Shown piece by piece: positions 1 through 64,000 of a DNA stretch of 64,000 bases. How positions within the stretch are numbered: position 1 is the stretch's first letter; the number at the start of each line of letters is the position of its first letter. The stretch is from Thiomicrorhabdus sp. Kp2. GTDB taxonomy: Bacteria; Pseudomonadota; Gammaproteobacteria; Thiomicrospirales; Thiomicrospiraceae. Made by a program: the position numbers and the translations under genes. The DNA lies in contig NZ_ARWI01000001.1 in the NCBI RefSeq assembly GCF_000478585.1, forward strand, positions 992,001 through 1,056,000, in the 5' to 3' direction. The notes beneath the pieces were generated by a model. The model had not been told where the DNA came from. It saw only the letters and a program-made list of their open reading frames with translations, and did no database searches.

Positions 1-48
1 GGAAGTTAAGCAACTGTTATACCAAAAACTATTTAAGCGTTAAATAGA

Positions 49-2277
49 CTATTCAGATAACAAGATTTGTGTGACATTTTTAAGCGTTCGAGGCAATACA
101 ATCCCTTTTTTAGCACGTGTAGCAAAAGCCTCTTCAATGGCAGTAGGGCCAAATACTTTTTCATATTTACCCGCTTGCACAGCCACCTTAGCGCCTGCGG
201 AGAACGCAAAAACCGCTTTAACCTGCTCACCTTTTGGTAATTGAATCAGCTTATTACCTTTACCTTTGGCTAAAACTGGAAGTTCTTCCGCTTTAAACAC
301 CAGCATACGTGGTTCACTGGTAACCACCATCACCCACTGCTCAGGCTCAACCAATGCAGGGGTAAGAACGGAACTTCCTGATGGAAGTGAGATAGACGTT
401 TTGCCCGCTTTATTTTTTGAATAGAGATTTTCAAGCTCAGTAATAAATCCAAACCCTGCACTTGAGGCAAGTATGATTTTTTCATTAGGCTGACCAAGCA
501 GAACATGACAAAATTTGCTGCCTGCTGGCGGGTTTAAGCGCCCTGTTAAAGGTTCACCATGTGATCGTGCAGAGGGTAAGCTGTGTGCAGGCAGAGCATA
601 AGCCCTTCCTGTGCTATCAAGGAACACCGACATCTGCCTACTTTGACCAGTTGCTTGAGAACAGAAGCCATCGCCTGATTTATAGCCCAGGGCCTTACCA
701 TCAATATCATGCCCTTTGGCCGCTCTCACCCAACCATTATCCGAAAGCACGACCGTAATGGCTTCTGATGGAAGCAAATCCTGCTCACTCATGGCTTGAG
801 CTGTACGCGCTTCAATGAGTGGAGATTTACGGTCATCGCCATACATCTCCGCATCGGCCATTAACTCTTTCTTAACTAAGGTTTTTAGACGTGCTTCGCT
901 ACCTAAAGTGAGTTCAAGCTTTTTACGCTCCGCTTCTAACTCTGCTTGTTCAGTGCGAATTCTCATCTCTTCAAGACGCGCCAAATGTCTTAATTTAAGC
1001 TCTAAAACGGCTTCGGCTTGAATCTCTGTTAAGCCAAAACGTTCCATTAATGCGGGTTTTGGTTTTTCCTCTTCGCGGATAATCGCAATCACTTCATCGA
1101 TATTTAAGAAGGCGATCATCATCCCATCTAAAATATGCAGTCTTGCGAGTACCTTATCAAGCCTATATTGCAAACGACGGCGCACTGTCTCAACACGGTA
1201 CACAAGCCACTCAGTCAGCATCATTTTCAAGTTTTTTACTTGAGGACGACCATTTAAGCCAATGACATTAAAGTTGGCACGGTAACTTTTTTCAAGATCG
1301 GTTGTGGCAAAGAGGTGTAACATGGCGGTTTCAACATCCACGCGTTTAGAGCGCAGCTCAATGACAAAACGTACTGGGTTTTCATGGTCAGATTCATCTC
1401 GTAAATCCACCACCATGGGCAATTTTTTAGCTCGCATTTGTGCAGCCACTTGCTCCATCAGTTTTGAACCTGAAACCTGGTAAGGTAAAGCATCAATAAC
1501 AACATTGACCCCATCTTCAACTTGATAACTGGCGCGTTGACGAATTGAACCATGCCCTGTTTCATAGAGTTTTTGAAGCTCGGCCTTTGGGGTAATGATT
1601 TGTGCCGAATTTGGATAATCGGGTGCGGGAATGATTTCTAGCAGCTCTTCCATACTGATATTTGGAGAGGTCAGCAAAGCGATACAACCATCAATCACTT
1701 CACGTAAATTATGGGGCGGAATGTCGGTTGCCATACCCACGGCAATACCCGATGTACCATTCAACAAAACATGTGGCACTCGTGCAGGCAGAACAAGCGG
1801 TTCATCGAGGGAGCCATCAAAATTTGGTGTCCAATCAACGGTTCCTTGGCCAACCTCTTCTAAAAGTAACTGACTAAATTTGGAGAGTTTGGCCTCGGTA
1901 TAACGCATGGCAGCAAACGATTTAGGGTCATCCATTGAACCCCAGTTCCCTTGTCCATCCACCAATGGGTAGCGAAAAGAGAAGTCTTGCGCCATCAGCA
2001 CCATCGCTTCATAACAGGCGCTATCACCATGCGGATGAAACTTACCTAAAACATCCCCCACCGTACGTGCCGACTTTTTATATTTAGCACTGGCTTTTAA
2101 ACCGAGTTCAGACATGGCATAGATAATACGTCTTTGCACAGGTTTCAGACCATCACCAATATGCGGCAGAGCTCTGTCCAAAATGACATACATTGCATAA
2201 TCTAAATAGGCTTTTTCTGTAAATTCAGCAACGCTTTTTTGCTCAATACCTTCATAGTTGATGGTTTGCTGGGACAC
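49..2277 (-). CDS. parC: DNA topoisomerase IV subunit A
   Basis: This is the 742-residue DNA-cleaving subunit of topoisomerase IV, which unlinks daughter chromosomes together with ParE (encoded at 26277-28163). The N-terminal breakage-reunion domain is clear: [10 protein letters not shown] near residue 42, [10 protein letters not shown] at 81-90 and AAMRYTE, whose Tyr126 is the expected catalytic tyrosine. The region that mutates in quinolone resistance is wild type (Ser86 and Glu90, matching Ser80 and Glu84 of E. coli ParC). The C-terminal half fits the beta-pinwheel DNA-wrapping domain, and the length is normal for ParC and shorter than GyrA. It starts [10 protein letters not shown] after a short AT-rich leader. 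Nothing is recognised in positions 1-48 downstream. The ParC rather than GyrA assignment rests on length and the nearby ParE. Confidence 0.96.
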
Positions 2278-2430
2278 TCATACTCTCCTGAATTACCTAC
2301 GGTTTGAAATGCTTCTACTGTTGGTTTTAATCAATTTTTAGCTGAACTTAACCTAGCTAGCCATAGCTTAAAAGATAGTCAGTTAAATTAAAAACCTTAG
2401 CTATTTATTTACGTGCGTCTAAATTCTACT

Positions 2431-2739
2431 TTATTTATCATCTTTTGATGAAGAATCCGTCATTTTTCCTACTGCACATGACACATAAGATTTCGCTTTT
2501 GCTCCAGCGGCCTTCAAACCCGCCACACTGCCTACTTCTGGATAGCCCATAGAGTGCAATTTCTGCTTCACTAAATCTAATTCTTTTTCAGTATTGTCTT
2601 CTACAGAAAATTCTAAACTTACCAGGCCTGCTTCAATATCAACAGCCACATCTTTAACGCCGTCAATTGCCATCAAAGCTTGCTTAATACCATTAGCGCA
2701 ACCACCACATTTGATATTTTCTACTGTAATTGTTTGCAT
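2431..2739 (-). CDS. Heavy-metal-associated (HMA) domain protein
   Basis: A 102-residue protein whose first ~68 residues form a heavy-metal-associated fold of the CopZ/Atx1 type, with the metal-binding CGGC pair in IKCGGCANG at about residues 9-17. Such domains carry Cu(I) or similar soft metals in the cytosol. The C-terminal ~35 residues are an extension rich in Ala, Lys and Ser, with one more cysteine (YVSCAVG). No metal ATPase or metal regulator lies beside it, so the metal and partner cannot be named. The coding sequence contains a decayed copy of the window-wide palindrome (ACCAGGCCTG at 2621-2630). It is monocistronic, between parC and the divergent selO. Confidence 0.85.
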   Translation of the reverse strand: MQTITVENIKCGGCANGIKQALMAIDGVKDVAVDIEAGLVSLEFSVEDNTEKELDLVKQKLHSMGYPEVGSVAGLKAAGAKAKSYVSCAVGKMTDSSSKDDK

Positions 2740-2819
2740 AATGCTCTCCTAAAAACTCAAAACAGGTTAATTGGATTTAATTCGATAATTTAACACAATT
2801 AAAGATTGAAAATAATAAC

Positions 2820-2835
2820 TTACCAGGCCTGGTAA
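2820..2835. repeat. Intergenic palindrome copy, 16 bp
   Basis: A perfect 16-bp palindrome, TTACCAGGCCTGGTAA, between the HMA gene and selO. The 21 bases from 2820 to 2840 (palindrome plus ACGCT) recur exactly at 7864-7884, so here the repeat unit is longer than the palindrome. Confidence 0.95.
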
Positions 2836-2936
2836 ACGCTAAATAAAAAAGTCAAACCAAGTTCCCTAGTAAAACACTGGGTTATTTACCTTTCACGCTA
2901 TGAGAGTGATAAAATTGCATGATTACCTCAATTTAG

Positions 2937-4427
2937 ATGCCATACAAAGCCATGTTTAATAACAACCAAGCGCCCTTTTCACAAAACTATACCTCACTCC
3001 CTAGCGATTTTTTTAGTTTTGTACAGCCCGAACCCATGCACAATGCCAAACTGATTCATAGCAACCAAAACTTAGCAAACGAATTGGGCATACAAATCTC
3101 ACCAGATACCTTAATGGAGATGACTTCAGGTAAATCATTTCCACCAGGCCTGGTGCCAATTGCACAAAAATACACTGGCCACCAATTTGGCTACTACAAT
3201 CCCGATTTAGGCGATGGTAGAGGTACATTACTTGGTCAAGTAAAAGACAAACAAGGTCAGCTTTGGGATTTACACCTTAAAGGTTCAGGCAGAACCCCCT
3301 ATTCAAGAAGAGGTGATGGAAGAGCCGTTTTACGTTCTGCCGTTAGAGAATATTTAATAGGTGAAGCGTTAGATGCACTGGGCATTCCAACCACTCGCTG
3401 CCTGAGCCTTTGCTCTAGTTCGGAACAGGTTCAGCGTGAACAATTTGAAACTCGTGCCACCTATATTCGGATTGCTAAAACACATATTCGTTTTGGTCAC
3501 TTTGAATGGCTCGCTCAAAAAGGAGACATTCGTCACCAAAAACAGCTAGCCGACTACGTGATTGACACGGTATATCCAGAGTTACAAATCCACACAGACA
3601 GTGAAACGCGCTATGCCGAATTATTGAAAACCATTACTCGCAAAACGGGGGCTTTGATAGCGGGTTGGCAAACGGTCGGTTTTTGTCATGGGGTAATGAA
3701 TACCGATAATATGTCGGTAGCGGGTGAGACCTTTGATTTTGGCCCTTACGCCTTTTTAGATGATTGCAAAATACACCATATCTGCAATCACTCCGACACC
3801 GAGGGACGTTATGCTTATAGCCAGCAACCCAACATTGGTCTTTGGAACTGTCAGGTGTTAGCCCAATCTTTTAGCCAACTGGTTTCAGCACAAGCCATTG
3901 AGCAGTCTATAGATGAGTATATTAATACCTTTAACCAGCAATACTTGTTAAAAATGGGCTACAAATTTGGTTTTATCGAACCCAAAACGGACGATAAACT
4001 TTTTATCGCTGATACACTTATTCTGTTAGATAAGTCGAACTTAGATTTTCACTATTTCTTTTATGTATTAAGCTATTTTAACCATGAAGACGACCTACTT
4101 CAGCAACGTTTTAATGACTTTATTTTAGACTCCAAAGAGTGGACATTATGGCAAGAAAACTATCAACAGCGCGTACAACAACAAACTGAACCACAGCGGA
4201 AAGAACTCATTCGGAACAATGCACCACAAATCATCTTGCGAAACTATATCGCCCAAGAGATTATTCAAGCGATTGAAAAGGGTAATATTAACCCTTTAGA
4301 AAAATGGATGACGTGGTTACGCACCCCTTATAATCCAAGCGATGAAATACTGTGTAACACACATAAGCACTACCTAACGCCACCTAAAGCGTGTCAAAAA
4401 GGGTTGGCATTAAGTTGCTCATCTTAA
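2937..4427 (+). CDS. selO: Protein adenylyltransferase SelO (YdiU/UPF0061)
   Basis: SelO is a pseudokinase-fold enzyme that transfers AMP from ATP to hydroxyl groups of proteins and has been linked to redox stress responses. At 496 residues it is close to the E. coli length. Family signatures are present: LKGSGRTPYSRRGDGRAV near residue 115, REYLIGEAL, and the metal/nucleotide segment HGVMNTDNMS followed by FDFGPYAFLDDC. It ends in SCSS, with cysteine third from the end, the position held by selenocysteine in eukaryotic SelO, so this is the Cys form. The start at 2937 has a weak ribosome site; the ATG at 2952 is an alternative. A palindrome copy at 3142-3155 encodes PPGLV. No clear terminator follows. 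Confidence 0.95.
   Translation: MPYKAMFNNNQAPFSQNYTSLPSDFFSFVQPEPMHNAKLIHSNQNLANELGIQISPDTLMEMTSGKSFPPGLVPIAQKYTGHQFGYYNPDLGDGRGTLLGQVKDKQGQLWDLHLKGSGRTPYSRRGDGRAVLRSAVREYLIGEALDALGIPTTRCLSLCSSSEQVQREQFETRATYIRIAKTHIRFGHFEWLAQKGDIRHQKQLADYVIDTVYPELQIHTDSETRYAELLKTITRKTGALIAGWQTVGFCHGVMNTDNMSVAGETFDFGPYAFLDDCKIHHICNHSDTEGRYAYSQQPNIGLWNCQVLAQSFSQLVSAQAIEQSIDEYINTFNQQYLLKMGYKFGFIEPKTDDKLFIADTLILLDKSNLDFHYFFYVLSYFNHEDDLLQQRFNDFILDSKEWTLWQENYQQRVQQQTEPQRKELIRNNAPQIILRNYIAQEIIQAIEKGNINPLEKWMTWLRTPYNPSDEILCNTHKHYLTPPKACQKGLALSCSS
3142..3155. repeat. Palindrome copy inside selO
   Basis: CACCAGGCCTGGTG is a 14-bp perfect palindrome read as P-G-L codons in selO. The outer base pair is C/G rather than the commoner T/A. 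Confidence 0.93.
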
Positions 4428-4599
4428 ACTTTAGATCGTTTGCCACTTTAACTTTTTTAACCTTGTTGAACTCGGGTTAATTCATTGCTAAAAACTGCAA
4501 AACAATCACAACTAAAACGTTGTAGACAAGGTTGATTAAGAAGGTTGATTAAGAGCTGAAAGAGTATAGAATTCTTAATCTAACAATCTTTAAGATGCT

Positions 4600-6999
4600 A
4601 TGCTTATCAAAGACTTGTCATTAAGAGCTGACGATATGAAAAACTCAAAACATCGCCAAATCAATATCAATCTCATTGTTTTAGGGGTAATCTTTGCCAT
4701 TACCTTTGTGAGTTTATTTACCTACATCCCTCTTTACCTGAATACGCTTGAACAAAAAACCCAAGACATTAAACAAGATGCAGAACTGCAATCTATATTA
4801 CTTAAACAAATATTTAAACCCGTTATAAACGCCAAAACCCTTTACAGTAAAAACCGAAACACACAACTCGCTTTACAAGAAATCAAATCATTATGGTTTG
4901 AGCTCAATAGTGATCGTCCTCAACAGGAGTTCTTTTTAGTTCATAAAAACCCTACAACGGACAAAATTGAATTGGTACTCAGCTCCAAAGCTGGCACTAC
5001 ATTTCCTGGCACAGTACGTTTAGTTAAGCCGACTATGTACATGGCTATTGGCGGGCATTACGGAGTTCAAAGTATTACTGACATCTCTAACAGTACCGTA
5101 CTAACCGCTTACGCTCCCGTCATACCCAAAGAGTGGGGGGTCATCATCAAATATGAACAACAAACCATCAACCCAAGCTTAATAGAGACCCTTAGCTACA
5201 CGTTGTTTGCCGCCTTATTAATTACTTTAATTATCTGGCTCGTTTTACGATTAACATTAAGGCATATCAACAATAGAGTTACCTCTTCTGAAGAACGTTA
5301 TGAACAACTTCTTGAGAACTCTCCAGATTGGATTTGGGAGATCGATAAATTAGGAGTCATTAAATATTCAAGTAAACAAGTTTATTCAATACTTGGCTAC
5401 CAACCAGAAGAACTTCTTTTAAAGCCATTTAGTGCGTTATTTGACCCCCAAGACGCAAAAACCAGTACTCTCAACTGGCAACAAAAAATCATGTTAAAAG
5501 AGCCATTCTCGGATTTAGAACTTGGCTTATTAAACAAATCTAAAGAACATGTTTACATGCTAGTGAGCGGCCAACCTATTTTTAATAAATCTCATAACCT
5601 TATTGGCTATAGAGGCATTGCTAAAAACATTTCAACCCTTAAACAGCATGACAATAATATCTTAAATTTAGCTTTTTATGACCCCCTCACAAAATTGGCT
5701 AACCGCTTAAATTTTATTGAAACATTAAAAAAACACATCAAATCTCAATCTGCCACCGCATTAAAACCTTCTGCTTTGCTCTTTATCGACCTAAACGGGT
5801 TTAAACCCGTCAACGATATAGAAGGCCATGAATCTGGTGATAAGTTGCTTAAAATTATTGCACAACGCATGCAAAACCATGCCCGTATGACGGATCTAGT
5901 TGCCCGCTTTGGAGGTGATGAGTTTGTTATTTTAATCAAACAAGAGCACACAACCCGCCCAACAGAGTTCCAAAGAAACTTAGAACATTACCTTGACCGT
6001 TTACTTGAAAAGATTGCTGAACCGATTCATATAAATAATAAACAACTCAAAATTGGAGCCAGCATTGGCGTTGCAATCATCCCCAAAGACGGTAATAACG
6101 TGTCTGCCATTCTTAACCATGCCGATGTCGCGATGTATCAAGCGAAAAGTAAGGGCAAAAGTAAGGGCAAAAGTAACTATCACTTTTACGATCAATTCAC
6201 GCAAACCAATATGGATAAGCTTTTAAAAAGTTCAGCAGAGTTAAAGCAAGCGATTTCTGAAGACCAATTTCAGCTTTATTATCAGTTTCAATACGACTCA
6301 AACAGCGATAAAATTATTGGCATGGAAGCCTTTTTGCGCTGGCATCATCCTGAAACGCATAAAATTTTGCCTGCTAATGAGTTTTTAACACTTGCTTACA
6401 ATACCAATAATATAAATGCCATAGATGAGTGGGTCATAAAAACGGCTGCAAAAGATATCCATAAACTGAATCAGAAAGGAATCAAAGCACCCCCTGTTTC
6501 TATAAATCTATCCACTCAAAAACTCGAAGAGAGTACACTGCCACGGGTATTTGAAGAGGCTATTAAACGTAATTTTATTTCCGCTTCAGCGCTAAAAATA
6601 GAGATTACAGAAAACACACTTTTGCATGATTTAGAAAAATCCAGACACACGATAGAACAACTAAGACAACAAGGTATTAAAGTATGCATTGACAATTTTG
6701 GAACTGGGTATTCAAGTCTTTCTTATATTCAGGCCTTACCGATAGAGTCCATCAAAATTGATAAATCTTTTATTGAAAACATTGCAACAAGCCATAGCGA
6801 CTTACAAATGTGTCGTACCTTTATACAACTGGGTAAATCTTTAAAAATCGATGTGATTGCAGAAGGCATTCAATCTGAAGTACAAAGTGAAATTCTAAAA
6901 AAAGAAGGTTGTCATATGCTACAAGGCTATCTCTACTCAAACCCAAAACCCATCGATAAAATTATGATAGAGCTTAGTAAAAATCCTTTATCAATCTAA
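4600..6999 (+). CDS. Membrane PAS-GGDEF-EAL c-di-GMP enzyme
   Basis: A 799-residue inner-membrane protein that makes and/or breaks c-di-GMP. Order: TM helix (~25-45), periplasmic sensor region, second TM (~197-217), PAS domain (~228-345), GGDEF domain (~350-520), EAL domain (~540-795). The cyclase site ARFGGDEF is intact and RMTD five residues upstream is a good product-inhibition I-site. The EAL domain departs from consensus: EAFLR for EALLR and IDNFGTG for DDFGTG, so one metal-binding Asp is Asn; QALP...IKIDKSFI and AEGI are kept. Cyclase activity is therefore likely, hydrolysis doubtful. A short in-frame tandem repeat (SKGKSKGKS) lies between the domains. ATG 4636 (residue 13) has the better-spaced ribosome site and may be the true start. 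Two PilZ genes follow, probably in one operon. Confidence 0.93.
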   Translation: MLIKDLSLRADDMKNSKHRQININLIVLGVIFAITFVSLFTYIPLYLNTLEQKTQDIKQDAELQSILLKQIFKPVINAKTLYSKNRNTQLALQEIKSLWFELNSDRPQQEFFLVHKNPTTDKIELVLSSKAGTTFPGTVRLVKPTMYMAIGGHYGVQSITDISNSTVLTAYAPVIPKEWGVIIKYEQQTINPSLIETLSYTLFAALLITLIIWLVLRLTLRHINNRVTSSEERYEQLLENSPDWIWEIDKLGVIKYSSKQVYSILGYQPEELLLKPFSALFDPQDAKTSTLNWQQKIMLKEPFSDLELGLLNKSKEHVYMLVSGQPIFNKSHNLIGYRGIAKNISTLKQHDNNILNLAFYDPLTKLANRLNFIETLKKHIKSQSATALKPSALLFIDLNGFKPVNDIEGHESGDKLLKIIAQRMQNHARMTDLVARFGGDEFVILIKQEHTTRPTEFQRNLEHYLDRLLEKIAEPIHINNKQLKIGASIGVAIIPKDGNNVSAILNHADVAMYQAKSKGKSKGKSNYHFYDQFTQTNMDKLLKSSAELKQAISEDQFQLYYQFQYDSNSDKIIGMEAFLRWHHPETHKILPANEFLTLAYNTNNINAIDEWVIKTAAKDIHKLNQKGIKAPPVSINLSTQKLEESTLPRVFEEAIKRNFISASALKIEITENTLLHDLEKSRHTIEQLRQQGIKVCIDNFGTGYSSLSYIQALPIESIKIDKSFIENIATSHSDLQMCRTFIQLGKSLKIDVIAEGIQSEVQSEILKKEGCHMLQGYLYSNPKPIDKIMIELSKNPLSI

Positions 7000-7029
7000 C
7001 CTAATACATAGCCAACCATAAAAGCCAAT

Positions 7030-7383
7030 ATGCATCTAATAAAACCAACCGAAAAACGCTGTCGAGACAGACTATCACTTAACAGAAAAGTCATATTAAC
7101 CTCAGGTGAAAACACGCTTTATAATCTAAAAATGGTTGACCTTTCTACTTGTGGTTTAGGCTTGCTAAGCCCAAAGCCCATTAATGAAGATAACTTAGTC
7201 AGTTTACAGTTTTCACTGCCTGCTTATGACCAAAATTCAAACATCAATATCCTTGGCAAAATAATGCATACCACGCAAGTCAATCGTCAATACTTATTAG
7301 GTATTGAGTTTCAAAGGCTAACCGCACATGATATTTTGGTAATGAAAGAATTTTTTATCTATCATAATCGTTTTAATGCATAA
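7030..7383 (+). CDS. PilZ domain protein (c-di-GMP receptor)
   Basis: This 117-residue protein is essentially one PilZ domain. An arginine-rich N-terminus (KRCRDRLSLNR) supplies the RxxxR-type clamp and DLSTCGLGLLS at about residues 36-46 matches the D/NxSxxG motif; together these bind the c-di-GMP dimer. It begins 30 bp after the GGDEF-EAL gene and is followed by another PilZ gene 47 bp later, so enzyme and receptors are probably co-transcribed. The output target is not visible in the sequence. Confidence 0.88.
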   Translation: MHLIKPTEKRCRDRLSLNRKVILTSGENTLYNLKMVDLSTCGLGLLSPKPINEDNLVSLQFSLPAYDQNSNINILGKIMHTTQVNRQYLLGIEFQRLTAHDILVMKEFFIYHNRFNA

Positions 7384-7430
7384 TCAAATTCATCCGATTC
7401 TGTTCCACTAAACAGTAGATAATAATATTA

Positions 7431-7787
7431 ATGAAAACGTCCAACTATAAAACTAACCGCAAAGCGCTTCTTATTGGTAAAAATGGCTCGGTTGAGGCCA
7501 TTTTGACAGAACTCTCTCTTAAAGGGGCGGGGGTTAGAGCCTCCCGTGGAGCCAAAGAGGGCACTGAGTTAGAGCTTGAGTTTGAAATTCCTTCCTTGGG
7601 TGAATTCACAACCCTTTGTGTAAAAACCACAGTCACGCATAGACATAATTCAGAAGATGAGATTTATTTAAAACTGCTTTTTGAAGAGTTAAGCCATTTT
7701 GAACAGGCTGCCATTAAAGACTTTTTAGAATATAAAGAACGACTGATTCAAATGGGTAAACATCGTGCCCCAATGCAATCGGGTTAA
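7431..7787 (+). CDS. Second PilZ-like protein
   Basis: A 118-residue single-domain protein with NRKA near the N-terminus and ELSLKGAGVRAS at about residues 27-38, a PilZ-like pair of motifs. The Arg clamp is weaker (one clear Arg in KTNRKA) and the Asp/Asn of D/NxSxxG is Glu, so nucleotide binding is less certain than for its neighbour at 7030. The C-terminal helix (FEQAAIKDFLEYKERL) fits the PilZ fold. Last gene of the group beginning at 4600. Confidence 0.78.
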   Translation: MKTSNYKTNRKALLIGKNGSVEAILTELSLKGAGVRASRGAKEGTELELEFEIPSLGEFTTLCVKTTVTHRHNSEDEIYLKLLFEELSHFEQAAIKDFLEYKERLIQMGKHRAPMQSG

Positions 7788-7863
7788 TAAGCAAGTGTCG
7801 CCAATTAATAGCTGTTAGCTCCACCGAAAAAACACACCTAAAAACGATGTACCTTAAAGATTT

Positions 7864-7879
7864 TTACCAGGCCTGGTAA
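7864..7879. repeat. Intergenic palindrome copy, 16 bp
   Basis: TTACCAGGCCTGGTAA between the convergent PilZ gene (+) and the gene at 7905 (-). A T-rich then A-rich run follows on the + strand (7886-7908), so this copy could also end transcription of the PilZ operon. Confidence 0.93.
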
Positions 7880-7904
7880 ACGCTGTTTTTTTTGAAAAAA
7901 AAAC

Positions 7905-8480
7905 TTAAAAACAGACGGCTTGGTTTGGCTTTAACAACCCTTCTAAACCTTGTAATGAAAAGCTCATATCTTTTGGCTCTAAAGTTCTATGGTTTAATTC
8001 AATCGTTAATAGCTGCCCTTTTTGTAAGCTATTTAGCAGATTTTTGTATTGCGATTGTAACTGCTGTAATGAAGAACCTCTCTCGGTTACTATCTCAAGA
8101 CGTACTTTATTCGATAGCTCTTCGGCAGTATCAACCACCTTTAATATCCCTTGTAACTGAAGCGTTTGCTCCACACCATCGATGAACACCTTTGCCGACA
8201 ATAATTTTGTCATATCGGTCATAATTTCATCATCAAACAAAATCACTTGAAGCAGTGGTAAAGGAGACTGAATTGAGCAGGTCAAACCAAAGAAAGCACG
8301 CTTTCCCTCCACTTTTGTAAACAATTCAAAACCGTCTAAAGAACCTTGCACATCTTTATAGAGGGTCATGTGATAATCTTTTAACACTTTAGTTTCTGCA
8401 GAAACTACCAGGCCTGGTAGAAGCGTAAGCAGAGAGAAAAGCAAAATAAAAAATGGTTTAATTTTTAGCATCTGTAACAT
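7905..8480 (-). CDS. Exported protein of unknown function
   Basis: A protein of about 192 residues that I do not recognise. It has a typical signal peptide (KIKPFFILLFSLLTLLPGLVVSAE), so it is probably periplasmic; the rest is a mixed soluble sequence ending CF. I prefer ATG 8480, preceded by GGAAACTGACG, over a GTG at 8504 that lies in the T-run of a terminator. Palindrome 8405-8420 encodes LPGLV at the signal-peptide end. Before the transposon inserted, this gene followed parE directly on the same strand; it now lies next to the left transposon end, and its native promoter may have been lost or moved. Confidence 0.72.
   Translation of the reverse strand: MLQMLKIKPFFILLFSLLTLLPGLVVSAETKVLKDYHMTLYKDVQGSLDGFELFTKVEGKRAFFGLTCSIQSPLPLLQVILFDDEIMTDMTKLLSAKVFIDGVEQTLQLQGILKVVDTAEELSNKVRLEIVTERGSSLQQLQSQYKNLLNSLQKGQLLTIELNHRTLEPKDMSFSLQGLEGLLKPNQAVCF
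8405..8420. repeat. Palindrome copy in signal-peptide coding region
   Basis: CTACCAGGCCTGGTAG is a 16-bp perfect palindrome inside the gene at 7905-8480, where it encodes L-P-G-L-V at the end of the signal-peptide core. Confidence 0.93.
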
Positions 8481-8502
8481 CGTCAGTTTCCAATAAAAAT
8501 TC

Positions 8503-8531
8503 ACAAAAAAGCCCTATTAATAAATAGGGCT
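8503..8531 (-). terminator. Intrinsic terminator stranded from parE
   Basis: On the minus strand AAGCCCTA...TAGGGCTT forms a hairpin followed by TTTTTT. It lies 28 bp outside the left transposon end. In the uninterrupted chromosome it would sit just beyond the parE stop codon, so it is read as the original parE terminator, now about 17.7 kb away. Confidence 0.8.
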
Positions 8532-8558
8532 TAGAGATATCTTCGGCGTTTTACGCCA

Positions 8559-8563
8559 GTAAT
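8559..8563. other. Target-site duplication GTAAT, left copy
   Basis: GTAAT directly outside the left transposon end. The identical five bases lie at 26273-26277 directly outside the right end, as expected for Tn7-family insertion. Confidence 0.92.
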
Positions 8564-8591
8564 TGACGATGACACCATAAAAATATAATTT
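8564..8591 (+). repeat. Left terminal inverted repeat
   Basis: 28 bp beginning TGACGATGACACC and ending in the AT block AAAAATATAATTT. It pairs with 26245-26272, with mismatches only at positions 4, 9 and 12. A weaker related block (AACTATAATTTTAGC) follows near 8601, a possible second TnsB site. Confidence 0.9.
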
Positions 8592-8680
8592 TGTCACATT
8601 AACTATAATTTTAGCTATTATTTCACATTGCTCAGGAGTATTATAGACTCACTCGTCATATAGAAGAGAGGTCTTTCGGA

Positions 8681-9298
8681 ATGTACTCTCCTGCCAGAAA
8701 AATCAAAAAATCTTCTGTCAAAAATATTGTCAGATTCCCTTCTTCGAAAAATAATCGAACCCTACTTCTCGAATCGATATTAGAGTCTCAGTTCGCACTG
8801 TTGCTTGAATACGACAATAATGTAGAAGAATATTTTGAACAGCCAAAAACATTTTTTTTAGAAGATGAAAACAGAAAAACATACAGATATACCCCCGACT
8901 TCTTAATCGTTTTTAAAAATGGATCGCGTAAATTTATAGAGGTCAAGCCTAAAAAGGAGGTTGAATCGGGAAAGTTTTCTAAAGTTTTTAATCTTTTTCA
9001 ACAAAGGTCAGCTCAGTCGGGAGATGGTTTTGAAGTTATGTCAGAAGAGTATATTCAAAAAAAGCCATTACTTCAAAATCTCAAATATTTTTATAGATTC
9101 AGGAAACATCAAATTTTAAACATGGAACTTTTTGAAGAAATTTCAAATCAGGTAACGACTCCAGTTACCTTTAAAGACCTTCATCAAAATTATGACCTAA
9201 AGTCTTTATATCAACTTATTGCTTTTGGGTATATAAAATTTGATATAAACAATGAACCTTTTTCGGTTAATTCAAAGGTTTGGTTCAATGAAGAATAA
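8681..9298 (+). CDS. tnsA: TnsA-like transposon endonuclease
   Basis: TnsA is the restriction-enzyme-like half of the heteromeric Tn7 transposase; it cuts the 5' strand at each end so that the element moves by cut-and-paste. The 205-residue protein has the PD-(D/E)xK core: ESQFA (Glu35), YTPDF (Asp73), then FIEVKPKKE (Glu87, Lys89). The C-terminal part (from about 150) resembles the TnsA winged-helix domain that contacts TnsC. The start at 8681 has a good ribosome site (GAGAGG). First gene of a tight tnsA-tnsB-tnsC-tniQ operon whose promoter must lie in or next to the left transposon end. Confidence 0.93.
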   Translation: MYSPARKIKKSSVKNIVRFPSSKNNRTLLLESILESQFALLLEYDNNVEEYFEQPKTFFLEDENRKTYRYTPDFLIVFKNGSRKFIEVKPKKEVESGKFSKVFNLFQQRSAQSGDGFEVMSEEYIQKKPLLQNLKYFYRFRKHQILNMELFEEISNQVTTPVTFKDLHQNYDLKSLYQLIAFGYIKFDINNEPFSVNSKVWFNEE

Positions 9299-11198
9299 TT
9301 TATTTTCTATCGGAACAGTATTCAGCTTTGAACAACATAAATTTATTGTTTCGCAAATAAAAAAAGATGGAATCAAAGCATCGAATCTCCGCAACAATGA
9401 AACCCTAGAAATTACTTATGCTCAAGGAAAGGAGTTCATTGATTCAAAAGCGCTAATCTTTCAAAAAGATTCTCTAAGTCACAAAGGACTAAGTTTTGAG
9501 GATCTCTCCCAAGAAGAACAAGACCTCGCCTTAAAAAAACTAAAACTTCTAGAGCTTTTAGCAGAAAGAAGAATTACCAAAATTTCTGGAACAGACAAAA
9601 CTAAGCAAGCCATACTCGAATTATCACCTATTGTAGGCTTTACCAAAGCTCCTCACTGGCAGTCAGTTCGAAAATGGCTCTCAGAACTTACTAATGCATC
9701 AGGAAAAATCAAAGGTCTTTACACTAATAAAAACTTGAGAGGAAATAAAAAACATCGTCTATCCAGTATAGTCATGGATATTATGGAAAATGAAATCGAT
9801 AAATTTATTAGACCAAGCCAACCAAGAGTTTCAACACTATGCAGAAATATTGAAACGGAAATAATTAAATATAACTTAGATAACCCAGCTAATGTCCAAA
9901 AAGTCCCAACTCGCAACACAATCGTAAAAAGATTAAATAAAATCAATTTAGAGAGAAGGCAAAGAGCATCAAAAGGAAGTTCAACTTATCAACTTGGTCT
10001 TGCAGATTCAATTGCACCTTACTCTACAACTCATATTTTAGAACGAGTCGAAATTGACCATACACTTCTGGATATCCATCTTATTCATGACCTCGATTCT
10101 ACTCTCATTGGAAGACCAACATTAACAGCCCTCTCGGACTATCACTCAGGCATGGTATTCGGGCTACAAACTTCCTTTGAAGCAACATCGTTCGCGGCTA
10201 TCTCCTCAGCATGTTTAAATGCATTTTTACCAAAGGAAGAGGAGCTAGAAAAGCTGAATATTCAGGGGAACTGGCCTACTCATGGCATACCTGAAACATT
10301 AGTTACAGATAATGGAAACGAGTTTTGGAGTAATAATTTTTCAGAAATGGGTATGCAACTTGGAATGGTGATTCAGTATGCTCCTATACGACATCCAAAT
10401 TATAAAGGTTCGATTGAAAGGTTCTTTGGTTCAGTCAACACGCTATTTCTTGATGACCTACCAGGTGTCGTAAGAAAGCCACATAAAAAAAATGATCGTT
10501 ACGACCCTCGGCAAGAAGCACTAATGACCTTTACGAAATTCAAACACGATTTTTACGATTGGATTGTGAATGTTTATAACAATGAACCGAACGAAGATGG
10601 CGCCACACCAAAAGAAATCTGGAATTCTTCAGCAAAGCAGCAACCAATTCCAATTGAAGATAAGTTAGAAATAGAACTCTCCCTTCTTGCATCGCACAGC
10701 GCATCCCTGATGGGACATGGAATTTCTTTTCTTGGTCTTAAATATAACTCCGATGCTCTAAAAAGTCTTTTCAGACGTGATGGGAAGCACAAGGTCAACA
10801 TCAAAATCAACCCATATGACCTTGGAGAGGTACTTGTTTTAGATTCAAAAGAGCTGGTTTATATCACCGTTCCGTGCCTCGAGTATTCCTATGCCAAAGG
10901 CGTCTCAATTTATGAACATCGTGAATACAAGCGAGTATCAAGAAAATATAAAAATCAGAAACTCAATAATCAAGATCTTATGCAAGCAAAAATTCGACAA
11001 AAAGATGAAAGAGATCGAATGAGAGAGCAAAATAAAAGGAGAAAGACACAGGTCACAACTCAAAAACACTCTCGAATTGAAAAGGTGGGGATACCCACTT
11101 TCGACCTACTACCTTCTGAATCTATCAGCTCAAATGATGTACTTATTGACCAGCCAGCGTCTGTAGACGTCAAAACTGAAGATTGGGATATTGAATAA
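9288..11198 (+). CDS. tnsB: TnsB-like DDE transposase
   Basis: TnsB binds the transposon ends and performs 3' strand cleavage and joining. The RNase H-fold core has a complete DDE triad: Asp257 (VEIDHT), Asp341 (VTDNGNEF) and Glu377 (SIERFFG), 35 residues after the second Asp. The N-terminal ~230 residues are the helical DNA-binding region and the C-terminal ~150 residues are basic, as needed for TnsC contact. I use ATG 9288 (636 residues), which has AAGG upstream and overlaps tnsA by 11 bp; an in-frame ATG at 9252 would add 12 residues. Its stop overlaps the tnsC start by one base (TAATG), implying coupled translation. Confidence 0.95.
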   Translation: MKNNLFSIGTVFSFEQHKFIVSQIKKDGIKASNLRNNETLEITYAQGKEFIDSKALIFQKDSLSHKGLSFEDLSQEEQDLALKKLKLLELLAERRITKISGTDKTKQAILELSPIVGFTKAPHWQSVRKWLSELTNASGKIKGLYTNKNLRGNKKHRLSSIVMDIMENEIDKFIRPSQPRVSTLCRNIETEIIKYNLDNPANVQKVPTRNTIVKRLNKINLERRQRASKGSSTYQLGLADSIAPYSTTHILERVEIDHTLLDIHLIHDLDSTLIGRPTLTALSDYHSGMVFGLQTSFEATSFAAISSACLNAFLPKEEELEKLNIQGNWPTHGIPETLVTDNGNEFWSNNFSEMGMQLGMVIQYAPIRHPNYKGSIERFFGSVNTLFLDDLPGVVRKPHKKNDRYDPRQEALMTFTKFKHDFYDWIVNVYNNEPNEDGATPKEIWNSSAKQQPIPIEDKLEIELSLLASHSASLMGHGISFLGLKYNSDALKSLFRRDGKHKVNIKINPYDLGEVLVLDSKELVYITVPCLEYSYAKGVSIYEHREYKRVSRKYKNQKLNNQDLMQAKIRQKDERDRMREQNKRRKTQVTTQKHSRIEKVGIPTFDLLPSESISSNDVLIDQPASVDVKTEDWDIE

Positions 11199-12190
11199 TG
11201 AATCAATTCACAGAAAAAGAACCATACATACTAAGCCCAGACCTCAAATATTTGAGAGAAAAGTTCGATGAATTAAGAATACATAAAAAGGACTTCAACA
11301 CAGCTAATTGCATGATTATTACTGGGGAGTCTGGAAGTGGCAAAAGTGAACTAGCCAAAAGATATCTTAAAATATATCCAACCTTTCAGGATCAAATAGG
11401 AACAAAGCAACCCGTTCTCCACTTAGAAATAAAAATGGCAAATACCGTGAAGGATGTACTGGTTAGTCTTCTAGTTGGAATCAATGATCCTCAAATGGGG
11501 AATGGAGCCAGAAATGCATCCGAGCTTTTTACTCGTTTTGTCCGACTGTCAAAAGTCATCAAGTTAGAGTTAATTATTCTTGATGAAGTTCAAGTTATCA
11601 TTGAACGTCGTTCAGAAAAGGTTATCAGCGGTATTGGAGATCTGTTTAAAGATCTAATCAAAGAAACAGGTATACCCATAGTATTCATGGGAATGCCATG
11701 GGCACGTTACCTGATTGATTCAAATCCTCAACTAAATGGAAGAATCGCAATTAGGCATACAATGCCAACATTCAAAGTTAGCGAGCAGAAAAAATTTGAA
11801 GGGTTTGCAAGTCTTGTCAAAGGTTTAGCCAAGTCATACGAACTTAGTAATGCTATTGACACATCAAATAAAGAACTTCTTCTAAGGTTATTTGCATTCT
11901 CTAAAGGCAATGTAAGACAGGTTTCTCGCTTACTCCGTAGCCTATTTATTTTTTGCACCATCAATTCCAAGCAACCTGATAGCAAATTGCTTGCTGATAT
12001 CGTTGAGTCCCTAGGCTACTCTGAAGCCATAAATCCTTTCAAACAAAAAATCACGGATGTGGTTATAGAAGAAAACCTGACCGAATCAGACTTTTTATTT
12101 AGTCATCGCTCTAAAGGCAATTCAATTGTTGCCCCTGAAATCGCAAAGTTTCGGATCACAAAAGAGCTGAAAATTTATTCGATAATCTAA
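11198..12190 (+). CDS. tnsC: TnsC-like AAA+ transposition regulator
   Basis: TnsC is the ATP-dependent filament-forming regulator that links target-bound TniQ/TnsD to TnsA-TnsB. At 330 residues it is closer to TniB/short TnsC proteins than to the longer Tn7 TnsC. Walker A is GESGSGKS at 43-50, Walker B is LIILDE at 125-130, and GNVRQVSRLLRSL near residue 230 is the sensor/lid region. It overlaps tnsB by one base and is followed 5 bp later by tniQ, so the four genes form one transcription unit. Confidence 0.94.
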   Translation: MNQFTEKEPYILSPDLKYLREKFDELRIHKKDFNTANCMIITGESGSGKSELAKRYLKIYPTFQDQIGTKQPVLHLEIKMANTVKDVLVSLLVGINDPQMGNGARNASELFTRFVRLSKVIKLELIILDEVQVIIERRSEKVISGIGDLFKDLIKETGIPIVFMGMPWARYLIDSNPQLNGRIAIRHTMPTFKVSEQKKFEGFASLVKGLAKSYELSNAIDTSNKELLLRLFAFSKGNVRQVSRLLRSLFIFCTINSKQPDSKLLADIVESLGYSEAINPFKQKITDVVIEENLTESDFLFSHRSKGNSIVAPEIAKFRITKELKIYSII

Positions 12191-12195
12191 AAGCT

Positions 12196-13653
12196 ATGAA
12201 ACTCTTATTTTCAGATTCGAGAAAACCTGATGAATGCGTTGCAAGCTACCTCATCAGAACGGCCGAAAATAACGGCTTCAGAAGAGTCAGTCATCTTTTA
12301 AACCATACAGATTTGCACTGGAAAAATAGCCGTTTACCAATTCCCACCATTCTTTCTGGAAAAGTTGACGTAGACACGCTACTTTCGCAACTTGGATTAG
12401 AGCCTATTGGTAAGACTAAGTTATCTGAATTTCATGATTTATTTCGCAAAAAAACAGATACACCCAAAATACTCTCAAAGCATCCAAAAGTATGCCCGTT
12501 ATGTCTCAAAGAAAACGGCTATGCGAAAGAGTCATGGAACCTACTTCCTGTAACAGCATGCACTAAACACAACATAATGCTTATTGACTCCAATAATAAC
12601 GGTCGAATGCTTAGCTGGTATCGTCCTTATTTAGCCCTTTATGACCATAAAAAACCAATCGAAAATATCATAAAAGCCCCAACAGCTTTAATTGAACTCA
12701 GCAAACTCTTTGAACGATTTGTAGATAATCCATCTGCAAGATGTAAAACCAATCCTGTTCTTTTCAAAGGACTAACTGCGAATGAGTGCCTGAGCATATT
12801 AAATTTTATAGCTCACTTTCAGGCTAAAGCAGAGGTAGAATCACTGCTGATGACTCAGAATAATATCTCCATTGCTTCTCAATACCAAAAAGCCTATCCA
12901 CTTATTAAAAAATGGCCTGACCAATTCCACGAACTACTATCAAATTTCGCTAGCAAACCGATGACTGATTTGGAGTCTCAGGGCATCCGAAAACATTTCA
13001 GAACACTTCATGACCAATTACATCTCCAACGAGAAAACAAAGGGATTGAACGAATTAAAGAAGCGTTTGAACGATATTTATTATCAAACTGGCCTACAGC
13101 ACTAAACGAAAGCAGATTAAAAAGAATATCGATTAAAAGCTCTGAAAAGCAACAACTTAGTATCATGGAAGCCTGCAAACTATTGAACTGTCGAACACCT
13201 AAAATATCTCACCTAGCTCAAATCGGGATTCTTACAGAATATGAATTTAAAGGGAAAAAATATTACGAACGTATAGAAATAGAGCAACACCTTAAAACCG
13301 TATCAAACAACTGGAGTTTTCAACAAGCCTGCGATAAGTTAAATATATCCAAAACAACACTGAAGAGACTAATATCACGCAAAATTATTGCTGTGGTAAT
13401 GACACCATCTGAACAAAATCGAGATTGGCTTATTGATAAGAAAAAGACTATTAATTTAATCAATAAGTTAAAACGTAACGCCTACTCTAAAAACAACCCT
13501 ACAAAATGCTACAGCTTTCAAGGTTTTCTCAAGCTGGGAAACAGTTACGAAGACACTCTATGCATGATGCTGAAACAGCAAATAGCTTATAAATTTCATT
13601 CGGATCAAGAAAATCCTTACGGACTACATCAATTCATAATCTACAAGCCATAA
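12196..13653 (+). CDS. tniQ: TniQ/TnsD-family target selector, first copy
   Basis: A 485-residue TniQ-domain protein, expected to bind target DNA and recruit TnsC. The N-terminus (residues 1-60, SDSRKPDECVASYLIRTAENNGF) is typical of TniQ, followed by a zinc-binding module with Cys100, Cys103, Cys122 and His125. The C-terminal half has two helix-turn-helix-like stretches, around LSIMEACKLLNCRTP and SFQQACDKLNISKTTLKRLI, suitable for sequence-specific binding. It ends the tnsABC operon. Whether this copy or the one at 24696 recognises parE cannot be decided from sequence alone. Confidence 0.88.
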   Translation: MKLLFSDSRKPDECVASYLIRTAENNGFRRVSHLLNHTDLHWKNSRLPIPTILSGKVDVDTLLSQLGLEPIGKTKLSEFHDLFRKKTDTPKILSKHPKVCPLCLKENGYAKESWNLLPVTACTKHNIMLIDSNNNGRMLSWYRPYLALYDHKKPIENIIKAPTALIELSKLFERFVDNPSARCKTNPVLFKGLTANECLSILNFIAHFQAKAEVESLLMTQNNISIASQYQKAYPLIKKWPDQFHELLSNFASKPMTDLESQGIRKHFRTLHDQLHLQRENKGIERIKEAFERYLLSNWPTALNESRLKRISIKSSEKQQLSIMEACKLLNCRTPKISHLAQIGILTEYEFKGKKYYERIEIEQHLKTVSNNWSFQQACDKLNISKTTLKRLISRKIIAVVMTPSEQNRDWLIDKKKTINLINKLKRNAYSKNNPTKCYSFQGFLKLGNSYEDTLCMMLKQQIAYKFHSDQENPYGLHQFIIYKP

Positions 13654-13727
13654 AACAAGCCAAATACCACACAAAAATAAAAATATAAGTACAATAACTT
13701 AAATCTTTACCTAAAACAGTTATAGCA

Positions 13728-13976
13728 ATGAAAATTAAGAATACCGCCATCACATATTCAGGGTATGCATTCCAAACATTGCAAGGAGTATTGCTTCTTT
13801 CCGAATAGTTAAACTCTCCTTCTCGCTATGAGAGAGCTCAGATTGAAGCCGATTTAGATAAATCAACTACAGGCATAGATGACATTATATTTGAACGACC
13901 TGATGCTACTACAGATTTCTGGCAGATTAAATTCACTCCAAATCCTGACAATAATCCATTTTCTTGGAGTTGTTAA
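13728..13976 (+). pseudogene. Broken 5' end of a defence-like gene
   Basis: The frame from ATG 13728 reads about 26 residues (MKIKNTAITYSGYAFQTLQG...LLSE), hits a TAG at 13806-13808, then continues in the same frame as LNSPSRYERAQIEADLDKS, TGIDDIIFERPD and DFWQIKFTPNPD before running into an IS3 fragment. The two parts read as one protein if TAG replaces TGG. The pattern (GY-FQ-L-, then GIDDI-FE, then WQIKFT) resembles the N-terminal nuclease-like domain of large defence NTPases. That family link is recalled by pattern and tentative. Only the first ~80 codons remain. Confidence 0.55.
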
Positions 13977-14164
13977 AAAGAGAACGAATCAAACGAAAAG
14001 TCTATTTAACTCGTGATTTAGCCCGACAAGATATTTTTGATTATATTGAAATGCTCTACAATGCAAAACGCCGTCATGGCTGGAATAATCAGCTGTCACC
14101 AGTTGAGTTTGAAAAAAGATTTAATGAACGGCTAAAAAGTGTCTAAGGTTTTAGTGGCGATTCA
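13977..14164 (+). mobile_element. IS3-family transposase 3' fragment
   Basis: The frame ending at 14146 encodes the C-terminal end of an IS3 OrfB: ELLKRERIKRKVY, then ARQDIFDYIEMLYNAKRRHG, then LSPVEFEKRF, the standard tail after the last catalytic Glu. The rest of the element is missing; the fragment is fused directly to the broken gene at 13728. The IS end is probably at about 14164 (GTGGCGATTCA), judged from similar IS3 ends. Nothing else was recognised between the tniQ stop at 13653 and 13727. Confidence 0.75.
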
Positions 14165-14186
14165 CTCACAATAAAATCGCATGGAC

Positions 14187-15221
14187 TTAGAACTTGATCC
14201 CAACGGTTAAAGCGCCAAAATCATTATTACTCTGTTGCGTTTTATACTCTTCAGTACGCAACAAATGCGTATAGCTCAGCCTCATATTTTTCCAGTCAAC
14301 AACAAAACCAAATTGAATATCACCTACAAACGGGAATTTTTCAACGCTTCGACTGCTGACGAAGCTATTGCCATCTAAAAAAATATTACGTGCAATCGCC
14401 CGACCCTCAAATCCTGCAAACAGATACCAACCGACATGTGAAGAAGCTAAAGAAAAATCGGCGCTATTTGGCATTCCTGGCTGCAGGCGCGGGGGGCCAT
14501 AATCATTAGGCAAATTTTTTCCATATCTAAAGGTTAACCCTGCATTGGCATAGGTGAAGACATTACCCAAAGTGGATCCAATATATGGACTTAGGTCTAT
14601 TTTATTATGCAGAAGATCATAAGATAAAAATTCACGCCAACTATGCTTATGGCTTAGTACAACTCCTAGCTCGTTACTTAATTGCGTATCCCACCCCATA
14701 GGTTTATCTGAACCTATTACGTCGTGCACAAGTGTCTGAGTTTCTTGAGCTAAAGATGCAGGACCGATTACACCAATCATAAGAGAGACCTGATCTAACT
14801 GTTGATTATTTTCTGAAGCCAAACCGATTGCGGCATAAAGCCAACCAGCATAAGGTCGTTCTCCTTCAGGTGGGTCTACAATAGTGATATCGCTAGGTGT
14901 AAACATACTTTGCCCAAAGGCATAACCATGTTGAGTCCTGCCTGTCTGAGGAAACCAAGGAATCAAACGAGCAGAATTTAGTGCCCATTCTGGAGTATGA
15001 GTGTTTTCATCTGGTATCCAGATAAATTTCACCCCATTGGTGTAATCTTGATCTTTGCCATAAAAAACATCGTTTTCTAGAACAAAGCTAAAAATGCCTT
15101 TCGGCTCCAAGCCTTTAGCAAAACTCGATGAAGAATATATTATCAGAACACATGAGATTACAATATGAGAGAGACTAACGCAGGAAATTGAACGGGATAT
15201 TTGCATTATATTTTGATCCAA
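14187..15221 (-). CDS. LpxR-like lipid A 3'-O-deacylase (DUF2219)
   Basis: A 344-residue outer-membrane beta-barrel protein of the LpxR family, which removes the 3'-acyloxyacyl group from lipid A at the cell surface. The N-terminal hydrophobic stretch (VISCVLIIYSSSSFAKG) is a signal peptide. The family signature follows: FVLENDVF, then QDYTNGVKF, with the Asn-Asp pair and Thr in the positions of LpxR active-site residues; ERPYAGWLYAAIG and a C-terminal GALTVGIKF with terminal Phe fit barrel assembly. It is transposon cargo, 83 bp beyond the efflux operon on the same strand. Lipid A change plus efflux would fit an envelope-stress role, but this is inference. Confidence 0.85.
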   Translation of the reverse strand: MDQNIMQISRSISCVSLSHIVISCVLIIYSSSSFAKGLEPKGIFSFVLENDVFYGKDQDYTNGVKFIWIPDENTHTPEWALNSARLIPWFPQTGRTQHGYAFGQSMFTPSDITIVDPPEGERPYAGWLYAAIGLASENNQQLDQVSLMIGVIGPASLAQETQTLVHDVIGSDKPMGWDTQLSNELGVVLSHKHSWREFLSYDLLHNKIDLSPYIGSTLGNVFTYANAGLTFRYGKNLPNDYGPPRLQPGMPNSADFSLASSHVGWYLFAGFEGRAIARNIFLDGNSFVSSRSVEKFPFVGDIQFGFVVDWKNMRLSYTHLLRTEEYKTQQSNNDFGALTVGIKF

Positions 15222-15304
15222 TATCTAAATTAACATATCAACTAATATTCTACGTTTGATTAATGAAGGTGCTATTGTGACCAAATAAAAGGATCACAAT
15301 AAGA

Positions 15305-16429
15305 TTAAGCCATCATACTGATGGTTTTTCTAAAACGCATCAATGAAAAGATAAACAGTGCGCTACCCAGTACCATTAACATTAAAAATTGTGGCCATAC
15401 GACTTCAAACCCTGCACCTCGATATAAAATGGCTTGGCTGAGTTCAACAAAGTGGGTTGTTGGAGCGAAAAACATAATATTTTGAATAAATTCGGGCATG
15501 CTTTCTTTTGGGGTAATCCCTCCTGAAAGAACTTGTAGCGGGAGGAGTATGAGGATTGCAAGTATGCCAAATTGCGGCATGCTACGTGTCAATGTAGCGA
15601 GAAAGATCCCCATTGAGGTTGTGGCAAATAGGTGTAGGGTCGCACCCGCTAAAAATAAGAGAATCGAACCTTCAATAGGGACTCCAATTGCTCCTTGCAC
15701 AACAAAATTTAAAGATAATGCTGTAGCAACCAAAACCACCAAAGCCATAGACCATACTTTAGCCACCATAATTTCCACAGGAGTAACGGGCATAACCAGT
15801 AGGTGCTCAATGGTTCCATGCTCTCTTTCTCTAATAAGTGCCGCCCCAGTAAGCGCAATGGAGAGTAATGTAACATTATCAATAATCTGCATCAATGAAC
15901 CAAACCATGACGCTTCTAAGTTTGGATTAAAGCGAATTCTACTTGCCAAACCCACTATCGCCGTCTGTGCAGAACGGAATCCTTGCAGGAATTCATTAAC
16001 CTCACCATTGATAATCTGCTGTATATAGTTATTCCCACTAAAAGCCTGTGTCATTCGAGTGGCATCAATATTCAACTGAATTTCAGGTTGTTTTCCCGCT
16101 AAAACATCTTTCTGAAAGTTGGGCGGAATATTAATAACAAAAGTGTATTTTCCTGTATCTAAACCTCTGTCAATCTCATGAATATCGAGCATGCTTGGCG
16201 CTTCAAACTTAGGAGGAAAGAAAGCGGCAACAATGCGACCAGAGAGCTGCGATCGATCTTCATCTACGATGCCAATCGGTGCTTTATTAAGTGTTTCAGG
16301 CTTTGCGGTAGCCGCTGTAAAAACCATAATAGAGAACATATAAAAAATGAGCACCATCATGATAGGGTCGCGAAACAGACTCCACAACTCCTTTATCCCC
16401 AAACGAAATATATTTGCCAGCTTACGCAT
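15305..16429 (-). CDS. ABC-2 type permease, YhhJ-like
   Basis: A 374-residue ABC exporter permease: one N-terminal TM helix (~20-40), a large periplasmic loop with the motif PIGIVDEDRSQLSGRI, then five TM helices from ~180 to the end, including the ABC-2 signature region REREHGTIEHLLVMPVTPVEIM. It begins 1 bp after the fused ATPase-permease gene, so the two permease units probably pair. Organisation matches E. coli yhiI-yhiH(rbbA)-yhhJ with an added outer-membrane channel gene. The substrate is unknown. Last gene of the operon starting at 21744. Confidence 0.9.
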   Translation of the reverse strand: MRKLANIFRLGIKELWSLFRDPIMMVLIFYMFSIMVFTAATAKPETLNKAPIGIVDEDRSQLSGRIVAAFFPPKFEAPSMLDIHEIDRGLDTGKYTFVINIPPNFQKDVLAGKQPEIQLNIDATRMTQAFSGNNYIQQIINGEVNEFLQGFRSAQTAIVGLASRIRFNPNLEASWFGSLMQIIDNVTLLSIALTGAALIREREHGTIEHLLVMPVTPVEIMVAKVWSMALVVLVATALSLNFVVQGAIGVPIEGSILLFLAGATLHLFATTSMGIFLATLTRSMPQFGILAILILLPLQVLSGGITPKESMPEFIQNIMFFAPTTHFVELSQAILYRGAGFEVVWPQFLMLMVLGSALFIFSLMRFRKTISMMA

Positions 16430-16430
16430 C

Positions 16431-19181
16431 TTAATGCTCCTGCTTACGTAGTAAGATTACCGTCAATCCTAAAATAATAGGGATTGCCAACAACAGAGGC
16501 CAGAACGACTGATACAGATCGCTGAAACTTAATGCCTTACTAAATACACCGCGGCTAATCTCAAACATATAGGTCGCAGGGTAGAACTCTCCTACAGATT
16601 TACCAACGCCTTCCATCGATGAAATTGGATCAATCAAACCAGAGTACTGAACGGCTGGAATAATGGTGCCAATCATGGATAAAACGATAGCAGCGATTTG
16701 GCTTTTAGTGAAACTTGAGGCGAATAAGCCCATGCCGGTAGAGATAATAATAAATAAGAAACCAGCGATAATCAGGGTGAAAACACTGCCTGTAACAGGA
16801 ACGTCAAAGACAGTAACAGAGAGTAAAATCAATAATAAATAATTAACCATTGCCAATACAACATAAGGTAACTGTTTGCCTAATATAAACTCCGTTCTTG
16901 TCACGGGCGTAACATACAAGTTGATAATTGAACCAAGCTCTTTTTCTCGCACGACCGACAGTGCAGTGAGCATAGCGGGTAACATTAACATTAACAAGGG
17001 AACCACCACTGGAACCATCGCAGGCAGGCTTTCTATATCCGGGTTATAACGATAGCGTGACTGAATCGAAACCGCTCCATTTAGGGACTGTCCGTAATGC
17101 ACTCTGGCCTGATAAGCCATCCAATTTTGATGCATCCCTTGAACATAACCGTTAACGGTTTCGGCACGCATAGGCATAGCACCATCAATCCAAGCCCCAA
17201 TTTCAACGTGATTTCCTCGTTTTAAGTCGCGTGCGAATCCTGGCGGAATTTCAATCGCTAAAGCAATTTCACCACTGCGCATTCTACGATCAATATCTTC
17301 ATAATTTTTAAGAGGCGCTTGTTCAGTGAAGTAACGCGAACCTGATAGGTTAAGGGCATAGTCTTGGCTTAAAATTGTCTGGTCTCTATCAAGCACTGCA
17401 TAATTTAAGTCTTCAACATCTAAACTAATCCCAAAACCTAATACAACCATTAGAATGACCGAACCTAACAAAGCCATGGTTAATCTCAATGGATCACGCA
17501 TCAATTCAAGCGTTTCCCGCCAGGAGTAACTTAAAGCACGGTCAAAACTAAACAGTTTTTGCTTAGGGGGTTGGGTCGTTTTCGAATCAACCGATTCAAT
17601 AGGAACTTCAGAAACCTCTTCGATAACGGTGCTTTGATCAGAGCCTTTTAAATACTGAATAAATGCCTGTTCTAAGTTTTCAGCTTGTTTTAATCTGACG
17701 ATTTCTGCCGGACGTTCACTGATCAGGACATTACCAGCATGCATCAGTGAAATACGATCACAACGTGCAGCCTCATTCATAAAGTGAGTCGAAATAAAGA
17801 TGGTGACTTTATCTTCACGCGCTAAATTAATCATTAAGCGCCAGAAATTATCTCTTGCTACCGGGTCAACCCCTGAAGTTGGTTCATCCAAAATAAGCAA
17901 CTCTGGTTTATGAACCATAGCAACCGCTAATGAGAGTCGCTGTCTAATTCCAAGCGGCAAACTCATTGGTAGATTGTTAAGGGATTCTTGCAGGCTAAAA
18001 CGTTGCACCATCTCCGTTACTCTTGCGGGGATTTCAGCTTCAGGAACATGGAATAACCTAGCGTGTAGCACGAGATTTTGTTCAACTGTTAACTCGCTAT
18101 ACAGAGAAAAAGCTTGTGACATATAACCTACACGACGGCGAGTCGCCATATCTTTTGCATCGACCTTTTTACCAAATAACCAAGCCTCACCTTCAGTAGC
18201 AGAAAGTAACCCCGTGAGCATTTTCATCGTCGTTGACTTACCACAACCATTGGAGCCCAAAAATCCAAAAATTTCACCTTTTTGAATACAAAAATCCACA
18301 TGATTAACGGCGGTAAAATCGCCAAACTTCATCGTTAAATCTTTTGCTTCAATAGCAACATCATGCTTTTCATTCACATCAATTGGCGGAATATCAATTG
18401 GCTGATGTTCACGACGTTTTTCTTCAGGTAGCAGTGCGATAAAAGCCGCTTCCAAAGAGGTGGTATTGGTTTTTAAAAACAGGGCTTCAGGTGTGTCGGC
18501 AGCCAAAATTTGGCCCTCATCCATGACAACTAGACTGTCAAATCTTTGAGCCTCATCCATATAAGCGGTTGCGACCAAAACGCTCATCTCTTTTTGATGA
18601 GCACGAATATGATCGATTAAATCCCAAAACTGAGCACGAGCAAGCGGATCCACTCCTGTAGTGGGTTCATCTAAAATCAAGAGTTGAGGGTCGTGAATTA
18701 GGGCACAACATAAGCCTAACTTCTGCTTCATCCCCCCAGATAGTTTACCCACTGGACGATCTAAGAACGGGAAAAGCCCAGTACGACGGGTAAGTTCATC
18801 AATACGTTTTCTACGCTCATGTTCATCATGCCCAAACAAACGTCCAAAAAATTGCAGGTTTTCTTCAACGGATAAGGTTGGGTAGAGGTTTTTTCCTAAT
18901 CCCTGGGGCATATAAGCAATTTCAGGGCAAACTTCACTGCGGTGAGTTTGACTTTTCATGTCTCCTGCAAGAACTTCAAGCGAACCGCTTTGTACCGCAC
19001 GAGCACCAGAGATTAGAGATAATAAGCTGGATTTACCGACGCCATCAGGACCAATGAACCCAATCATTTTTCCTGCTGAAATATCTAAATTAATATTATC
19101 CAGAGCAAGGTTTTTACCATACTTTAGAGAAACGCCTTTAAGGCGAACAATAGGTTGAGTAGGCTCAGAAGAGATGTTCAT
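16431..19181 (-). CDS. Double ABC ATPase fused to permease (RbbA/YhiH-like)
   Basis: A 916-residue fusion of two ABC nucleotide-binding domains (~10-240 and ~280-510) and an ABC-2 permease (~550-916). First domain: Walker [10 protein letters not shown], signature LSGGMKQ, Walker [14 protein letters not shown]. Second domain: Walker [10 protein letters not shown] and Walker [14 protein letters not shown] intact, but the signature is LPLGIRQRL, lacking the SGG triplet. The permease repeats the layout of the adjacent permease ([10 protein letters not shown] in the loop, [21 protein letters not shown]). Inner membrane; likely exports a drug or envelope compound through the HlyD adaptor and outer-membrane channel encoded upstream. 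The older RbbA name (ribosome-bound ATPase) need not describe the role here. Confidence 0.93.
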
Positions 19182-19183
19182 AT

Positions 19184-20257
19184 CTAATTCGGTACATTAA
19201 TATGCAAGTTTTCTGGCCATTCGACCTGAGAGTCTACTTTTATCCACGCTAATCCAGGCAAGCCTGTTTTGACCTTTTCCAAATGTTTTTCAAGCAGTTC
19301 CGGGTCTATTTTTGCTTTTACACGAAACATTAACTTTTGACGCTCTTTTTCAGTCTCAACCGTTTTAGGTGTAAATTGTGCCGTACTGTCTACAAAAGAA
19401 ATTTTTGCTGGAATAACATAGTTAGGAGCGGCGTCTAAAACAATTCGTACTTCCGCACCGATAGCAATACGCCCAGCAATTTCTTCGGGAATAAAGAATG
19501 TCATATAAACATCACTTAAATCAACCAAGCTTAATAGCTTTCCACCTGGTGAAGTCACTTCTCCAGGTTGGGCAATACGGTACTGTACTCGCCCAGTTCT
19601 AGGAGACTTCAATAAGCTGTCATCAATATCAGCTTGAATACGGGCGATGGTTGCTTCTACCGCTTTTATTTCTGATTGTGCGCCCACTACTTGAGCTTGC
19701 GCTGCTGATACAGCTGCGTTGGCCGCCGCGACTTGAGCCTTAGCCGCCGCGACAGCCGCAGAGGCACTTCTAACTTGTGCACGGTTATCATCTAATTCTT
19801 GGGCAGAAGAAGCCTTTTCCCGTGCTAACACCTCAGAACGCGCTAAACGCCTCTTGGCGGCATCTAATTCCGATTCTCTTTGTATGACAACGGCTTTTGC
19901 AGCAGCCACATCACTGTTTCGTACAGCAACATAAGCTTCTGCACTCAAAACACCATTTACTGCTCGATTGTACTGAGCTTGTGCTTCCGCCAACTGGGCA
20001 TTGAGTACATCCGTTTGCATGGAAGCTAAAATTTGACCCGCTTGCACAAACTGCCCTTCATCAACCAAAATCTGGTCAATTCGACCACCTAATTTGGTTG
20101 CAATATCAATTTCTACCGCTTCAATACGGCCGTTACCATTAACCAGGCCTGGTGTCTTATGACTGTTTTCTAGTTGGTTCCAAACATACCAGGCTATGGC
20201 AGCAACAGCCAAGAGTAGTAAAACTTTTACCAATGTTTTTATATTTGAAGCATTCAT
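19184..20257 (-). CDS. HlyD-family membrane fusion (adaptor) protein
   Basis: A 357-residue periplasmic adaptor with an N-terminal anchor ([16 protein letters not shown]), a lipoyl/barrel half-motif ([22 protein letters not shown]), a long alanine-rich coiled-coil hairpin (~85-215, many AKAQVAAA-type repeats), the second lipoyl half ([21 protein letters not shown]) and a beta-barrel domain. It bridges the inner-membrane ABC permease and the outer-membrane factor encoded immediately upstream. Spacing is 2 bp to the ATPase gene and 5 bp to the outer-membrane gene. A palindrome copy at 20142-20153 encodes TPGLV; it is the only exact copy inside the transposon. Confidence 0.93.
20142..20153. repeat. 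Palindrome copy inside transposon cargo
   Basis: ACCAGGCCTGGT within the HlyD gene. Its presence in cargo suggests this operon has spent time in genomes that share the repeat. Confidence 0.9.
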
Positions 20258-20262
20258 GAGTA

Positions 20263-21744
20263 TTACTGTCCCTCAGTTTGAATAGGTGTAATGTCTTTAG
20301 TGGCTGTGGTATCACCGCCCAGTGCAGTATAAAGACTGACTTGGTTAGAATATAAAGTACGCTTTGCCTGTACAAATGCTTGTTCTGAGGCTAATAAATC
20401 ACGTTGAGCATCAAGCACTTCTAAATAAGGCGTTGCACCATTCTCATAACGGAGTTGAGCTAAATGAGATCGTCTTTTTTGTATGGCCAAGATATGAGTC
20501 TGCATTTCAAGCTGCTGGGTTAGCCACTTTTGATTTGTAAGAGCACTAGACACTTCCCTAAATGCATTTTGTATGGTTTTTTCATAATTAGCGATCGCTT
20601 GATTGCGACGAATGGTGGCAATATCTAAATTTGCTTGGTTTTTACCCGCGGTAAAAATAGGCAGAGTAATTTGCGGTACAAATCCCCATGTAGTGCTGTC
20701 AGACTTGAATAAACCTGACAGTTCAGCACTGGCTGTACCTGCATAGCCTGTTAAGGTTATATTCGGGAAAAACGCAGCTCTAGCTGCACCGATATTTGCC
20801 GTCGCTGAACGCAATATATGTTCAGCACTAACAATGTCTGGACGATTGGTTAATAGGCGAGAAGGTAAACCGGGCTCAAGCGCTTGAAAAGGAAGCATAT
20901 CATCAAAATAACGAGTTTCAGTTTTCAAATTGATTGGTTTGCCAACTAGAAATGTTAGGTTCTGTAACTGTATATCTCGTAACTGCTCTAATTGAATGTT
21001 AAGCGCTTTTGCTTGTGTTAGCAGAGTTTCAACCTGTGTTAAATCAAGCTCTGAAATGGCTCCGATTTCATATCGACGTTTAAAAATACGATACGATTCT
21101 TGGCGCGTTTCAATCGTTTTATCCGTTAACGCTAAACGTTGATCCAATTCACGTAGACTTAAATAACCATTAACGACTTGAGCAATCAATGCGATTTGAA
21201 AGGACTTTTGAGTACTTTCTTGTGAGAGATAATTTTCTAATGCCGCTTCTTCGAGACTCTGAACACGCCCCCAAAAGTCAATTTCCCATACACTTAAGTT
21301 TGCCACCAGTTGATATTTTGTGGAGTCTAGGTTCGTGCCTGTCACATTAAGATCATACGGTGTTAGCGATCGAGAAACATTAGCACTGGCGGCGATATGT
21401 GGAAATCGGTTCGCATGTTGAATGCCATACATGGCTTGGTATTCTTGAACGCGCAAAGTAGCTAGTTTTAAGTCGCGGTTTTCTTGCAAAGTGTCAGCTA
21501 TTAAGTTTTGTAATGCAGGATCGGTAAAGTATTCACGCCAACTGCTGTTTGCAATTTCTTCAGTCAATATAACTTTATGATTGTCTTGAGGTTGCTGGGC
21601 ATAGGAATCTGGAATAGGTGCTTCAGGTGTTTCATATTCGGGCGCTAAAGAGGTACAGCCTGATAAGAGCACAACTACAGATGTACATAAAACCTGAACG
21701 GTTGTGTTGCTACGAAAACTTTTTTTAAAAAAACGGCTGAACAT
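20263..21744 (-). CDS. Outer-membrane efflux lipoprotein (NodT/OprM family)
   Basis: A 493-residue TolC-type channel protein. The signal peptide ends in a lipobox (VVLLSGC, Cys about residue 30), so it is acylated and outer-membrane anchored, like OprM and NodT. Two TolC-like repeats are visible, with LNVTGTNLDSTKYQ... and NRPDIVSAEHILRSATANIGAARAAFFPNITLTGYAGTAS, the latter a strong family signature. First gene of a four-gene efflux operon, so it should be most exposed to TetR control. The start is at 21744, about 83 bp from the operator. Confidence 0.94.
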   Translation of the reverse strand: MFSRFFKKSFRSNTTVQVLCTSVVVLLSGCTSLAPEYETPEAPIPDSYAQQPQDNHKVILTEEIANSSWREYFTDPALQNLIADTLQENRDLKLATLRVQEYQAMYGIQHANRFPHIAASANVSRSLTPYDLNVTGTNLDSTKYQLVANLSVWEIDFWGRVQSLEEAALENYLSQESTQKSFQIALIAQVVNGYLSLRELDQRLALTDKTIETRQESYRIFKRRYEIGAISELDLTQVETLLTQAKALNIQLEQLRDIQLQNLTFLVGKPINLKTETRYFDDMLPFQALEPGLPSRLLTNRPDIVSAEHILRSATANIGAARAAFFPNITLTGYAGTASAELSGLFKSDSTTWGFVPQITLPIFTAGKNQANLDIATIRRNQAIANYEKTIQNAFREVSSALTNQKWLTQQLEMQTHILAIQKRRSHLAQLRYENGATPYLEVLDAQRDLLASEQAFVQAKRTLYSNQVSLYTALGGDTTATKDITPIQTEGQ

Positions 21745-21830
21745 TCATGCCACCCATAGAGTTTATAATTCGATAATCTTACTGACGCTTTGAAAAATAT
21801 CTGTAAAGCGCATGTCATTTGTTTCATAAT

Positions 21831-21848
21831 ATACCGACTGGTCGGTAT
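21831..21848. promoter_or_regulatory. TetR-family operator in divergent promoter region
   Basis: ATACCGAC-TG-GTCGGTAT, two perfect 8-bp arms with a 2-bp spacer, is the common TetR-type operator form. It lies between the efflux operon (start 21744, minus) and the TetR gene (start 22008, plus), so it can control both directions. Nothing else was recognised in the 263-bp gap. Confidence 0.87.
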
Positions 21849-22007
21849 TTAACAAGTGTATTTTTGTGAAATTTTTATGAAACTTTTATAAGACTAACAG
21901 GGAGAGAGTGTTTGGAAGGTTGTTGATAATAAGATTGCTGCATGTGTGGTATTATCTCGCACGCAGTAATTTCTACCTATCATCCTTTTATGACTTGTAC
22001 CTAATTT

Positions 22008-22643
22008 ATGACTAATTCCACTTTAAACAGCAAGCGCATCTCCCGAGTTCGTTTACCTTCTGATGTGCGTATTCAGCAGCTTTTGGATTCTGCCTTAATA
22101 GAGTTCTCAGCTAAAGGATATTCTGCCACGCGTGTTGATGACATAGCCAAGAGAGCAAAACTTTCTAAAGGTGGTTTTTATACGCATTTCGAGAGTAAAG
22201 ATCAGATCTTTGAGATATTGCTAGTTCAAAAGTTACGACCTGTGAATTTAGATGTGGAACGGATTCTTGCGGAATCACATTCCACGAGTGAACTCGCTGA
22301 GCAATTTGTTGATGAACTTTATAAATCACTAATAGATAAATCAAAAATGGCAATCATTCGTTTACTTATTGCCGAAAGTGAACGAGTACCACACATTGTT
22401 AAAAAATGGAAAGTGGATTATTTAGATCAGGTAACAAAATCCATAGAAACCTTATTAAACGGATGTATTGAAAAAGGTATTTGTAAAGAGAGCATTTTTT
22501 CTCAAAGTCCTTGGTTGATTATTTCTCCTGTTGTTCATGCAGTTGTTATGCAACTAATTCTCGGTTCAAATACCGACAATACCCTTGAGGAGAGTCGTCG
22601 TGATCATAAGGCACTTATTTGTCACATATTAAGTGGTGGATAA
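22008..22643 (+). CDS. TetR/AcrR-family repressor
   Basis: A 211-residue regulator with a clear N-terminal TetR helix-turn-helix: LLDSALIEFSAKGYSATRVDDIAKRAKLSKGGFYTHFESKDQIFEILL at ~24-71. The C-terminal ~130 residues form the variable ligand-binding/dimer domain. It is divergent from the efflux operon and a matching operator lies between them, so it very probably represses the operon and itself until a ligand binds. The inducer is unknown. Confidence 0.93.
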   Translation: MTNSTLNSKRISRVRLPSDVRIQQLLDSALIEFSAKGYSATRVDDIAKRAKLSKGGFYTHFESKDQIFEILLVQKLRPVNLDVERILAESHSTSELAEQFVDELYKSLIDKSKMAIIRLLIAESERVPHIVKKWKVDYLDQVTKSIETLLNGCIEKGICKESIFSQSPWLIISPVVHAVVMQLILGSNTDNTLEESRRDHKALICHILSGG

Positions 22644-22860
22644 CTTTTCCACACAAAGCCTGCTAGATTAGGATCGAGACGTCCTAGGCAACTAAATTCA
22701 TCTAAAATGATTGCATATGAAAAAGTAGACTTAGTTGGCATAAGGTTTAGATCTTTTCCATGAACAAACAACCAGATACCGTGTTCGATTCCATAAATCA
22801 AGCTGGAGTGGATACACTATTCAGTACCTAGATGATAAATTATAATCATCAAAAGGAGTA

Positions 22861-22914
22861 AGTAGGTGAGCCGCAGAAAATACGACCCAAAACTTAAAGC
22901 AGACGTCATTGAAG
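22861..22914 (+). pseudogene. Truncated start of another transposase orfA
   Basis: After an AAAGGAG ribosome site, a GTG at 22867 begins V-SRRKYDPKLKADVIEV before the reading frame is cut by the IS that starts at 22915. The basic SRRKY-P-K-KADV pattern resembles the first residues of IS3-type OrfA proteins. No other coding signal was seen between 22644 and 22860. Confidence 0.45.
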
Positions 22915-22985
22915 TGTAATCCCCCCGAAAAATAACCGAAGTCAAAAGTAGAATTTTCTCGTAAACTAAAAGCAGGAGATTCTGC

Positions 22986-23257
22986 ATGAAAACATCAAAA
23001 TTTACAGACAGCCAAATCATGGCGATTTTGAAACAAAATGAAGCTGGGATTAAGGTTCCCGATCTATGCCGCGAACACGGTATCAGTAGCGCTACTTTTT
23101 ACAAATGGCGCTCTAAATACGGCGGTATGGATAGGATACCGCCATGATTAAGCGTCTAAAAGAGCTTAAAGATGAAAACCGTCGGCTTAAAAAGATGTAT
23201 GCCGAAGAGTGCCTAAAATCCCAGATTCGTCAGGAAGCTCTTGAGGGAAAGTGGTAA
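22986..23257 (+). pseudogene. IS3-family orfA, frameshifted
   Basis: The first part encodes MKTSKFTDSQIMAILKQNEAG, then a helix-turn-helix (VPDLCREHGISSATFYKWRSKYGGMD), and stops at 23147 after IPP. The coding sense resumes at 23144 with MIKRLKELKDENRRLKKMYAEE, the usual OrfA leucine-zipper end, in a different frame. The switch lies in an inverted repeat, GGCGGTAT-GGATAGG-ATACCGCC (23121-23143), which looks like a local duplication or insertion that broke the gene. Confidence 0.82.
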
Positions 23258-23981
23258 CGCCATCTTTACGAAAAGAGATGGCGCAGAATGTGGTTGCACA
23301 CAGAAGAATCAGCATTCGCCTTGCATGTAACATTTTCGGCATTAGCCAAACCTGCTATCGCCACCAACCCAAGCTAGCCAATGAAAATGCCGTCATTGCC
23401 GACTGGCTATTGCATTTAACCACCGCCCAAAAAGGTTGGGGATTCGGATTATGTTTTGACCACCTGCGCAACGTCAAAAAGTTTGAATGGAATCATAAAC
23501 GGGTTTACCGAGTTTACCGTGCATTGGAGCTTAATTTACGGATTAAACCTAAACGTCGGCTTAAGCGTTATAAACCCGATGCTTTGAGTGTTCCAATCGT
23601 GAAGGACTATGTATTGATGTTGACTTCTCTATGCCGAGTCAACGCGTAATCCGCTCTTTAGAACAGGTGATTGAGTGGCGAGGAAAGCCAGCTGCCATAC
23701 ATTGTGATAATGGTCCAGAATATGTCAGTCAGGCACTGATTGATTGGGCAAATACTCAACAAATCACCTTGATGTATACTCAACCCGGCAAGCCAAGACA
23801 GAACGCCTATGTTGAACGATTTAATCGAACGGTGCGGCATGAGTGGTTGGCGCTACACCTGTTTGAAACGATTGAACATGCTCAATATCTGGCCACAGAA
23901 TGGCTTTGGACATACAATAACGAACGACCTAATTCAGCGATTGGTCGTGTGCCGCCAAGGTATTTACTAGACGCGGCTTAA
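23251..23981 (+). pseudogene. IS3-family orfB with internal deletion
   Basis: The N-terminal part (23251-23649) has the IS3 OrfB lead region (ISIRLACNIFGISQTCYRH, KGWGFGLCFDHLRN) up to KDYVLM. The frame then changes and the core resumes as VDFSMPSQRVIRSLEQVIEWRG, IHCDNGPEYVSQALIDWA and the C-terminal YVERFNRTVRHEWL with the last catalytic Glu. The segment that should carry the first catalytic Asp is missing at the junction near 23615-23630, so no active transposase can be made. Confidence 0.87.
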
Positions 23982-24032
23982 CTCTCTACTTTTAACAGCG
24001 GTTAAAAATGGGGGGATTACAGTTATATTGCC

Positions 24033-24575
24033 TTGCCTTTTGATATGAATTCGCCAACAATCGATAATGCGCTTAGAGAGATTAAAGAACTCTTAGAGAA
24101 AAAATTAGAAAATTTAGCTTATAAGATAACATCACGCTTTGCTACACATTGCATTTCAGGTATTGATTTTAAAAGACGCTTCCCAAAAGAAGGATTTGAT
24201 GGTGTAGGCGATTATGATGTTTTAGCCTACTGTCCAGAAAAGAATTTATGGCTAACGATTGAGTGTAAGTACATACAACCACCATTCAGCTTTAAAGACT
24301 CAAGAAGGCTCAGAGATAAAATGTTCGACCAGTCTAGAGGCAAAAGTCATTTATGCAAAATCGCCAAACGAAGACAATTTTTAGCCTCGAACGTTGAAAC
24401 TATAAGGAGTCTTTTAAAATGGCCTAATCCAACCACAAAAACGCTAGAGGAAGTTCGCGAACTTTATGCAAGCAAAGATACCTACTAGTGGATGTGTGCA
24501 ACGCCATATGAAACTCCAACAGAGTTCGTTCAAATTAACTTGCTAGAAAATTGGTTTAAAAAATTAGTGGAGTAA
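24033..24575 (+). pseudogene. Nuclease-like gene fragment with in-frame TAG
   Basis: Reads from TTG 24033 to TAG 24486-24488 (151 residues), then continues in the same frame (WMCATPYETPTEFVQINLLENWFKKLVE) to TAA 24573-24575. The frame is also open upstream into the IS end, so the true 5' end was probably lost when the IS inserted. The core GDYDVLAYCPEKNLWLTIECKYIQ has the Asp...Glu-x-Lys pattern of restriction-type nucleases. The protein family is not recognised. Whether the TAG is decay or a real end is unknown; if real, the CDS is 24033-24488. Confidence 0.55.
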
Positions 24576-24695
24576 CTGAGAGCGTTAATCAAGATTTTCG
24601 ACCGTTAGAACTAACGATTACAACGATTAAATCATGACTTTTCCAGATTAACTCAGGTAGAAAGAGGAGTGCGTTCAGATTTTTTCACTTTATTT

Positions 24696-26078
24696 TCAAT
24701 ACCTTCTCATATAGAGTTTTTCCGGTAAATAAATTTCATCTCTCGACATTTTAATAAAAATATTGGCGACCATTCTCTCCATCACTTTAACAACTACCTT
24801 TTCTAGTAACCTTGTCTCTTCAGGTATAGGTTTAAACCAAAAAAAATCGGTTCTGACCTCACCTTTAGGCGACTTTTCAAGTAGTTCATCAACATTCAAA
24901 TAAATTTCAGACTGCGCTAAGAATTTAAAGCACTCCAAAGAAAATAAAAATTCGATATCCTGGCTATCTAAATTCAAGCGTTTTACTTCATTATAGACTG
25001 GTATATTCAATTCATCATTGAACTTTAAGTATTCGATTTCAAATAGCCTAAAATGACGTTCTCTAACAAACACAACTAGACCAAGGAACAATTCTGACTT
25101 AAAAACTATCCTCCAGAGATATTCCCGGTAATAAGTAAGATTTACACTTCTAGCAAAGCTAAATAATTTGGCAAAATAACAATATTGATAATCATCAACA
25201 TAATCACTGGAATCAATAAAATACAAATATACAAACAAACACCATATTTTATCTTCTATTTTTTTATCTCCAGAAGAAAGCTTAGAAACAATTATTTTGA
25301 TTCGCTCATCAGGAGACTTATTCACTAGCTGACAACTTCGCAATAAATCATCAACAGCTTGAAATTTCAAAGAAATCGAAAATACAAGATTAAAAAACTC
25401 ATCTAAAAAATCAGCCAGCAAAAAATCTTGTTGAAATTGAAATATTTCTTTCTCAATAAAGTTAAAATTTAAATCTTGACCATGATTTTCATCCAACCAA
25501 TCAAATAGGTTTTCAATAAATATAGATCTCTCTCGACTTGGCTGATCATCTACAATTAATGCTTTTTCAACATCGTAGTCAATCATCATGCACTTATGAT
25601 GATGGCAATAGTTGTAATTCTCAAAATTCCAATAAAATCTGATATAGCTATCGTTTTCCCAACACTTCAAACAAATCTTTCTTTTTAAAGAACCTTTACA
25701 ATTGGTCAAACGAAATTGAGAGTGAGAGTAATCTTTTCGAGGAAAGGAATTAGGCTTAATTCTTTTTGTAGTTGCCAGCTCAATAAATAATTTAAGATCA
25801 TCCCAACTAAAACTGCGTTTCTTAAACGAAAATCTTTTTCTATATAAATCCCCCTGATTTGAACCTATCAGCCCAAAAGAAGGAATTGACTCGCCTCTCC
25901 TCATTTCACCTTGTAATCTTACAAAAGCTGTTTTGAATTCATCTATGTTTAAAAAAGCATTAATCATTGACTCTGAGCTATCAAAACAGTTTTGAAAGGC
26001 AATTCTATTTACATAATCAGTCAAAGACTCATTTATTTTTTGCTCATCATTAAATAGCAGTATTGGTATATAGGACAT
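24696..26078 (-). CDS. Second TniQ/TnsD-like target selector
   Basis: A 460-residue protein reading inward from the right transposon end. The N-terminus (YIPILLFNDEQKINESLTDYVNRIAFQNCF) fits the TniQ opening; a zinc module follows with Cys136, Cys139, Cys158 and His161 (ICLKCW ... NYCHHHKC). The remainder is acidic and Phe/Leu-rich and I recognise no domain. By position, next to the parE end, it is a good candidate for the parE-specific selector, with the copy at 12196 serving other targets; this is inference. It is AT-rich compared with the host genes. Only short AT-rich sequence without a recognised feature lies between 24576 and 24695. Confidence 0.7.
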   Translation of the reverse strand: MSYIPILLFNDEQKINESLTDYVNRIAFQNCFDSSESMINAFLNIDEFKTAFVRLQGEMRRGESIPSFGLIGSNQGDLYRKRFSFKKRSFSWDDLKLFIELATTKRIKPNSFPRKDYSHSQFRLTNCKGSLKRKICLKCWENDSYIRFYWNFENYNYCHHHKCMMIDYDVEKALIVDDQPSRERSIFIENLFDWLDENHGQDLNFNFIEKEIFQFQQDFLLADFLDEFFNLVFSISLKFQAVDDLLRSCQLVNKSPDERIKIIVSKLSSGDKKIEDKIWCLFVYLYFIDSSDYVDDYQYCYFAKLFSFARSVNLTYYREYLWRIVFKSELFLGLVVFVRERHFRLFEIEYLKFNDELNIPVYNEVKRLNLDSQDIEFLFSLECFKFLAQSEIYLNVDELLEKSPKGEVRTDFFWFKPIPEETRLLEKVVVKVMERMVANIFIKMSRDEIYLPEKLYMRRY

Positions 26079-26164
26079 TCTTAAAATTTATTTATTGAAT
26101 TTGAAGCGACATAAAATTTCAGAATGCCGATATTCAAAAAACAAGGTTACAAACCAAACACCAG

Positions 26165-26214
26165 CAAGAACATATACTTTTATGATGATAAAAAATTATA
26201 TTTTTAGTGACAAA
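26165..26214 (-). promoter_or_regulatory. Internal TnsB-binding-like repeats, right end
   Basis: On the minus strand GTCACTAAAAATATAATTTTTT (from 26214) repeats the AAAAATATAATTT block of the terminal repeats, and ATCATAAAAGTATATG follows near 26186. Together with the terminal site this gives three candidate TnsB sites at the right end, and they overlap the upstream region of the tniQ-like gene at 26078. Confidence 0.65.
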
Positions 26215-26244
26215 AAAACAAGATAACAATAACTTACATCCCAT

Positions 26245-26272
26245 AAATTATATTTTTATGATGACATCATCA
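26245..26272 (-). repeat. Right terminal inverted repeat
   Basis: Read on the minus strand it begins TGATGATGTCATCAT and ends AAAAATATAATTT, matching the left end at 25 of 28 positions. The outer base is at 26272, directly beside the duplicated GTAAT. Confidence 0.9.
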
Positions 26273-26277
26273 GTAAT
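26273..26277. other. Target-site duplication GTAAT, right copy
   Basis: Five bases identical to 8559-8563. The last base is also the final base of the parE stop codon on the minus strand, fixing the insertion point at the end of parE. Confidence 0.92.
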
Positions 26278-28163
26278 CAAACTTCGGCCAAATCACCTTT
26301 GTCTTCTAGCCAAATTTTACGATCACCTGCACGTTTTTTAGCTAACAGCTTATCCATAATTTCATTTACGTCCTCGGGGCCTTCCAGGTTTAGCTGAACT
26401 AAACGACGCGTTTCTGGGAGCATGGTGGTCTCTCTTAATTGTGGAGGGTTCATTTCACCCAACCCTTTGAATCGAGTAACTGAAATTTTACCAGGCATTT
26501 TTTCAGCTTCTATGCGGTCTAAAATACCTTGGCGCTCAGCCTCATCTAAGGCGTAAAAAACTTTTTTTCCCACATCTACTCGGTAAAGCGGAGGCATGGC
26601 TACATAAATATGCCCTTCTGCCACTAAGTTGGCAAAGTGTTTTACAAACAGGGCACAAATTAAGGTGGCGATATGCAATCCATCAGAATCGGCATCGGCC
26701 AAAATACAAATTTTACCGTAACGCAAACCACTTAAATCATCTGAGCCTGGATCAACCCCAATGGCGACGCTAATATCGTGAATTTCTTGCGAGGCTAAGA
26801 CTTGGCCTGCTTCCACTTCCCAAGTATTTAAGATTTTCCCACGTAACGGCATAATTGCCTGAAAATTCTTATCTCGGGCTTGTTTTGCAGAGCCCCCAGC
26901 TGAGTCACCCTCAACCAAAAACAGCTCGGTACGCGTTAAATCGGTTTCAGTACAGTCAGCCAATTTACCTGGTAGCGCAGGGCCTGAGGTTATCTTTTTA
27001 CGAGTGACTTTTTTGGCTTTTCGGCTACGATTGGTGGCGTTATTAATCACCAGTTCAGCAATTTTTTCAGCGACTTCAGTATGCTGATTTAACCAAAGAC
27101 TTAGAGCATCTTTTACCACACCCGAGATAAACGGCACACATTCTCGTGACGATAAACGCTCTTTGGTTTGCCCTGCAAACTGCGGTTCTCGCACTTTAGC
27201 CGAAAGCACAAACGCCACATTCAACCAAGCATCTTCTGGAGTGATTTTCACGCCACGAGGAATCAGATTTCTGAACTCACAAAACTCTCTAATCGCATCG
27301 GTCGCCCCCGCTCGTAAACCATTTACATGAGTTCCACCTTGTGGTGTTGGTATAAGGTTTACATAGCTTTCCATTAGGCTTTCATTAGGCTCCACTAACC
27401 AAGTAATGGCCCACTCAACGCCTTCATTATCAGTTTGGCTTGCACCAATAAAACCTTCAAGTGGCAGTCTATCTTGACCATCCAAGGCGTCATTTAAGTA
27501 ATCTTTTAAACCGTTCTCATAAAACCATTCCGTGGTTTCATTGGTCGTTTCATCGCTAAAGGTGATTTTTAACCCTGGGCTTAACACGGCTTTGGCTCGC
27601 AATAAGTGCGTTAAACGCCCCAGTGCATATTTAGGCGAATCAAAAAACGACGCATCTGGCCAAAAACGCACATAGGTTCCCGTATTCTTTTTACCAACCT
27701 TGCCAGTCACTTCTAACGGCTCGAGTAAATCCCCATTGGCAAAACTAATCGCATGTAATTTGCCGTCACGCTTAATTTGAATTTCAACTTTTTTAGACAA
27801 GGCATTCACAACTGAAATACCCACCCCGTGTAAACCACCTGAGAATTGATACGCTTTATTAGAGAACTTACCCCCCGCATGCAAGCGAGTCATAATCACT
27901 TCTACGCCAGGTACGCCCTCTTCTGGGTGAATATCAACGGGCATACCACGGCCATTGTCTTGAATGCTCATTGAGCCATCAGCATGATGCACCACAGTGA
28001 TTTCATCAGCAAAACCTGCTAAAGCTTCATCGACACTGTTATCAATTACTTCTTGGGCAAGGTGATTGGGGCGGGTGGTGTCGGTATACATCCCTGGGCG
28101 TTTTCGGACTGGATCTAAACCGGTTAAGACTTCTATTTCAGATGCGTTGTAGTTTTCACTCAC
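26277..28163 (-). CDS. parE: DNA topoisomerase IV subunit B
   Basis: The ATPase subunit of topoisomerase IV; at 628 residues it is ParE rather than the ~800-residue GyrB. GHKL ATPase motifs: EVIDNSVDEALAG (~38-50), DNGRGMPVDIH (~68-78) and GLHGVGISVVNALS (~110-123). The TOPRIM domain has EGDSAGGSAKQARD (~418) and ADSDGLHIATL, followed by PPLYRVDVG. The coding sequence is intact to its TGA, so the transposon end directly beyond it has not damaged the protein but has replaced its downstream terminator. The end of this gene is the probable recognition site (attachment site) of the transposon. Confidence 0.97.
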   Translation of the reverse strand: MSENYNASEIEVLTGLDPVRKRPGMYTDTTRPNHLAQEVIDNSVDEALAGFADEITVVHHADGSMSIQDNGRGMPVDIHPEEGVPGVEVIMTRLHAGGKFSNKAYQFSGGLHGVGISVVNALSKKVEIQIKRDGKLHAISFANGDLLEPLEVTGKVGKKNTGTYVRFWPDASFFDSPKYALGRLTHLLRAKAVLSPGLKITFSDETTNETTEWFYENGLKDYLNDALDGQDRLPLEGFIGASQTDNEGVEWAITWLVEPNESLMESYVNLIPTPQGGTHVNGLRAGATDAIREFCEFRNLIPRGVKITPEDAWLNVAFVLSAKVREPQFAGQTKERLSSRECVPFISGVVKDALSLWLNQHTEVAEKIAELVINNATNRSRKAKKVTRKKITSGPALPGKLADCTETDLTRTELFLVEGDSAGGSAKQARDKNFQAIMPLRGKILNTWEVEAGQVLASQEIHDISVAIGVDPGSDDLSGLRYGKICILADADSDGLHIATLICALFVKHFANLVAEGHIYVAMPPLYRVDVGKKVFYALDEAERQGILDRIEAEKMPGKISVTRFKGLGEMNPPQLRETTMLPETRRLVQLNLEGPEDVNEIMDKLLAKKRAGDRKIWLEDKGDLAEV

Positions 28164-28266
28164 AGAGAAAATTCCTGGTGATAAAATGGTGAGAAAGAGA
28201 GCGTTACACGAGATAGATACTCTGGCAAAGCTCTCAATAATTAATTCAAAATGATATCACATTATT

Positions 28267-28932
28267 ATGCCAAATCGAGACTACCATCAAGAACGTCGTG
28301 ATTACGACTTTAAACAACTATCAAGAGAAGCGCTTTCACTTGACCCTTTCATTCAATTTTCACACTGGATGGATGAAGCGGTAGAGGAGAAAATTATTGA
28401 CCCAACCGCCATGTCTATCGCCACGGTAGACAGCAAAGGCCAACCGCATAGCCGTGTTGTTCTGCTCAAAGAAATTGATGAGAATGGCTTTGTTTTTTAC
28501 AGCCATTACGATAGCGCCAAAGGCCAGCAAATTGAAAATAACCCCCATGCAAGTCTACTGTTTTTTTGGCCACAAATGGATCGTCAAATTCGTATTGAAG
28601 GTCTATTAGAAAAAGTCTCAAGAGAGCAGTCTGAAGCGTATTTTCACTCTCGTCCTAGAGACAGTCAATTAGCCGCAGCGAGCTCCAGCCAAAGCATGAT
28701 TGTACCAGGGCGTAAAACCCTTGAGATGAATTACGAGATTCAAAAAGCCGAACATGAACATCTTGAAGTGCCTTGCCCTGAGCACTGGGGTGGTTATCGT
28801 TTAGTTCCTAATCGATTTGAATTTTGGCAAGGACGCCCAAATAGACTGCATGACCGTTTTATTTTTATCCTAGAAGAAAAACATTCGGATTCAAATCACC
28901 AGGCCTGGTTAATTGAACGTTTAGCACCATAA
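28267..28932 (+). CDS. pdxH: Pyridoxamine 5'-phosphate oxidase
   Basis: An FMN enzyme that oxidises pyridoxamine and pyridoxine 5'-phosphates to pyridoxal 5'-phosphate. The 221 residues match the usual length. Signatures: PTAMSIATVDSKGQPHSRVVLLKEID (FMN binding, ~45-70), FFWPQMDRQIRIEG, YFHSRPRDSQLAAASSSQS and the C-terminal VPNRFEFWQGRPNRLHDRF. Divergent from parE. A palindrome copy at 28898-28909 encodes HQAWL near the end. ung follows 25 bp later on the same strand. Confidence 0.97.
   Translation: MPNRDYHQERRDYDFKQLSREALSLDPFIQFSHWMDEAVEEKIIDPTAMSIATVDSKGQPHSRVVLLKEIDENGFVFYSHYDSAKGQQIENNPHASLLFFWPQMDRQIRIEGLLEKVSREQSEAYFHSRPRDSQLAAASSSQSMIVPGRKTLEMNYEIQKAEHEHLEVPCPEHWGGYRLVPNRFEFWQGRPNRLHDRFIFILEEKHSDSNHQAWLIERLAP
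28898..28909. repeat. Palindrome copy in pdxH
   Basis: ACCAGGCCTGGT read as Q-A-W codons, a different frame from the selO copy. Confidence 0.92.
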
Positions 28933-28957
28933 AAAAGATAAAGCTGGATAAACTAAA

Positions 28958-29650
28958 GTGATAAATAGCGATAGTAAAATACAACTTGATTCAAGCTGGT
29001 TGCCCTATTTGGAAAATGAGTTTAACTTACCATATATGCAATCGCTTAAAGCATTTTTACAAAATGAAAAAGCCGTAGGCAAAACGATATTACCTAAAGG
29101 CGACCAATGGTTCAATGCGCTCAATAGCACACCATTAGAGTCCGTCAAGGTGGTGATTATTGGGCAAGACCCTTATCCGACGATTGGCCACGCGCATGGG
29201 TTGTGCTTTTCTGTTCAACCCGAGGTCAAACCTCTACCCAAATCGCTCTTAAATATTAATAAAGAGCTTGCAGACGATGTAGGGGTTAACAATCAACACA
29301 CTGGCTATTTGCAACCTTGGGCTGAACAAGGCGTATTACTGCTTAACGCAGTATTAACGGTTGAGGCTGGCAAAACCAATGCGCATCAAAACAGAGGCTG
29401 GGAACGTTTTACCGATAAAGTCATTCAAACACTCAATGAGCACACAGAACACACAGTCTTTATTCTTTGGGGGGCTTATGCACAGAAAAAAGGCAAAATG
29501 ATTGATAGAAACAAACATCTTGTTATAGAAAGCCCCCACCCCTCACCGCTTTCAGCTTATCGCGGTTTTTTTGGTAGTAAACCTTTTTCTAAAACCAATC
29601 ACTATTTGGTTGAACACAAAAAAACGGCTATACACTGGCAACTACCTTAA
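28958..29650 (+). CDS. ung: Uracil-DNA glycosylase
   Basis: Removes uracil from DNA as the first step of base excision repair. 230 residues of the family 1 type: the water-activating motif GQDPYPTIGHAHGLCFSV (~67-84) and the DNA-intercalating motif ESPHPSPLSAYRGFFG (~190-205) are intact. It begins with GTG at 28958, close behind pdxH. It converges with the MotB-like gene at 29703; only a short GCCCTAGAGGGC inverted repeat lies between, without a T-run. Confidence 0.96.
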   Translation: MINSDSKIQLDSSWLPYLENEFNLPYMQSLKAFLQNEKAVGKTILPKGDQWFNALNSTPLESVKVVIIGQDPYPTIGHAHGLCFSVQPEVKPLPKSLLNINKELADDVGVNNQHTGYLQPWAEQGVLLLNAVLTVEAGKTNAHQNRGWERFTDKVIQTLNEHTEHTVFILWGAYAQKKGKMIDRNKHLVIESPHPSPLSAYRGFFGSKPFSKTNHYLVEHKKTAIHWQLP

Positions 29651-29702
29651 ATAAATGCCCTAGAGGGCCTTGCTTATTGAGAGAAACAGAACTCTTTACA
29701 AC

Positions 29703-30386
29703 CTACCAGGCCTGGTTATTTTGAAAATTAGCTCTAATTAAGATATTTACCCGTCTATTTAATCTTTTATCTTGCTCGGTATCATTGGCAACAATTGGAT
29801 GCCACTCTCCATAGCCCGATACCGAAAACAGGCTGGCTGGCAACCCGCTTTGTTCATACAGAGCTTCCATAACCGCTTGTGCTCGTAAGGTACTTAAAAA
29901 GAAGTTATTCCGCAATCTGGAACGTGGATCAATGTGATCGTTATCGGTATGGCCTTCTATTACAATTTCAGAATGCCAAATCAACCCCTCTTCGTTAGCT
30001 TTTTGAATAACCAGACGGTTATCCTCTGATTGCTCAATATTAAGCAATGGCGTTTTAGCCAACAATTTACTGATGACCCTGAGCTCTGTTTGTAATTGAG
30101 GGGTTGGCGAAAATTGGCCACTTTGAAAGGCGTTATCACTCTGAATGGTTAATAACACACCTCTGGCGGTTCGTTTTACCGTTATGACTTCTAGCTTCTG
30201 CTTTTTCGCTTCATTTTCTAGCACCTGATAACTTTCAGTAATTTGCAAATCAACCCACTTTTCTATTTTGCTAATCTCGCCCTTATTCATGGCAATCGTC
30301 ATAATAAAAAAGGTAATTAACAACGTTACCACATCACCAAAAGCCAGTAACCAGGCCGATTTAGCACGCTCCAGCACCATATTCAT
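29703..30386 (-). CDS. MotB/OmpA-like protein with stator-type Asp
   Basis: A 227-residue inner-membrane protein with one N-terminal TM helix, WLLAFGDVVTLLITFFIM (~12-30), and a C-terminal OmpA-like peptidoglycan-binding domain (EGHTDNDHIDPRSRLRNNFFLSTLRAQAVM..., SGYGEWHP...NRRVNI). The Asp in FGDVV occupies the proton-carrying position of MotB (the TYADLMTLL Asp). The stop codon TAG lies inside a palindrome copy (29705-29716) encoding QAW-stop. The start overlaps the upstream MotB-like gene by four bases (ATGA), so they are translationally coupled. Confidence 0.85.
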   Translation of the reverse strand: MNMVLERAKSAWLLAFGDVVTLLITFFIMTIAMNKGEISKIEKWVDLQITESYQVLENEAKKQKLEVITVKRTARGVLLTIQSDNAFQSGQFSPTPQLQTELRVISKLLAKTPLLNIEQSEDNRLVIQKANEEGLIWHSEIVIEGHTDNDHIDPRSRLRNNFFLSTLRAQAVMEALYEQSGLPASLFSVSGYGEWHPIVANDTEQDKRLNRRVNILIRANFQNNQAW

Positions 30387-31189
30387 TGTGCATCACCTAT
30401 CTCACGACTGGTACTCTCACCATTCAATTCTGCCGCATCTTTAATTAATGGGAGCAAGTAGATTTCAATACGTCGGTTTTGTGGTTCAGTAGGATCTTGG
30501 GTAATTGGGTGAAAACTCCCATAACCAGAAATTGCAAAACTTGATTTAGGTAAACCCGTATGAATTCGTAACCACTCCATCATGGCGTAGGCGCGATAGG
30601 TGCTGAGTTCAACATTGTTCCTAAATCGAGCCGTAGGGGCAAGCGAAAAGGAATCGGTATGACCCTCAATGCGAATTAAAAAATGAACTTTGGCACCATT
30701 TGTCTCTATACCCCTGATTAACTTGGCATGACGCTCAGTAAAATGGCCTAAGTCTAACGACAATAAAAGGTCAGAAATACTCTGTAAATATGGTAAGTAA
30801 CGGGGGTTAATTTTGGCTCGAGCTGATTCAAATAAAGAGCTATTAGCAATCAAATCCGATGGTAGGCTTAAACGTACACCTTTGGTTAAGCTGTGCTCAA
30901 TATTTAACCAACTCACGCCTTGTTTATTTAATTGAAAGACCACTTCTTGATTGAGTTTTTTAACGAGTTTTTGATAGTTACGTTTGGGGGTTGAGCCTTC
31001 AAGCTCAACCAAACTAATGATTAAAATAAAGAAGGCTAACAAAGAGGTAAAAAGTGAAATATAGGTCAGCAACCATAAACGGTTACGTTTTATTTGTTGG
31101 GTTTCAGGGTTGTCGAAACCTACCAGGCCTGGTAACTTTGTTTTGGATGACTTTGATTTATTGAAGAGCGAGATTAAAAGTAAAGACAT
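30383..31189 (-). CDS. MotB/OmpA-like paralogue lacking the proton Asp
   Basis: 268 residues: a cytoplasmic N-terminal extension of about 35 residues, one TM helix (WLLTYISLFTSLLAFFILIISL, ~38-59) and an OmpA-like domain (EGHTDSFSLAPTARFRNNVELSTYRAYAMMEWL, SGYGSFHP...NRRIEIYLL). The TM segment aligns with MotB but has Ser where MotB has the essential Asp (TYISLFTSLL against TYADLMTLL). It lies between the MotA-like gene and the Asp-bearing paralogue, suggesting a mixed stator complex. Palindrome 31121-31134 encodes LPGLV in the N-terminal extension. Confidence 0.82.
   Translation of the reverse strand: MSLLLISLFNKSKSSKTKLPGLVGFDNPETQQIKRNRLWLLTYISLFTSLLAFFILIISLVELEGSTPKRNYQKLVKKLNQEVVFQLNKQGVSWLNIEHSLTKGVRLSLPSDLIANSSLFESARAKINPRYLPYLQSISDLLLSLDLGHFTERHAKLIRGIETNGAKVHFLIRIEGHTDSFSLAPTARFRNNVELSTYRAYAMMEWLRIHTGLPKSSFAISGYGSFHPITQDPTEPQNRRIEIYLLPLIKDAAELNGESTSREIGDAQ
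31121..31134. repeat. Palindrome copy in MotB-like paralogue
   Basis: TACCAGGCCTGGTA, 14-bp perfect palindrome, read as L-P-G-L-V. Confidence 0.93.
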
Positions 31190-31200
31190 ATAAACTCGCT

Positions 31201-32022
31201 TTACTTTAATGATTCGAGTTTTTGTTTGGTTTTTTCATTTACAAATGCCAACAACTGCTCTTTGACTAATAAGGTCGACTCCGATCTTTTAAGAGCTAAA
31301 ACACCTTGAATAATCATCTCATTACGTAAAACCTCAGCCTCAGTTAACACCTTTAACTTACCTGCAATCGGTAAAAACACCAGGTTAGAAAACAGCACAC
31401 CATAGAAAGTCGTGACTAGAGCCAAACCCATTCCACTCAACAAACTGCCCAGCATATCTTGGGCTTCAGCGCCATACGGATTACCCGTATCGGTTACTTG
31501 GGTTGTCATCATAATAATCAACCCCATCACCGTTCCCATCATTCCAAACGCAGGCGCATATGAGGCCATATTGCCATACACTTCTTGGCAAGAAAGGTGT
31601 CTCAATCGCATATTAACAAGGCGGTTTTCGAGGCTCTGATTTAACACCGCTACATCGTGATAAACCAGCATTTCTGTAAGCGCAAAACGAAAAAAACGAT
31701 CATCAATTGAATCGATTTGATTTTCAACCGCCAATAAACCTTTTTGCTTTGAGATATGGCTTAGACGCACCATCTCTTCAATGACATCGCTATAACCAGA
31801 TAGCTCTGAAGTGAGGACTTTTCCAAGCCCTTTAAAGACACAGCCAACTTGGCTGAATGGATAATTAATCAAAACGGCGGCAAAAGTACCACCCAATACC
31901 AAGACCAACCCCTGCCAGTTTAAAAAAGCGTAGATAAATTGACCTTGCTGGTAATCAATCATGCTCAATATCAAAATAATTGAGCCAATGAACAAGCCTA
32001 GTATTGTCGCGAATTTACTCAT
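31201..32022 (-). CDS. MotA-like proton channel subunit
   Basis: A 273-residue MotA/TolQ/ExbB-family protein with four expected TM helices: two near the N-terminus (ATILGLFIGSIILILSMI; GLVLVLGGTFAAVLI) and two near ~150-210 (YAPAFGMMGTVMGLIIMM; GSLLSGMGLALVTTFYGVLFSNLVFLP). The conserved proline glycine pattern APAFGMMGTVMGL is typical of MotA. With the two MotB-like proteins downstream it should form a proton- or sodium-driven stator. No other flagellar gene is in the window, so it may serve flagella elsewhere in the genome or another surface machine. ZorA was considered, but this protein lacks the long ZorA tail. Confidence 0.87.
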   Translation of the reverse strand: MSKFATILGLFIGSIILILSMIDYQQGQFIYAFLNWQGLVLVLGGTFAAVLINYPFSQVGCVFKGLGKVLTSELSGYSDVIEEMVRLSHISKQKGLLAVENQIDSIDDRFFRFALTEMLVYHDVAVLNQSLENRLVNMRLRHLSCQEVYGNMASYAPAFGMMGTVMGLIIMMTTQVTDTGNPYGAEAQDMLGSLLSGMGLALVTTFYGVLFSNLVFLPIAGKLKVLTEAEVLRNEMIIQGVLALKRSESTLLVKEQLLAFVNEKTKQKLESLK

Positions 32023-32025
32023 TGA

Positions 32026-32781
32026 TTAATTGTGGCGAATCTCCTCTTTCTCATCAGCAAGCTCTTGTGCTGAAGAGGATAAGTGTTGACTCAACCAACT
32101 CTCTACCTGTTGATTAATTTCAGAAGCGGACATTTCTGCCGTATTTAACGGTTCACTGATATACACATCAATGCACCCTGGTCTTTTTATAAAACTATTT
32201 TTTGGCCAAAATTCACCCGCATTATGCGCCACTAAATAGACAGGCACTTTGGCTTTAGAGGCTAACATGGCTCCGCCAATGTTAATTTTGCCTAATTCAC
32301 CTGCTGGCATTCGCGTTCCTTCTGGGAACACCACGACCCAATCACCCTGTGCTAAACGCTCTTTACCTTCGGTCACCAATTGGTTTAACGCCTTTCTACC
32401 AGCACCTCGATCAATCGCGATTGGGTTTAGCAACGCCATACCCCATCCAAAAAACGGTACTTTCAGCAATTCTCTTTTTAAAACATAAGCGTGACGAGGG
32501 AAAATCGCCTGAAAGGCAAAGGTTTCCCATGCCGATTCATGTCTAGCAAGGATTAAGCCAGCAGTCTCTCTATTGATATTTTCAGCACCATGAACGCGAT
32601 ATTTAACACCACAAGTCCAGCCTACCCAAGTTACACAAAAACGCGCCCAATAGTGCATAAAGGCATAGCGTGTTGCAAATGAGAACGGACGCGTAAACTG
32701 CCCTAGAACGGAAAACAAAATCAGCGTTGTAATCTGCCCTATTGAAAATAATACCGAACGTAAAAACCAGATGATTTTCAT
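32026..32781 (-). CDS. plsC: Lysophospholipid acyltransferase (PlsC family)
   Basis: A 251-residue 1-acyl-glycerol-3-phosphate acyltransferase-like protein, acting at the inner membrane in phosphatidic acid synthesis or phospholipid remodelling. Acyltransferase block I is RHESAWETF (Hx4E, a known variant of Hx4D), block III is VVFPEGTRMPAGE, and VPVYLVAHNAGEFW is the block IV region. An N-terminal hydrophobic helix (IGQITTLILFSVLGQF) anchors it. Its start overlaps the gmhB stop by four bases. This gmhB-plsC pair next to glyQS is a common gammaproteobacterial arrangement. Confidence 0.9.
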   Translation of the reverse strand: MKIIWFLRSVLFSIGQITTLILFSVLGQFTRPFSFATRYAFMHYWARFCVTWVGWTCGVKYRVHGAENINRETAGLILARHESAWETFAFQAIFPRHAYVLKRELLKVPFFGWGMALLNPIAIDRGAGRKALNQLVTEGKERLAQGDWVVVFPEGTRMPAGELGKINIGGAMLASKAKVPVYLVAHNAGEFWPKNSFIKRPGCIDVYISEPLNTAEMSASEINQQVESWLSQHLSSSAQELADEKEEIRHN

Positions 32782-33311
32782 GCTAATAAAGCCTCCACAA
32801 CTTCATTTAAATCTTGATAAACAACCACACCATTTAACACCTCATCCTGGCTCGCCAAAGTGCGCTCGCCTTTACCCGTCTTCACTAAAATAGCTTGCAT
32901 CCCCATCGCTTTAGCAACCTTAACGTCAGCAAGCGTATCACCAACCATAGGCGCATTCTTTAGTGAACAATTAAAGCGTTTTTCAATGGCCTTAAACATG
33001 CCTGTACCTGGTTTTCTTGCAGGTGATTTATCCTCGGAGAGATAAGGTGCATAACTAATCCAATCAATTTTTTCACCCTCAAGCATATCAACCAACTTTA
33101 GATGCATTTCACTTAATGTTTGGCGTGAATAATAACCGCGTTTAATACCCGACTGATTGGTGGCCACCGCCACCATCCAGCCTGCTTTTTTTAAGCGTTT
33201 TATGGCCTCAATACTACCTGGTACAGGTAACCACTCTTCTGCAGATTTTATAAAATCATCCGAATCTTCGTTAATGACGCCATCTCGGTCCAAAACAATA
33301 ATTTTAGTCAT
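32778..33311 (-). CDS. gmhB: D-glycero-beta-D-manno-heptose 1,7-bisphosphate 7-phosphatase
   Basis: A HAD-superfamily phosphatase that removes the C7 phosphate in ADP-heptose synthesis for the LPS inner core. Catalytic DRDGVIN sits at the N-terminus, the zinc/loop region around YLSEDKSPARKPGTGM, and VGDTLADVKVAKAMGM is the HAD acidic motif. I choose ATG 33311 (MTKIIVL, 177 residues) because AAGG lies seven bases upstream and the family begins here; a start at 33341 would add ten unlikely residues. Confidence 0.92.
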   Translation of the reverse strand: MTKIIVLDRDGVINEDSDDFIKSAEEWLPVPGSIEAIKRLKKAGWMVAVATNQSGIKRGYYSRQTLSEMHLKLVDMLEGEKIDWISYAPYLSEDKSPARKPGTGMFKAIEKRFNCSLKNAPMVGDTLADVKVAKAMGMQAILVKTGKGERTLASQDEVLNGVVVYQDLNEVVEALLA

Positions 33312-33366
33312 TTCTAACCTTATTCTTTTTCTAAAATTCACTCAATCTTTACTGTGTTGCCAATAT

Positions 33367-33394
33367 AAAAACTCCCGCAAAAGCGGGAGTTTTT
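33367..33394. terminator. Terminator after glyQS
   Basis: AAAAACTCCCGC-AAAA-GCGGGAGTTTTT, a strong symmetric hairpin between the glyS stop and the gmhB start on the minus strand. It should work in both directions. Confidence 0.9.
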
Positions 33395-33446
33395 ATTCAG
33401 CTATGTAAATCAATCACTCGCTAGCTTTAAACAGATGTTCAAACCC

Positions 33447-35519
33447 TTAAAGGCGTGAAATATCTGCAACCAGCAAGAAAAGTTGATAAATCTGATTTAA
33501 AAGAGCTAAACGGTTTTGTTTAACCGCTTCATCATCAGCCATAACCATTACATCATCAAAGAAGGTATCTACCGCACCACGAATGCTCGACAATTCTGAA
33601 ATAGCGGTAACATAGTCACGCCCAGCAATATAATCACTGACCGTTTCACGTAAATCATCCAATGCATTCCATAGATTTGTTTCCGCTTGCTCAGTAAACA
33701 ATACAGTATTCACCGTCTCAGAAATTGGCGTTTCTACCTTCTTGAGGATATTGCTAATACGTTTATTGGCGGCACTTAAACTCTCTGCTCCATCCATTTC
33801 ACTAAATTGCTTAACCGCGGCAATTCGTTTAGCAAAATCAATTGGGTGAGCTGGACGACAAACACGCACCGCTTCAAACTGCTCGGCAGAAATACCTTGA
33901 TCGGCATAATAGGCGCGTAAACGACTGACAATAAAGTCGTAAATATCGTCAATTAACTTTTCATTTACTTGAACTTTTTCATGCAGTTCTAAGCTGAATT
34001 GAATCAATAACCGTAAATCTAAGTCTAGATTCTTTTCAATCATAATGCGCAACAACCCTAAGGCGGCACGGCGTAAAGCAAATGGGTCTTTGTCACCTGT
34101 AGGGATTTGCCCTACACCGTAAATACCCGTAATGGTATCTAGCTTATCAGCAATGGCTAAGGCTTGTGCCACACCTGATTCTGGTAAATTATCACCCGCA
34201 AAACGTGGCTGATACTGCGCATCAATCGCTTCAGCGACTTGGGTATTTTCATTTTGTGCGGTGGCATAGTAACGCCCCATTACACCTTGAAGGTCTGGGA
34301 ATTCACCCACCATTTCAGACATTAAGTCGCATTTTGATAAACGAGCGGCTCTTTCACACAAAGCCCCATCAACCCCTAACGGTTTACCAATTTTGACCGC
34401 TAGAGTTTCCAGTCTTTCAACCTTGTCAAATAAAGTACCTAACTGCTGTTGAAAGACTACGGTTTTTAAACGCGGTAAAAAATCATCTAATGGATTTTTA
34501 CGGTCTTGATCCCAGAAGAATTTAGCATCCGCCAAACGTGGGCGAATAACACGCTCATTACCGTATTTCACCGAAGCAGGATTGGAGCTTTCAATATTAC
34601 TAATGGTAATGAAGTTAGCCATTAACTTGCCATCACTGTCTAACATATGGAAATATTTTTGATGCCCTGCCATCGCAGAAACTAACGCTTCAGAAGGCAC
34701 CGATAAGAAAGTCACATCAAACTCTCCTACTACGGCCGTTGGCCATTCGTTCAGTGCGGTAACTTCTTCTAATAAATCGGCATCAATCACTGCATTACCA
34801 CCCGCTTGCTGAGCGGCTTCAGTTACTTGTTTTTTAATGCGTGCTGAACGTTTAGCAAAGTCGGCTAATACATAACCTTCTGTTTCAAGCTTAGTCACGT
34901 ACTCTTCTGGTTTTGAAATAGTGAGCAGGCGTGGTGCATGAAAACGGTGACCTTTTGTTGTATTGGAGGTTTGATGCCCAAGAATTGTGGCTGGAACAAC
35001 TTCACTACCCAACATCATTAACGCCCAGTGAACGGGTCTTACGAATTCAACATCAGAACTCCCCCAACGCATACGTTTTGGAATCGGCAATTTGGCTAAA
35101 GATTGATTAACAATATCACCTAAAAGTTCTGTGGCTGGCAACCCTTTTTGTTCAAGGTTGTAGGCCATCCAGGTACCTTTATCGGTCTCAATTTCAATTA
35201 AATCGGCCACGGTTGCGCCACAACCACGGGCAAAACCTTGTAAGGCTTTAGTTGGATTGCCATCGGCATCAAAACCAGCTTTTTTAGCTGGCCCTTTGCG
35301 CTCAACAATTTTATCGGCTTGCTTTAACTGCATAGCATCAATCATTACCGCTAAACGACGTGGGGCGGCGTAAATTGTAACGTCACCGTAGCTTAGTTCG
35401 GCTTCTTGCAGGCCTGCTTCAATGCCTGCGGCAAATGCGTTAGCCAGTTTATTAAGGGCTTTTGGTGGCAGTTCTTCGGTACCAATTTCGACTAAAAATG
35501 TTTCAGTATTAACGCTCAT
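33447..35519 (-). CDS. glyS: Glycyl-tRNA synthetase beta subunit
   Basis: The 690-residue beta subunit of the bacterial alpha2beta2 glycyl-tRNA synthetase; it supplies tRNA recognition. Opening TFLVEIGTEELPPKAL, then KRMRWG, HRFHAPR, AMAGHQKYFHML and a C-terminal anticodon-binding-type region starting near residue 560. Length is normal. Its ATG overlaps the glyQ stop by one base (TAATG), giving coupled subunit synthesis. Confidence 0.97.
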   Translation of the reverse strand: MSVNTETFLVEIGTEELPPKALNKLANAFAAGIEAGLQEAELSYGDVTIYAAPRRLAVMIDAMQLKQADKIVERKGPAKKAGFDADGNPTKALQGFARGCGATVADLIEIETDKGTWMAYNLEQKGLPATELLGDIVNQSLAKLPIPKRMRWGSSDVEFVRPVHWALMMLGSEVVPATILGHQTSNTTKGHRFHAPRLLTISKPEEYVTKLETEGYVLADFAKRSARIKKQVTEAAQQAGGNAVIDADLLEEVTALNEWPTAVVGEFDVTFLSVPSEALVSAMAGHQKYFHMLDSDGKLMANFITISNIESSNPASVKYGNERVIRPRLADAKFFWDQDRKNPLDDFLPRLKTVVFQQQLGTLFDKVERLETLAVKIGKPLGVDGALCERAARLSKCDLMSEMVGEFPDLQGVMGRYYATAQNENTQVAEAIDAQYQPRFAGDNLPESGVAQALAIADKLDTITGIYGVGQIPTGDKDPFALRRAALGLLRIMIEKNLDLDLRLLIQFSLELHEKVQVNEKLIDDIYDFIVSRLRAYYADQGISAEQFEAVRVCRPAHPIDFAKRIAAVKQFSEMDGAESLSAANKRISNILKKVETPISETVNTVLFTEQAETNLWNALDDLRETVSDYIAGRDYVTAISELSSIRGAVDTFFDDVMVMADDEAVKQNRLALLNQIYQLFLLVADISRL

Positions 35520-36448
35520 TATTTAGCCTCCTGAGTAGCTGTGTCTTTTACCAACGGAAAACCTAAAGCTTCACGCCCCTCATAATAGGATTCGGCAATC
35601 TGTTTTGCCATAGTGCGCACTCGACCGATAAAACGAGCCCGCTCTGTCACACTAATGGCGTGACGAGCATCTAACATATTGAAGGCATGTGAGGCTTTTA
35701 ATACCTGTTCGTAAGCAGGCAAAGGCAATTTATCTTCAACTAACTTGGCAAAGATTTGTTCACACTCATCAAAAGTGCGGAACAAAATCGCAGTATCGGC
35801 TTTTTCAAAATTATAAGTCGACATTTCCACTTCGTTTTGGTGAAAAACATCACCGTAAGTCACTTTACCGCCTGGGCCATCGACCCAAACTAAGTCATAT
35901 ACAGAGTCTACACCTTGCAGATACATGGCGATTCGTTCAAGACCATAAGTGATTTCACCTGTTACTGGTCGGCACTCTAACCCACCAACCTGTTGAAAAT
36001 AAGTGAACTGGGTGACTTCCATACCGTTCATCCAAACTTCCCAACCTAGCCCCCAGGCACCTAAAGTGGGGGATTCCCAGTTATCTTCTACAAAACGAAT
36101 ATCGTGTTCAAGCGGGTCAACCCCCATCACTTTTAGCGATTCTAAATAGAGTTCTTGAATATTATCAGGTGATGGCTTGAGCATAACTTGAAATTGGTAA
36201 TAGTGCTGTAAGCGGTTTGGGTTTTCACCGTAACGACCATCAGTAGGACGACGACAAGGCTGAACATAGGCCGCACGCCATGGCTCTGGGCCAATAGATC
36301 TTAAGAATGTGGATGGGTGGAAGGTTCCTGCCCCCATTTCATTATCATAGGGTTGCATAACCACACAACCTTGTTCTGCCCAGTAGGCTTGAAGAGACTG
36401 AATTAGCCCCTGAAATGTGCGAATATCTGTTGCTGCTTGTGCCGACAC
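35519..36448 (-). CDS. glyQ: Glycyl-tRNA synthetase alpha subunit
   Basis: The 309-residue catalytic alpha subunit. Very conserved family segments: [47 protein letters not shown] at the N-terminus and [24 protein letters not shown] around residue 145. First gene of glyQS. About 235 bp of AT-rich sequence without a recognised feature lies upstream, up to the divergent sulfur-carrier gene. Confidence 0.98.
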
Positions 36449-36683
36449 AGTCTAAACCTCTTTAAAGAAAATCTTTGTCTTTTAATCTATGGGAGTTTCT
36501 CTTTTGTCTCTGACGCGTGAAAAACTCTCTGTTTAAAATGATGCGATTCATTGTAAAATCAAATACATTACAAACAAGATTTTGTTTGGAAAATTCTGCT
36601 GATTATAACGCATTTTACGCCTCTAAAAATGGCCAAAAATCGGTGAAAATGGACTTTTTTATTAAAAATGGAGAAGATTAACA

Positions 36684-36956
36684 ATGAGTCAATTAGAGAC
36701 AACAGATGCCACCCCTATTTTTGTCGATGCAAAAGGCTTAAAGTGCCCCATGCCAGTTATTAAACTACAGCAACAAGCAAGAGTTACCAGGCCTGGTAGT
36801 TTGATTCTCATTGCTTGCACGGATCCTGGTGCTGAAAAAGACATCGGCAGCTGGTGTAAAGTGAACAAACATGAAATTCTTGAGGTAAAAAACAGTGAAT
36901 ATGGCTGTGAAATTACGGTTAAAGTGCAAGGAGCCCTTCAAAATCAAACACAATAA
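36684..36956 (+). CDS. TusA/SirA-like sulfur carrier protein
   Basis: A 90-residue sulfurtransferase carrier of the TusA family. The persulfide site is Cys22 in KGLKCPMPVIKLQQQA, the CPxP signature. Such proteins relay sulfur for tRNA thiolation, molybdenum cofactor or sulfur oxidation; with no sulfur-pathway genes beside it the role is open. ATG 36684 is preceded by GGAGAAG. Palindrome 36785-36798 lies in the coding sequence and encodes T-R-P-G, a third reading frame compared with other copies. Confidence 0.9.
   Translation: MSQLETTDATPIFVDAKGLKCPMPVIKLQQQARVTRPGSLILIACTDPGAEKDIGSWCKVNKHEILEVKNSEYGCEITVKVQGALQNQTQ
36785..36798. repeat. Palindrome copy in TusA-like gene
   Basis: TACCAGGCCTGGTA read as R-P-G codons (AGG CCT GGT). 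Confidence 0.93.
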
Positions 36957-37055
36957 GCTTAAAATAGTGTTAAGAAGCTTGATACGCACTTACCAAGAAA
37001 GTTCTTATCTGGTTATAATAAAAACTAATAACCAACAAAAAACACAAGATTACAT

Positions 37056-38363
37056 ATGAAAAATTGGCCCATATCACCAAAACTTTCTAAACTTGCACTG
37101 TCACTGACTCTAGCTGTGGGCGTAATTAGCCTGTTACCTACCCCCTCTGTTGCCAATTTACCTTTAGAAATAACAACCTTGCCTCTTCCTGAAATAAAAT
37201 CTTCAGAAAACAAAAGTGTTCAGGTTAAAAACAATGATGACTTGGTTGAACAAGCCTGGAAAGAACATACAGTCAAGATTGGTAAAAACGACTCACTCAG
37301 CACCGCGTTAGATAAGGTCAAAATCAATGCTTCAACAACTTACAATATTGGTCGCTTAAGTAACAGTAATTTAATTACCAATTTACGGGTGGGTGATGAA
37401 CTCAAAATTTGGGTAGATAAAAATGATAATCTACAAAAAATCCTCTACCCTAAATCGAGAACTCTTGCTTACGAAGTGGTTAAAACCGACACGGGTTACC
37501 AAATCCATGAGAAGCGATCTAAAGTAGAAATTCGTACTGAAACGGCTTATGGAACCATTGATGGTGCTTTTTATTTGGCCGCGGAAAAAGCTGGTTTAAG
37601 CGCTAAAAGCATTATGAATATTGCCGATATGTTTGCCTGGGATATCGATTTTGTAAGAGAGTTACGCAAAGGCGATACCCTTAAAGTTATTTATGAAACT
37701 CGTTATCTAAATGGAGAGTATTTAGGCGATGGCGATGTGCTTGCGGCGCAAATTACCACTGACGGCGGTAAAGATAAACACAATGCATTTATTCTTCGTG
37801 ACAAAAAAGGCATTATTGGCTTTTATGATGAAAACGGCAAAAACCTAAAAAAAGCTTTCTTACGAGCTCCCGTTGATTACGTTCGCATTACCTCTAAATT
37901 TAATCCTAAACGTTTTCACCCTGTTTTAAAAAAATGGCGCTCTCACCGTGGCGTGGATTATGGCGGTCCAAAAAACACCCCCATTAGAGTGACAGGAAAC
38001 GGAAAAATTATTGCACGTGGCTGGGGTAATGGCTATGGGAACCATATTAAAGTGCAACACGCTGGCAAATACATGACGGTGTATGGTCACCTTAATAAGT
38101 TTGGCAAATATAAAAAAGGTCAATTTGTTAAACAAGGTGACGTCATTGGTTATATGGGTATGACAGGCCTGGCAACTGGTGTGCACTTACACTATGAGTT
38201 CCGCATCAATGGCAAGCACGTAGACCCTTTAAAGGTAAAGTTTCCAGCTGCGGGACCTATTGCCAGCAAGTATAAAGACAAATTTAACCAAAACAGCCAG
38301 TTCTTGCTGAGTCAGCTCAACCGATTAAATACGCACACCCATATTGCTCGGAGTTTTGAGTAG
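37056..38363 (+). CDS. M23 peptidoglycan endopeptidase (MepM-like)
   Basis: A 435-residue exported zinc endopeptidase that should cut peptidoglycan cross-links during wall growth. N-terminal hydrophobic signal/anchor (LALSLTLAVGVISLLPTPSVA), an OapA/LysM-like middle region (~65-150), then the LytM domain with the zinc ligands in SHRGVDYGGP (His, Asp) and the HLHYEF motif near residue 375, plus VYGHL. It lies 2 bp before anmK, linking wall cleavage with recycling of the released sugars. The coding region contains a degenerate CAGGCCTG at 38164-38171. Confidence 0.92.
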   Translation: MKNWPISPKLSKLALSLTLAVGVISLLPTPSVANLPLEITTLPLPEIKSSENKSVQVKNNDDLVEQAWKEHTVKIGKNDSLSTALDKVKINASTTYNIGRLSNSNLITNLRVGDELKIWVDKNDNLQKILYPKSRTLAYEVVKTDTGYQIHEKRSKVEIRTETAYGTIDGAFYLAAEKAGLSAKSIMNIADMFAWDIDFVRELRKGDTLKVIYETRYLNGEYLGDGDVLAAQITTDGGKDKHNAFILRDKKGIIGFYDENGKNLKKAFLRAPVDYVRITSKFNPKRFHPVLKKWRSHRGVDYGGPKNTPIRVTGNGKIIARGWGNGYGNHIKVQHAGKYMTVYGHLNKFGKYKKGQFVKQGDVIGYMGMTGLATGVHLHYEFRINGKHVDPLKVKFPAAGPIASKYKDKFNQNSQFLLSQLNRLNTHTHIARSFE

Positions 38364-38365
38364 TA

Positions 38366-39487
38366 ATGCCCAAGCCTCATTACTTCATTGGTTTAATGTC
38401 TGGCACCAGTGCCGATGGAGTAGATGCAGCTTTAATAGAAATCTCCCAGAACAACATTAAACTGATCGATTTTTTAACCCATCAACTGCCTAGTGAACTG
38501 AAACAGACACTTATTCAGCTAAATTCACAACCCAATATTGCATTACACACCCTGTGTTCACTTCAAAAAAACGTCGCCGATGTTTTTAGTCTTGGCACCC
38601 TAGAGTTGCTTAAAAGAAATAACCTGCAAGCATCAGATATTCAAGCCATCGGCAGCCATGGACAAACCATTTTTCACGCTCCAGAAATTCCAATGTCCTT
38701 GCAGATTGGACATCCTGCTTTTATTGCCAAGACGACTGGCATTACTACCGTGGCTGATTTTAGAGTTGATGATATGGCTTTAGGTGGACAAGGTGCCCCG
38801 TTTGCACCTGCTTTTCACCACAGACTATTTGCAAATGGTTCTGATACCTTTGTTATTAATATAGGTGGCATTGCAAATATGAGCTATATACCTGCTGTTA
38901 CTAGCCAACAAAAAGTGCTTGGATGGGACACTGGGCCTGGTAATGCATTGATGGATGACATCTGTCAAAACCACCTTAAATTAGACTATGATCCCAATGG
39001 TATAAATGCCCAAAAAGGTCGTATTCAACCAGCGCTATTAAAGCACTTATTAGCACACCCTTACTTTACGTTAAGCGCACCTAAAAGCACAGGAAGAGAC
39101 ACCTTTCATTCAGAATGGGTTAACTCAATGCTCAGCGAGCATAGTATTGAAATCAACCACTTTGACTTGCTGGCAACGTTATGTGAAGTCACTGCTATTT
39201 CAATCAGTCAGCAAATCAAAACCATTAATTTAAACACAACTGAAAAAGCGAACGTATGGATTGTAGGTGGTGGCGCACATAATGATTTTCTTGTTTCAAG
39301 AATTCAACAGCATCTACCTAAGCACATGGTAGCAAGCAGTCAAAACAACAATATGAACCCTGATGCGATAGAGGCGATGATGTTTGCTTGGCTTGCAGAA
39401 CAAAGACTACACAACAAAACAGTGCAACTATCCGCTGTTACAGGTGCTAATCGAGATGCTGTTCTTGGCGGAATTTGGCATCCATAA
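38366..39487 (+). CDS. anmK: Anhydro-N-acetylmuramic acid kinase
   Basis: Converts 1,6-anhydro-MurNAc from peptidoglycan turnover to MurNAc 6-phosphate. 373 residues, typical length. Starts with the ATP-binding motif GLMSGTSADGVDAALIEI; then IGSHGQTIFHAPE, TTVADFRVDDMALGGQGAPFAPAFH, NIGGIANMSYIP, WDTGPGNALMDD and the C-terminal VWIVGGGAHN. Cotranscribed with the M23 peptidase. Confidence 0.97.
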   Translation: MPKPHYFIGLMSGTSADGVDAALIEISQNNIKLIDFLTHQLPSELKQTLIQLNSQPNIALHTLCSLQKNVADVFSLGTLELLKRNNLQASDIQAIGSHGQTIFHAPEIPMSLQIGHPAFIAKTTGITTVADFRVDDMALGGQGAPFAPAFHHRLFANGSDTFVINIGGIANMSYIPAVTSQQKVLGWDTGPGNALMDDICQNHLKLDYDPNGINAQKGRIQPALLKHLLAHPYFTLSAPKSTGRDTFHSEWVNSMLSEHSIEINHFDLLATLCEVTAISISQQIKTINLNTTEKANVWIVGGGAHNDFLVSRIQQHLPKHMVASSQNNNMNPDAIEAMMFAWLAEQRLHNKTVQLSAVTGANRDAVLGGIWHP

Positions 39488-39574
39488 CGTAAAATTCAGC
39501 TAATTCAATCAGCTCATCCCATTAGTCCCAAAGCATAAGACTGCATGCTTAACTGCTTTCTTTAAAACAATAAA

Positions 39575-39606
39575 AAACCCAGTTCATCTCTCAATGAACT
39601 GGGTTT
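39575..39606. terminator. Terminator between anmK and citrate synthase
   Basis: AAACCCAGTTCAT-CTCTCA-ATGAACTGGGTTT with A-run before and T-rich sequence after; it can serve both converging genes. Confidence 0.88.
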
Positions 39607-39631
39607 ATTTACGGAATAACACGGTTTATCT

Positions 39632-40837
39632 TTACAAAAGATCGTTATCGCCATTGCCACGCTGATTCACTGGAATATAACAAGACTTTCCAGAACCTGT
39701 ATAGACCTGTGTTGGCCTAAAGATTTTATTGTTCTGTAACTGTTCACGCCAATGCGCCATCCAACCTGCAGAACGTGCTACTGCAAAGATTGGTGTAAAT
39801 AAACCTGGATCAAAGCCCATCTCTTTATAAAGAATACCTGAGTAGAAATCCACATTAGGATAAACCCCTTTGTGGCCTAGTAACTCTTCACAAACCTTCT
39901 CGACTTCCATGGCTGTTGCAAAAGCTTTACTTAATTCGCCTGCACCCGACTTTTTCTGAAGGAGTTCGGTTGATAATTTTTGTAAAATCGAAGCACGAGG
40001 ATCTTTAGTTTTGTACTCTCTATGCCCCATTCCCCAAATCACTTTTTTATTCGCCAAGCGATTTTCAATATAAGGACGAGCATTTTCAGGCGAACCAATC
40101 TCATCTAACATTTCAATCACTTTCTGATTTGCGCCACCATGCAAAGGTCCTGACAAAGAGGCAATTGCCGAAGAGATAACCGAACAAGGGTTTGCTAAAG
40201 TAGACCCCGTTACCATGGTAGTAAACGTAGAGGCATTAATTGTATGTTCAGCATGCAGAATTAAAATCGCATCTAATAAACGAGCCCAATCTTTATCAGG
40301 CTCTTCGCCCGTTAACATATACAAGAAGTTCTCTGCGTAGTTAAGGTCTTTTCGTGGCTGAATTGGGTCGTAACCATTACGAATATACTCCCAGTTAGCC
40401 ACTAAAGTCCCCATGTGTGCGATAATTTTTACCGTTACATCATTAATGTAATCTTGGTTTTCAGAGGCGCCTTTCATATATTCTGTACTGGGGTAAAAAC
40501 TTGCCAAACTCGCTACCACCACTTGCAGCATATGCATTGGATGCGTGGTTGACGGTAGGTTTTTCATAATCTCGCGAATATTGTATTTAATGCGGCGATT
40601 GTTTCTAAGCAAGTTATCAAAACGTTCTAGCTCATCAGCCGTTGGCAAGTCACCAAACAAAAGCAGTAGTGTGGTTTCCTCAAAAGAGGAAAACTCCGCT
40701 AGCTCTTGAATATCATAACCACGATAGGCTAATAACCCTTTTTGGCCATCAATATAAGAAATTTTTGATTCTGTTGCTGGAACACCAGCCAACCCTGGAA
40801 TGTACTGCATAGACTGCCCTAAAAAATAGTTTGCCAC
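39632..40837 (-). CDS. gltA: Citrate synthase
   Basis: Condenses acetyl-CoA with oxaloacetate. 401 residues. Key segments: LAYRGYDIQELAEFSSFEE, LHAEHTINASTFT (first catalytic His region), SGPLHGGANQKVIEML (His of the active site), GMGHREYKTKDPRA, and NVDFYSGILYKEMGF with the catalytic Asp; all intact. The length and N-terminal layout are nearer to the short type of citrate synthase than to the ~430-residue E. coli form. 2-methylcitrate synthase is less likely because no prp genes are nearby. Confidence 0.88.
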   Translation of the reverse strand: MANYFLGQSMQYIPGLAGVPATESKISYIDGQKGLLAYRGYDIQELAEFSSFEETTLLLLFGDLPTADELERFDNLLRNNRRIKYNIREIMKNLPSTTHPMHMLQVVVASLASFYPSTEYMKGASENQDYINDVTVKIIAHMGTLVANWEYIRNGYDPIQPRKDLNYAENFLYMLTGEEPDKDWARLLDAILILHAEHTINASTFTTMVTGSTLANPCSVISSAIASLSGPLHGGANQKVIEMLDEIGSPENARPYIENRLANKKVIWGMGHREYKTKDPRASILQKLSTELLQKKSGAGELSKAFATAMEVEKVCEELLGHKGVYPNVDFYSGILYKEMGFDPGLFTPIFAVARSAGWMAHWREQLQNNKIFRPTQVYTGSGKSCYIPVNQRGNGDNDLL

Positions 40838-40899
40838 AAACCAAAATCTGCGGCATTAAATACAATTAAGAATATTTGCTAAATAAATTATTAGCGAAA

Positions 40900-41241
40900 C
40901 TAAACGCTAAATGATGAACCACACCCACAAGTCGTCGTTGCATTGGGGTTTTCGATAACAAAGCGAGCGCCTTGTAAGTCTTCTAAATAATCAATTTTGG
41001 CACCAACCAAATATTGAAAACTCATTGAATCTACCAGCAAGGTTACATTACCTTTTGTAACCACTGTATCATCATCAGCTTGGGTCTCATCAAACGTAAA
41101 GCCGTAAGAAAAACCAGAACAACCACCACCTGTAATATAAACACGCAACTTCAAATTAGGGTTCTGTTCATCTTCTATTAATCCGCTCACTTTATTTGCT
41201 GCTGCTTCAGTAAAATCAAGCGGTTGTGGAATATCAGACAT
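40900..41241 (-). CDS. erpA: Iron-sulfur cluster insertion protein
   Basis: A 113-residue A-type carrier that hands Fe-S clusters to apo-enzymes. Conserved cysteines: [11 protein letters not shown] at ~39-49 and [11 protein letters not shown] at the C-terminus (CxC plus upstream Cys, the A-type triad). DDDTVV and [25 protein letters not shown] match ErpA closely. ErpA rather than IscA because it stands alone, outside an isc operon. Confidence 0.93.
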
Positions 41242-41407
41242 TTCTGTTTCCTTTTATTTTTATATTTCTGGTCAAGCTAAGTCCAAACAAACTTGCCTAA
41301 CTCAAATTAAATGTAGCCGAAAGAGCATTATATCAAAAAACTCAAATCTGCTCTTTGTAGTTTTTGTTGGCCAACTGTTTAATTAGGCCAACCTAATACA
41401 AAAACAA

Positions 41408-42451
41408 TTAAGGTAACAATGCAACGTGATTTAGACCCGCATCCTCTTCTAAATCAAACATTATATTCATATTTTGTACCGCTTGACCTGCCGCACCTTT
41501 AACCAGGTTATCAATCACCGAAGTTACAACCACAACATCACCACCTTCTGGTCGATAAACAGCCATGCGACACATATTTGAACCTTTTACTAAACGTGTA
41601 TCAGGCAAGCTATTCGCAGGCATCACATCCACAAAAGGTTCTTGAGCGTAAGTGGCCTCAAATAGTTCTTGTAACTCTTCTTGAGATACATTTTTGGTCA
41701 ACTTTCCATATAACGTCGCTTCAATACCACGTATGGTTGGAATGAGATGTGGTACAAACGTTAAGTTCACCTTGGCATTAGCCATCAACTCTAATCCCTG
41801 TGCAATTTCAGGAAGGTGACGATGACCATTAATACCATAAGCCTTAAAGCCTTCGCTGGTTTCTGCGGCTAAAGAGCTAACTTTAGCACCACGACCCGCA
41901 CCACTCACACCCGATTTGGCGTCCGCAATTAAGTGATCAATATCGACCAGGCCTGCCTTTAATAAAGGCTGAAAACCTAGCTGAACTGCAGTTGGATAAC
42001 AACCTGGATTAGCAATCACTCGTGCCGTTTTAATTTTTTCACGAAACAACTCAGGCAAGCCATATACCACTTCATCCATAACACTTGGACAGGCGTGCGG
42101 CATTCCATACCACGACTCCCAAACGTCCAAATCATCAATACGAAAATCAGCCGCTAAATCAATCACCCTAACCCCAGACTCAATTAACTCTGGTGTCATC
42201 TTCATAGCGACGCCATGTGGCGTGGCAAAAAATACCACATCACACTTTTTCAGCACATCAATATCAGGCTCAGAAAAAGCGATATCGTAAAATCCACGTA
42301 AGTTAGGGAACATCTCAGCAACAGGAACGCCTGCTTCACCACGAGAGGTAATGGCATTTACTTCCGCATTTGGATGATTTGCCAATAAACGTAATAATTC
42401 CACACCGGTATAACCTGTACCGCCTACGATTCCAACTTTTACTTTAGTCAT
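41408..42451 (-). CDS. argC: N-acetyl-gamma-glutamyl-phosphate reductase
   Basis: The NADPH-dependent third step of arginine synthesis. 347 residues: [21 protein letters not shown] (Rossmann loop), [18 protein letters not shown], and catalytic Cys in ANPGCYPTA near residue 150; [14 protein letters not shown] and HRHLPEI follow. It includes a half-decayed palindrome (ACCAGGCCTG, 41946-41955). Unlike most arg operons it is alone here. Upstream are three phased TGAAT elements that may bind ArgR. Confidence 0.97.
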
Positions 42452-42470
42452 TTGCAGTTCTCTAAAATTA

Positions 42471-42497
42471 ATTCATAAATATTCATAAATATTCATA
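42471..42497 (-). promoter_or_regulatory. Phased ATTCATAAAT repeats upstream of argC
   Basis: Two full and one partial copy of the 10-bp unit ATTCATAAAT, ending 20 bp before the argC start. On the argC strand this puts TGAAT half-sites one helical turn apart. ArgR boxes are built from TGAAT/ATTCA arms, so arginine repression is plausible though the arrangement is direct rather than inverted. The rest of 42498-42822 shows only a weak 68-codon frame (42520-42726) that I do not accept as a gene. Confidence 0.45.
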
Positions 42498-42822
42498 CTA
42501 TTTTACAAGCATCTATCATTTGAAAAAAACTTTTGATAGCGATAATCGAATTAAATTAAACGTTTTCCCCTCTGAAGAAGCGTTTTTAAGTTTTTTGTTA
42601 AAACCGATACCGAGTATATATAACCAAAGAAATGAAAAAGCGCTAACCAATGAACTCCTGAATATCAAACAAACCTCTTTTTACTCAGGAGAGCCTAATA
42701 GAGAGCATAAATGTAATGTTAGATAAAGTGATTTTTAAAAACGATTACAAGAACGAGAGAGCACTCATTGAACACTGACTAAAAACAGCAAGAACGCCAT
42801 AAATCGAGAGATAAATACAAGC

Positions 42823-44211
42823 TTATGGCTCTGATTTTTCTTTATACATCCGTTTATCAGCCTCATTGATTAATGTTTCTGAATTGCTATTTTCATCAAT
42901 CAAAACACTGCCAATACTTGGTTTGCAGCTTAATACGATATTATCGAGTGAATACTCATCATTGAGACGTCGTCTAAACCGTAATAAAGTATCCGTCAAA
43001 GCAATCTCAGCAACGACTTTTGTGGAGCCAAGACTATTGAGTAAAACAACAAATTCATCACCACCCATTCTGGCAACAACATCTTCTTGACGAGTAAGTT
43101 CATTTAAACGTCCCGCAAAAGCTTTGAGTAACAAATCGCCAATATCATGTCCGTAAACATCATTAATTTTCTTAAAATCATTAAGATCCATATACAAAAT
43201 AGCGCTAAAAATTTTTAAATGTTTAGCATCATTAATGGCATAACCGACTTCTTTAAATAGCTTTCTGCGGTTTGCAGATCCTGTTAAAGCATCGTGCTGG
43301 GACTCATATCTCAATTTTGAAAACAGTCTGGTTTGTCTATTTTGGTTATGCACTCCAAACCATAAAACGGCTGACCAAAAACAAAATAAAATGATAAAAA
43401 GCATAGCAGCATCTAGCATTCGTTCATGCTTAAAGGTGTTCATAACAGCTGTATTTTCAACCACAACAACCTTCCAAAGTGTATGCGGAACAAAGGCTGT
43501 TGCAGCAATATGGTTTAACTCAGTTTGGGTTAACTTAAAGTCTCTTTTTAGGTTATTTCTAACCGCTTCAGGGGTAACTTCAATTAAATCAGGAAAATCT
43601 TTACGAACCAAGAAAGAAAAATGCTCCGAAATAATATGCTCTTTTAAAATTTTGCTGAGAATTTTGGGCTTAAAACTCATAAAAAAGACCAATTTTTTAC
43701 CCTGAACAAAAACAGGAATCATAACATCAAAATGATAGGCATCTGCTTTAGCATGAAGATAAGGTTCATAGTCAAAATATTGATTTTTAGGATCAAACAT
43801 CCCCGCAACGCGCTTAATGTCGGCCTTGCAAATATCGCCAATAAAAAGTTCAATATCCCCTCCAATCTGTTCACCTTTATCTGAAGCTATGGAATAGGTA
43901 TACATAGTTGGAAAATAGAGTTTAAGACGGTCTCTCATTGATTCTTGTACCGTCACTAAATTTTCAAATTTGGAAAGATCTGTAAACCAAGAATTATCTA
44001 AACTGATTGCAGACATTTGATTGCGAATGTAATCGACTCTTTTGCTAATATCTTTAGATGACTGAGTTGCTTGCTGCTGCATAAGAGTGTGCTGAAGTTG
44101 AGAAAATTGTTTTAATTCAGCATCATAACGCAACCATAAAATAAAACTAAGGGCGACCAAAATCAGCATCATAATGACAATAAAAACTAATTTAGACCGA
44201 AGCAGAAGCAT
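42823..44211 (-). CDS. Membrane GGDEF diguanylate cyclase
   Basis: About 462 residues: an N-terminal TM helix (LVFIVIMMLILVALSFILWL), a periplasmic sensor region of ~240 residues (double-Cache-like by length, not certain), a second TM (AAMLFIILFCFWSAVLWFGV) and a C-terminal GGDEF domain with LDALTGSANRRKLF-type entry (HDALTGSANRRKLF), ILYMDLNDFKKINDVYGHDIGD and an intact ARMGGDEFVVLL. The residues before it read RQEDVVARMGGDEF, so RQED gives an RxxD I-site. It should make c-di-GMP in response to an external signal. I take ATG 44211 (AAGGA eight bases upstream); an in-frame start at 44268 would add 19 residues. Confidence 0.9.
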   Translation of the reverse strand: MLLLRSKLVFIVIMMLILVALSFILWLRYDAELKQFSQLQHTLMQQQATQSSKDISKRVDYIRNQMSAISLDNSWFTDLSKFENLVTVQESMRDRLKLYFPTMYTYSIASDKGEQIGGDIELFIGDICKADIKRVAGMFDPKNQYFDYEPYLHAKADAYHFDVMIPVFVQGKKLVFFMSFKPKILSKILKEHIISEHFSFLVRKDFPDLIEVTPEAVRNNLKRDFKLTQTELNHIAATAFVPHTLWKVVVVENTAVMNTFKHERMLDAAMLFIILFCFWSAVLWFGVHNQNRQTRLFSKLRYESQHDALTGSANRRKLFKEVGYAINDAKHLKIFSAILYMDLNDFKKINDVYGHDIGDLLLKAFAGRLNELTRQEDVVARMGGDEFVVLLNSLGSTKVVAEIALTDTLLRFRRRLNDEYSLDNIVLSCKPSIGSVLIDENSNSETLINEADKRMYKEKSEP

Positions 44212-44362
44212 CTTATTTATCCTTAAACAAAATACAAGAGAGTGATTAGACTTAACAATGCCATACAAGCCTCATTAAATCAAAATGGTTTTATTGATTG
44301 CGTAGCTAACAAAGCTTATGACTCATAAAAAAGATTTTATTACACTTGAATACTTAATTAAT

Positions 44363-45106
44363 CTATTGAGCAATCGCTTTATTCGTAAACTCATTTTTAG
44401 TTGCCAGGCCTGGTTCATTTAACCAAAGCGGATTATGATTAGCTTGCCAAACAGGCCTATTTTTCATCACCGCTTTAAAAAAGTCTGACTCAATGAAAGT
44501 CTCCAACCAGGATTTTAATCGTGGATAATCCGCCTCTGAAAACCAGTTTTTATCGACATTCGCAAACTGCCTTACAAAAGGAAAAAGAGCGATATCCGCC
44601 ATAGAAATTTGATGACCCACTAGAGCAAAACCTTCAGAATGGTTGCCTGGTTCAACCAAACTAAGGCTTGATTCAATTGCATCTAAAAATTCACAGCCGA
44701 GCTCTCGATAATAAACTTGTGAATATTCCGGAAAACGATCTGCATATTTATAATGATCTAAATGCTGTTTAAACTCATTATCACAGCGGTCAATCCAATC
44801 ATTAACCGCCTGCCTTTGACGACTGTTTTTTGAAAATAACCAGGCCTGGTAAGTTGATTTATCGGCTGAATGTTTAAAAGCCCAAAGCATAATATCTCTG
44901 CTTTCATCAATCACCGTACCATCAGGCAAAACCAATACAGGCACTGTCCCTTTTGGAGAGACGTCGAGCATCGGTTTGGGCTTATCCCAAAAAACAATTT
45001 CGCGTTGTTCAACCTGAATACCTGAAAGAAAAATCGCCATACGTGTCCGCATCGCATAAGGACAACGTCGATAAGAGTACAAAACAGGATGTTTTTCCAT
45101 AATCAC
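44363..45106 (-). CDS. Glutathione S-transferase-like protein
   Basis: 247 residues with an N-terminal thioredoxin fold, YSYRRCPYAMRTRMAIFLSG (Cys-Pro-Tyr-Ala as in glutaredoxin-2-like and omega-type enzymes), the cis-Pro segment SPKGTVPVLVLPDGTVIDESRDIMLW, and an all-helical C-terminal domain. It probably uses glutathione in reduction or detoxification; substrate unknown. Two palindrome copies lie in this one gene: a 10-base core at 44404-44413 (EPGLA) and an exact 12-mer at 44839-44850 (QAW). Confidence 0.88.
   Translation of the reverse strand: MIMEKHPVLYSYRRCPYAMRTRMAIFLSGIQVEQREIVFWDKPKPMLDVSPKGTVPVLVLPDGTVIDESRDIMLWAFKHSADKSTYQAWLFSKNSRQRQAVNDWIDRCDNEFKQHLDHYKYADRFPEYSQVYYRELGCEFLDAIESSLSLVEPGNHSEGFALVGHQISMADIALFPFVRQFANVDKNWFSEADYPRLKSWLETFIESDFFKAVMKNRPVWQANHNPLWLNEPGLATKNEFTNKAIAQ
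44839..44850. repeat. Palindrome copy in GST-like gene
   Basis: ACCAGGCCTGGT read as Q-A-W; the 10-base core CCAGGCCTGG also occurs 435 bp away at 44404-44413 in the same gene. Confidence 0.92.
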
Positions 45107-45224
45107 TTTTAAACTTCTTTTTCATTAACTCTCAAAAACAGATTCAAATTACAAAGCCACCAGGCCTTTATACCCCCTTGCGGGGTGTAGTAACTTGAAT
45201 CAATTCTCAAATCTAAAATAACAA

Positions 45225-45257
45225 AAACCCTGTATTTAACTGATAAATACAGGGTTT
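45225..45257 (-). terminator. groEL operon terminator
   Basis: AAACCCTGTATTTA-ACTGAT-AAATACAGGGTTT with a T-run on the minus strand. Beyond it, 45159-45188 holds a decayed palindrome copy and a small ACCCC/GGGGT hairpin. Confidence 0.88.
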
Positions 45258-45282
45258 AAAATCAATGTCTGATTTTTGAATT

Positions 45283-45405
45283 GAGAAGCTCAGTTTTGCG
45301 TTAGCTTTAAGGCGAAAATTTGAACCGAAGCGGAATGGACATTAAGTCCATGAGCATTGGAAGCAAATTTTCAACGCAGAAGATGGCGTAAAAATGGGCT
45401 TCTCA
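45283..45405. repeat. Long imperfect inverted repeat after groEL
   Basis: A ~120-bp element with outer arms TGAGAAGC / GCTTCTCA, inner arms GAAAATTTG / CAAATTTTC, and a central hairpin ATGGAC-ATTAA-GTCCAT (45335-45351). It starts 9 bp past the groEL stop codon and would lie in the 3' untranslated part of groEL mRNA, before the terminator. No reading frame fits it. It could be a small non-coding mobile repeat or an RNA stabiliser. Confidence 0.75.
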
Positions 45406-45413
45406 AACAAAAA

Positions 45414-47054
<1,641 letters not shown>

Positions 47055-47103
47055 TTAATTCTGTTTAAATATTTAATTTGAATATTTTTAACTATCAGTA
47101 TGA

Positions 47104-47394
47104 TTAGTCGATAATTGCAATAATATCGTCTTCACGCATAATCATAACTGGCTGACCTGCGTCATCTTTTACTTCTTGACCAGAGTACTGTCCGAACATC
47201 ACTTTATCGCCGACTTTAACAGTCATCGCGATAATTGAACCTGAATCAGATGCTTTACCTGGTCCAACAGCAACTACTTCACCGATGTTTTGTTTTTCTT
47301 GTGCAGAGCCTGGTAGCAAAATACCACCTGCAGTTTCTTTCTCTTCTTCTACACGACGGACAACAACACGGTCTTGTAATGGCTTAATATTCAT
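47104..47394 (-). CDS. groES: Co-chaperonin GroES
   Basis: The 96-residue lid subunit of Gro[35 protein letters not shown] is the conserved N-terminus with the mobile loop, and GQYSGQEV and [11 protein letters not shown] complete the family pattern. First gene of the heat-shock operon, with the AGGAGAAACC ribosome site directly upstream. Confidence 0.99.
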
Positions 47395-47496
47395 AGGTTT
47401 CTCCTAAAAGTCTGTTAAATTTCATAGTCGTACAAACAGAAAAATTGCACTCAGTTTTTTTCATTCTCACAAACCGAGCTGCAATTTATTCATAAA

Positions 47497-47523
47497 TTAG
47501 CACTCTTATGCTTAGAGTGCTAA
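47497..47523. promoter_or_regulatory. CIRCE operator (HrcA site)
   Basis: TTAGCACTC - nine bases - GAGTGCTAA, a perfect CIRCE inverted repeat about 103 bp upstream of groES. CIRCE is the binding site of the heat-shock repressor HrcA, so this operon is probably HrcA-controlled, alone or together with sigma-32. hrcA itself is not in the window. Confidence 0.96.
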
Positions 47524-47621
47524 CAATTTTAGTCATCTAATTGCTTGTGTCAACTGAATATGGGTATGAATCTTTACGATTCAAGTGCTTAGTTAAAAAA
47601 TTATTAAAAATAAGAGGCATA

Positions 47622-47655
47622 AAAAAAGGCCAAATAAAACATTTGGCCTTGATAT
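47622..47655 (-). terminator. Terminator after proB
   Basis: GGCCAAAT-AAAAC-ATTTGGCC hairpin with a seven-base T-run on the minus strand, 15 bp past the proB stop. Confidence 0.9.
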
Positions 47656-47669
47656 ATGAGAGAGGAAAA

Positions 47670-48794
47670 CTATTCGCTTAAAACAAGATTATCTCGATGA
47701 ATTAAAGACTCATCTTCAATAAAACCAAGAATAGACTCAATTTGATGACTCGGCTGTCCCATGATTTTGTGCGCTTCAGTAAATGAGTAATTGACTAAAC
47801 CACGTGCCACTTCATGCCCTGATTGATCATAACAAACCACCATTTCACCACGTTGAAAATTGCCGCGCATGGACTTAACACCAATTGGTAACAAACTCTT
47901 ACCAGAGGTACGTAACACCTCAACAGCACCCGCATCTAATACCAGTGTTCCTTTTGCTTGAAGGTGACCTGCCAACCATTGCTGACGAGCGGTTAATGGT
48001 TCTAAATCTGGAATCAGTAAAGTTCCTTGCGGAAGGCCATTAAACAAATTAGGTAAAATATTCTCTGCTCGACCTGAAGCAATCAAGGTGGCCGTACCAG
48101 AACGAGCCGCTCTTTTTGCTGCCATCACTTTAGTGTACATACCACCCTTACCTAAAGCGCCCCCTTCAGGACTCGCCATCGCTTCAATGTCTTTGCGACT
48201 AACACGCGCCTCATCAATGAGCTCTGCATTAGGATTTTCACGCGGGTTATCGTTATAAAGGCCTTGTTGGTCGGTCATAATCACCAACACATCGGCAGAG
48301 ATAAGATTTGCAGTTAAAGCCGCTAAGGTGTCATTATCACCAAAACGAATTTCATCAGTCACCACCGTGTCATTTTCATTAATAATGGGCACAACGCCAT
48401 ACTCAAGCAGCGTTTCTATAGCACTTTTAACATTCAAATAACGTTTACGATTTGATAAATCATCATGCGTCATTAAGATTTGTGCTGAATGAATATCATA
48501 TTGAGAAAACTCAGATTCATAAGCCTGAATCAAGCCCATTTGACCAACCGAGGCGGCGGCCTGTAACTCGTTTAACAGTTTAGGGCGAGTTGACCAACCT
48601 AGACGCTTCATCCCTTCAGCGACTGAACCAGAAGAGACTATCACAACTTCAACGCCTTGCTTTTTAAGTTCGACCATCTGGGCAACCCAACTTGCTAAAG
48701 CTACACGGTTTAAACCTTGTCCATCATTTGTTAATAAGGCACTGCCAATCTTAACCACCCAACGTTTGGTATTCTTTAAATCAGAACGCTGCAT
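47670..48794 (-). CDS. proB: Glutamate 5-kinase
   Basis: The first step of proline synthesis. 374 residues: amino-acid kinase domain ([73 protein letters not shown]) and a C-terminal PUA domain (~280-374; [23 protein letters not shown]). Follows obgE by 45 bp on the same strand, the usual rplU-rpmA-obgE-proB order. Confidence 0.97.
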
Positions 48795-48839
48795 ATTTTT
48801 TAAGTACCCTCTTAATACAGGCCAATATTAAATCAAATA

Positions 48840-50024
<1,185 letters not shown>

Positions 50025-50114
50025 TTATTTTATCAAAGCTTACTTATAAAAGCTTAAAAAGCCGTTTAAATTGCAAAGAATATCACAACCTATTTATAGG
50101 TTTTTGCCGCACAA

Positions 50115-50142
50115 ACAAAAACGCCCCGTCAAAGCGGGGCGT
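50115..50142 (-). terminator. Terminator after rpmA
   Basis: ACGCCCCG/CGGGGCGT hairpin followed on the minus strand by a T-run (A-run at 50117-50121). It should separate rplU-rpmA from obgE-proB. Confidence 0.88.
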
Positions 50143-50165
50143 CTTGCTAACAAACGAGGCTGAAA

Positions 50166-50423
50166 TTATTCAGAAACGATTGTTACGTAAGTACGTACAG
50201 GCTTACCTTTAGATACGAATGCTACTGCACCGTCTGCTTTCGCAAATAAGGTATCGTCTTTACCGCGACCAACGTTTTCACCAGGGTGGAACTTAGTTCC
50301 ACGCTGACGAACAATGATGCTACCAGCAGAAACTTGCTGACCACCAAATGCTTTTACACCTAGTCGCTTGGCATTAGAATCGCGACCGTTTTTAGTACTA
50401 CCTGCTGCCTTCTTATGAGCCAT
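50166..50423 (-). CDS. rpmA: 50S ribosomal protein L27
   Basis: 85 residues; [24 protein letters not shown] is the conserved N-terminal tail that reaches the peptidyl-transferase centre, and [28 protein letters not shown] follows. Unlike Firmicutes forms there is no cleaved N-terminal extension. Confidence 0.99.
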
Positions 50424-50489
50424 GGTATAGTCCTTTTGTTAACAGTGTTATTCCCTACTCAGAAATAACAGCCGTTTGTGATTCAAATA

Positions 50490-50804
50490 TTAAGCTGAAA
50501 TCTTACCGATTTTAACTTCAGTGTAGTTTTGGCGGTGGCCTTGCTTAGTCTTAGAGCGGTTCTTACGACGACGGAATTTGATGATAGTTACTTTTTTACC
50601 ACGACCGTTTGCTTCAACAGTTGCTGCAACTTTAGCACCTTCAACAACAGGCATACCGATTTTTACATCAGAACCTTCACCTACCATCAATACTTCGTCA
50701 AACTCAATTGCATCACCAGCTTCTGCATTTAGTGATTCAATACGTAAGATTTGACCTTCACGAACTCTATACTGCTTACCACCGGTTTTAATAACTGCGT
50801 ACAT
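50490..50804 (-). CDS. rplU: 50S ribosomal protein L21
   Basis: 104 residues; [18 protein letters not shown] at the start and [24 protein letters not shown] near the end are the family signatures. First gene of rplU-rpmA. The 371-bp gap to the divergent ispB holds promoters for both and a palindrome copy at 50916-50931; I could not identify a ribosomal-protein leader structure. Confidence 0.99.
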
Positions 50805-50915
50805 ATCTTTCTCCCGGATATCTTAATTCTTTTTAATAAGCCGCTTATTTAGCGAAGGCGGAATTATATAAGTTTTTATTCATAAGGTCAAAACAATTTC
50901 ACAAATATTTTCAAC

Positions 50916-50931
50916 TTACCAGGCCTGGTAA
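50916..50931. repeat. Palindrome copy between rplU and ispB
   Basis: TTACCAGGCCTGGTAA, a 16-bp perfect palindrome 112 bp upstream of rplU in a divergent promoter region, where a terminator role would make little sense. Confidence 0.94.
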
Positions 50932-51175
50932 ATTGCGTGCACGCTCTGAAGCGCGTATTTTATACAAAATCTGCCTAAGAATTTGAAAATATTCAGTATT
51001 TTTATTGGGTTGTTTTATCTAATTTTGTGCTTTTTTTAGCCAAAAAATCCACTTATTGTTTAACAATTCTCATCAAGATTACGCTATCTAATCTCTAATA
51101 CTAGCGTCTCTGTGCTATTCATACTAAAATAGCGTCCTTTATAAATACCTGGAAGGCAATACGCCTAACATCACC

Positions 51176-52141
51176 ATGACGTTATCTGAAATCCGTGCCT
51201 TAATTCAAGACGATATTCAAGCGGTAGACCAGTTAATATTGAATAGACTCTCATCTGATGTCGTTCTCATTAACCAAATTGGCCACTACATCATTAATAG
51301 TGGTGGGAAACGTCTTCGCCCATTACTGGTTCTATTAAGTGCACGTGCTTGTGGATACCAAGGAACGGATCACCAGTTAATGGCAGCGGTTATTGAGTTT
51401 ATTCACACCTCTACTTTATTACATGATGATGTTGTCGATGAATCGGATACACGTCGTGGCAATAAGACGGCCAATGAAGTATGGGGAAATGCGGCCAGTG
51501 TACTGGTGGGAGATTTCCTATACTCACGTTCGTTTGAAATGATGGTTGAACCAGGTGAACTGAAAATCATGCAGGTAATGTCAGAAGCCACCAATGTGAT
51601 TGCTGAAGGTGAAGTGTTGCAGTTATTAAATTGCCATGATGCTGACACCACTAAAGAACGCTACATGGAAGTCATCCATCGTAAAACAGCAAAATTATTT
51701 GAAGCCGCTACTCAAATGGGGCCCATTTTAGCCAAAAAACCTGACCTTGAAGAAGCTTTTATCGCCTATGGAAAACACTTAGGTGCGGCTTTTCAATTAA
51801 TTGATGACGCCCTAGATTACACCGCCAATACCGAAGAACTTGGCAAAAACATTGGTGATGATTTAGCGGAAGGTAAACCAACCCTCCCCCTAATTTATGT
51901 TTTAGAAAATGGCTCTGATACAGAAAAGTCAATTATTCGTAGAGCCATAGAATCAGAAGGCATTAAGCTTCTTAAAGAAGTCACCTCGATTATTAAAAAT
52001 TCAGGAGCCATCGCTTACACACAAAAGATTGCCCAAAAAGAGGCCGACTTAGCGAAAGAAGCTATTAGTCTTTTGGCTGAAAGCGATCTTAAAACAGCAC
52101 TAAACTCTTTAGCCGACTTAGCCGTTAATCGATCACACTAA
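51176..52141 (+). CDS. ispB: Polyprenyl (octaprenyl) diphosphate synthase
   Basis: Makes the long isoprenoid tail of ubiquinone. 321 residues with both Asp-rich substrate motifs: LLHDDVVDESDTRRG (first, ~82-96) and QLIDDALDYT (second, ~207-216), plus GGKRLRPLL at the start. The exact chain length cannot be read with certainty. Location opposite rplU is the usual one for ispB in this class. Confidence 0.95.
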   Translation: MTLSEIRALIQDDIQAVDQLILNRLSSDVVLINQIGHYIINSGGKRLRPLLVLLSARACGYQGTDHQLMAAVIEFIHTSTLLHDDVVDESDTRRGNKTANEVWGNAASVLVGDFLYSRSFEMMVEPGELKIMQVMSEATNVIAEGEVLQLLNCHDADTTKERYMEVIHRKTAKLFEAATQMGPILAKKPDLEEAFIAYGKHLGAAFQLIDDALDYTANTEELGKNIGDDLAEGKPTLPLIYVLENGSDTEKSIIRRAIESEGIKLLKEVTSIIKNSGAIAYTQKIAQKEADLAKEAISLLAESDLKTALNSLADLAVNRSH

Positions 52142-52171
52142 ACCTATCGCAAAATGGTTCATCTTTTATAT

Positions 52172-52211
52172 AAAAAAGGCTCTGTTTACAAATCATAAAC
52201 AGAGCCTTTTT
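52172..52211. terminator. Terminator between ispB and the gene at 52233
   Basis: GGCTCTGTTTA-CAAATCA-TAAACAGAGCC with A-run before and T-run after, so it can stop transcription from both sides. Confidence 0.93.
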
Positions 52212-52232
52212 ATCATCGTTCAATCGCCAAAA

Positions 52233-52850
52233 TCATTGGTGAATTTTACGCCTATTTTTTAAACCTTTTTGATGCTTTTCTAAAGCACGCCTTAAGTCTT
52301 CCGCATCCTGCTCTGCAGCTGCCGCAGCAATTTGCTCTTCAACCTCTGCTTGTTGTTGTTCAAGAAAACGTTTATACAAATCCAAATTCCCTAAACGAGT
52401 TTTATCCCAGTCAATTCGGCGCATTAACCAACGAATCATAAATCTGATAACATGACATTGATCCCTACTTACATACATAAACTCTGCTTGTGGCCGGAAG
52501 CCATGCATCCGTTCCACAATAATGGTTTGCTCACGTGTACTGGGACGAATACGAATAAACCCACTATCATCCTCATTAAAACTTGTACTGTAATAAATTC
52601 GAACAACGCGGTTCATGCTAAAAATCGCCTTAGATAAAATCGTCGATTCATGTTTTCCATTCAAACCTACGGTATGAATGAAAATATTTTGAGTCATAAT
52701 CTGCCTAAAAAACCCTTCAACCTCTTCAAATTCAATCTCTTGCTTCGCACTTTCTGCAACAGAAATTTCATGCTGAATTTGCGCAGAACGCTTTTCTAAG
52801 CGCCTAAAAAAATACTTTACAGCTGGGCCAACCTGCTTTTGATGTCTCAT
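52233..52850 (-). CDS. Conserved-looking protein of unknown function
   Basis: A 205-residue basic protein I do not recognise. No signal peptide or TM segment. The N-terminal third is helical and charged (RRLEKRSAQIQHEISVAESAKQEIEFEEVEGFFRQ); the middle looks like a beta-rich domain with FIRIRPSTREQTIIVERM and MYVSRDQCHVIRFMIRWLMRR; the C-terminus is an Ala/Glu-rich coiled coil (~160-200). It could bind nucleic acid, but nothing in the sequence proves that. Confidence 0.75.
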   Translation of the reverse strand: MRHQKQVGPAVKYFFRRLEKRSAQIQHEISVAESAKQEIEFEEVEGFFRQIMTQNIFIHTVGLNGKHESTILSKAIFSMNRVVRIYYSTSFNEDDSGFIRIRPSTREQTIIVERMHGFRPQAEFMYVSRDQCHVIRFMIRWLMRRIDWDKTRLGNLDLYKRFLEQQQAEVEEQIAAAAAEQDAEDLRRALEKHQKGLKNRRKIHQ

Positions 52851-52992
52851 CCTTAGATACCTCTAATATAGGTATCGACCAAAAGTGAATTTTATAAAGT
52901 CTAAATTGTCACTTTTATTTCTATTGATTCTTTTACGCTCCAGGCAAAATTTTTTAACCTCAATTTAATAAACAAAGCAAAAAAACAGAGTG

Positions 52993-53014
52993 TCATGAGG
53001 TAAAAAACTCATGA
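52993..53014. promoter_or_regulatory. Inverted repeat upstream of patatin gene
   Basis: TCATGAG-GTAAAAAA-CTCATGA, perfect 7-bp arms, 38 bp before the start of the patatin-like gene. Position and form fit an operator; no regulator is identified. Confidence 0.45.
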
Positions 53015-53051
53015 TAAGATACGTGCATTCAATTTATTTGGTCATGATTAA

Positions 53052-54428
53052 ATGCCACGGTTTCAAATTATTAAAATATTTTTGATGATTCTATCATTCA
53101 GTGTCATTCTTACAGGCTGCTCATCCTACGGTGTTATTAACAATGCTAAGCAAACCAATCGCTATAAACCAGTAGAAAGCGACTACTCTATGAAGTCAGT
53201 TTTACAGCACAAACCTCAAGGTAAAGTCGCCTTGGTGTTAACGTTTTCTGGCGGTGGAACTCGAGCTGCAGCTTTGGCCTATGGGGTTTTGCAAGAACTA
53301 AAAGAGACTAAAGTCACTATAAACAATAAAACGACTTCTTTATTAGATGAAGTCGATATTATTAGTGCTGTGTCTGGCGGTAGCTTTATTGCCGCTTACT
53401 ATGGTTTAAATGGTAAGCGTACTTTCAAAGATTTTGAAAGCGTCATGCTTAAAAAAGATTTTGAAGATGAGTTAATTAGCGGCGTACTCAACCCATTAAG
53501 CTGGTTTGGCGACACAGGTAGGACAGAAATGGCGATTCAGCTCTACAATAACACTATCTTTAAAGACGCTACCTTTGCAGACCTAAATAAACCAGATAGC
53601 CCGTTAATTTTAATCAATGCCACAGACTTAGCCAATGGCGCGAGAGTTTCATTTACACAAGATTATTTTGATTTTATCTGTTCAGACATCAGCAGTTTTT
53701 CAGTTGCAAAGGCGGTTACCGCCTCTTCTGCCGTACCTGTTCTGTTTAACCCTGTAGTTTTAAAAAACTACCAACCTTGTAACAACAACGCCAAAACCAA
53801 ATTACTTTTTTCTGAGTCACAAACACAAAACAATATTGAACTACAACAAGCTATTAACAACCTCAAACTGTACGTTTTTTCAGACTATCCATATCTACAA
53901 TTAGTCGATGGTGGTATTACTGACAATCTAGGTTTACGCGCAATTTATGAAGCCATTGAATTTTCGGGTGGCCCTAAAGCATTTTTAAGAGAGATTAATA
54001 AAAACAATGTTGAACACATTGCTGTCATTTCCGTTGACGCCTCGACCCAAACCTCTAAAATTATCAGCACAACCAATAAAAGCCCAACCATTCAACAAAG
54101 TATTGATGCCGTTACCGATATTCAGATACATCGTTACAATGCATCAACAACAGAACTGTTTGAAAAGTCGCTCAATCGATGGGGAGAAGAACTCTCAACA
54201 AAAAACCATAGCGTGCAACCACATTTTATCCAAGTTAGTTTTGACCAGTTAGATACCGAACAAGAAGCGGAAGAATTTAACCACATTCCAACCCGTTTAA
54301 GCCTTACAGAACCCGATGTTGCTAAGCTCATAAAAACGGGGCGCGCCTTGCTTAAAAACAATTTTCAATTCCAGTTTCTACTGCAGGAATTAAATACCCA
54401 AACTGAAAGAATCTCGGTACAAAATTAA
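53052..54428 (+). CDS. Patatin-like phospholipase lipoprotein
   Basis: 458 residues. The signal peptide ends in a lipobox (VILTGC), so the protein is lipid-anchored. The patatin fold is evident: oxyanion loop TFSGGGTRAAALAYGVL (~64-80), nucleophile motif AVSGGSFIAA (GxSxG variant, VSGGS) and catalytic Asp in LVDGGITDNLG (~298). It should hydrolyse acyl lipids at the envelope. Alone on its strand, followed by a split palindrome and a terminator. Confidence 0.9.
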   Translation: MPRFQIIKIFLMILSFSVILTGCSSYGVINNAKQTNRYKPVESDYSMKSVLQHKPQGKVALVLTFSGGGTRAAALAYGVLQELKETKVTINNKTTSLLDEVDIISAVSGGSFIAAYYGLNGKRTFKDFESVMLKKDFEDELISGVLNPLSWFGDTGRTEMAIQLYNNTIFKDATFADLNKPDSPLILINATDLANGARVSFTQDYFDFICSDISSFSVAKAVTASSAVPVLFNPVVLKNYQPCNNNAKTKLLFSESQTQNNIELQQAINNLKLYVFSDYPYLQLVDGGITDNLGLRAIYEAIEFSGGPKAFLREINKNNVEHIAVISVDASTQTSKIISTTNKSPTIQQSIDAVTDIQIHRYNASTTELFEKSLNRWGEELSTKNHSVQPHFIQVSFDQLDTEQEAEEFNHIPTRLSLTEPDVAKLIKTGRALLKNNFQFQFLLQELNTQTERISVQN

Positions 54429-54439
54429 AAAAGCAAACC

Positions 54440-54470
54440 TACCAGGCCTCCTCCCTTGCCGACTCTGGTA
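54440..54470. repeat. Split palindrome copy
   Basis: TACCAGGC and CTGGTA, the two halves of the repeat, separated by 17 bases, just past the patatin stop codon. It looks like a palindrome copy opened by a small insertion. Confidence 0.6.
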
Positions 54471-54521
54471 AAGGTTAAAAAGACATTCAGAAAGCGACAA
54501 AAATAAGGTTTTAGAAAGGCA

Positions 54522-54546
54522 AAAAGGCAGAGAAACCCTGCCTTTT
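54522..54546. terminator. Terminator between patatin gene and 54576 gene
   Basis: AAAAGGCAG-AGAAACC-CTGCCTTTT, usable from both strands by the two converging genes. Confidence 0.88.
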
Positions 54547-54575
54547 ATTGCTTTACTATGTGATTGTTACTTCTA

Positions 54576-55676
54576 TTACATAGGACCATATCTCGGTATA
54601 TCATCTGCTGGGTAGAGTAAGTTTGAGTCATCATGCATCTCATCATGAAACTCACCCACCTTACCTTCAGCAATGTCACTACGTGCAAACTTAGCTATGT
54701 GAAACAAAGCTTCACCTTCGTTTACCAATGGCATACACATTTGGCCAATTACAATGCCGCTATTAGGTGAATACACCTCTTCTTCTAGCTCGCCAAACGG
54801 ATCGGAGACCACTCCAATAAGGGTTTTATTGGCCTCTACTCGATCACCATCTTTGACTAAAGAACGAAAAATACCACTTTGTGGCGCACGAATCCAAAAG
54901 CTCGCACGTGCGATGACGGGTTTCATATTACGCTCTAATTTTCGACGTGATTTTTGTAGCATGCCAAGATGTCGCATCACATTCACAATGCCAGAAACCC
55001 CTGCACGAATCGCTACCTCATCAAAACGTAACGCTTCACCTGCCTCATAGAGCAAAATAGGAATACCCTTTTTAACCGCAGCCGCACGTAAAGAACCATC
55101 CCGCAAGTTGGCATTGAGCATTACTGGCGAACCAAATGACTCCGCCATAGACTTAACTTCTTCATTGTCTAAATCAGCGCGGATTTGTGGCAAGTTGGTA
55201 CGATTAATCGCCCCCGTATGTAAGTCAATTCCATGCGAGGCCTTTTTTACAATTTCATTTAAGAATATATGCGCTAAACGCCCAGCAATGGAGCCCGATT
55301 TTGAACCTGGAAAACAACGGTTCAAATCTCGGCGGTCAGGTAAATAACGACTGTGGTTAATAAAGCCATGTAAGTTGACAATAGGTACGGTAATCAAGGT
55401 ACCTTTTAATCGCTGTAAAGCCTTAACTTTTAAGAGACGACGAATAATTTCAACGCCGTTCAATTCATCTCCATGAATCGCTGCGCTGATAAATAGCACT
55501 GGCCCAGCTTGCTTACCACACCAAACTTGCACTGGCATCGTCAATTCACTATGGGTATAGAGCTTACCAACCTGCAAATCAATGGTTTTTTTCTCACCTG
55601 GATTAACCGTCACATTACCAATCGTAACCGGTTGGTTTTTAATGACCTTTTCTCTAACTGAATTAGCCTTTTCCAA
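54576..55676 (-). CDS. Succinylglutamate desuccinylase/aspartoacylase-family protein
   Basis: 366 residues of the zinc-dependent M14-like deacylase family. Zinc site: [19 protein letters not shown] (His-x-x-Glu) and [21 protein letters not shown] (His); EAGEALRF carries the catalytic Glu. The C-terminal ~120 residues form a lipoyl-like beta domain ([26 protein letters not shown]). The gene overlaps rimK and lies in the widespread rimB-rimK-desuccinylase operon, so its substrate may be an amide-linked glutamate or another modified amino acid rather than succinylglutamate; that is inference. Confidence 0.88.
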
Positions 55677-56574
55677 CAGTTTTCGTCCGATTTAATTTTT
55701 TATTAGCATTGGTTTCAATAAACTGAATAATCATACTGGCGATGTCTTTACCCGTTGCGCCTTCAATACCTTCCAGGCCTGGTGATGAGTTCACTTCCAT
55801 AACCACTGGGCCATGATTCGAACGCAGTAAATCCACACCACAGACATTTAAGCCCATCGCTTTTGCGGCATTGACAGCGGTTGCTCTTTCCGCTGCAGAA
55901 ATTTTAATTAAAGAGGCAGAACCACCTTGGTGAAGATTTGAACGGAACTCACCCTCTTTACCTTGACGTTTCATAGCGGCAATCACTTTACCACCGACCA
56001 CAAAACAACGTATATCGGCACCACCCGCTTCTTTAATGAACTCTTGTACCAAGATATTGGCATTTAAACCATTAAAAGCTTGAATAACACTGGTGGCCGC
56101 AGAGTGTGTATCGGCTAAAACAACACCAACTCCTTGAGTCCCTTCAAGGAGTTTAATCACAACTGGGGCTCCACCAACGGTTTTTAATAAATCATCCACA
56201 TCATCTGGAGAGTGCGCAAACCCTGTAACTGGCAAACCAATCCCTTTACGGGACAATAACTGTAAACTTCTTAATTTATCGCGTGAGCGGCTAATAGAAA
56301 CCGACTCGTTTAACGGATAAACATTCATCATTTCAAACTGACGTAAAACCGCTGTACCATAAAAAGTGACTGATGCGCCAATACGTGGAATAACGGCATC
56401 AAACCCCTCTAAAACTTCACCTTTATAATGAATTTCAGGATGTACAGAGTTTATATTCATATAACAACGCAATGCATCAATTACACGCACTTCATGACCA
56501 CGAGCTTCAGCCGCTTCTACTAATCGACGAGTGGAATAAAGCTTCGGCCCTCTCGATAAAATGGCAAGTTTCAT
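55663..56574 (-). CDS. rimK: RimK-family alpha-L-glutamate ligase
   Basis: An ATP-grasp ligase of 303 residues that adds glutamate residues, in E. coli to the C-terminus of ribosomal protein S6. [27 protein letters not shown] opens the pre-ATP-grasp domain; [33 protein letters not shown] and [18 protein letters not shown] are the ATP and Mg sites. The palindrome core at 55773-55782 encodes SPGLEG in the Mg-binding loop, a functionally constrained place. Overlaps the next gene by 14 bp and the preceding by one base. Confidence 0.95.
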
Positions 56575-57002
56575 TATTTGATTCCTTGTAAGTATGATTC
56601 TGCTGAATCAACAATTAATCCAGCTTTTCTAAGAGCAGTTCGCCCTAATAACATCTTAAATGCCATTGTATCTCTGCTCGTCAATGAAATAGGGATTTGT
56701 AGTTTAAAATCGCCAATTTCGAGTGCGGTTTCTATAAAAAATCTTTCGGTATTATTTCCTCCAGAATCGGTCACGGTTCGGATATCTTGAACTAAGGCTT
56801 CACAAGTCTTAATTTTTGTAAGATCCTTGTCATCAATATGAATTGAAAAACGTACCCATTCCTGCCCATCTTTTTGAAAAGGGTCAACCTCAAAAGCGTG
56901 CAATGCAGAGTTTTTAGCTCCTGTATCCACTTTGCACTCTAAGCGCTCAATACCCAATTCGGGTAGCCTTACCCATTCACACCAACCAACTGTTTTGGAC
57001 AT
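56574..57002 (-). CDS. rimB: RimB-like retropepsin-fold protease (DUF785/RloA2)
   Basis: 142 residues, the ATP-dependent zinc protease/RimB family found beside RimK. The aspartic-protease-like motif [16 protein letters not shown] (Asp-Thr-Gly) and the flap region [20 protein letters not shown] are clear, with [15 protein letters not shown] as the closing motif. In Pseudomonas RimB trims glutamate added by RimK, so this operon could add and remove glutamate. First gene of the rimB-rimK-desuccinylase operon. Confidence 0.88.
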
Positions 57003-57044
57003 AGCTGATCCTTTTTAATTCTCTGATAGCTTTGCAAAGCTTTT

Positions 57045-58412
57045 TTAATTCAAAATTAATAATGTGGCTAAACCAAGGAAAGATAAAAAACCTACAACGT
57101 CTGTGACGGTAGTTAAAATCACAGCACCAGATAGTGCTGGATCCTGACCAAATCTTTTCAAAATTAAAGGCACCACAACACCCGATATTGCGGCGGCAAT
57201 CATATTAATCAATATCGCCAAACCAATGACTGTACTTATCATAATATCATCAAACCATAGCTGTGCAATTATAGCGACAATTACCGCCCAAATTAGACCA
57301 TTTATAATGCCAATCCAAAATTCTTTATTGAAAAGAACCACCCGGTTAGAACCACCAATTTTACCCATCGCTAAACCACGAATAGTTAGCGTTAAGGTTT
57401 GGCTACCTGCAATACCGCCCATACTCGCCACAACGGGCATTAAAACGGCTAAAGCAACCACTTGTGCAATCACCGCCTCAAACTGACCAATCACGGCCGC
57501 TGCTAAAAATGCGGTGGCTAAATTAATTCCAAGCCATATGGTTCGGCCGTTAACACTTTTTTTAATTGGCGCAAACAGATCTTCTTCTTCATCTAAACCA
57601 GCCATATTCATCACGGTTTGACCACTCTCTTCCAAAGTAAGTTCAAACACGTCATCGGCGGTTAACTGTCCCATCAAATTACCACACTCATTAACAACAG
57701 GGGCAAAGTGATGGTGTTTTGAACGAATCTGTTTAGCGGCTTCAATGGCATCCATGGTGTCTAATACCGTATCAGGTTCATCCATCACTTCTGATACCAC
57801 TAATTCTGGATCATGTCTTATTAAGTCAACCACATGCAAAGTACCTAGCAGACGGTTATATTCATCAATCACCATCAACTCTAAAGTGCCTTTATTGATG
57901 ACATTTTTCATTCGTAAAAAACGCTGAACCACTTCAAGCTTCACATTCTCACGAATCGAAATTGTGTCGGTATGCATGTATCGCCCAACGGCACTCTCTT
58001 CATAAGCCAAAACATTTCGAACTTCTTCGCGACGAGACTCATCCATACCGTCAATAACGTCAGCTTCAAGTTCGTGAGCTAATGAACCCAAAATCTCCGC
58101 AGTATCTTGTGCATCAAGGTCTTTAGTCATCTCATTGATTTGGTCTGCATCGATACCATGCAAAAGTGCTAAACGTGCGTCTTCATTCAGTTCGGCCAAT
58201 ACTTCACCGCGCATCTCATCGGGAACACACACCCATAGGTTTTCGCGTTGCACTGGCGGAAAAGACTCTAGAATATGAGAGAGTTCATTTTCGGTCAGGC
58301 CTGTAAACAGATCGCACACTTCACTTTCACGCTGTTCTGCCACCAAGCTTTGGATGTAAAGCAGTTTATCTTCGGTGGTTACAACCTCTTCTGGAAATTC
58401 GTTGCTAGACAT
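57045..58412 (-). CDS. mgtE: Magnesium transporter MgtE
   Basis: 455 residues: cytoplasmic superhelical N domain (~20-130, repeats such as LNEDARLALLHGIDADQINEMTKDLDAQDTAEIL), two CBS domains (~140-260) that sense Mg2+, a plug helix, and a C-terminal five-helix pore domain (VVALAVLMPVVASMGGIAGSQTLTLTIRGLA is the highly conserved segment). Overlaps the CorC-like gene by eight bases, so transporter and CBS membrane protein are coupled. Confidence 0.95.
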   Translation of the reverse strand: MSSNEFPEEVVTTEDKLLYIQSLVAEQRESEVCDLFTGLTENELSHILESFPPVQRENLWVCVPDEMRGEVLAELNEDARLALLHGIDADQINEMTKDLDAQDTAEILGSLAHELEADVIDGMDESRREEVRNVLAYEESAVGRYMHTDTISIRENVKLEVVQRFLRMKNVINKGTLELMVIDEYNRLLGTLHVVDLIRHDPELVVSEVMDEPDTVLDTMDAIEAAKQIRSKHHHFAPVVNECGNLMGQLTADDVFELTLEESGQTVMNMAGLDEEEDLFAPIKKSVNGRTIWLGINLATAFLAAAVIGQFEAVIAQVVALAVLMPVVASMGGIAGSQTLTLTIRGLAMGKIGGSNRVVLFNKEFWIGIINGLIWAVIVAIIAQLWFDDIMISTVIGLAILINMIAAAISGVVVPLILKRFGQDPALSGAVILTTVTDVVGFLSFLGLATLLILN

Positions 58413-59766
58413 TCTTTGACTCCTCTCTTTTGGGCATAATCACTTCAATGCCATCTTCTTCAGAGCCAACTAATATGGCCCACACTTTTTCTGCGCGATT
58501 GCCCTCTAACGTTTTTACGGTAAACTGCCAGCCACGATAGGTAACCTGATCACCCACCTTAGGAATCTCATTAATTTCAGACATAATCAAACCAGAAATA
58601 GTACTCACATTATGTTCTACATCGAGTTTAGAGGCGGTCAGTTTTTCAAAATCATGCAGTGCCATAAGCCCCGTTATTTCAAACCCTTCAGTAAATTTGA
58701 GTTGTTTAATAGCAAGTTCTTCATCGTCAAGTTCGTCAGCAATCTCACCCACAATCTCTTCTATTAAATCTTCCATTGTGATAATGCCTGACAAAGCCCC
58801 GTATTCATCTACAACTAAAGCCATGTGGTTACGTTCATTTCGCATCAAATCAAACGCTTTTTGCAACCCCATCACCTCTGGCATAATCAAACTCTTGCGT
58901 GCAATCGATTCAATATCTGAAGGCGTTGTGGTTTGGCTGTCCAAAGTTGATAACAACAAATCTTTTACTAACAAAATTCCAACAATATCATCAAGATTAC
59001 CACGCACTAATGGAAAGCGAGAATGCCCTAATTCAACAATCTGTTTTTTGATGGTTTCAATATCGCTATTTACATCCAACCAATCAACCTGGCTACGTGA
59101 AACCATAATATCGCGTACAATTCGGGTATCAAAAGCAAACATATTTTGAATCATATCGGCTTTAATATTATCTAAATTACCGTGGGTGCTTGAGGCATCA
59201 ATCATCTCACTTAACTCTTCATCACTAAAAATTTCTTCGTGAGAAGCCTCTTTAACACCCATGGCTTTTAAGATGGCTGATGCAGACCAGTTAAGCGCCT
59301 TTGTTAAAGGGTAGCTAATTAAGTAAAAGCCGTGCAATGGTATGGCAACCCAGATAGAGACAGGTTCAGGCTTACGAATGGCATAGGTTTTTGGTACTTG
59401 CTCACCGATTACAATATGCAGAGATGAAAAAATAATGAAACCAATTAAAAACGAGGTAAAGTGTAACAACTCTTCTGGCATTCCCATAGAGTGGAACATC
59501 GGCTCTAATAGCTTGGCCACAGCAGGTTCACCCACCCAACCTAAACCAAGAGAGGCCATCGTAATCCCCAACTGACAGGCCGCCAGGTAGGGTTCTAAAT
59601 TCTGTTTAATTCTAAGCGTAAGTCGTGCTGAAAGACCACCGTCTCTAGCCATATTCTCTACACGCAAAGTGCGTACTTTCACTAGAGCAAATTCAGCGGC
59701 TACAAAGAAACCGTTTGCCACTAAAAGAATGACAATCACCATAAGACTACTACTAAAGTTTTCCAT
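58405..59766 (-). CDS. CNNM/CorC-family CBS transporter-like protein
   Basis: 453 residues: DUF21/CNNM transmembrane domain (~1-190, NGFFVAAEFALVKVRTLRVE..., AACQLGITMASLGLGWVGEPA), a CBS pair (~205-330, RDIMVSRSQVDWL; GIITMEDLIEEIVGEIADE) and a C-terminal CorC/HlyC FAD-PCMH-like domain (~345-435). The family is tied to Mg2+/Co2+ export and is often annotated as hemolysin; given the overlap with mgtE, magnesium balance is the most likely role. Confidence 0.92.
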   Translation of the reverse strand: MENFSSSLMVIVILLVANGFFVAAEFALVKVRTLRVENMARDGGLSARLTLRIKQNLEPYLAACQLGITMASLGLGWVGEPAVAKLLEPMFHSMGMPEELLHFTSFLIGFIIFSSLHIVIGEQVPKTYAIRKPEPVSIWVAIPLHGFYLISYPLTKALNWSASAILKAMGVKEASHEEIFSDEELSEMIDASSTHGNLDNIKADMIQNMFAFDTRIVRDIMVSRSQVDWLDVNSDIETIKKQIVELGHSRFPLVRGNLDDIVGILLVKDLLLSTLDSQTTTPSDIESIARKSLIMPEVMGLQKAFDLMRNERNHMALVVDEYGALSGIITMEDLIEEIVGEIADELDDEELAIKQLKFTEGFEITGLMALHDFEKLTASKLDVEHNVSTISGLIMSEINEIPKVGDQVTYRGWQFTVKTLEGNRAEKVWAILVGSEEDGIEVIMPKREESKNV

Positions 59767-59898
59767 TGTATTTTCCCTGTAATTCTATAATCTACCCAAT
59801 GCTACACCACTATGACAGAGTCTTTTTCACAAAAGTCACTTTTCTATGTGACCTTTTCTTGAAAACATCTGTCCTATTTAGGAATAATCAAAAATAAC

Positions 59899-60447
59899 AT
59901 GTTTAAAGCATTAACCGATACTGAAATCGTTGAACAGGCCAAACAAGAGTTACCCCACGTAACTTTGGCATTTGAAGAGTTGGTCAATAGGCATGAACAA
60001 AAGGTCTATGCCATCTGTTTACGCTATTTTGGCAATGCAGAGCAAGCTGAAGAGATCTCACAAGAAACTTTTTTAAAAGTGTTTCAGCAATTAAAAAATT
60101 TTCGGGGTGACGCGCAGTTTTCGACCTGGTTATACCGTATCGCAATTAATTTATGCCATACCGCAGCGCAAAGAAAATCATTCACCCAACATGACTCTAT
60201 TGATGACTATGCTGACGACTTACAATTAAGTAAAGAGTTTGAATGCGATGATGAAGAGCGTTGTGTTCAATACTGCATTAATCAGCAACAAGAGCAGGAA
60301 AAGGCGATTATCAGCATGCGTTTTAATACCGAGTTGAGCTTACAAGAGATTGCCGATATCCTGGAGATAAAACTCAGTGCGACCAAAATGCGCTTATACC
60401 GAGCAATGGAAGGATTTAAACAACTTTATGAGAAATACTGCTTATGA
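59899..60447 (+). CDS. ECF RNA polymerase sigma factor, SigX-like
   Basis: 182 residues of the sigma-70 extracytoplasmic-function type: region 2 FEELVNRHEQKVYAICLRYFGNAEQAEEISQETFLKVFQQLKNF...FSTWLYRIAINLC (~26-90) and region 4 QEKAIISMRFNTELSLQEIADILEIKLSATKMRLYRA (~132-168). Gene order after it (small membrane protein, CmpX-like channel, OmpA-family protein) parallels the Pseudomonas cfrX-cmpX-sigX-oprF module, hence SigX-like; an envelope-stress role is inferred. Overlaps the next gene by four bases (ATGA). Confidence 0.92.
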   Translation: MFKALTDTEIVEQAKQELPHVTLAFEELVNRHEQKVYAICLRYFGNAEQAEEISQETFLKVFQQLKNFRGDAQFSTWLYRIAINLCHTAAQRKSFTQHDSIDDYADDLQLSKEFECDDEERCVQYCINQQQEQEKAIISMRFNTELSLQEIADILEIKLSATKMRLYRAMEGFKQLYEKYCL

Positions 60448-60656
60448 GCCAACCATCGATAGATGAAAACAAGCTGAAAAACCTCCTGTCTATTGATGAC
60501 AGTCAGCACAGTAAAGAACAACGTACCTCCATGATTATTCAAGGTGTAAACTGGTTAACATTTATTCAAGAAATTTTGATTTTATTTATCTATGTAATGC
60601 CTTTAGCGATTTTTTCCATGGCTAAAACACTGTCTAAGACAAAGGACAACAAATGA
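60444..60656 (+). CDS. Small membrane protein, CfrX-like
   Basis: 70 residues: a soluble N-terminal ~35 residues and one TM helix (FIQEILILFIYVMPLAIFSMA, ~39-60). It overlaps both the sigma gene and the channel gene by four bases, so all three are translated together. By position it matches CfrX of Pseudomonas and could regulate the sigma factor or the channel. I see no anti-sigma motif. Confidence 0.75.
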   Translation: MSQPSIDENKLKNLLSIDDSQHSKEQRTSMIIQGVNWLTFIQEILILFIYVMPLAIFSMAKTLSKTKDNK

Positions 60657-61480
60657 ATATTAATACGGTTAAAGAGAGAATTGAGTTCACTTGGGGAGAT
60701 GCCTACAACAACTTCTTAATGGTTTTGCCTGATATTTTCATTGCCTTACTGGTGTTATTAACAGGCTATTTACTGGCTATTTTTGTGCGCAAAATCAGCT
60801 TTAACCTTTTCAAAAAGCTCAAGTTTGATTGCGCCGCAGAACGCATACACTTAGATAAAAAAATCTTAGCCGTAGGTATTAAACAAACCCCATCTACCCT
60901 TTTAGCGGGTCTGTTTTTTTGGCTTATTATGCTATTTACCTTTATTACTGCTGCTGAATATGCAGGGCTTACAGGCTTTGTAGATACCTTAAGCAAAATC
61001 GCCATGTATATTCCAAACCTAATGGCGGCACTCATTATTTTGGTGGCTGGTTTATTTGTAGCGCACTTTATTCGCAATGCTTTAAACAGCGCACTTAAAA
61101 ACTTCATTCCCGCGGCCGCCAAACTCGTCTCTAGCTTTGTTTACGGTGTATTGGTCGTTATCATCGTGCTAACCGTTTTAGAACAGCTCGCCTTTGACAC
61201 TCAGCTAATTCAAATGATTATCTTGGTCGCCTTTACCAGCTTTGCCTTAGCGATTGCCATTGCCATAGGGATTGGTAGCGCCCCCCAACTAAAAAAAATA
61301 CTCTCTAGCTACTATTTAAAAGAGCACATCAATGTCAAAGACGTCATTAGTGTTCAAGGTAAAACAGGAGAGGTGTTAAAAATAGATGCAAGCAGCACTC
61401 AAATCAAAACCGAGGATGAAATCGTGGTGATTCCCAATGACCAACTCCTAGACCAAATTTACAGCAAACAACAGAAATAA
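60653..61480 (+). CDS. CmpX-like mechanosensitive-type channel
   Basis: 275 residues with about five TM helices (VLPDIFIALLVLLTGYLLAIFV; LAGLFFWLIMLFTFITAA; LMAALIILVAGLFVAHFI; VYGVLVVIIVLTVLE; IILVAFTSFALAIAIAIGIG) and a short soluble C-terminal domain of MscS type (VISVQGKTGEVLKIDASSTQIKTEDEIVVIPNDQLL). Resembles Pseudomonas CmpX. Co-transcribed with the ECF sigma factor; it may pass membrane tension to the sigma response, which is inference. Confidence 0.85.
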   Translation: MNINTVKERIEFTWGDAYNNFLMVLPDIFIALLVLLTGYLLAIFVRKISFNLFKKLKFDCAAERIHLDKKILAVGIKQTPSTLLAGLFFWLIMLFTFITAAEYAGLTGFVDTLSKIAMYIPNLMAALIILVAGLFVAHFIRNALNSALKNFIPAAAKLVSSFVYGVLVVIIVLTVLEQLAFDTQLIQMIILVAFTSFALAIAIAIGIGSAPQLKKILSSYYLKEHINVKDVISVQGKTGEVLKIDASSTQIKTEDEIVVIPNDQLLDQIYSKQQK

Positions 61481-61496
61481 CAGCTGTTCAGCATTA

Positions 61497-61526
61497 TTTA
61501 AAGTTACCAGGCCTGGTAACTTTAAA
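61497..61526. repeat. 30-bp perfect palindrome containing the repeat
   Basis: Perfectly symmetric about the 61511/61512 junction; TACCAGGCCTGGTA (61505-61518) is its centre, extended by eight complementary bases on each side (TTTAAAGT / ACTTTAAA). It lies between the CmpX-like gene and the OmpA-family gene. It lacks a T-run after the hairpin. Confidence 0.97.
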
Positions 61527-61654
61527 ACAGACCTAAAAATATTTTCAATTTTGAAAAGAATTTTGAAAATATTTGTGACTTATTACAGTAACTAACCGTC
61601 TTAATTAACGAAAAGTTATTTTTGACTTAAAACAGATATAAAGGATTATTTATT

Positions 61655-62476
61655 ATGAAAACACAACTACTTCCTATTATTGCATTGATTACGGTTACGG
61701 CTAGCTCAAATGCCTTTGCTGCAAATGAAGCCTATGTTACAGACGGATATGGCGCTATTGTTAAAGACAATTACGGAAGTTGTGTCCGCTCATCTAAATG
61801 GACAGCTGAAACGGCTGATGCAAGCTGCGAGAAAGCAACACAAACAGCGCCTAAAGCCGAAAGCAATACCTCTGAAAGAGTAGCAGCACCTGCTCCAACT
61901 TTGTTAGCTCCTGCAAAAGAAGATATTGATGGTTCAAAACAAAACGCCTACGTTATCGACTCAAGCAATCGTATTGTGCGTGATGGTTACGGTTACTGCG
62001 TTCGCACGATTCATTGGTCAAAAGAGACGGCCATTCCTAAATGTGAAGGCTGGGCAGAACCAAAAGCGCCTGAAGTGGTTAAACCTGCACCTGTGCTAGT
62101 ACCAAAACCTGCTCCCGTTGTAACTAAAGTGAAAGATGACGCACCTGTTGCTTTCCGTGGATTCTTTGATACCAATAAAAGCCTATTAAAAGATGAAGCA
62201 AAAACCAAATTAAATGACTACTCTGAGTATATGGAACGCAACACCAATACCTCGGTAAAAGTGAGCGGTCATACAGATTCAACAGGAACTGAAGCCTATA
62301 ACCAAGGGTTATCAGAAAGACGTGCTAATGCGGTCAAAACCTACCTTGAATCTAAGGGTATTGATGGCCAACGCATTCAAACAGAAGGCTTTGGTGAAAC
62401 ACAACCGATTGCGACTAACCGCACTAAAGAAGGTCGTGCTGAAAACCGTCGTGTTGAGTTAGAAATCATTAAATAA
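61655..62476 (+). CDS. OmpA-family protein with two N-terminal repeats
   Basis: 273 residues: signal peptide (LLPIIALITVTASSNAFAA), then two copies of a ~38-residue repeat, EAYVTDGYGAIVKDNYGSCVR and NAYVIDSSNRIVRDGYGYCVR, each ending W..ET...CE (~25-63 and ~94-133), a Pro/Ala/Lys-rich linker, and a C-terminal OmpA peptidoglycan-binding domain (FFDTNKSLLKDEAK...VSGHTDSTGTEAYNQGLSERRANAV...ENRRVELEI). There is no beta-barrel, unlike OprF. Each repeat holds two Cys that could form disulfides. It follows the sigma/channel operon in the oprF position. Confidence 0.9.
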   Translation: MKTQLLPIIALITVTASSNAFAANEAYVTDGYGAIVKDNYGSCVRSSKWTAETADASCEKATQTAPKAESNTSERVAAPAPTLLAPAKEDIDGSKQNAYVIDSSNRIVRDGYGYCVRTIHWSKETAIPKCEGWAEPKAPEVVKPAPVLVPKPAPVVTKVKDDAPVAFRGFFDTNKSLLKDEAKTKLNDYSEYMERNTNTSVKVSGHTDSTGTEAYNQGLSERRANAVKTYLESKGIDGQRIQTEGFGETQPIATNRTKEGRAENRRVELEIIK

Positions 62477-62517
62477 GCTAACTAGAGCTCACCACAAGTG
62501 AGCTTAAAATGCGATTT

Positions 62518-62558
62518 AAAACGGTCGTCTCCAATAGCATGGATTCGGCCGTTTTTTT
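62518..62558 (+). terminator. Terminator after OmpA-family gene
   Basis: AAAACGGTCG pairs with CGGCCGTTTT (one G-T pair) across an 18-base loop and is followed by a T-run. A smaller GCTCAC/GTGAGC hairpin lies just before it at about 62487-62503. Confidence 0.78.
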
Positions 62559-62690
62559 ATGATTAATATCACTTTATCTTCTTCACCAATATTCAGTTAT
62601 GTTGACAGAACCAAAGCAATACCGCTATCTTTAACCTAATGTTTAAACTGTCTGCCTAGCTAACAAACTTATCACGGATTAGAGGTTCCA

Positions 62691-63761
62691 ATGCTCGATT
62701 TTATTAAAGACTCTTTCAGCTACCCAAATCATCCATTGATTGACGCCCTTATTTTACTTACGATTGCAGCAGTCATTGCGCTATTCATTAGTTACTTTAT
62801 TCAATGGACATTACTAAAATGGGCACAACTGAAACATCGCGTTAATTTGGCCTTTATCTTTCAGGCCATTCGTCTTCCTATTACTGTTTCTATTCTATTG
62901 ATTGGTATTCATAATGCCTTTCATCTTTTTGAGTTAGGTGACAAGTTACAAACTCTCCTGCCAATGATTCTACAAAGTATTGATACGATTGTTTGGGGTC
63001 AGTTTATTTATCGTAGCTCGCAATTCAGCCTCAAAAATCTGAGCCAAACCCATAAACCTGGTTCCTTTATTCAACCCCAAACCCTGCCTTTATTTGAAAA
63101 TATTGCAGCGGTATTGGTTGTACTGATTATTTTCTACCTATTATTTATCACCTGGAATATCGACATGAGTGCTTGGTTAGCCTCGGCGGGTATTATTGGT
63201 ATTGCGGTTGGTTTTGCAGCTAAAGACACCATTGCCAACCTGCTTTCAGGTGTATTTATTTTGGCAGATTCGCCTTATAAGATTGGCGATTACATTGTGA
63301 TAGATAGCGGTGAACGTGGCATGGTAACCCATATTGGTTTGCGTTCTACCCGAATTTTAACCCGTGATGACCTAGAGATTAACGTACCCAATGCGATTAT
63401 CGCTAACGGTAAAATCGTTAATGAATCATCAGGTCGTCATATTAAATCCAGAACCCGAGTTGCCGTGAGCGTGGCTTACGATGTAGATATCGATCATGCC
63501 AAACAGACCCTTATGGATATCGCTAAACAAGAAATTCAGATTTGTACCGACCCAGAACCACGCGTACGTTTCAGACGTTTTGGTGCTTCTGGCTTAGATT
63601 TAGAACTATTGGTTTGGATTGACGACCCTGAAATTCGTGGACGAGTTGTAGATAGTTTAAACACCGCCATTTACAAACGTTTTGCCATTGAAGGCATTGA
63701 AATCCCATTCAGCAAACACGACCTTTATATTAAATCGATGCCTGAACACATTTCTGAATAA
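62691..63761 (+). CDS. MscS-family small-conductance channel
   Basis: 356 residues: about four to five TM helices, with the pore-lining helix region ASAGIIGIAVGFAAKDTIANLLSGVFILADSPYKIGDYIVI (~165-205), the core MscS signature, followed by the beta domain (GMVTHIGLRSTRILTRDDLEINVPNAIIANGKIVN) and an alpha/beta C-terminal domain. It opens under membrane tension to release solutes. Second mechanosensitive-type gene within 2 kb; it has its own upstream gap and probably its own promoter. Confidence 0.95.
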   Translation: MLDFIKDSFSYPNHPLIDALILLTIAAVIALFISYFIQWTLLKWAQLKHRVNLAFIFQAIRLPITVSILLIGIHNAFHLFELGDKLQTLLPMILQSIDTIVWGQFIYRSSQFSLKNLSQTHKPGSFIQPQTLPLFENIAAVLVVLIIFYLLFITWNIDMSAWLASAGIIGIAVGFAAKDTIANLLSGVFILADSPYKIGDYIVIDSGERGMVTHIGLRSTRILTRDDLEINVPNAIIANGKIVNESSGRHIKSRTRVAVSVAYDVDIDHAKQTLMDIAKQEIQICTDPEPRVRFRRFGASGLDLELLVWIDDPEIRGRVVDSLNTAIYKRFAIEGIEIPFSKHDLYIKSMPEHISE

Positions 63762-63783
63762 TGTTCAGTAATCATATTTTTAC

Positions 63784-64000
63784 TTAGGACTTTTGCGGCG
63801 AAATAACCAACAAAGCGCGCAATTTTTTTTGTCCAAATCGCGCCATGGCATTAAAGCTTTGGCGTTTTACTGGCACTTGCTCAAAATCTGTTTGTGTTAA
63901 ATAGTCTTCACCGCTCATATCGGGGTCATTTATATAAAAACACGCATCATCCGAAGCGGCTACATAAACCCAGTGTGGTGCTTTATTACGATTAAAACGC
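63784..64000 (-). CDS. C39-peptidase-like protein, C-terminal part
   Basis: A gene running off the right edge; only the last ~71 codons are present, ending at TAA (63784-63786). The visible protein reads RFNRNKAPHWVYVAASDD, CFYINDPDM and FNAMARFGQKKLRALLVISPQ. The pattern of HW followed by a short loop and NDPD is what the His-Asp half of a papain-like (C39/DUF3335) active site would look like. The assignment rests on this fragment only. Confidence 0.6.
   Translation of the reverse strand, partial: RFNRNKAPHWVYVAASDDACFYINDPDMSGEDYLTQTDFEQVPVKRQSFNAMARFGQKKLRALLVISPQKS

Follow-up and report, generated by a model that had tools for sequence, protein, structure and literature searches.

A MotA-like gene with two MotB-like partners, one of them acid-less, may encode a lopsided rotary motor in two distant phyla, often without flagella

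In the 5:2 model of ion-driven motors, a pentamer of A subunits turns on a dimer of B subunits, with 10 ions per turn and steps of 36 degrees (PMC9389320). A locus in which one MotA-like gene is accompanied by two unlike MotB-like genes, only one of which carries the ion-binding acid, raises the question of what such a set of subunits would form and what it would drive. Such a locus lies in the window, by which we mean the whole stretch of 64,000 nucleotides analysed here. Three adjoining or overlapping open reading frames were found on the minus strand, as the initial annotation had described them, and its reading of a MotA-type channel with two OmpA-domain proteins is borne out by Pfam matches:

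31201..32022, minus strand: A, MotA-family ring subunit, 273 aa (MotA_ExbB, PF01618, 72.8 bits)
30383..31189, minus strand: B1, acid-less MotB-like subunit, 268 aa (OmpA 34.4 bits, MotB_plug 22.7 bits)
31055..31057, minus strand: codon of B1 Ser45, the site of the ion-binding Asp (located from the first base of the ORF, 31189, and by alignment)
29703..30386, minus strand: B2, Asp-bearing MotB-like subunit, 227 aa (MotB_plug 30.9 bits, OmpA 50.9 bits)
30333..30335, minus strand: codon of B2 Asp18, the presumed ion-binding residue (located from the first base of the ORF, 30386, and by alignment)
32026..32781, minus strand: plsC-type acyltransferase (PF01553), a flanking gene outside the module, 3 nt upstream of A

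A gap of 11 nt separates A from B1, and B2 overlaps the end of B1 by 4 nt; together with the 3 nt between plsC and A, this is a layout typical of translational coupling. B1 consists of one TM helix and an OmpA-like peptidoglycan-binding domain, its OmpA match being above the Pfam cut-off and its MotB_plug match just below (22.7 vs 24). The neighbours of the trio are glyQ, glyS, gmhB, plsC, ung, pdxH and parE, and the remark that no flagellar gene is nearby is true locally, the FliG of the genome being about 370 kb away. The source genome (2.73 Mb) carries FliG and separate MotA/MotB pairs elsewhere; one further pair, with a TM Asp (WKIALADLM), lies at G000:C1:990211-991734, about 270 bp to the left of the window start.

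The ion-binding site and the maintenance of B1

In profile alignments to solved MotB chains, D18 of B2 (AFGDVV) aligns with the ion-binding Asp, and S45 of B1 (TYISLF) occupies the same position, which agrees with the earlier reading of Ser for Asp in one B protein and Asp (FGDVV) in the other. All 58 distinct B2 sequences keep the Asp, so that B2 combines a TM Asp with an OmpA-type peptidoglycan domain as a MotB-type protein should; B1 has the OmpA-type domain as well, but its Asp site is non-acidic in 42 of 58 sequences. None of the 26 sequences from Thiomicrospiraceae has an acid there (Ala 9, Ser 9, Gly 7, Thr 1), and those from Neomarinimicrobiota (n=32) have Ser in 16 and Asp in 16. A replacement acid elsewhere in the TM helix was considered and rejected, as all acid-less B1 are free of Asp and Glu from -7 to +15 relative to the site. 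The reading of one B subunit without the acid thus stands for all 26 B1 of Thiomicrospiraceae, but it is not universal, since one clade of Neomarinimicrobiota has Asp.

The history of this residue was followed on a tree built with the ion site masked. The Asp-type B1 of Neomarinimicrobiota form one clade nested among Ser-bearing B1 (94/97 inside 100/99), and two changes suffice, namely a loss of Asp at the root of the B1 clade and its regain in the nested clade; an ancestral Asp in B1 would, by manual count, cost at least about six losses. The Asp was apparently regained in this one clade, which means that a single acid is not a strict requirement, and its return at exactly this site is what a position of the B1 helix inside the pore would lead one to expect. 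At the loci with Asp-type B1 (L153-L168), B2 mostly has Thr directly after its Asp.

B1 also has the marks of a maintained protein. The Asp/Asn/Arg motif for peptidoglycan binding by OmpA domains is kept, and its predicted structure matches the periplasmic domain of MotB. Compared with its closest relative, B1 has a dN of 0.18 and a dS of 2.2, which is near saturation, giving a dN/dS near 0.1 or below; judged by these rates, B1 is under strong purifying selection. The possibility of a pseudogene was rejected, since the frame is open in almost every genome and dN is much lower than dS. Frameshifts were seen in B1 of the near-complete genome G019 (locus L014) and in A of the draft G007 (L007), reflecting either decay or sequencing error. 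In Escherichia coli, the MotB substitution D32N stops proton flow (PMC4030992); accordingly, a stator with B1 as its only B subunit should be inert, an all-B1 axle being non-conducting.

Distribution and ancestry of the trio

The trio is present in 21 of 37 genomes of the family Thiomicrospiraceae, including that of the window, and at all 20 loci examined in this family it lies between the glyQ-glyS-gmhB-plsC row and ung-pdxH-parE. Among relatives lacking it, plsC adjoins ung with a gap of 10 to about 90 bp in some (e.g. G005, G014 and G031), and in others the two are separated by an interval of about 1 to 2 kb that contains other DNA but no trio gene. As all three genes are missing from the same site, the module is present or absent as a whole. 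Wherever trio A occurs, B1 and B2 adjoin it in the order A-B1-B2, the exceptions being contig ends and the two frameshifted copies. At up to 9 of the 20 loci, a gene for a methyl-accepting chemotaxis protein is situated 3' of B2 on the opposite strand (e.g. L111:8760-10742).

The same order was found in Neomarinimicrobiota, where 33 of 245 genomes have the trio, two of them interrupted by contig ends. A scan of 84,980 species located full-length B1 relatives, among the matches listed, only in Thiomicrospiraceae and three Marinimicrobia genomes; it relied on two short peptide patterns, which more distant trios may escape. Outside Thiomicrospiraceae, no trio was found in a sample of 369 Gammaproteobacteria, which gave one weak OmpA-only match, and 234 sampled Pseudomonadota likewise gave OmpA-domain matches and no trio. 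Chance can be excluded, given that dozens of genomes share the trio with its gene order and its pattern of acids. The flanks are conserved within each phylum only, no neighbours common to both having been found; the plsC-type gene adjoins the trio only in Thiomicrospiraceae, and is kilobases away in three Neomarinimicrobiota.

In phylogenetic trees, the B1 sequences of the two phyla together form one clade (99) and their B2 sequences another (98), a result that also holds in the careful tree. These reciprocal clades indicate that the division into B1 and B2 is ancient and kept, and that the split came before the module reached both groups, be it through inheritance or through transfer. In the tree of A, trio A of both phyla group together (94), and their sister is the A subunit of an A-B dyad with one Asp-bearing B (97). 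Such dyads were seen at L176:11209-12779 and L198:8896-10440, and in G431 one lies directly upstream of the trio.

The existence of this sister dyad in Neomarinimicrobiota, along with the presence of all known MotB features in B2 alone, could be taken to mean that A and B2 form a normal A5(B2)2 ion motor, with B1 as a regulator, for example a brake or an anchor, such that inert A5(B1)2 or mixed units set the activity. We regard this as rather improbable: wherever A and B2 occur, B1 is there too, and the reappearance of Asp at the B1 site in one clade would be superfluous for a subunit that serves only as a brake. An acid-less B1 that is strictly linked and selected, beside a B2 that always has the acid, is most simply accounted for by an axle of B1 and B2 with a single acid.

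Subunit A and the link to flagella

The closest PDB chains to A are those of flagellar MotA and PomA (E-values 1e-42 to 1e-15), and its nearest relatives in NCBIfam and the PDB taken together are flagellar MotP, MotA, MotC and PomA. A has the four TM helices of a MotA-type subunit, and the Pro/Thr of TM3 and the Thr-Thr/Pro of TM4 are invariant in 58 of 58 sequences. The AlphaFold model consists of helices throughout, four short ones (56-71, 78-94, 97-103 and 109-120) lying between TM2 and TM3, and TM3 is unbroken (124-176). It thus has both parts of the definition of flagellar stators (FIT; PMC12505986), a continuous TM3 and a torque-generating interface made of four or more helices. The TM3-TM4 periplasmic loop is longer in trio A. 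The DG motif of the FliG-facing helix is replaced in all 58 sequences, and the FliG-facing Arg and Glu positions are variable.

Conservation beyond flagellated species was the check that the initial annotation had set for its idea, and it was found: 22 of the 33 Neomarinimicrobiota genomes with the trio have neither FlhA nor a flagellar-type FliG, most of these 22 being drafts and one, G408, a single contig of 2.79 Mb. B1 is of the Ser type in at least eight of them (G403, G404, G408, G409, G430, G473, G625 and G646). The near-complete Thiomicrospiraceae genomes with the trio are all flagellated, a full FliG not having been found in two drafts, and many flagellated Thiomicrorhabdus have other MotAB pairs and no trio. 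A pair of tandem stand-alone FliG_C-like proteins of about 150 aa is encoded at L102:4755-5219 and 5259-5714 (G000:C1 about 2092750-2093710); a link of this pair to the trio was rejected, as nearly all genomes of the genus have it, with or without the trio.

The close relationship of A to flagellar subunits, the flagellated state of the Thiomicrospiraceae concerned and the chemoreceptor gene at 9 of 20 loci would fit an accessory flagellar stator for special load or ion conditions, as in multi-stator species. Such a role is nevertheless unlikely, because both FlhA and flagellar FliG are missing from two thirds of the Neomarinimicrobiota genomes with the trio, many flagellated Thiomicrorhabdus manage with their other MotAB pairs, trio A is devoid of the DG motif, and flagellar genes do not adjoin the trio. 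The loss of this motif and the absence of FlhA and FliG from those 22 genomes argue against the trio being a flagellar stator of the ordinary kind. A is built like the members of the flagellar group but has neither their FliG motif nor a consistent association with flagella, and is better described as belonging to a variant of the MotAB-type motor. The suggestion that the trio drives another envelope process is favoured by the same genomes.

In Neomarinimicrobiota (n=245), FliG_C was above the cut-off in 168 genomes and FlhA was found in only 42. A non-flagellar cluster of genes for MotA, MotB, a FliF_C-like coiled-coil membrane protein and a FliG-like protein was observed in this phylum (L194:5412-9710 in G638; L171:70-2977 in G408), preceded in L194 by TPR/outer-membrane-type genes. 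The cluster resembles a rotor-stator machine that lacks both export apparatus and filament. It lies within about 10 kb of the trio in G404, G408 and G409, and a divergent FliG is present in most genomes with the trio, so that the trio of this phylum might be thought of as a second stator for this machine. We consider this very unlikely: many genomes have the divergent FliG but no trio, the two are apart at most other trio loci, and this FliG has a MotA and MotB of its own, which keep the DG motif common to flagellar MotA and lost from trio A. Moreover, no FliF-like partner stands beside the trio in Thiomicrospiraceae.

The proposed motor and known systems

On balance we lean towards the trio being a MotAB-like rotary ion motor with a single acid on its B1/B2 axle, driving a non-flagellar envelope process. 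By analogy with the MotAB family, a pentamer of A would surround an axle of one B1 and one B2, with rotation and ion conduction; the heterodimer and its single-acid cycle we infer from the anatomy of the subunits, and A might instead turn on B2-B2 homodimers. The ion-binding Asp would be carried by B2 only, and B1 would contribute the other axle helix along with another peptidoglycan anchor. With one acid in the axle, about 5 ions instead of 10 would pass for each turn of the A ring, and the rotation of the ring would drive a non-flagellar process, at least in species without flagella. The fuller proposition, that of a natural asymmetric 5:1:1 motor in which one acid serves five A subunits in a non-flagellar envelope role, at 5 ions and steps of about 72 degrees instead of 10 and 36, and with at least one reversion to two acids, is advanced more tentatively, at somewhat short of even chances.

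The ten-fold symmetry of 5:2 motors has been rated in a review as almost certain to be universal (PMC9389320), and no acid-less MotB partner was found described in the open-access literature, which is not proof of absence. If the proposal is true, a natural motor with an acid-less axle subunit breaks the rule of 10 ions and 36 degrees, and the alternating-acid mechanism becomes directly testable, with the clade of Asp-regained B1 as a built-in comparison. The trio would also add a stator-like motor that stands outside the flagellar stators and outside the gliding, Ton, Tol and Zorya motors known so far.

The initial annotation had called the three-gene layout non-standard, which stands as far as the acid-less B partner is concerned, but one A with two B is known from Aquifex aeolicus (PMC4525482) and from AglRQS (PMC9389320). 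The operon motA-motB1-motB2 of A. aeolicus is similar in having one MotA followed by two MotB, the periplasmic parts of which are very different. The N-terminal and TM parts of these MotB share 97% identity, and the two chimeras were functional in E. coli (PMC4525482), so that both must keep the ion site. Unlike the trio, this system has a flagellated host and Asp in both B; the TM helices of B1 and B2 differ and B1 is acid-less, a shared ion-binding helix being approached loosely in the clade of Asp-type B1 only.

AglRQS, which serves Myxococcus gliding, resembles the trio in its single MotA/TolQ-like A with two B and in its non-flagellar role, and its heterodimer is likewise an open question (PMC9389320, PMC3169522). 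AglQ and AglS are, however, of the ExbD/TolR type and both have the TM Asp, whereas both B of the trio are of the MotB/OmpA type, which also separates it from TolQR and ExbBD (GIT). Zorya was rejected: ZorAB is a MotA/MotB-like membrane motor for defence and both B1 and B2 match ZorB profiles, but trio A (273 aa) has no ZorA match in PADLOC, and its neighbours are housekeeping genes without a Zorya effector. Flagellar MotAB and PomAB (FIT, PMC12505986) share with the trio the expanded cytoplasmic domain of four helices, the unbroken TM3 and B subunits of the OmpA type that bind peptidoglycan; the trio differs from them in its two B genes, one of them acid-less, in the loss of DG and in its occurrence without flagella.
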